Source: an uncultured Actinomycetes bacterium (lineage in GTDB: Bacteria; Actinomycetota; Actinomycetes; Nanopelagicales; Nanopelagicaceae). From it: 33,153 nucleotides of DNA. Positions 1 to 33,153 of this stretch are shown here, piece after piece. The notes beneath the pieces were generated by a model, which was not told the DNA's origin, ran no database searches, and was given only the letters and a program-made list of their open reading frames with translations. The translations under genes were made by a program, and so were the position numbers. Where the stretch lies: NCBI GenBank assembly GCA_903894425.1, contig CAITQC010000015.1:1-33153 (forward strand). Direction: 5' to 3'. Position 1 is the first letter of the stretch. Every line of letters begins with the position of its first letter.

Positions 1-64
1 GAAGCTCTAGCTCTGGGAATCAATGCTGTTCGGCCTAAATAGTCCGATTCACAACAAGAGTGGA

Positions 65-93
65 ACTATAACCCGCGCCTGCATAAGGGTCAA
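65..93 (-). promoter_or_regulatory. Strong sigma70/HrdB-type promoter, TTGACC-N17-TATAGT, firing out of the window
   Basis: Minus-strand TTGACC (88-93) and TATAGT (65-70) are separated by exactly 17 nt, downstream of tyrS. Confidence 0.65.
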
Positions 94-133
94 ATCGGGA
101 TAGTTGGACTTTTATACAAATAGGAAATACCGT

Positions 134-161
134 GAATTACATTAGCCCGCTAGCGTAATTC
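134..161. repeat. Inverted repeat/hairpin downstream of tyrS
   Basis: GAATTAC-AT-TAGC-CC-GCTA-GC-GTAATTC; stem arms are complementary apart from a 2-nt internal mismatch. No U-tract. Confidence 0.5.
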
Positions 162-178
162 GCCCTCGGGGAAAGTGC

Positions 179-1444
179 CTAAATTAACTCCACTGCCGCT
201 AGATCTCGCTTACCTTTGCGTAAAATCGCATATTTGCCGCATAAAAAGTCAGATTTCGAGGGTGCAAAGTCTTCACCAGAGATCTTTTCATTATTGAGAT
301 ATGCGCCACCTTCTTTTACGATGCGGCGCGCAGCTGATTTTGAATCTACAACCCCAGTTGCTGATAAGAGATCAACCCACGTAGGGATTGGTTGATCTTT
401 GGAAACTGTTGTTCGTGGAAGCTCTGCAAGTGCACCGGCAAGTGTTTCTTCATCGAGTTCGTTGAGATCGCCTTGACCAAATAATGCACGAGCTGCAGCT
501 TCTACGCGAACTGTTGTTTGTTCTGAATGAACTAATGAAGTTAATTCGCGAGCAAGTGCACGATGAGCTTCACGTAAACCAGGATTAGCATTGTGTGCGA
601 TTTCTAACTCTGTAATTTCTTCATGTGATTTAAAGGAAAAGACCTTTAAAAAGTTAATGACATCTTTATCATCAGTATTTAACCAGTACTGAAAAAATGC
701 ATACGGTGAAGTCATTTCTGGATCTAGCCAAACTGATCCCCCGGAGGTTTTTCCAAACTTTGTACCGTCAGTTTTCGTTAAAAGTGGAACGGTTAAAGCA
801 TGACCACTGCCTTGTTCGACACGTCGTATTAAATCAAGACCTGCAACGATATTTCCCCACTGATCAGAACCACCTAATTGCAATGTGCAGTTATTGCGAC
901 GGTAGAGTTCGAGGAAATCATATGACTGCAACACTTGGTAGGAGAACTCTGTGTAAGAAATTCCACCAGCTTCAAGACGCGCTGCTACTGAGTCTTTAGA
1001 AAGCATTTGATTAACGCTGAAATGCTTACCTATGTCGCGTAAGAATTCGATTGCACTCAGTGGTGAAGTCCAGTCCAAGTTATTTACAACGACGGCCTTA
1101 TTTGGTGCAGCGTCAAAATCTAAAAATGCCGATACTTGTTTGCGAATTCGGTTAACCCAACCTTCAACGATTTCGCTGCTGTTAAGTGTGCGCTCTTCGT
1201 TTTTGCCGCTGGGATCTCCGACTAAGCCCGTAGCTCCACCAACTAAAGCAATGGGATTGTGCCCAGCCAATTGAAAACGGCGCAGAACAAGCAGTACGAC
1301 CAAGTTGCCTACGTGTAGTGATGGCGCAGTTGGATCGAAACCCACATAGAGAGTTATTGGTTTCTTGAGTGATTCAAGGAGAGCGGCTTCATCAGTTGAT
1401 TGCGCCAATAATCCGCGCCAACGTAGATCTTCTAGGAGGTTCAT
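179..1444 (-). CDS. tyrS: Tyrosyl-tRNA synthetase
   Basis: 421 aa; class I signature region YVGFDPTAPSLHVGN, KFGKTSGG motif and a C-terminal S4-like domain. Confidence 0.97.
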   Translation of the reverse strand: MNLLEDLRWRGLLAQSTDEAALLESLKKPITLYVGFDPTAPSLHVGNLVVLLVLRRFQLAGHNPIALVGGATGLVGDPSGKNEERTLNSSEIVEGWVNRIRKQVSAFLDFDAAPNKAVVVNNLDWTSPLSAIEFLRDIGKHFSVNQMLSKDSVAARLEAGGISYTEFSYQVLQSYDFLELYRRNNCTLQLGGSDQWGNIVAGLDLIRRVEQGSGHALTVPLLTKTDGTKFGKTSGGSVWLDPEMTSPYAFFQYWLNTDDKDVINFLKVFSFKSHEEITELEIAHNANPGLREAHRALARELTSLVHSEQTTVRVEAAARALFGQGDLNELDEETLAGALAELPRTTVSKDQPIPTWVDLLSATGVVDSKSAARRIVKEGGAYLNNEKISGEDFAPSKSDFLCGKYAILRKGKRDLAAVELI

Positions 1445-2868
1445 GCACCCATCATCTCTGAAAACGCCACCTGCTTGTCGGCTATTTTCTTTGCCTGCGA
1501 TTGTGTATTTGCTTGTGCAACTTTGATTTGTTGGGCCACTAATACCGGCGCGGTTCCACCTGATGTAGTCCGTGAGCTCAGTGCCCCTGCAACTGTTAGG
1601 ACTTCGCGCACTCCCCCATCTAGTGATGAATGAACAGCGGAAAATTCGAGATCGGTAAGTTGGTGAAGTTGCCGGCCAGAGCTTTCACATATCGAAACAC
1701 ATTTACCTGCCGCGTCATGCGCCGATGCGAATGGGATATTTTTACGAACTAAGTAATCAGCGATTTCAGTTGCTAATGAAAAACCCATTGGCGCAGCTAG
1801 TGCCATTTTTTCGCGATCAAAGTTAGTAGTGGCAACCATTCCAGTAACGGCTGGAAGAACTAACAACAAAGTGTCGATACTGTCAAATAAAGGTTCTTTG
1901 TCCTCTTGAAGATCGCGATTATACGCAAAGGGCAATCCTTTAAGCATCGTTAAAACAGAAACGAGATTTCCGATAAGTCGACCAGATTTTCCTCGTGCAA
2001 GTTCAGCCATATCGGGATTTTTCTTTTGAGGCATAATTGATGAGCCCGTCGAATATTCATCGGCAACTTGCGCCCAAGCAAATTCAGTTGATGCCCATAA
2101 AGTCCACTCTTCACCGATTCGTGAGAGGTGAACTCCGATTGTTGCAAAGATGAACAGAGCTTCTGCAACATAGTCACGATCGCTGACTGCATCAATACTG
2201 TTTGCAAATACTGAATCAAAGCCCAAATTCTTGGCGGTAAAAGCTGGATCTAATGGAAGAGATGAACCAGCTAATGCTCCAGCACCAAGTGAACTTACTG
2301 ATGCGCGTTTAAACCAATCGTTAATACGATCGAGGTCGCGTGAAAAAGCTTGTGCGTGTTTAGCAATTTCGTGAGCAAAAGAGACTGGTTGCGCATGCTG
2401 AATATGTGTAAAGCCTGGCGCACTGTCATTGATGTATTCGCTTGCTTTATCCAAAACCGCAGAGTTAAGTTGCGTGAGTAGAGATGCGATTTCGAGCATG
2501 TGATCGATTGTAAAAAGACGAAGATCGGTAGTTACTTGGTCATTTCTTGAACGGCCAGCACGGAGGGCTCCCCCAACGGCTCCGAGTTTTTGAGTTAATC
2601 CCCGTTCGAGGGCGCTGTGAACATCCTCATCGTTAGCCGCGGCCGTGAATGAGCCGTTATGAACTTCTACGGAGAGCTGTTTTAGCGCAGTGCGAATCGA
2701 GGCGGCATCATCTTTGCTGATGAGTGAACTGGATTCGAGCACAGAAAGATGGGCCATAGAGGAGCGAATGTCATAGGGCGCCAGCCGCCAATCGAAATGA
2801 ACGCTACGAGAGAGGGCAAAGACAGCATCGACCGGGTCTGCACTAAAGCGTCCGCCCCAAAGCGCCAT
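1441..2868 (-). CDS. argH: Argininosuccinate lyase
   Basis: 475 aa; GSSIMPQKKNPD signature; ATGA overlap with tyrS. Confidence 0.97.
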   Translation of the reverse strand: MALWGGRFSADPVDAVFALSRSVHFDWRLAPYDIRSSMAHLSVLESSSLISKDDAASIRTALKQLSVEVHNGSFTAAANDEDVHSALERGLTQKLGAVGGALRAGRSRNDQVTTDLRLFTIDHMLEIASLLTQLNSAVLDKASEYINDSAPGFTHIQHAQPVSFAHEIAKHAQAFSRDLDRINDWFKRASVSSLGAGALAGSSLPLDPAFTAKNLGFDSVFANSIDAVSDRDYVAEALFIFATIGVHLSRIGEEWTLWASTEFAWAQVADEYSTGSSIMPQKKNPDMAELARGKSGRLIGNLVSVLTMLKGLPFAYNRDLQEDKEPLFDSIDTLLLVLPAVTGMVATTNFDREKMALAAPMGFSLATEIADYLVRKNIPFASAHDAAGKCVSICESSGRQLHQLTDLEFSAVHSSLDGGVREVLTVAGALSSRTTSGGTAPVLVAQQIKVAQANTQSQAKKIADKQVAFSEMMGA

Positions 2869-3354
2869 CTACTTTCTCCCATTCTTTGTTGCCGCGTATG
2901 CCAGCAATTCTTTCGCTAATTGCGCTCCACCGGTGGCTTTCTTGGATACAAGGATAATCGTGTCGTCGCCAGCGATGGTTCCAATTACCCCGGTCAGATT
3001 GGCATGGTCAAGTGAGCTGGCAACAAATTGAGCCGCACCCGGTGGGGTATGAATCACTGCCAGATTCGCACTGTGATCAATGGAGAGAATCAACTTCGAG
3101 GGAACGGGGTTGATTCGCGATAAGGCATCGTCGGAGGAATCGCTAATTTGATAGATCGATTCGCCATTTTTTCCACGTGCACGAACAGCGCCAATCTCCT
3201 CTAAGTCGCGACTGGCAGTTGCTTGCGTAACTTGATATCCGTTTTTCTTAAGCGCCTTCACTAAGTCAGATTGCGAATGAATAACACCAGATTGAATAAG
3301 TGCAATTGCCTTTGCTCGGCGTGCCGAAAGATTGGTTGTATTACTTGTCATCAC
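2869..3354 (-). CDS. argR: Arginine repressor
   Basis: 161 aa; N-terminal winged helix (VTQATASRDLEEIGAVR) and C-terminal GTIAGDDTIILV; embedded in the arg operon. Confidence 0.95.
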   Translation of the reverse strand: MMTSNTTNLSARRAKAIALIQSGVIHSQSDLVKALKKNGYQVTQATASRDLEEIGAVRARGKNGESIYQISDSSDDALSRINPVPSKLILSIDHSANLAVIHTPPGAAQFVASSLDHANLTGVIGTIAGDDTIILVSKKATGGAQLAKELLAYAATKNGRK

Positions 3355-4510
3355 TAAGCACCTTTCGTAAAACTGATATGAACTTCTTGATTTGGGCCGG
3401 GCTTACAGTCAGCGCAGGTGCAATACGAATAGTTGAAGCATTGGCTGCATTAACTAGAACACCAGCATCCATCATCAATTTGGCAATATCGCTGGCATTG
3501 TTCTTATCAAGTTCGATGCCTATTAGAAGTCCTGCACCACGCACCTCTTTGACCCCAGGAATCAATGCGATATCAGTTAATAGGTTTTCATGATGTATTA
3601 CAGCTTTTTTCATTAACTTCTCTTTTTCAATTACAGATACCGCCGCTAAACCCGCAGCCGTTGTTACGGGATTGCCACCAAAAGTTGAACCATGATCACC
3701 TGGTTGAAATAAAGTTGCTGCATTACCAAGTGCAATCATTGCACCTAGTGGTAATCCACCACCTAAACCTTTTGCAACTGTGATCACATCGGGCTTGATC
3801 CCAGAGTATTCATATCCAAACCAATCACCGGTACGGCCCATACCTGTTTGTACGGCATCGATTACAAGAAGTGCACCATGTTTGTCGCAGAGCTCACGCA
3901 CAGCAGCCAAGTAATCAGTTGGCGGAATTATGACTCCGGCTTCACCCATGATCGGTTCAAGAATTACCATCGCTGTCTTTCTGTTTATTGCACGGCGCAT
4001 AGCATCGATGTCACCAAATGCAACATGTTTGACTCCTTTAAGTAAAGGGAGGAAGGGCTCGCGTTTTGCAGGTTGGCCCGTCATCGAAAGAGCTCCTATG
4101 GTCCGGCCATGAAACGCACCCTGGGCAGCGATTACACGGTTACGTCCGCTACGGCGAGAGAGTTTGAGCGCAGCTTCATTGGCTTCAGCACCTGATTGAC
4201 AGAAAAATACTCGTGCAGTTTTATCGCCAGTCATTGCTATCAATTTACTTGCAAGAGCCAAAGCATTTGGGTGCGCGTAGAAGTTGCTGACGTGGCCCAA
4301 CTGAGCGATCTGTTTACTTACTGCTTTGACTATTGCCGGGTGAGCATGACCTAAAACATTAGTAGCTATGCCGCCCAGGAAATCTAGATACTGCTTGCCA
4401 TCAGCATCTGTTACAACTAGGCCTTTTCCTTTAACCAAGGCTAAAGCGGGAATTCCGTAGTTATTTTGCGTTGTCTGCTGCCAAGTTTTAATGTAATCGA
4501 CGTTTTTCAT
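3341..4510 (-). CDS. argD: Acetylornithine aminotransferase
   Basis: 389 aa class III aminotransferase; FLGGIATNVLGHAHP, TVAKGLGGGLPLGA. Confidence 0.95.
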   Translation of the reverse strand: MKNVDYIKTWQQTTQNNYGIPALALVKGKGLVVTDADGKQYLDFLGGIATNVLGHAHPAIVKAVSKQIAQLGHVSNFYAHPNALALASKLIAMTGDKTARVFFCQSGAEANEAALKLSRRSGRNRVIAAQGAFHGRTIGALSMTGQPAKREPFLPLLKGVKHVAFGDIDAMRRAINRKTAMVILEPIMGEAGVIIPPTDYLAAVRELCDKHGALLVIDAVQTGMGRTGDWFGYEYSGIKPDVITVAKGLGGGLPLGAMIALGNAATLFQPGDHGSTFGGNPVTTAAGLAAVSVIEKEKLMKKAVIHHENLLTDIALIPGVKEVRGAGLLIGIELDKNNASDIAKLMMDAGVLVNAANASTIRIAPALTVSPAQIKKFISVLRKVLSDDK

Positions 4511-5292
4511 GCAACCACCAACGTTCCACCTTTTCCTAGAAGAGCTTGAGCAAAACTATCTGGTTCCGTCCCATCGATTATTCGTACTGCCTTGGCCCCT
4601 GCTGCAATTGCATCTAATGCAGCCTGAACTTTTGGTGCCATACCTTGCGCAAATGTTGATTTCAAGGATGCGAGTTCTCCTGCACTTATGACATCGATGA
4701 GTGAATCAATCTCTGGCCAATTACGATAAATCCCTGCAACATCAGTCATGATGATTAATGAAGAAGCATCGACTGCGCCAGCGATAGCTGCGGCAGCTAA
4801 GTCGGCATTGACATTTAATCCATGAGTTGAATTTTGATCAGCACTTATCGGTGCGACAACAGGAACAACTCCTGATTCAAGCAGAGCATTGATTTGTGAG
4901 ACATCTACTGCGACAACATCACCTACTTGACCAAGATCGGCGCTCGTGCCATCTACAAGGGAGCTCTTTCTTGTTGAAACTAAAGTTGGAAGTTCGCGGC
5001 CTGAGATTGCTTGTGCTTTGATACCGCTGTTGTTAAGCGTTTGTGCAACTGCCGGTCCTACTTCGCGCGCTAAAACCTGTTCGACTACATCAAAAATTTG
5101 CGCAGTTGTATAACGGAAACCGCCGACGAATGAGCTTTGGATCCCCTTAGCTTTTAAAGCGGCATCGATCTGTGGGCCACCGCCGTGGACTACAACCACA
5201 GATTCTCCAGTTGTTTGTACCGCAGCAATGGCTTTAGCAAAAGCACCGTTTTCATCATTCATGGCATGCCCACCGAATTTCACAACAATCAT
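4507..5292 (-). CDS. argB: Acetylglutamate kinase
   Basis: 261 aa; VVVHGGGPQI and amino-acid kinase fold motifs; ATGA overlap with argD. Confidence 0.95.
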   Translation of the reverse strand: MIVVKFGGHAMNDENGAFAKAIAAVQTTGESVVVVHGGGPQIDAALKAKGIQSSFVGGFRYTTAQIFDVVEQVLAREVGPAVAQTLNNSGIKAQAISGRELPTLVSTRKSSLVDGTSADLGQVGDVVAVDVSQINALLESGVVPVVAPISADQNSTHGLNVNADLAAAAIAGAVDASSLIIMTDVAGIYRNWPEIDSLIDVISAGELASLKSTFAQGMAPKVQAALDAIAAGAKAVRIIDGTEPDSFAQALLGKGGTLVVA

Positions 5293-6431
5293 GTTGAGTA
5301 TGCCGAGTTCTCGTGGACATAATCATGACTCAAATCATTTGTCATAACCGTTGCACTTTCATGACCAACTTTTAAGTCAATGACAATTTCGACTAGCCGA
5401 TCAGAGAAGTCGACCTGTGATTTATCAACATCCGGCGCGCTGTTGGTACAGACCTGGATGCCGTTAAGACAAACATCAATAGCTAGCGGCTCCATATGCG
5501 CATCTGCAGTACCAACGGCGGCAAGTACTCTGCCCCAGTTGGGATCGCCTCCAAAAATCGCCGCCTTGAGAAGATTATTGCGCGCACATGCCCGTGCTAT
5601 TGCAACAGCATCCTTTTCAGTAACTGCATTCTTTACCGTGATAGCAACAGATTTAGTAGAACCTTCAGCATCTGCAATTAACTGCTGCGCTAGAGATCCA
5701 CAAACCTGCATCAAGGTCTTCTCTAAATCTTGGTCAGATATCTGCACACCAGATGCACCTGAGGCCATGAATACGACGGTGTCATTAGTTGATGTGCAGC
5801 CATCAGAATCAATACGGTTGTAAGTGCGATCAGTAACTGTAGAAAAGATGCTGGCTGCATTTTCGCTGACCGCTGCATCTGTCATTACTACTGACAACAT
5901 TGTTGCAAGTGCTGGCGCTAACATTCCCGCACCTTTTGCAATGCCGGCAAAGTTCACAGAACCTAACGAAGCCTGGGCGATTTTTGGAACCGAGTCCGTC
6001 GTCATAATCGCCCGCGCACAATCATCCAATGAATCAGCATGAAGGTTAGAAGCAATTGTCTCGAGTCCGGTTATGATTTTTTGCATGGGCAGTAATTCAC
6101 CGATCAGACCCGTAGAACAAACTACAACTTCACCTGCGGAGATATTTAATAGGTCGCCTACTACTTCGGCGGTTTTATGAGTGTCTGCAAAACCCTGTGG
6201 CCCGGTACATGCATTTGCACCACCAGAGTTCAAAACAACTGCACGAACGATCTCTTCCTTAACTACCTGCTTGCTCCAGATCACAGGAGCTGCAACAACT
6301 TTGTTAGAAGTAAATACAGCAGTGCCGAAAAATGACGGCCCAGCGTTAGAAATCACAGTTAAATCCAGTGCGCCTGTGCTTTTAAGCCCTGCAGCATATG
6401 CAGAGCCAGTAAAACCTAAAGGTAGTTTCAT
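5289..6431 (-). CDS. argJ: Bifunctional glutamate N-acetyltransferase/ornithine acetyltransferase
   Basis: 380 aa; KGAGMLAPALATML autoprocessing-type motif and GGDPNWGRVLAAVG. Confidence 0.96.
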   Translation of the reverse strand: MKLPLGFTGSAYAAGLKSTGALDLTVISNAGPSFFGTAVFTSNKVVAAPVIWSKQVVKEEIVRAVVLNSGGANACTGPQGFADTHKTAEVVGDLLNISAGEVVVCSTGLIGELLPMQKIITGLETIASNLHADSLDDCARAIMTTDSVPKIAQASLGSVNFAGIAKGAGMLAPALATMLSVVMTDAAVSENAASIFSTVTDRTYNRIDSDGCTSTNDTVVFMASGASGVQISDQDLEKTLMQVCGSLAQQLIADAEGSTKSVAITVKNAVTEKDAVAIARACARNNLLKAAIFGGDPNWGRVLAAVGTADAHMEPLAIDVCLNGIQVCTNSAPDVDKSQVDFSDRLVEIVIDLKVGHESATVMTNDLSHDYVHENSAYST

Positions 6432-7450
6432 ACCCCTAATCCATCATTTGATAGTCCAGAGCCCTCGTGAAAACCAGTGATGATATTTGCATTTTGGATC
6501 GCTTGGCTGGCAGCGCCTTTACCCAAGTTATCGATTGCCACACTAATAACCAGGCGATTTGAATGCGAATCAACAGCAACTTGAATCTGCACTTTATTAG
6601 AACCTGTAACCGATCCAGTCTTTGGCATCTGCCCCATGGGAAGCACATCGACGAAATATTCGTCGGCATAAGCTTGCACGAAAGCAGAATGCACTTGTTC
6701 GGTTGTCATTGATTTAACTAATTTTGCAGTAATAGTTGCAAGTATTCCCCTTGGCATAGGCGCAAGAATTGGGGTAAAAGAGATTGATACTGGCTTGCCC
6801 GCGACTGCAGAAAGCGATTGCTCAATTTCAGGAGTGTGCTGATGTGCTCCCCCGAATTTATACGATGTAAGTGAGCCCATGACTTCGCTAGCAATAAGAT
6901 TTATCTTTGCGCTGCGACCGGCACCTGTAGTACCGGATGCTGCAACGACTACTACGTCGCTGACATCTATGAAATCAACGGCAGGTGAACAACCAAGTGC
7001 GATCGCTGTTGCATAACAGCCAGGATTTGCCACTCTTGTTTGCTGCGCTATTGCTTTGCGCGCACCAGCTGAAAGCTCTGGTAAACCATAAACCCAGGAG
7101 CCTGCATGGGTTCCGCCATAATATTTTTGCCACTGCGCCGGGTTCTCTAATCTGTAATCTGCACCCAGATCAACGATCTTTGCCGAGCTAGGAATATTTT
7201 CGATTATTGCTGCAGATTCTCCATGAGGTAATGCGATGAAGACCAGCTCGATATCTGAAAAATCAATCTCCGTAACAGCTGCAAACTTGTCACCGTTATG
7301 AGTGGTTAAGTGTGGGTGAACCGATGTTATTAGCTCGCCGGCGTTGGAATACGCGCTGATAGCTGTGACTTCAAAATGAGGATGAACCGCTAACAAACGA
7401 AGGAGTTCTCCCCCGGCATAGCCACTTGCTCCGATAACCGCTGTTTTCAT
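6428..7450 (-). CDS. argC: N-acetyl-gamma-glutamyl-phosphate reductase
   Basis: 340 aa; GASGYAGGELLRLL and VANPGCYATA. Confidence 0.97.
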   Translation of the reverse strand: MKTAVIGASGYAGGELLRLLAVHPHFEVTAISAYSNAGELITSVHPHLTTHNGDKFAAVTEIDFSDIELVFIALPHGESAAIIENIPSSAKIVDLGADYRLENPAQWQKYYGGTHAGSWVYGLPELSAGARKAIAQQTRVANPGCYATAIALGCSPAVDFIDVSDVVVVAASGTTGAGRSAKINLIASEVMGSLTSYKFGGAHQHTPEIEQSLSAVAGKPVSISFTPILAPMPRGILATITAKLVKSMTTEQVHSAFVQAYADEYFVDVLPMGQMPKTGSVTGSNKVQIQVAVDSHSNRLVISVAIDNLGKGAASQAIQNANIITGFHEGSGLSNDGLGV

Positions 7451-7456
7451 GGAACA

Positions 7457-7485
7457 AGCATAAAGGTCAATCGATATTTATGCAA
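7457..7485 (-). promoter_or_regulatory. argC promoter, TTGCAT-N17-TATGCT
   Basis: -35 TTGCAT at 7480-7485, 17-nt spacer, -10 TATGCT at 7457-7462, then 6 nt to the argC ATG. Confidence 0.6.
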
Positions 7486-7503
7486 ACACCTGCATATTTA
7501 TGC
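7473..7503 (-). promoter_or_regulatory. Tandem ARG-box-like ArgR operator
   Basis: Two copies of ATATTTATGC (7474-7483 and 7494-7503) offset by 20 bp; the second is the near-palindrome GCATA-TT-TATGC. Located immediately upstream of argC. Confidence 0.7.
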
Positions 7504-9954
7504 GGTACGGAGTACGGCTCCGCACTTTGTGGCTGCAACTGATGTCGCCGCCTCGCGCATGGCAGAGACCTCATCACCAGTAAGCGTTCGATCGGGGGCC
7601 CGGAATACAAGAGAGAAAGCTAGAGAGATCTTGCCATCGCCGATCTTGTCGTAGCGATCAAAGAGAGTGATTGACTCAAGCAAGGCCCCTGCCCCTTCGC
7701 GTAGTGCAGCTTCAACATCATGTGCAGAAACATCTGCATTAACTATTAATGCAACATCTTGTAATGCAGCTGGCATGGTTCCAACGGTAGTTGGACGTAC
7801 CAACGCGGATTCGGCGAGTGCGCTCAACCCAACGGCAAAGGCAACACTTCGTTCGGGTAATCCATATTTAGCGATGATTCGTGGGTGAAGTTCACCAGCA
7901 TGGGCCACGGCCTTGCCATTGACAATTAATTCAGCGCAACGACCGGGATGCCAAGGAGCAAAGTCAGAGCGCTTGATGCTCCATTCAAGATTGCAGAGGG
8001 CAAGAATGTCGTGCGCATACTCAATGGCATCATGCCATGTGTATGCACGGGCTTTTCCTTGCCAGTTTTCATTCTCAATCTTTCCTACGAGCAAGCCCGC
8101 TACGTGATAAGCCTGTGGTGGTACAGAGACAAAGATTTGATCGATAATCTTTTGATCCGGTCGCTTTGAAAGATCTGGAGAAATGGCAGGAACTAATTTC
8201 TGAGAACTTCGAAAGATTGAACCCATCTCAAAGATTGCGAAATCTTTTGCTCCACGGCTGATATTGCGCTGGGCAACTTCAATCAAACCTGGAACCAAAT
8301 GCACCCGCATAAGTGGAAACTCTTCAGACATTGGATTGGCGATTGTGTATGTAGCTGCACGTTCGCCGAGGAAACCCATGGAATCGATAGTCTCTTGGTT
8401 GGTAAATGGGAATGTTTGAACTTCAGCTAAACCTCGACTTGCCAACATTGTGGCAACTGCTCTGCGACGCTTTTGTGTAGGAGTTAAAGATGCGTGCAGT
8501 GGACGGGGCGGCAAGATAGATGGAATCTTGTCGTATCCAAGCATGCGGGCTACTTCTTCAGTGAAATCTGCTGCGGTCAGTAAATCAGAGCGCCATGATG
8601 GAGGATCAATGGCCCAAGTTTTTTCATCTACGTCACAACCAATGAGACGAAGAATGCGAGCAACTTCTGAACTGGATACATCAAAGCCAAGAATTTTAGA
8701 GATGTAGGTTGGATCGATCGTTACAACAGGGGCGTAAACAGGCTCTCCTGCAACAACCGTTGCCACATGTTGGGCTGAACTATTTTCAGTAAGCAATTGA
8801 ACAAAACGTGCTGATGCGAACTGAGCTAGTGATGGATCAACACTGCGCTCGAGACGACGAGATGCTTCAGATGAAAGTTTATGGCGACGTGAATTTTTTG
8901 CGATACAGATAGGTTCGAATCGAACTGCTTCAAGGGCGATATCTGTTGTGCTTGCAGTAATTTCAGAGGAGAGCCCGCCCATTGTTCCGGCAAGTGCTAA
9001 TGGCGCTTCATCGTCACAGACCATCAAATCATCTGGATCTAATTGACGAATTTGGCCATCTAAAGTTGTAAATGGCTGCGCTTTTTCTGCGCGCTTAACT
9101 GTTAAGCCACCCCTAATTTTAGATTTATCAAATGCATGAAGCGGCTGGCCCAGTTCCAGCATTACATAGTTTGTAACATCGACAACGAGTGAAATCGAGC
9201 GCATCCCCATTTTCTCGATACGTCGACGCATCCATAAAGGCGTTGTGGCCTTTGGATCAAAGTTTGAGAGTGTGCGAAGGTAGAAGACCGATGCCGTAGA
9301 GGAATCGGCGATACGGGCGCTAACGCCTTGACCCGTTTCTTTAAACTCTAAATTTCTAAGCGCATCTACAGGATCTGTAAATTTCAATCCAAGTGATCCC
9401 GCGACTTCACGTGCGATTCCGCGGATACTAAGTGCATAACCACGATCAGGATTAACAGCTACATCAAAGACAACATCGTTAATTTGTAATCCTTGGATGG
9501 CATCATCACCGATTTTTGCATCTGCTTCGGAAAAGACCATGATGCCCGCATGTTCATCGCTAATACCAAGTTCGCGGGCAGAGCAAATCATTCCATTGGA
9601 TACCTTGCCATAAGTTTCACGGGCACTAATTGCAAAATTACCAGGAAGAACAGCCCCTGGAAGTGCCGCGACAATGAGATCTCCTACTGCAAAATTAGTC
9701 GCACCACAGATGACATAACGTATTTCCTTTTCACCGCAATCAAGTCCAACATAGCGAATTGGTTTCTTGTGTTCGGTGAGCTCTTCAATTGAGAGAACCT
9801 TCGCAAACTTCAGTGGGCCAGTTAAATCTGAGCCCTGGTAGATGATTTCTTCTACTTCAAAGCCGACTCGGATTAATCCATCAGAGATTTGATCGGCAGT
9901 AATAGTTGTAGGGATATCTACAAACTCTTTAATCCACGATAACGGAGCGCGCAT
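7498..9954 (-). CDS. pheT: Phenylalanyl-tRNA synthetase beta subunit
   Basis: 818 aa with tRNA-binding, B3/B4, B5 and FDX-ACB-like regions; adjacent to pheS. Confidence 0.97.
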   Translation of the reverse strand: MRAPLSWIKEFVDIPTTITADQISDGLIRVGFEVEEIIYQGSDLTGPLKFAKVLSIEELTEHKKPIRYVGLDCGEKEIRYVICGATNFAVGDLIVAALPGAVLPGNFAISARETYGKVSNGMICSARELGISDEHAGIMVFSEADAKIGDDAIQGLQINDVVFDVAVNPDRGYALSIRGIAREVAGSLGLKFTDPVDALRNLEFKETGQGVSARIADSSTASVFYLRTLSNFDPKATTPLWMRRRIEKMGMRSISLVVDVTNYVMLELGQPLHAFDKSKIRGGLTVKRAEKAQPFTTLDGQIRQLDPDDLMVCDDEAPLALAGTMGGLSSEITASTTDIALEAVRFEPICIAKNSRRHKLSSEASRRLERSVDPSLAQFASARFVQLLTENSSAQHVATVVAGEPVYAPVVTIDPTYISKILGFDVSSSEVARILRLIGCDVDEKTWAIDPPSWRSDLLTAADFTEEVARMLGYDKIPSILPPRPLHASLTPTQKRRRAVATMLASRGLAEVQTFPFTNQETIDSMGFLGERAATYTIANPMSEEFPLMRVHLVPGLIEVAQRNISRGAKDFAIFEMGSIFRSSQKLVPAISPDLSKRPDQKIIDQIFVSVPPQAYHVAGLLVGKIENENWQGKARAYTWHDAIEYAHDILALCNLEWSIKRSDFAPWHPGRCAELIVNGKAVAHAGELHPRIIAKYGLPERSVAFAVGLSALAESALVRPTTVGTMPAALQDVALIVNADVSAHDVEAALREGAGALLESITLFDRYDKIGDGKISLAFSLVFRAPDRTLTGDEVSAMREAATSVAATKCGAVLRTA

Positions 9955-10961
9955 TAGAGCCCGACTCCAAACTGACGTGTGAAACGAAGATCGCCTTCAA
10001 CGATGTCATGCATATCTGTTATGCCATGGCGAACCATTAACGTACGTTCGAGTCCCATTCCAAAAGCAAAACCGCTGTACACATCGGTATCGATGCCGCA
10101 CGTTGCCAATACCTTTGGATTAACCATTCCACAACCGCCCCACTCAATCCAGCGATTGTTAAAGAAAATATCTACTTCAGCACTTGGCTCGGTGAAAGGG
10201 AAAAATGAAGGACGTAGACGAGTGGTTACATCCGGACCAAACATATGGCGGGCAAAGTTATCCAGGGTGCCCTTGAGATGGGCCATAGTGATGCCCTTAT
10301 CAATTACCAATCCCTCCACTTGATGAAAGACCGGACTATGTGTTGCATCTAGTTCATCTGCTCTGAAAGTTCGACCTGGACAGATTACATAGATAGGTGG
10401 AGTTTGAGACAACATCGTGCGAATCTGCACGGGTGAAGTGTGCGTACGGAGCACCATCCCTGATTCAACTGGTTCGATAAAGAAAGTATCTTGCATCGTG
10501 CGAGCTGGGTGATCGGCAGGGATGTTGAGTGCATCAAAGTTAAGCCAACCAGATTCTAATTCGGGGCCTTCTTCAACACTGTAACCCTGTTCGATAAAGA
10601 AATCAGAGACTTCATTTTTAATAATCGAAATCGGATGTAACCCGCCGCGATGTCTGCGATTAACGGGAAGTGTTATATCGACAACTTCTTCTAGAAGAAC
10701 TTTCATATCGCGTTCGGCCTCAAGCTTTGCAGTAGCTTGCGCTAAAGCTTGGGCAATTGCTGCCTTTGCATCACCAATGATTTTGCCGAAACTTGCTTTT
10801 TCCTCTGGTGAGAGTGCACCTAGACCACGTGATGCTAAAGAGATTGGAGCTTTGTCCCCTGTATGTGCCAAGCGGGCGATTTTCAGGGAATCTAAATCCG
10901 TAGCCGCGCTCAAAGCTAGTTGGGCATCTTTAACCCATTGCAAGACATCTTCTTGGCGCAT
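9954..10961 (-). CDS. pheS: Phenylalanyl-tRNA synthetase alpha subunit
   Basis: 335 aa; HPISIIKNEV, GFAFGMGLERTLMVRHGI. Confidence 0.97.
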   Translation of the reverse strand: MRQEDVLQWVKDAQLALSAATDLDSLKIARLAHTGDKAPISLASRGLGALSPEEKASFGKIIGDAKAAIAQALAQATAKLEAERDMKVLLEEVVDITLPVNRRHRGGLHPISIIKNEVSDFFIEQGYSVEEGPELESGWLNFDALNIPADHPARTMQDTFFIEPVESGMVLRTHTSPVQIRTMLSQTPPIYVICPGRTFRADELDATHSPVFHQVEGLVIDKGITMAHLKGTLDNFARHMFGPDVTTRLRPSFFPFTEPSAEVDIFFNNRWIEWGGCGMVNPKVLATCGIDTDVYSGFAFGMGLERTLMVRHGITDMHDIVEGDLRFTRQFGVGL

Positions 10962-10986
10962 ATGGCGAACTCTATCGTGTGAGAGT

Positions 10987-11769
10987 TTAGGAAGATGGGA
11001 TATTTGCTAGGTGATACATAACAATGGTCGCTGCCGATGAGAGATTAAGGCTTTCGGCATTTCCGGGCATAGCGATTTTGACTTGTTCGATGGCGCCAGT
11101 GTCTTGCCCTGTTGCTAATCCCCTAGCTTCATTTCCAAAAATCGCCACGCAGTCATTCGTGACTTTTAATTGCGACAAAGTAGTACTTCCGCCAGCGCCA
11201 AGGGTGAAGGCTTGAACGCCTAATGTGAGAACAGTAGAGAGTTCGACATCCTCAAATACCGGAATATGCCATAAGGATCCCGCAGTACTGCGAACAACCT
11301 TTGGGGAGAATAGATCGACGCTGCCAGGAGATGTAATTACTGCATCGATACCAAAGGCATCGGCTGAACGAATTATTGTTCCCGCATTTCCAGGATCTTG
11401 AATTTCAGAAAGATAGATAAATTTGCGATGACCATTGAGTGTGATGGAATCAAAGCTCTGTTTAGGTGTAGAACAGATCGCGAGAATTCCCTGTGGCGTA
11501 ATTGTCTCTGACATGGCTTTCATAACTTCGTCAGTTACATCCACAATACTGAGTGAATCTAAGTTAGCTAACGGTTCAACTTTACTTCGTCCGGATGCGG
11601 TTAAATAAAGAGTTTCGATGCGCGGACCATCTTTTGCCACCAAAGCTTCGCGGACACACTGTATTCCTTCTGCAACAAAAACACCTGCAGCTTTTCTTTC
11701 CTTTGTACCCCGAGAACCAATAAGAGCCTTAACTCGCGCTATATGTGGCGAGTTAAGGCTCTCAATCAT
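10987..11769 (-). CDS. TrmH/SpoU-family rRNA 2'-O-methyltransferase
   Basis: 260 aa; LSEIQDPGNAGTIIRSADAFG, IFGNEARGL, MPGNAESLNLSSAATIVMY; between rplT and pheS. Confidence 0.93.
   Translation of the reverse strand: MIESLNSPHIARVKALIGSRGTKERKAAGVFVAEGIQCVREALVAKDGPRIETLYLTASGRSKVEPLANLDSLSIVDVTDEVMKAMSETITPQGILAICSTPKQSFDSITLNGHRKFIYLSEIQDPGNAGTIIRSADAFGIDAVITSPGSVDLFSPKVVRSTAGSLWHIPVFEDVELSTVLTLGVQAFTLGAGGSTTLSQLKVTNDCVAIFGNEARGLATGQDTGAIEQVKIAMPGNAESLNLSSAATIVMYHLANIPSS
11723..11762. repeat. Perfect 15-bp inverted repeat with 10-nt loop
   Basis: AGAGCCTTAACTCGC (11723-11737), gctatatgtg, GCGAGTTAAGGCTCT (11748-11762). Confidence 0.97.
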
Positions 11770-11778
11770 TGGAATTTA

Positions 11779-12138
11779 TTAAGCTGAAACGAGGCTCTTG
11801 CGAGCAACATCAACAAGTGTCTTAAATGTTTCGGGATCATTTGTTGCTAGCTCTGAAAGAACACGACGATCAACTTCGACTCCAGCAGCTTTTAGGCCCT
11901 GGATGAAACGGTTGTATGTAAGACCATGTGCTCGGCACCCAGCGTTAATGCGCTGAATCCAAAGACGACGGAAATCGCCTTTCTTATCTTTACGGTCATT
12001 GAAGGCATAAACCATTGAGTGCGTAACTTGTTCCTTCGCCTTTGTGAAAAGACGTGAACGTTGTCCGCGGTAACCGCTGGCGCGTTCTAAAGTTGTGCGA
12101 CGCTTCTTAGCGGCATGTACTCCACGTTTTACTCTCAT
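11779..12138 (-). CDS. rplT: 50S ribosomal protein L20
   Basis: 119 aa; [31 protein letters not shown]. Confidence 0.98.
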
Positions 12139-12152
12139 TTAATTCACGCTCC

Positions 12153-12350
12153 TTACTTCAAACCAAGCATGCGCTTGGCTGTCATAGTTACGGTTGGCTT
12201 TGCAGACTTCTCAGTTGAGAGACGGCGGGTGACTCGTGAAGATTTGTGCTCGAGTAAGTGGCGCTTGCCAGCACGCTCGTGCATAACCTTTCCAGTACCT
12301 GTAATGCGGAAGGTCTTCTTCGCACCACTATGTGTTTTCATCTTTGGCAT
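12153..12350 (-). CDS. rpmI: 50S ribosomal protein L35
   Basis: 65 aa; [22 protein letters not shown]. Confidence 0.98.
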
Positions 12351-12353
12351 TTC

Positions 12354-12944
12354 TTACTCTCCATCCGTTGTCTCAGCTGCGGCATCGGCCTTTGCCTTAC
12401 GCGCTGCTTTTGCTTCAGCTACTGCTTCTGTCTTCTTCTTAGTTGGGCCTAGAACCATTGTCATATTTCGTCCCTCTTGTTTAGGGGCGAATTCGACAAA
12501 GGCAAACTCTTTTACATCTTCTGCAAGACGTTGTAATAGTTTGTAGCCCAGCTCAGGTCGCGTTTGTTCGCGTCCGCGGAACTTCATCGTCACTTTCACC
12601 TTATCGCCACCCTTGAGAAATTTCTCAACCTGACTACGTTTTGTTTCGTAGTCATGAGTTTCGATCTTTGGTGTTAACCGCACTTCCTTCACCACAATGT
12701 GGGTCTGGTTCTGTCGCGCTTCCCGAGCCTTCTGTGCAACTTCGTACTTATATTTGCCGAAGTCCATGATCTTGCAAACGGGTGGATTAGCATCTGGTGC
12801 GATTTCGACTAAGTCGAGACCAACTTCATCTGCCATTTTTAACGCGGTATCGATATCTACAACTCCAACTTGTTCGCCGGTGTAACCGATCAAACGAATT
12901 TCGGGTGTGCGAATACGATCATTGATGCGCGGGTCAGTTGTGAT
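12354..12944 (-). CDS. infC: Translation initiation factor IF-3, proposed ATC start at 12944
   Basis: [20 protein letters not shown]...[19 protein letters not shown] (12955-12950) then 5 nt then ATC. The ORF-track TTG start at 12992 has no SD. Confidence 0.93.
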
Positions 12945-13033
12945 TTGTGCTCCTTCGGCTTTGTTTAACGCTTTGGACTTACAGCGCTGCAAAAGAAAAC
13001 CGCAAGGAGAAAAGAAATAAATCTTCTATCCGA

Positions 13034-13109
13034 CAAACCAGCTCGCACTAGTGGCGATGAAGGTGGGAGCGGTAACTCCTCTTGCAGTAGTTGTTAGGCC
13101 ACTGGTCTG
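13034..13109 (-). promoter_or_regulatory. Structured 5' leader of the infC operon
   Basis: Minus-strand CAGACCAG/CTGGTTTG and AGTGGC/GCCACT pairings enclose a GGAG-TTACCG-CTCC hairpin (13066-13079). Confidence 0.55.
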
Positions 13110-13115
13110 GGGCAA

Positions 13116-13144
13116 AGATTACCCTTTAGCCTCGAAAAGGTGAA
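13116..13144 (-). promoter_or_regulatory. infC operon promoter, TTCACC-N17-TAATCT
   Basis: -35-like TTCACC at 13139-13144 and -10 TAATCT at 13116-13121, 17-nt spacer. Confidence 0.5.
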
Positions 13145-13152
13145 ATTGAGGC

Positions 13153-13923
13153 CTACGCCCCCATGGCATGCACGCCACCATCAACGTGGATGATCTCGGC
13201 CGTGGTCTTTGGGAACCAATCTGACAACAGCGCAACGGCTGCTTGCGCCGCTGGCACTGGATCATTTACATCCCACGCTAGCGCCGCACGCTCATTCCAT
13301 ACATTTTCAAACTCTTCAAAACCTGGAATCGACTTCGCCGCGATGGTACGGATTGGACCTGCAGCAACTAAGTTGATACGAATATTTTCAGGGCCTAAAT
13401 CGCGGGCCAGATAGCGCGAGGTTGCTTCAAGGGCGGCTTTAGCTACACCCATCCAGTCATATTTTGGCCACGCCACTGATGCATCAAAATCAAGACCGAC
13501 AACTGATCCCCCACCATTAAATAATGGGCGCGCTGCCATCGTCAATGATTTTAGAGAGTATGCCGAAACATGCATTGCGGTAGATACATCTTCCCAAGAG
13601 GTATTGAGAAAATTTCCGCCAAGGGCGGCCTCAGGTGCGAAGCCGATTGAATGAACTACACCATCTAATCCATCTGGAAAATGCTCACGAACGCGTGATT
13701 CAAGGGCAGCTAGATCATCAGCATTTGTTACATCGAGTTCGATGATGGGAGCAGGCTGTGGAAGGCGTCCAGCGATACGAGTGGTGAGTGAAAGTGCACG
13801 ACCAAAAGATGAGAGAACAACTTGTGCCCCCTGCTCTTGTGCAAGACGTGCGATATGAAAAGCAATTGATCCATCGGTTAAAACTCCTGTAACAAGAATC
13901 TTTTTACCATCAAGTAAACCCAT
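13153..13923 (-). CDS. fabI: Enoyl-[ACP] reductase (InhA/FabI type)
   Basis: 256 aa; KKILVTGVLTDGSIAFHIA, VHSIGFAPEAALGG, YDWMGVAKAALEATSRYLARDLG. Confidence 0.93.
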   Translation of the reverse strand: MGLLDGKKILVTGVLTDGSIAFHIARLAQEQGAQVVLSSFGRALSLTTRIAGRLPQPAPIIELDVTNADDLAALESRVREHFPDGLDGVVHSIGFAPEAALGGNFLNTSWEDVSTAMHVSAYSLKSLTMAARPLFNGGGSVVGLDFDASVAWPKYDWMGVAKAALEATSRYLARDLGPENIRINLVAAGPIRTIAAKSIPGFEEFENVWNERAALAWDVNDPVPAAQAAVALLSDWFPKTTAEIIHVDGGVHAMGA

Positions 13924-13924
13924 A

Positions 13925-14629
13925 TCAGTGACCCATTCCTAATCCGCCATCAACTGGAATTAATGCTCCAGAAATATAGCTTGCTTGTGGTGATGCGATG
14001 AAACTGACAACATCTGCAATCTCTTGTGCTGAACAAAAACGTCCTAGAGGAATTGAGCCGGCGATTTCGTCGCGTCGCTTTTCATCCAAAGTCGAAGTCA
14101 TATCCGTTTCGACAAAGCCCGGGGCGATTACATTTGCCGTGATTCCGCGGCTTCCAATCTCGCGGGCAAATGAGCGCGCCATCCCAACAAGGCCAGATTT
14201 TGAAGATGAGTAATTAACCTGTCCGGCAGAGCCCAACGCACCAACAACTGAACCCACGAAAATCAAACGTCCCTTTTTTAGCTTGAGTAAACCCTTGGTT
14301 GCTCGACGTGCAACGCGAAATGCTCCGGTGAGATTTGCATCGATAACAGATTGAAAATCTTCATCGCTCATTCTCATTACTAGGCCATCTTTAGTGATAC
14401 CTGCGTTGGCGACGATGATTTCAGGAATTCCCCATTGGCTTTCAATTTCATCGAAGGCCTTATCAACACTTGCGGTATCAGTGACATCCATGACAACAGC
14501 TTTAAAGCCCGCCGGCGCACTGCCACTTCGATATGTGACTACAACATCGTGACCCGCATGTGCCAATGACTGCGCAATCGCTAAACCTATGCCGCGATTT
14601 CCGCCTGTTACTAAGGCTATTGAACTCAT
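13925..14629 (-). CDS. fabG: 3-oxoacyl-[ACP] reductase
   Basis: 234 aa SDR; VTGGNRGIGLAIAQ, NYSSSKSGLVGMARS, IAPGFVETDMT. Confidence 0.92.
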   Translation of the reverse strand: MSSIALVTGGNRGIGLAIAQSLAHAGHDVVVTYRSGSAPAGFKAVVMDVTDTASVDKAFDEIESQWGIPEIIVANAGITKDGLVMRMSDEDFQSVIDANLTGAFRVARRATKGLLKLKKGRLIFVGSVVGALGSAGQVNYSSSKSGLVGMARSFAREIGSRGITANVIAPGFVETDMTSTLDEKRRDEIAGSIPLGRFCSAQEIADVVSFIASPQASYISGALIPVDGGLGMGH

Positions 14630-14701
14630 AGTGAAAACTTACTGGTTACCGCTAGGTATTCAAAAGAAGCGCATCCGTGTGCCGAGCACTACTCTTTGGA
14701 C

Positions 14702-14974
14702 ATGGCAAAAGAGAAGAAGATTTTCGACATCACTAATGCGCCATTAGCCCTCACCCGCGATCAAGCCGGTCGTCAGAAACGCTATTTCATTTCCATGATG
14801 ATAAGGACTGCTTGTTTTGTCCTCACCGTCATTTTGCCTAGTCCATATCGATGGATCGCTCTTGCTGGCGCGGTTGGATTGCCTTATTTTGCTGTAGTCA
14901 TTGCAAATGCAGGGCGTGAAACGATTACTCGCGAAAATCAAATTATTGAAGAGAAACCTCTTTCCCTCGACTAA
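14702..14974 (+). CDS. DUF3099-like small membrane protein
   Basis: Actinobacterial small protein with two predicted TM segments; start moved from the track TTG (14696) to ATG (14702). Confidence 0.75.
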   Translation: MAKEKKIFDITNAPLALTRDQAGRQKRYFISMMIRTACFVLTVILPSPYRWIALAGAVGLPYFAVVIANAGRETITRENQIIEEKPLSLD

Positions 14975-14976
14975 TC

Positions 14977-15672
14977 ATGACTAAAGAACGCGAAGCTTAT
15001 TCATTTCTTAAATCGCTAGTGGCTCTTGCACTAATTGCATTATGTCTAGTGGCCGCGCAGTGGCAATATCATCGTGGCATTGATAGACATGCTCGCAACT
15101 CTATGATTGAAGAGCATGTTGCGCTACCAACTCTTGCCTTAGATTCAGTGAAGGCTTCCCCAACTGCCTTTGAATGGCAGCGCGTTTCTACCCAAGGTAA
15201 CTTTGATGCCACACAACAAATCCTGCTTCGCAACAGATACAGCGAAGGTGTCTATGGCTTTGAAGTCTTAACGTTGTTTACAACAGCTAACAACGAGACT
15301 TTCTGGGTTGACCGAGGATGGGTTAAAGCAGGTGCCAATGCAACAATCGCGCCAACAATAACTCCACCGCCATCACATTCAGTAACCATCACTGGACGTC
15401 TACGTTTAGATTCATCACTTCCGCGCGGCTCATTCTTTGCTCTGCCCGCCGATGGAAGTGGATTGATATCAAAGCTCAACGCCCAGTCACAGTTGCAAAC
15501 CGAAAATTACTATATCGATTTACTCAGTGGCTCTGATATTTCATTAACACCAAAAGTTACCGCGCAGCTTCCAGAGCTAAGCGACGGTCCCCATATGGCA
15601 TACGCACTGCAATGGTTGTTCTTTGCAGGCCTTGTGATCTACGGACGAATTCTAATTCGTCGCACCCGTTAA
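14977..15672 (+). CDS. SURF1-family cytochrome oxidase assembly protein
   Basis: 231 aa; N- and C-terminal TM segments, WQYHRGIDRHARN, LLRNRYSEGVYGFEVLT, FWVDRGWVKAG. Confidence 0.88.
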   Translation: MTKEREAYSFLKSLVALALIALCLVAAQWQYHRGIDRHARNSMIEEHVALPTLALDSVKASPTAFEWQRVSTQGNFDATQQILLRNRYSEGVYGFEVLTLFTTANNETFWVDRGWVKAGANATIAPTITPPPSHSVTITGRLRLDSSLPRGSFFALPADGSGLISKLNAQSQLQTENYYIDLLSGSDISLTPKVTAQLPELSDGPHMAYALQWLFFAGLVIYGRILIRRTR

Positions 15673-17523
15673 ATCCTGACGGTTATAAAGATCTGCATAT
15701 AGACCACCCAGAGCAACAAGTTCATCATGCTTGCCGCGCTCGACGATTGACCCTTTTTCAAGAACAAGAATCTGGTCGGCATCTCGAACAGTACTTAGTC
15801 GATGTGCAATAACAATGCTGGTACGCCCCTTTAGGGCGCTTTGCAATGCCGCTTGTACCAATGCTTCATTTTCAGAATCCAAATGTGCAGTTGCTTCATC
15901 CAAAATTACTACGGCGGGAGATTTGAGCAGAAGTCTTGCAATTGCAAGGCGTTGTTTTTCTCCACCGGATAAACGATGGCCTCGCTCACCCACCATCGTG
16001 TCTAGACCATTAGGCAGGCTTTCAATCAACTTCCAAATCTGCGCCGATTCACAGGCCTGTCGCATCTGATCTTCTGTTGCATCATTTTTGGCATATCGGA
16101 GATTTTCTGCAATCGTTTCGTGGAACAAATGCGCATCCTGCATCACTACGCCAATTGCCCCGCGCAAAGATTCAAGAGTCAGATCACGGATATCGTGGCC
16201 ATCAATTTCAATTGCTCCTGTTGTAACATCGTAAAGTCGCGGAAGTAGGGCACTGATAGTTGTCTTACCAGCCCCTGATGGACCAACTAATGCCGTTAAA
16301 GTTCCAGGCGCTGCGCTAAAAGATAGATTTCGAAGTACTTCCCCACTTTGAATTGTTTCTGGTTTAGCGGCTGATTCAAGAGATGCTAATGAAATCTCTT
16401 CTGCACGTGGGTAGGAAAAACTAACGTCCTTAAACTCAATAGTTGGGTGTGTAGTTTTAAGTTCGATGGCATTTAGGCGATTCTTAACCATAGGTTCAAG
16501 ATCGAGTACTTCAAAAACGCGTTCAAATGAAACAAGTGAAGTCATAACATCGATGCGCACATTTGAAAGGGCGGTGAGAGGACCATAGAGACGAGCTAAA
16601 AGGGCGGTGATAGCCAATAGGGTTCCAACGCTTACTCCCCCGCTAATCGCTAAATGTCCCCCAATGCCATATGCGAACGCAGTTGCAATGGCAGCAACAC
16701 TTGTAAGTGCAATAAAGAAGAGCCGATTGAGCATCGCCATTTTGATACCGATATCAGCAACCTTGCGTGCGCGAGATCTAAAGTATTCGCGCTCTCGCGA
16801 AGGCTGACCGTATAAAGCTACCAACATCGCACCTGAAACATTAAAACGTTCAGTCATCGTGCTCGACATTTCGGCGTTGGTATTGAAAGAGTCACGGGTT
16901 AGTTCTTGAAGCTTTCGTCCTACCCATTTAGTAGGAATCAAGAACATTGGTAAAAGCATCAGTGAAAAAATCGTGATCTGCCAAGATAAAATCATCATGG
17001 TCACGCCTACTAAAACAAGGCTTACAACATTGCTTACGACGCCAGATAAAGTAGCCGTGAATGCCTGCTGTGCACCCATAACATCAGAATTGATTCGCGA
17101 AATAAGCGCACCGGTTTGCGTGCGGGTGAAGAAAGCTATGGACTGTTTTTGAACATGTCCAAAGACTAATGAGCGAAGGTCATAAATAAGACCTTCGCCT
17201 ATTCGTGACGAGTAATAACGGCCGAGCATGCTCATTCCTGCATCTGCCACTGCAAGCAATCCCACAAAGAGTGCCAAACGAGTTACAAGGGCACCGTCTT
17301 TAGGAATTACGCCCTCATCGATAAGTTGACGCAATAAAAGCGGAGTCGCGATAACTAAAACGGCGTCGATCACAACAGTTACAAGGAATATCCAAATACT
17401 GGCCCGATATGGTTGAGCAAAAGCAAAGATCCGCTTGACTGTGCCGGGCTTTAACTTCTGTTGTTTTACCGATGGATCTGCCGTCATAGAACGGTGAGTC
17501 ATCCAAGCCGCATGCATTGACAT
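15652..17523 (-). CDS. ABC transporter, fused permease/ATPase (exporter type)
   Basis: 623 aa; six-TM domain, Walker A GPSGAGKTT, signature LSGGEKQRLAIARLL, Walker B VVILDEATAHLD. Confidence 0.95.
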   Translation of the reverse strand: MSMHAAWMTHRSMTADPSVKQQKLKPGTVKRIFAFAQPYRASIWIFLVTVVIDAVLVIATPLLLRQLIDEGVIPKDGALVTRLALFVGLLAVADAGMSMLGRYYSSRIGEGLIYDLRSLVFGHVQKQSIAFFTRTQTGALISRINSDVMGAQQAFTATLSGVVSNVVSLVLVGVTMMILSWQITIFSLMLLPMFLIPTKWVGRKLQELTRDSFNTNAEMSSTMTERFNVSGAMLVALYGQPSREREYFRSRARKVADIGIKMAMLNRLFFIALTSVAAIATAFAYGIGGHLAISGGVSVGTLLAITALLARLYGPLTALSNVRIDVMTSLVSFERVFEVLDLEPMVKNRLNAIELKTTHPTIEFKDVSFSYPRAEEISLASLESAAKPETIQSGEVLRNLSFSAAPGTLTALVGPSGAGKTTISALLPRLYDVTTGAIEIDGHDIRDLTLESLRGAIGVVMQDAHLFHETIAENLRYAKNDATEDQMRQACESAQIWKLIESLPNGLDTMVGERGHRLSGGEKQRLAIARLLLKSPAVVILDEATAHLDSENEALVQAALQSALKGRTSIVIAHRLSTVRDADQILVLEKGSIVERGKHDELVALGGLYADLYNRQDLTGATN

Positions 17524-17547
17524 GTGACTACCTTATTGAGTTTGGCC

Positions 17548-17859
17548 TCAGACAGTGAAACCGAGAGCGCGTAACTGCTCGCGACCATCGTCAGAGATTT
17601 TATCTGGACCCCAAGGCGGCATCCACACCCAGTTAATCTTCACATCGCTAGTCATTCCTGCCAATGCTGAGCGCGTTTGATCTTCAATAACATCTTGAAG
17701 CGGGCAAGCAGCTGATGTAAGAGTCATATTCAAGATTGCGATATTTGCTTCATCGACCATCACGTCGTAGATAAGACCCAGATCAACTACGTTGATACCA
17801 AGTTCGGGATCGACGACATCTTTCATCGCCTCGGTTACATCGTCAACGCTTGTGCTCAT
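17548..17859 (-). CDS. sufT: DUF59/MIP18 family iron-sulfur assembly factor (SufT-like)
   Basis: 103 aa; MKDVVDPELGINVVDLGLIYDV, TSAACPLQDVIEDQ; in suf operon. Confidence 0.88.
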   Translation of the reverse strand: MSTSVDDVTEAMKDVVDPELGINVVDLGLIYDVMVDEANIAILNMTLTSAACPLQDVIEDQTRSALAGMTSDVKINWVWMPPWGPDKISDDGREQLRALGFTV

Positions 17860-18299
17860 TTGCTCTCTCCTTGTGACTGAATTGCTGCATCTTTAAAGGC
17901 CATCCATCCAAGCAGGGCACACTTTACCCGGCTCGGAAACTTTGATACTCCAGCAAAAGCAACTGCATCTTCAAGGATTTCTGGATCCCCACTTGACGTG
18001 CCTTTGCTTGCCATGAGATCGGAAAATGAATTAACGATTACATCGGCCTCATCAAGGGTTTTACCTATCAGAAGGTCGCTAAGCATTGAAACGCTAGCCT
18101 GTGAAATAGAGCAGCCTTGACCATCCCATGTCAGCGAGGTGATCATATTATTTTCAATAGTGAGATTGAGAGTAATTTCATCGCCGCAACTTGTATTTAC
18201 GTGGTGGACTTGCGCAGTAAAGCCAGTGCTTAATCCCTTGTGCTGTGGATGTTTGTAGTGATCCAAAATAACTTCCTGATACAGGGAATCTAGTTCCAT
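17856..18299 (-). CDS. sufU: SUF system sulfur-transfer/scaffold-like protein SufU
   Basis: 147 aa; LYQEVILDHYKHPQHKG, NTSCGDEITL, GQGCSISQAS, RVKCALLGW. Confidence 0.94.
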   Translation of the reverse strand: MELDSLYQEVILDHYKHPQHKGLSTGFTAQVHHVNTSCGDEITLNLTIENNMITSLTWDGQGCSISQASVSMLSDLLIGKTLDEADVIVNSFSDLMASKGTSSGDPEILEDAVAFAGVSKFPSRVKCALLGWMAFKDAAIQSQGESK

Positions 18300-19549
18300 T
18301 AGAACCTCCCGAAGTATTTCTGTGCGCCTACAACTGCTTCAACCAACGCATCAACATCATGTTCGTCATTATAAAGATAGAAAGAAGCGCGGGTAGTCGC
18401 CGGGACATTCATGCACTTAGCAAGCGGCCAAGCGCAGTGATGTCCAGTCCGGACTGCAACACCTTGGCTATCGACAAACTGACCAACATCGTGGGGGTGG
18501 ATATCTTGGATGGTGAAAGCGATGGTTGCGCCTCGGGATTCATTGCTTTGCGGGCCAATTATTTTGATACCTGGTATCGCAAGCATTTTCTTCAATGCAT
18601 AGTTAGTCAGGGAAATTTCATGTTTACGAATGGCATCCATACCAATTGCAGAGAGATAGTTGAAGGCCGCACCTAGCCCGACAGCCTGAGCCATGTTGGG
18701 GACACCCGCTTCAAATTTTTGAGGGACCTGCGCCCATGTTGCATCAGTCATTGTCACACTCGTCACCATTGAGCCACCTGTTAGAAATGGTGGAAGTTCA
18801 TCTAGTAACTGCGCTTTACCCCAGAGAACACCGACTCCAGTTGGTCCAACTGCTTTGTGTCCAGAAAATGCTAGAAAATCAACGCCAAGTTCTTGGACAT
18901 CAACTTTCATATGAGGAACAGATTGGCAAGCATCGAGAACCACTACAGCGCCAACTTCATGTGCTCGTCTAGCTATCGCCTCCAATGGATTGATAGTTCC
19001 AAGAACATTTGATTGATGCGTGATCGCAACAATCTTGGTACTGCTGGTGATGATTTGATCGATATTAGAAAGATCTAAACGAGAATCCTCAGTAACTTTA
19101 AACCACGAAAGCTGGGCGCCCGTGCGCTTAGCTAACTGCTGCCAAGGAATCAAGTTGGCGTGGTGCTCCATCTCAGTTACAACGATTGAATCTGCACTTG
19201 TTAAGGCAAAACGATTTCCCGCTTCGGCATTGCCCATAGCGTAGGCAAGAAGGTTGATGGATTCGGTAGCGCTCTTAGTGAAGATAATTTCATTTTCATC
19301 TGCGCCAATGAATTCGGCGACGATTGCACGCGCACCTTCATACGCATCTGTGGCTTCCTCGGCTAATTGATGCGCGCCACGGTGAACTGCAGCGTTATGT
19401 TTTGAGTAAAAATCGCTCTCAGCATTGATAACAGCCCAAGGCTTTTGTGCAGTAGCACCACTATCTAAATAGACCAATCTTTTACCGTCACGGATAGTAC
19501 GTTCAAAGATTGGAAAATCTTTACGTATATCCGTGACAGAAAAGCCCAT
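18299..19549 (-). CDS. sufS: Cysteine desulfurase SufS
   Basis: 416 aa class V; VYLDSGATAQKP, FSGHKAVGPTGVGVLWG, RTGHHCAWPL. Confidence 0.96.
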   Translation of the reverse strand: MGFSVTDIRKDFPIFERTIRDGKRLVYLDSGATAQKPWAVINAESDFYSKHNAAVHRGAHQLAEEATDAYEGARAIVAEFIGADENEIIFTKSATESINLLAYAMGNAEAGNRFALTSADSIVVTEMEHHANLIPWQQLAKRTGAQLSWFKVTEDSRLDLSNIDQIITSSTKIVAITHQSNVLGTINPLEAIARRAHEVGAVVVLDACQSVPHMKVDVQELGVDFLAFSGHKAVGPTGVGVLWGKAQLLDELPPFLTGGSMVTSVTMTDATWAQVPQKFEAGVPNMAQAVGLGAAFNYLSAIGMDAIRKHEISLTNYALKKMLAIPGIKIIGPQSNESRGATIAFTIQDIHPHDVGQFVDSQGVAVRTGHHCAWPLAKCMNVPATTRASFYLYNDEHDVDALVEAVVGAQKYFGRF

Positions 19550-19555
19550 GCGGAA

Positions 19556-20308
19556 TTACTTGCTCACGTAATCTGCATATCCATTTGCCTCTAGCTTGTC
19601 AGCTAGATCTGGGCCACCTTCTTCAACGATATGACCATTGGCAAAAACATGTACGAAGTCAGGTTTAATGTACTTAAGAATTCGTGTGTAGTGCGTAATG
19701 AGCAGTACGCCCAAATTGTTATTGGCTTTCGCGCGATTTACTCCCTCAGAGACAATTCTCAAAGCATCAACATCTAAACCAGAATCAGTCTCATCAAGAA
19801 TCGCCATCTTTGGCTTTAAAAGCTCTAACTGCATAATCTCATGGCGCTTCTTTTCACCACCAGAGAAACCTTCATTAACATTACGTGCGGCAAATGATGG
19901 ATCCATATTGAGTGCTTCCATCGCTTCTTTCACTTCTGCTACCCAAGTACGAAGCTTAGGAGCTTCTCCGCGAAGCGCAGTTGCTGCAGTACGAAGGAAG
20001 TTAGACACAGAGACACCAGGTACTTCAACTGGATACTGCATTGCAAGAAATAGCCCTGCCTTTGCGCGCTCATCTACAGTCATTTCTAGAACATCTGCAC
20101 CATCAAGAGTTACTGAACCACCCGTGATTGTGTACTTGGGGTGACCGGCGATTGAATAAGCAAGAGTTGATTTGCCAGAACCATTAGGCCCCATGATGGC
20201 ATGTGTCTCGCCGGATTTGATCGTCAGATCAACTCCTTTAAGAATATCGACTGACCCGTTATCGGTATTGACGCAAACTTGCAGTCCGCGGATTTCTAGC
20301 GTGCTCAT
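19556..20308 (-). CDS. sufC: Fe-S assembly ATPase SufC
   Basis: 250 aa ABC ATPase; IMGPNGSGKSTLAYSIAGHPKY, GFSGGEKKRHEI. Confidence 0.97.
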   Translation of the reverse strand: MSTLEIRGLQVCVNTDNGSVDILKGVDLTIKSGETHAIMGPNGSGKSTLAYSIAGHPKYTITGGSVTLDGADVLEMTVDERAKAGLFLAMQYPVEVPGVSVSNFLRTAATALRGEAPKLRTWVAEVKEAMEALNMDPSFAARNVNEGFSGGEKKRHEIMQLELLKPKMAILDETDSGLDVDALRIVSEGVNRAKANNNLGVLLITHYTRILKYIKPDFVHVFANGHIVEEGGPDLADKLEANGYADYVSK

Positions 20309-20331
20309 ATTCTCTCTTCTCTTCTCGTGTA

Positions 20332-20628
20332 CTAAATCTCTACCGTGACGGAATTTCCGTCGATCTTTACTGCATAAGTTTCAAGGGCTTGAACGGCCGG
20401 TAAGGTCAAAGCTTGGCCAGTGCGTAGATCAAACTCAGCACCGTGTAACCAACACTCAATTTTGAAATCTGTAATATCACCTTCAGATAAAGATGCATCA
20501 GAGTGTGTACAGATATCGTCTACGGCAAAAACTTCATCACCAATCTTTGCAACGCAGATGCTTTTTCCATCTTTTTCAATGCGCATAGGTTTTCCAGGTG
20601 ACAATTGGTCCAGATTTAGATCAGACAT
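20332..20628 (-). CDS. Rieske-type [2Fe-2S] ferredoxin
   Basis: 98 aa; Rieske ligands CTHSDASL and CWLHGAEFDLRTG; between sufD and sufC. Confidence 0.93.
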   Translation of the reverse strand: MSDLNLDQLSPGKPMRIEKDGKSICVAKIGDEVFAVDDICTHSDASLSEGDITDFKIECWLHGAEFDLRTGQALTLPAVQALETYAVKIDGNSVTVEI

Positions 20629-21711
20629 TTAGGCACCCGCTCTTTCGAGTTCGCCATCAATACGATCCATGAGCCGTTCTTGAACTTCTTCATTTTGAAT
20701 TTCAGAGATGATTTCATTGAAGAATCCACGGACAACTAATCGACGAGCGTTCTCCATTGTGATGCCGCGAGACATCAAATAAAACAACTGTTCATCATCA
20801 AAGCGACCCGTGGTGCTTGCATGGCCCGCGCCAACGATTTCACCAGTTTCAATTTCAAGGTTAGGGACCGAATCTGCGCGTGCGCCATCGGTTAATAGAA
20901 GGTTTCGATTAAGTTCGTAAGTATCGGTGCCTTCTGCGACTGCACGAATCAGTACATCCCCGATCCAAACCGTGTGTGCATCCTTGCCAGCAAGTGCGCC
21001 TTTAAAATTCACGCGTGATTTTGCATGCGGAACCGCGTGGTCAACATGCATACGGTGTTCAAAGAACTGGCCCGTTGTTGCAAAATAGACACCTAGGAGT
21101 TCGGCAGATGCACCCGGTGCAATGAATTCAACTGTTGGAAGAATTCGAACAACGTCTCCCCCAACTGTGACAGTTATAGATTTAAATGTTGCATCCTTGT
21201 CAATAACTGCATGGTGACGGGCTGTGTAAACGGTTTTTGATTCAAACTCTTGTAAGGAAACAAATGTCAGTGAAGAACCCGGCGCTAGAGAAATCTCCAA
21301 ATCTTCTGCTAAAACAGTATCTCCGATGTTTTCAACGATAACCGTTGCAACTGCGTGCGAACCTAGAGAGATGCGTACACGAGATAGTTCAGCGCTATCG
21401 ATTCCACCACCAGAGCGAGTTAGAAAGATAGGTTCTTTGACTTCACTATTGGCGGTGATTTCTAAATGAGCCACATCTGTTGCCTCACCACGAATGCGTT
21501 CGATTATTACATCATCGCTAGTTGCAAGTGGGGAAAGTGCTTCACGCGTAAATGTGACACCAGAAGGTAAAGCTGCTTTTGCAACGAGAGAATGACGATC
21601 TGAAACAAGGCACGTTCCATCGTGCAGACCACGAAGTCGCTTAAGCGGTGTGAAGCGCCATGCCTCTTCACGCCCAGTCGGCGTTAAGTAGTTAGTAGTT
21701 AAAACAGACAT
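20629..21711 (-). CDS. sufD: Fe-S assembly protein SufD
   Basis: 360 aa; [24 protein letters not shown]. Confidence 0.96.
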   Translation of the reverse strand: MSVLTTNYLTPTGREEAWRFTPLKRLRGLHDGTCLVSDRHSLVAKAALPSGVTFTREALSPLATSDDVIIERIRGEATDVAHLEITANSEVKEPIFLTRSGGGIDSAELSRVRISLGSHAVATVIVENIGDTVLAEDLEISLAPGSSLTFVSLQEFESKTVYTARHHAVIDKDATFKSITVTVGGDVVRILPTVEFIAPGASAELLGVYFATTGQFFEHRMHVDHAVPHAKSRVNFKGALAGKDAHTVWIGDVLIRAVAEGTDTYELNRNLLLTDGARADSVPNLEIETGEIVGAGHASTTGRFDDEQLFYLMSRGITMENARRLVVRGFFNEIISEIQNEEVQERLMDRIDGELERAGA

Positions 21712-23120
21712 TAACCAACTGCACCTTCCATTTGAAGTTCAATAAGACGGTTGAGTTCGAGGGCATACTCCATCGGAAGCTCACGGGCGATTGGCTCGAT
21801 AAATCCACGAACAATCATGGCCATTGCTTCATCTTCAGTTAGTCCTCGTGACATCAGATAGAAAAGCTGATCATCTGAAATCTTTGAAACTGTTGCTTCG
21901 TGTCCCATTGAGACATCATCTTCACGAATATCCACATAAGGATATGTATCTGAACGAGAAATTGTGTCAACAAGGAGAGCATCACATTTAACAGTGCTCT
22001 TTGAATGGTGCGCGCCTTCTTGAACTTGGACTAGTCCGCGATAAGAAGTACGGCCACCATTTCGAGCAACAGATTTAGAGATCACTGATGAAGATGTGTA
22101 AGGAGCGGCATGAACCATCTTTGCTCCTGAATCTTGATGCTGACCTTCACCGGCAAATGCAAGTGAAAGTGTTTCGCCCTTTGCATGTGGTCCCATGAGA
22201 AAAATTGCTGGGTATTTCATTGTGACCTTAGAGCCGATGTTTCCATCAACCCATTCCATCGTGGCACCTTCAGCGCAAGTAGCGCGCTTAGTAACCAAGT
22301 TGTAAACATTGTTAGACCAGTTTTGAATTGTGGTGTAACGCACTCGTGCGCCCTTTTTTACAATAATTTCTACTACAGCTGAGTGCAATGAATCGGATTT
22401 GTAGATTGGCGCAGTGCAGCCTTCTACGTAGTGAATATATGAATCTTCGTCGGCGATGATCAATGTACGTTCGAACTGACCCATGTTTTCAGTGTTAATA
22501 CGGAAATATGCCTGAAGTGGAATATCGACGTGAACACCCTTTGGTACATAGATGAATGAACCACCTGACCAGACTGAAGTGTTGAGCGCGGCAAATTTAT
22601 TGTCGCCCACAGGAATCACTGTTCCGAAATACTCTTTGAATAGTTCTGGGTGCTGCTTTAACGCACTGTCTGTATCTAGAAAGATAACGCCTTGTTTTTC
22701 TAGGTCTTCGCGGATTGAGTGGTACACGACTTCAGATTCATATTGAGCAGCCACGCCAGAGACAAGGCGTTGTTTTTCAGCTTCAGGGATTCCTAAGCGA
22801 TCATAGGTATTCTTAATCTCGTCAGGCAGGTCTTCCCATGTTGCAGCTTGTTTTTCTGTTGAGCGCACAAAGTATTTAATAGTGTCAAAGAAGATTCCAG
22901 ATAGATCTGATCCCCAGTTAGGCATGGGCTTCTTTTCAAAGAGTGATAATCCCTTTAATCGCAAATCCAACATCCACTGTGGCTCTGACTTTTTTGAAGA
23001 AATATCGCGCACGACATCTTCATTAAGTCCACGTTTAGCATTCGTGCCTGCTTCGCTCTTATCTGACCAACCATATTCATAGTTGCCGATGCCTTCGAGT
23101 TCTGGATGTGCGATTGTCAT
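21711..23120 (-). CDS. sufB: Fe-S assembly protein SufB
   Basis: [37 protein letters not shown]; start moved from track 23174 to ATG 23120, which gives an ATGA overlap with sufR. Confidence 0.96.
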
Positions 23121-23797
23121 GCACGTACCTTTCGCTTTGTAGTGGCTGTTGTTTTTGGAATAAAAGTCGTGCACACTCCATCACCGTGTGCGATGGTTGC
23201 TAATCGTTGAACATGTGTTCCGAGAAGACGTGACAAAGCCTCTGTCTCTGCCTCACATAGTTGTGGGAATTCCGAAGCAACGTGTGCGATAGGACAATGG
23301 TGCTGACAAAGTTCTTCACCCATTGGCTTTTGATGGATACTCGCGGCATAACCTTGTTCACTTAAGAAATCAGCAATCGCTTCAGATTTATTGTTTTTCT
23401 TTGAGATTGAGATTGCCGCTTTGCGTTCGATATCTTCGGCGCGTGATTGCGCAAAGGCCTGTACGAGGTGCTCACCAGAGTGCACTGACATAAATTTGAG
23501 TGCTGCCACAGCTAAGTCGTCATATGAATGTTCGAACTGTTCGCGCCCTTTATCGCTCATTACAAAAACTTTTGAAGGACGACCTCTGCCGCGAATTAAA
23601 GCCGAGTGTGGTTCGCGTGCCTCTAAAACCCCGTCAGTAACGAGAAGATCTAAATGTCGGCGAATTCCTGCAGGCGTTAGGCCTAAACGTTGACCAAGAA
23701 TGGCTGCAGTTGACGGTCCATTCTCCAAAATGGATCTGGCAACTAGGTCGCGGGTACGTGAATCATCGCCAGGAACTGCACTTGGCTGGCTGCTCAT
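23117..23797 (-). CDS. sufR: SufR-type ArsR/DeoR-like transcriptional regulator
   Basis: N-terminal HTH ([23 protein letters not shown]) and C-terminal cysteines ([24 protein letters not shown]); start moved from track GTG 23839 to ATG 23797. Confidence 0.9.
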
Positions 23798-23812
23798 TTT
23801 CACAACAGTATT

Positions 23813-23829
23813 GTGTCGTAATTCGACAC
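23813..23829. promoter_or_regulatory. Putative SufR operator, perfect palindrome GTGTCG-N5-CGACAC
   Basis: gtgtcg (23813-23818), taatt, cgacac (23824-23829), between divergent sufR and ctaA. Confidence 0.7.
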
Positions 23830-23878
23830 CTTCGGCCACTCGGCCCGCTCAGGTGGGCTGTAGCCATAGGGTTGAGCC

Positions 23879-24760
23879 ATGAAATCCTCTCGCGCAGCCC
23901 GGGCCTTATCCCCACTCTCATTGGCTCTATTGATATCGCAAGCGGCAATTGTGGTAACTGGCGGGGCTGTCCGGTTAACCGGCTCAGGACTTGGCTGCCC
24001 TACCTGGCCCGAGTGCACTCCTGGCTCATACATTCCAATTAAAAATCAGGCTGAAGGAGCCGTTCACTCTTGGATCGAGTTTACAAATCGTTTACTAACT
24101 TTTGTGATGGTTGCAATCGCTATTGCCGTCTTAATCGCCGTCTTAAAGGCCGGGCGAAAAGATCTTCGGATTCTTGCCCTTGGCCAATTTTTGGGAATCT
24201 TCGGCCAAGGAGTCCTTGGTGGCATAACAGTTCTTACCGATTTGAATCCAATCTCTGTTGCTAGCCACTTTCTTCTTTCAACAATTTTAATAGCTGCAGC
24301 GACTTCTCTGTATTCAAGACGAAAAGCCCCAGCAACAAAAACTCGCATACGTGGACAAATCAATAGCTATTCAAAAGTTCATTTGATGTGGGCCACTGCT
24401 GTGATTATTTTGGGAACAGTCGTAACCGGTGCTGGACCACATGCTGGAGATTTTCAGGCACCGAGATTGCACATCAGAATTCAAGTAGCTGCGTTGTTGC
24501 ATGGCTCTGCTGTTGTATTACTAATTCTTTCCACGATCGCTTTTTACTTGCGTAAAGATATATCTACGCTCACAAGAAAACGCTTATTGGTATTTCTCAT
24601 CATTTCGCTAGCTCAAGGCGCAATTGGCTACATTCAATATCTTCAAGGCGTTCCAGAGCTTTTGGTTGCCGCTCACTTGTTAGGTTCAACATTAGTTTGG
24701 ATTTGGGCATGGCAAATCTGGCTATCGGTTCAATTTAAGGAAATGGAAATCACTCGATGA
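23879..24760 (+). CDS. ctaA: Heme A synthase (COX15/CtaA)
   Basis: 293 aa; multi-TM; GGAVRLTGSGLGCPTWPEC, GTVVTGAGPHAGD. Confidence 0.93.
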   Translation: MKSSRAARALSPLSLALLISQAAIVVTGGAVRLTGSGLGCPTWPECTPGSYIPIKNQAEGAVHSWIEFTNRLLTFVMVAIAIAVLIAVLKAGRKDLRILALGQFLGIFGQGVLGGITVLTDLNPISVASHFLLSTILIAAATSLYSRRKAPATKTRIRGQINSYSKVHLMWATAVIILGTVVTGAGPHAGDFQAPRLHIRIQVAALLHGSAVVLLILSTIAFYLRKDISTLTRKRLLVFLIISLAQGAIGYIQYLQGVPELLVAAHLLGSTLVWIWAWQIWLSVQFKEMEITR

Positions 24761-26802
24761 GTTCAATGTCAGGTTGGTCAGAGTTAGATGATCGCGCCGT
24801 TGCCTACGCACGCGCATTAGCAGCAGATGCCGTACAAAAAGTTGGCAATGGCCACCCAGGCACTGCGATGTCTTTGGCACCAGTTGCCTATAACTTATTT
24901 CAGCGTCATTTAGTCCATGATCCATCTGATGCACAATGGCTTGGCAGAGATAGGTTTATCCTCTCGTGCGGTCATTCATCGTTAACGCTGTACATCCAAC
25001 TTTACTTAAGCGGATATGGCCTGGAACTTAAAGATCTGCAAGAGTTTCGTACATGGGGTTCATTGACGCCAGGACACCCCGAATACGGTCACACGGTTGG
25101 TGTTGAGATGACAACTGGACCATTGGGGCAAGGAGTCGCCACTGCAGTTGGAATGGCGATGGCTGCACGTTATGAGCGAGGTTTATTGGATCCGGATGCA
25201 CCTGCAGGTGCATCACTTTTTGATCACAGTATCTGGGTCATTTGCTCTGATGGAGATTTGCAGGAGGGTGTTAGCGCTGAGGCATCTTCTCTTGCAGGTA
25301 CGCAAGAACTAGGAGCACTCAATCTTATTTACGATGACAATCGAATATCGATTGAGGGCGACACGCACAATGCATTTACCGAAGATGTATCTGCACGTTA
25401 TCGCGCTTATGGTTGGCATGTCATTGATGTCGCCGCTGCCGCAAACGGAAATGTTGATCTAGTTGCTTTAGATGCTGCAATGGTTGCGGCCAAGAAGGAA
25501 ACTAATAAACCAACATTGATTCGAATGAAATCAGTCATTGCTTGGCCTGCACCACATGCCCAAGGAACTGCTGGATCACATGGATCGGCTCTTGGTGATG
25601 AAGAAATCGCTGCAACCAAAGTTGCTTTGGGATTGAACCCACAAGAAATCTTTGCAATGCCTACGCAAGTTTTGGAACATGCTCGCCAAGTGAAAGTACG
25701 TGGCGCACAGTTGCGCGCAGATTGGGATGCCAGGTTTACACAGTGGGAAACCACTCACCCAGAAAAGGCTTTACTTCTTTCACGCCTTCGCACTAAAGAG
25801 CTTCCTGCAGGTTGGGATTCGCAGATTCCAGTTTTTGCACCGGGTAAAGATGTCGCAACCCGTGCTGCATCTGGTCAAGTCATCAATGCGATTGCAAAAA
25901 CGTTGCCAGAGTTTTGGGGCGGCTCGGCTGATTTAGCTGGATCAAACAACACCAGCATCGAAGGTGGCGGTTCCTTCTTACCGGCAACTAGTGCGATCAA
26001 AGGTGCCAATCCTTACGGACGTGTAATCCACTTCGGTATCCGCGAACATGCGATGGGTTCGATTCTTAATGGAATTGCTATCCATGGATTGAGCCGTTCA
26101 TTTGGTGGAACATTCGCAGTCTTTAGTGATTACATGCGTGGGGCTGTCCGATTAGCCGCGCTCATGAATGTTGCCTCCACATTTGTGTGGACTCACGATT
26201 CAATTGGAGTCGGCGAAGATGGTCCTACACATCAGCCAATCGAACACTTTGCAGCACTTCGTGCAATTCCAGGCCTAGATGTAGTTCGCCCCGGAGATGC
26301 CAATGAAGTAGCTGAAAGCTGGAAGAAGATTCTTCTTCGCGGGCGGGCTACTGGAATTTTATTATCGCGCCAAAACTTGCCAGTATTTGATCGCACAGAT
26401 TGTTCACCTGCATCCGGAACTGCCAATGGAGCTTATATTCTCAAGGACTCAGAGGGTGCACAAGCGATTTTGATTGCAACAGGATCTGAAGTATCACTGG
26501 CATTAGAAGTTCAAAAATCTTTAGCTGCCGAAGGTATTGCAGTTCGTGTAGTAAGTGCACCATGCCTTGAATGGTTTGCCGAACAGGATCAGGCTTACAA
26601 AGACTCAGTTCTACCGAAATCGATTGCTTTAAAGGTAAGCATTGAAGTCGGCATTGCACAGGGCTGGCGCGAGTTAATTGGTGATGCTGGAATCGCAATC
26701 TCACTTGAACATTACGGAGCATCAGCTGATGCTAAGAAACTATTTAACGAATTTGGCTTCTCTGTTGAAGCAATCACTACCAAGATCAAGGCGGCGCTAT
26801 AA
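24757..26802 (+). CDS. tkt: Transketolase
   Basis: 681 aa; GHPGTAMSLAPVAY, CSDGDLQEGVSAEASSLAG, GVGEDGPTHQPIEH. Confidence 0.98.
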   Translation: MSSMSGWSELDDRAVAYARALAADAVQKVGNGHPGTAMSLAPVAYNLFQRHLVHDPSDAQWLGRDRFILSCGHSSLTLYIQLYLSGYGLELKDLQEFRTWGSLTPGHPEYGHTVGVEMTTGPLGQGVATAVGMAMAARYERGLLDPDAPAGASLFDHSIWVICSDGDLQEGVSAEASSLAGTQELGALNLIYDDNRISIEGDTHNAFTEDVSARYRAYGWHVIDVAAAANGNVDLVALDAAMVAAKKETNKPTLIRMKSVIAWPAPHAQGTAGSHGSALGDEEIAATKVALGLNPQEIFAMPTQVLEHARQVKVRGAQLRADWDARFTQWETTHPEKALLLSRLRTKELPAGWDSQIPVFAPGKDVATRAASGQVINAIAKTLPEFWGGSADLAGSNNTSIEGGGSFLPATSAIKGANPYGRVIHFGIREHAMGSILNGIAIHGLSRSFGGTFAVFSDYMRGAVRLAALMNVASTFVWTHDSIGVGEDGPTHQPIEHFAALRAIPGLDVVRPGDANEVAESWKKILLRGRATGILLSRQNLPVFDRTDCSPASGTANGAYILKDSEGAQAILIATGSEVSLALEVQKSLAAEGIAVRVVSAPCLEWFAEQDQAYKDSVLPKSIALKVSIEVGIAQGWRELIGDAGIAISLEHYGASADAKKLFNEFGFSVEAITTKIKAAL

Positions 26803-27888
26803 ATGAGCGTTGCAGATATTGCCGCCGGCGGAACATCAATCTGGCTAGATGATCTATCCCGGGCCAAGATCACCGGTACTGATACGCATTCGTTGCCATC
26901 TCGTATCGCAGTCTCTGGCGTTGTTGGTGTAACTACAAATCCATCTATCTTTGCAGCTGCAATCGCTGGAGCCCAAGAATATTCAGCAGATATCGCTTCG
27001 ATGAAAAGCGCCGACGTTGACGCCGTAGTTCAAAAACTGACTACCGATGATGTTCGCGCCGCTTGTGATCTATTTAAGGATATCTACTCATCTACAAAGG
27101 GTGTCGATGGTCGAGTCAGCATTGAAGTCGACCCACGTCTTGCTCATGACACCGAGGCAACAATCGCCGCGGGCAAAGAGCTCTGGGCCTTAGTTGATCG
27201 TCCGAATCTGATGATTAAAGTTCCTGCAACTATTGAAGGCTTACCGGCAGTAACTGCTCTGATTGCTGCAGGGATTTCAGTCAATGTCACTTTAATTTTT
27301 TCAGTTAAGAGATATGGCGCCGTAATCGATGCCTATATGTCAGGCATAGAAGCAGCAACAAATCCTGGCCATGTTCACTCCGTCGCTTCATTCTTTGTGA
27401 GCCGTATCGATTCAGCCGTTGATGCGCTGCTGAAAAAAGATGGATCTGAAGCGGCCACTGCTTTGCTGGGTAGCGCTGCAATCGCAAATGCGCATTTGGC
27501 ATATCAACTCTTTGAAGAAAAGTTTTCATCCATGCGTTGGCAAGCACAGGTTGAACGAGGAGCAGTCAAACAACGTCCGTTGTGGGCTTCCACGGGCGTT
27601 AAGGATCCTGCATACGATGACACTCGTTATGTGGTCGAACTCATTGCTCCCGAAACAGTAAACACAATGCCTCAAGCAACTCTTGATGCAGTTATTGATC
27701 ATGGAAAGGTCCGTAGCAACACAATTACGTCAAACTATTCTGCCGCCGTCGATGTTTTCAAAGCCCTGTCATCCCTCAACATCTCTCTTGATGCAGTTAC
27801 GGCTGAGTTAGAGAGCGATGGGGTTAAGAAATTTGCACAAGCATGGAATGAACTTCTAGATAATGTGAAGGCAGCTCAGAACTCATGA
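26803..27888 (+). CDS. tal: Transaldolase
   Basis: 361 aa; VGVTTNPSIFAAAI, LMIKVPATIEGLPAV. Confidence 0.97.
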   Translation: MSVADIAAGGTSIWLDDLSRAKITGTDTHSLPSRIAVSGVVGVTTNPSIFAAAIAGAQEYSADIASMKSADVDAVVQKLTTDDVRAACDLFKDIYSSTKGVDGRVSIEVDPRLAHDTEATIAAGKELWALVDRPNLMIKVPATIEGLPAVTALIAAGISVNVTLIFSVKRYGAVIDAYMSGIEAATNPGHVHSVASFFVSRIDSAVDALLKKDGSEAATALLGSAAIANAHLAYQLFEEKFSSMRWQAQVERGAVKQRPLWASTGVKDPAYDDTRYVVELIAPETVNTMPQATLDAVIDHGKVRSNTITSNYSAAVDVFKALSSLNISLDAVTAELESDGVKKFAQAWNELLDNVKAAQNS

Positions 27889-29414
27889 TTTCAATTACTG
27901 GCGATTCAATAAGCAAAATTGACCGTAACGATTCACGTTATCTAGCCCTGCTTCAAGCCCACGCACGACTTGCCGCAAAAGACCCAACTATCTGGGGCAA
28001 AGAAGCTGAAGCTGAAGCAACTATCCGTTTAAATTGGATCGATCTTCCAGAAAGTTCCCGTGAATTGCTTCCTGCTCTAGATGCTCTTTATGCGAAGCAT
28101 CGCGACAAAGAAAACGTTATCTTGTGCGGGATGGGTGGCTCATCCCTTGGTCCAGAGGTAATCGCTCAAAGCTTTAAAAAGAAACTCTTTATCTTAGATT
28201 CAACAGATCCTAACTATGTAGCACATGCACTTGACTGCGATTTAGGAAAAAGCATTGTTGTTGTTAGCTCTAAATCAGGTTCAACGATTGAAACAGCTTC
28301 TCAACGTGCTCTATTTGAATCTACTTTGATAAAAGCCGGTTTAGTCCCACAAAACCACATGGTAATAGTTACAGACCCTGGCTCACCTTTAGATAAAGAT
28401 AGCCGTGCTAATGGTTTTGCTGTCATTAATGCAGATCCCAATGTTGGAGGCCGGTTTAGCGTTCTTAGTGCCTTTGGCTTAGTGCCAGCAGCGCTTATCG
28501 GTGTTGATGTTTCAGTTCTTCTAGATAATGCAAGTGATGCAAAATCAGCCTTCATAGCCGACCCAAGTATGGTTGTAGATATCGCATACTTATTGAGTTA
28601 CTGCGCAGGGCAATATCTAACATTTACAGATGAGGCTTCTGGAATGCCTGGGTTAAGTGATTGGGCAGAACAGTTAATAGCTGAGTCAACTGGAAAAAAT
28701 CAAGTGGGTCGACTTCCAATAGTTATTGAGAAGAGTCAAGGTTCCCCCGGTGTTTTCTCAATCGCCTATGCAGGTAGCGCAGATCTAGTCGTAGAAGCCG
28801 ATCTTGCTTCTCAATTCATAATCTGGGAATGGGTCACTGCATTAGTTGGATCTGCCTTAGAGATTGATCCATTTAATCAACCCAATGTAACTGAAGCTAA
28901 AGAACAAACTTCAGCGCTGCTCAAAGAGTGGGCGGGGATAATGCCTGAATTCGTACCAGATCAAAGTGATGGCTCGATTGAGATTTTTGGCAATGGCAAA
29001 GATTTAGCCGATGCGTTAGATGTTTTCACAAAAAACATTCCCGCCAATGGATATGTGGCAATCATGGCTTATCTAGATCGCAAGGATGACGCTGCCATCG
29101 CACAAATTCGTGCGCTGCTCTCTGCAAAGATTGGTCGGCCAGTTACCTTTGGTTGGGGTCCACGCTTTCTGCATTCAACTGGTCAGTTCCACAAAGGTGG
29201 CCAACAAAATGGCGCCTTCTTGCAAATCACTGGGGATGCTTCAACTGATATCGAAATTCCCGAACAGAGTTTTGGTTTTAGAACCCTAGTCACCGCTCAA
29301 GCCTTAGGTGATGGAAGAGCTCTTGCCTCAAGAAAATACCCGCTCCTTCGATTGAATTTAACCAATCGCAGTGCGGGTATCGACCAACTACTTGATGCGC
29401 TTAAAAGGATTTAA
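27885..29414 (+). CDS. pgi: Glucose-6-phosphate isomerase
   Basis: 509 aa; CGMGGSSLGPEV, VSSKSGSTIET, STGQFHKGG. Confidence 0.94.
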   Translation: MISITGDSISKIDRNDSRYLALLQAHARLAAKDPTIWGKEAEAEATIRLNWIDLPESSRELLPALDALYAKHRDKENVILCGMGGSSLGPEVIAQSFKKKLFILDSTDPNYVAHALDCDLGKSIVVVSSKSGSTIETASQRALFESTLIKAGLVPQNHMVIVTDPGSPLDKDSRANGFAVINADPNVGGRFSVLSAFGLVPAALIGVDVSVLLDNASDAKSAFIADPSMVVDIAYLLSYCAGQYLTFTDEASGMPGLSDWAEQLIAESTGKNQVGRLPIVIEKSQGSPGVFSIAYAGSADLVVEADLASQFIIWEWVTALVGSALEIDPFNQPNVTEAKEQTSALLKEWAGIMPEFVPDQSDGSIEIFGNGKDLADALDVFTKNIPANGYVAIMAYLDRKDDAAIAQIRALLSAKIGRPVTFGWGPRFLHSTGQFHKGGQQNGAFLQITGDASTDIEIPEQSFGFRTLVTAQALGDGRALASRKYPLLRLNLTNRSAGIDQLLDALKRI

Positions 29415-29752
29415 TCTTCATCATCTCCGCGAAGTTTACGTAATGCATCCTCTAGAAGCATTTCACCCTCAGCATCGGTTCGGCGCTCTTTAACGTAGGC
29501 AAGGTGAGTCTTGTAAGGCTCGTTCTTAACTGGGCTAGGTGGATTATTGCGATCGCGTCCTGCTGGGTATCCGCACTTAGGACAGTCCCACTCAGCCGGG
29601 ATTACAACTGTTTCTTCGACGGCAAACGATGGTCGCACTTCGTGGCCATTGGCACAGAAATATGAAACATAGGCGCGAGCAATCGAATCACCGCGTTCTG
29701 CCTCGCCCATTGGGCCGGCGCCGACTCGGCTTCCGCGAATTGCACTTGCCAT
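29411..29752 (-). CDS. rbpA: RNA polymerase-binding protein RbpA
   Basis: 113 aa; MASAIRGSRVGAGPMGEAERG, Zn-site CANGH...WDCPKCG, THLAYVKERR. Confidence 0.96.
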   Translation of the reverse strand: MASAIRGSRVGAGPMGEAERGDSIARAYVSYFCANGHEVRPSFAVEETVVIPAEWDCPKCGYPAGRDRNNPPSPVKNEPYKTHLAYVKERRTDAEGEMLLEDALRKLRGDDED

Positions 29753-29804
29753 GTGTTACTCCCTTTAATTAATGAAATATGACTGCGCTCGTTAAGAAAA
29801 CGAT

Positions 29805-30032
29805 TTACTTAAGTACAAGACTTAATGCCACAACAAATGCAAACCAGAGTCCGCCAACAACGATTGTGATGCGATCTAGGTTGCGCTCTACAACCGATGA
29901 TCCACCGTAGTTAGTAGAGATTCCGCCACCAAATAAGTCGGAAAGACCACTGCCCTTGCCTTTATGTAGGAGGACGAGCAGGATCATAAGAACACTTGTA
30001 ATGACAAGCAGGATTGATAGAGCTAATTTCAC
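29805..30032 (-). CDS. secG: Preprotein translocase subunit SecG
   Basis: 75 aa; two TM segments, LLHKGKGSGLSDLFGGG; GTG start with an upstream AAGGAG. Confidence 0.95.
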   Translation of the reverse strand: MKLALSILLVITSVLMILLVLLHKGKGSGLSDLFGGGISTNYGGSSVVERNLDRITIVVGGLWFAFVVALSLVLK

Positions 30033-30089
30033 GTTGTCGAACTCCTTGTTTCGTAGAGGGTAAGGATACCTGTAAAAGGCCGTTAACCC

Positions 30090-30866
30090 TTACTCGGATT
30101 GCGCGTAGAACTTAACAATCTTGGCCAATTCCTCAGGATCAAGGCTGGCTCCCCCGATTAGGGCGCCATCGACATCTTCCTTTTTCATGATTTCAGCGAC
30201 GTTAGAGGATTTCACAGAACCGCCGTAGAGGATGCGCATGCTGGATGCAATCTCGGCAGAGCCGATATTTTCAATCTCTTCGCGAATAGCAGCACAAACT
30301 TCTTGAGCATCTTCTGGAGTGGCAACCTTGCCTGTACCAATAGCCCAGACTGGTTCATATGCGATAACGATCTTTTTTAACTCTGGCTTAGTGAGGCCTT
30401 CCAGGCCAGCTCGAACTTGGCGGATTACATGACTTACATGGGCACCAGATTCACGGATTGCTAGCTCTTCACCAACGCAGAAGATTGGGATAATTTCATT
30501 TGCTAATGCAGCCTTAATCTTTCGATTAATAAGTGCATCTGATTCATTATGGATCGCACGGCGTTCTGAGTGGCCGATAAGAACATAAGTGCAACCGAGT
30601 TTGTGCAACATTGAACCCGCAATATCGCCAGTGAAAGCGCCACTGGCTTCAGGAGAAAGATCCTGTGCGCCATAGGTTAAACGCAAACGATCTCCATCAA
30701 TCAAAGTCTGAATTGAACGGATATCAGTAAATGGAGGAATTATGGCAACATCTACAGCATCATAATCTTTGTCATCGAGTGAATAAACCAATTTCTGGGC
30801 AACTGCAATCGCCTCGAGGTGATTGAGATTCATCTTCCAGTTTCCAGCCATTAATGGTTTACGCAT
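30090..30866 (-). CDS. tpiA: Triosephosphate isomerase
   Basis: 258 aa; [25 protein letters not shown]. Confidence 0.98.
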
Positions 30867-30875
30867 AATTGCTCC

Positions 30876-32062
30876 CTATAAGCCAAGTGCTTGAAGACCA
30901 GGAAGTTCCTTGCCCTCTAAATATTCTAATGAAGCTCCACCGCCAGTTGAAATATATCCAAAATCAGAATCAACAAAACCTAAAGCACGAACTGCAGCGG
31001 CCGAGTCTCCCCCGCCGACAACTGATATGCCAGAGACTTTAGTTAGCGCTGTTGCGACTACCTTTGTTCCGGCTGCAAAATTAGCAAATTCAAATACACC
31101 CATTGGGCCATTCCAAAATACTGTTTTACATTTTTCGATTTCGTCAGCAAATGCCTTAGCAGAATCTGGTCCGATGTCTAATCCCATTTGATCTGCAGGG
31201 ATTGCATCTGATGAAACTAATGTCGGTGGTGCATCGGCTGAAAATGTTGGAGCGACAACGATATCTGTTGGGAGCACCAGCTTGACTCCCTTTTCTGCAG
31301 CTTTTGCAATTAAACCTTTAACTACATCGAGCATCTCATCCTCGACTAGTGAAGTTCCGACCTCTTTGCCTTGTGCTTTAAGGAAAGTGAAAACCATTCC
31401 ACCGCCGATTGCAAGGACATCAACTTTTCCGAGAAGATTTTCGATAACACCCAACTTATCTGAAACCTTTGCTCCACCCAAAACAACTCCATATGGACGC
31501 TCTGGATTAATTGTAAGTTTCTTTAAAACTTCTACTTCGGCAGCAACTAAAGTTCCAGCTGCGTGTGGAAGAAGTTTAGGAAGATCAAAGACGGATGCGT
31601 GTTTACGGTGGACTGCACCAAATCCATCGCCCACATATACATCAGCTAGCTCTGCAAGCTCTGCTGCAAAGACAGTTCGCTCTGACTCCTCTTTACTTGT
31701 TTCTGCCGCGTTAAAGCGGATATTTTCAAGGAGAAGAATCTGACCTGGCTGTAATGCAGCAGCAGCTGCCGTGAGCTTTGGTCCAGTTACTTCGCCCGGG
31801 AAGATAATCTCTTTGCCCAATAGTTCGCCTAACCGCTTTGCAACTGGCGCTAATGAAAGTTCGGGTTTAGCTTCACCTTTTGGTCGGCCCAAGTGAGCGG
31901 CGATGACTAAGGATGCGCCTTTTTCAAGTAGCAGTTCAATAGTGGGAAGCGAGGCTTTGATTCGGCCATCATCTTTAATAACCCCTTCTTTCAAAGGGAC
32001 ATTAAGATCACAGCGAAGAAATACTCGCTTTCCAGCTACATCAAGAGTTGCAAGCTCTGACA

Positions 32063-32063
<1 letters not shown>
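30876..32063 (-). CDS. pgk: Phosphoglycerate kinase
   Basis: 395 aa; VFLRCDLNVPL, GGAKVSDKLGVIENLL, GGGDSAAAV. Confidence 0.98.
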
Positions 32064-33151
<1,088 letters not shown>

Positions 33152-33153
33152 GC

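Follow-up and report, generated by a model that had tools for sequence, protein, structure and literature searches.

Why should a perfect inverted repeat lie within the first codons of an RNA methylase gene, directly behind the gene of a ribosomal protein? The question was raised by the window, which is the whole stretch of 33,153 nt analysed here. The gene order on its minus strand is infC, rpmI, rplT, a SpoU-family methylase gene, pheS and pheT, where the names infC, rpmI, pheS and pheT were assigned from sequence and gene order. The methylase ATG stands 9 nt past the rplT stop. Near relatives are freshwater actinobacteria, among them Candidatus Planktophila and Actinobacteria bacterium IMCC19121, from which the order is taken to be Nanopelagicales (acI). 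RNase III and Rho are both encoded. The comparisons described below indicate that the hairpin formed by the repeat is probably a transcript-boundary signal written into protein-coding sequence. A literature search returned nothing on the rplT-methylase junction in actinobacteria.

The inverted repeat and its predicted fold

The preliminary description reported a perfect 15-bp repeat with a 10-nt loop, lying wholly in coding sequence and starting about 7 nt after the ATG. The inverted-repeat scan and the ORF position confirmed this. Two arms of 15 nt, 100% complementary and separated by a 10-nt spacer, occupy codons 3-16 of the methylase ORF, and the 5' arm begins at ORF base 8 (Table 1). At spacings up to 100 nt, the window has no other perfect inverted repeat as long as the one at 11723-11762. 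About 0.0006 such repeats are expected by chance (33 kb x 18 loop sizes x 4^-15), in agreement with the earlier estimate that a random match in 33 kb was very unlikely, and its pairing also exceeds that obtained by synonymous recoding. The T-rich stretch claimed behind the 3' arm is present as well, with 5 T of 8 in an interrupted run. The RNA folding that had been suggested was performed on 11800-11690 and gave a strong structure of -37.3 kcal/mol, with a z value of -4.4 against shuffles. The stable G+C-rich stem-loop of an intrinsic terminator is thus found here, the arm having 53% G+C.

The Rfam scan of the window gave no family at its gathering score, the L20 leader model included. The promoter/terminator scan left 11723-11762 unflagged, since it accepts loops of at most 8 nt. 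Within 400 kb from the complete chromosome of a close relative (G015), the orthologous repeat comes second in length among perfect inverted repeats. First is an intergenic 16-bp hairpin with a TTTTATTAG tail (L197, about 18429-18469; G015:C1:938429), which looks like a typical terminator. Elsewhere in the window, an inverted repeat of 20 nt with 80% complementarity and a 2-nt spacer lies at 17165-17206 within an ABC-transporter-like gene.

Table 1. Genes and hairpin elements at the rplT-methylase junction, in window coordinates.
Feature	Position	Strand	Remark
rpmI (L35)	12153..12350	-	upstream in the operon; 3' junction used as control
rplT (ribosomal protein L20)	11779..12138	-	upstream gene; the hairpin sits behind its 3' side
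SpoU/TrmH-family RNA methylase (SpoU-type rRNA methylase)	10987..11769	-	hairpin in its first codons
pheS	9954..10961	-	ORF and gene order; named from sequence and the known operon order; downstream of methylase
5' arm of mRNA hairpin, AGAGCCTTAACTCGC	11748..11762	-	approximately methylase codons E3-P8
Loop, 10 nt	11738..11747	-	one or two extra pairs form here in some relatives
3' arm of mRNA hairpin, GCGAGTTAAGGCTCT	11723..11737	-	approximately methylase codons A11-L16
U-rich tail, CTTATTGGTTCT	11713..11724	-	overlaps the final two stem bases; in the family, synonymous sites enriched in T
Lower-stem strand CCAAT (candidate)	11768..11772	-	takes in A and U of AUG; suggestive only
Lower-stem partner ATTGG (candidate)	11717..11721	-	could pair with CCAAT at 11768-11772; suggestive only

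Maintenance of pairing in the family

In the first 30 loci examined, all from the genus of the window, the hairpin occupies identical codons. A pattern search allowing up to three mismatches found it once per genome in 39 of 39 sampled members of the genus (source included) and matched 7 of the 17 genera of the family. When the methylase start was read in the remaining genera, diverged versions of the hairpin were seen in most. In genus g29 (L093 and L094) the hairpin differs in sequence and its register is shifted, with a z value of -4.8 in L093, the sole member folded. Three other loci of the family (L114, L115 and L124) have weak stems. In genus g40 (L121, L122 and L125), a second small upstream hairpin is predicted over the methylase start codon.

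As a baseline for the pairing, the same peptides were rewritten in synonymous codons drawn at local usage. Over 109 distinct sequences of the family, a set that takes in L093 and L094 though their hairpin register differs, a mean of 14.18 of the 15 core pairs form, against 7.89 after recoding. G-T pairs in the stem number 88 and A-C only 8, and the mRNA strand is therefore the structured one. Unpaired arm substitutions in close relatives had been named as the result that would speak against the structure, and the outcome favoured it. Across 44 diverse sequences, 91.8% of the cells are paired, a level reached by none of 500 shuffles, and at most 51% are paired in the slid-structure controls. 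Taken from these sequence comparisons, the stem is selected as an mRNA structure in the family, beyond chance.

The compensatory codon changes to be looked for by alignment were found at two pairs. At pair 6/29, 57 sequences have C-G and 49 have A-T; one side changes Asn to His, and the other is a silent change in Val. At pair 11/24, 80 have G-C and 10 have T-A, and both sides are silent (Ser and Arg). On the tree, the two pairs show 4-6 changes per side, coordinated between the sides in most of the supported comparisons; a sign test on the supported branches had too few double changes at the two pairs for significance. State changes at pairs 8/27 and 9/26 numbered 24 and 20, respectively, and were chiefly between Watson-Crick and G-U. 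Codon choice within the arms is unusual. The Ser at positions 9-11 is encoded by TCG, which makes up 7% of the Ser codons in the genes of the relative G015, in 85 of 109 sequences. The Arg at 24-26 is nearly always CGA, CGG, AGA or AGG, codons used for 32% of Arg in that relative's genes.

Structure behind rplT across the class Actinomycetes

A covariance model of the family hairpin was run over 247 genomes of the class. It matched 22 family genomes, in each at a single place and the antisense copy of that place, and gave no convincing member outside the family. A single weak place was seen in a genome of another family of the class, where the model had a lone 35-bit match (G451:C1:5045833-5045870). 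A first inspection of 20 class relatives likewise disclosed no obvious shared motif at the junction. Folding and synonymous recoding of class relatives, in contrast to these sequence searches, revealed strong hairpins of unrelated sequence at the same junction. Neither the hairpin sequence nor the loop is kept outside the order.

Whole loci of 3-4 kb from 52 class genomes outside the family were then scanned in 50-nt windows. The structure maximum of the locus lay 0-140 nt after the rplT stop, a zone that is about 4% of a locus, in 26 of the 52 genomes, and this zone reached the top 1% in 37 of 52; because some of them share a genus or family, these 52 are not independent cases. As controls, the maximum fell after rpmI in 0 of 51 loci and after the methylase in 5 of 50. 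High G+C favours hairpins generally, a concern that the within-locus ranking and the rpmI control answer in part. The scan was designed after the first class folds had been seen, and is a follow-up on an enlarged set rather than a blind trial. The relatives of G044 and G056 are mostly represented by one genome per genus. The signal was weaker in other classes of the phylum (5 of 20).

The position of the structure depends on the gap between the genes. With an rplT-methylase gap of at least 70 nt, 13 of 18 genomes had the locus maximum inside the gap, and in that case the methylase start was usually unremarkable. With a gap below 60 nt, 13 of 37 had the maximum within the methylase start (median rank 7). 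In one locus (L320), 1022 nt separate rplT from the methylase, yet rplT is still followed by a long intergenic hairpin. We read the gap pattern and this locus together as a hairpin that goes with the end of rplT and is taken up by the following gene where space is lacking. This ties the structure to the end of rplT across the class, as judged from predicted folds, from which the class stem ends were taken; the start codons were placed partly by homology. All five genomes of genus g55 (L297-L301) have a long perfect stem with a 4-nt loop, GCCGCCGCTCGGT-GCGC-ACCGAGCGGCGGC, in methylase codons of about 15-27, which is further downstream than in the family of the window. Two class loci (L237 and L317) have no special structure at the junction.

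A transcript boundary and its rivals

With about even confidence, we take the hairpin to be the 3'-boundary element of the infC-rpmI-rplT mRNA, either an attenuator or a transcript-end hairpin, embedded in the next gene. Such an element would fall within the following gene since almost no space separates these tightly packed genes. While RNA polymerase moves out of rplT, the stem would fold some 15-40 nt past the rplT stop. Together with the modest U-rich tail, it would halt some polymerases, and on the ended transcripts it would block 3' exonucleases. The remaining polymerases would read through, and the hairpin would be opened by translating ribosomes. The outcome would be more ribosomal-protein mRNA than methylase-pheST mRNA, with pheS as a possible receiver of the read-through transcription. 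Partial termination, 3' protection and the resulting step in expression are what we infer from the stem and its position, and a partial terminator combined with a 3'-end barrier is favoured, with processing next. The preliminary description had proposed an in-gene attenuator or processing site between infC-rpmI-rplT and methylase-pheST. This proposal is partly supported: a dividing element at this point would be consistent with the stem kept by compensatory changes and with a class hairpin that tracks rplT with or without the methylase start, while the U-run is weak.

The tail deserves a closer look. In the family it is T-enriched at synonymous sites (6.25 vs 4.7 of 12), the strongest enrichment among the tested gene segments, with Gly as GGT in 77 of 81 and Ser as TCT in 73 of 96; part of this may serve the lower stem described below. 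The U-run is missing in genera g33 and g36, class tails are mildly T-rich (0.216 vs 0.143), and other terminator-like hairpins in G015 bear T runs. Such a tail suits a weak terminator, though the run is interrupted, and in some genera missing. Like a Rho-independent terminator, the element is a stable stem-loop shortly behind a stop codon with a U-enriched tail in the family. Unlike one, it has no continuous U-run and is embedded in the coding sequence of the next gene, and read-through is therefore required. Of the transcript ends mapped in Streptomyces avermitilis, only about 25% carried a U-rich motif (PMC8780764). Since actinobacterial ends often have little U, the weak tail is compatible with termination; that study, however, covers ends generally, and the rplT-methylase junction was not found in it.

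If the boundary reading holds, this junction offers a clear and testable case of an operon-internal RNA boundary within protein codons, held by compensatory and mostly silent changes. It suggests that a hairpin absent from RNA family databases sets ribosomal-protein genes and synthetase genes to different levels within a single operon, and that this holds across actinobacteria, with mycobacteria and streptomycetes probably among them. It also warns that codon choice at a gene start in a packed genome may serve the upstream gene.

Endonuclease processing is an unlikely but reasonable alternative. RNase III or another nuclease would cut the duplex and free a stable rplT mRNA from a short-lived methylase-pheST part, without termination. 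An RNase III gene scored above the cut-off in 6 of 6 genomes tested, and the core helices in the class have a median of 24 pairs, about two turns, mostly without U-runs. The family stem, however, has only 15-17 continuous pairs, which is short for a classical RNase III site, and a cut at the hairpin would destroy the methylase start. The E. coli rplT-pheM-pheST junction carries a terminator attenuator, which speaks for the boundary reading, and RNase III cuts at it, which speaks for processing (PMC5371410). The likeness is that a hairpin lies between rplT and pheST, the E. coli one being able to end transcription and being cleaved by the nuclease. The E. coli element consists of the Phe-rich leader peptide pheM and intergenic RNA, whereas here the hairpin is inside the methylase gene. 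A pheM-type leader with Phe codons over the stems was not found, as MIESLNSPHIARVKALIGSRG contains no Phe and the ORF is the methylase itself.

Translational control is a weaker rival than the boundary reading and seems decidedly unlikely as the main function. The stem and a lower stem covering the start would block fresh initiation, and the methylase would be translated only by ribosomes finishing rplT. The rplT stop in most cases either overlaps the methylase start or lies within about 35 nt of it, which fits this, and no clear Shine-Dalgarno sequence was seen by eye before the methylase in the genus of the window. In G015, the methylase start ranks third for structure among 407 predicted starts, two short ORFs being ahead of it. 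Many members of the genus show a lower stem that takes in the start codon, and its strands pair better with their own partner than with permuted ones (-6.26 vs -5.76, p 0.0012, in a permutation that ignores phylogeny). An added translational effect in the family is possible because of this excess, phylogeny being uncorrected, and so the earlier idea of a switch hiding the methylase start gains limited support. The start-to-stem distance, on the other hand, varies from about 5 to 20 nt between genera, and in class genomes with a gap the hairpin is usually away from the methylase start, 1 kb away in L320.

A broader proposal is a class-old dual-coding regulatory RNA, that is, a boundary hairpin kept behind rplT that shifted between intergenic space and methylase codons as the gap opened and closed, and that in some lineages answers a signal such as the level of L20 or of the methylase. 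In this full form it is doubtful. A plain ligand switch, with L20 or the methylase binding the hairpin and feeding back on the operon, appears very unlikely. The arm sequences are nearly constant across the family, and L20 controls the infC operon of Bacillus subtilis by transcription attenuation according to work cited in PMC3997798. Both cases would involve a structured RNA regulating the same ribosomal-protein genes, but L20 binds a 5' leader there, while the present hairpin is behind rplT and has no Rfam match in the window. A single binding site also looks unlikely because sequence and loop vary outside the order.

It is hardly credible that the repeat is a side effect of constraint on the protein or its codons, or a palindrome recognised in the DNA by a binding protein: the conserved peptide SPHxxRVKAL fixes some bases, but pairing drops by almost half when the peptides are recoded synonymously, and a DNA palindrome does not predict the kept wobble pairs and rare A-C mismatches. 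As a minor observation on the methylase itself, the alignment of three relatives (L082, L083 and L084, from G132, G087 and G144) to the window protein crosses an in-frame TAA, and their C-terminus is probably shorter.
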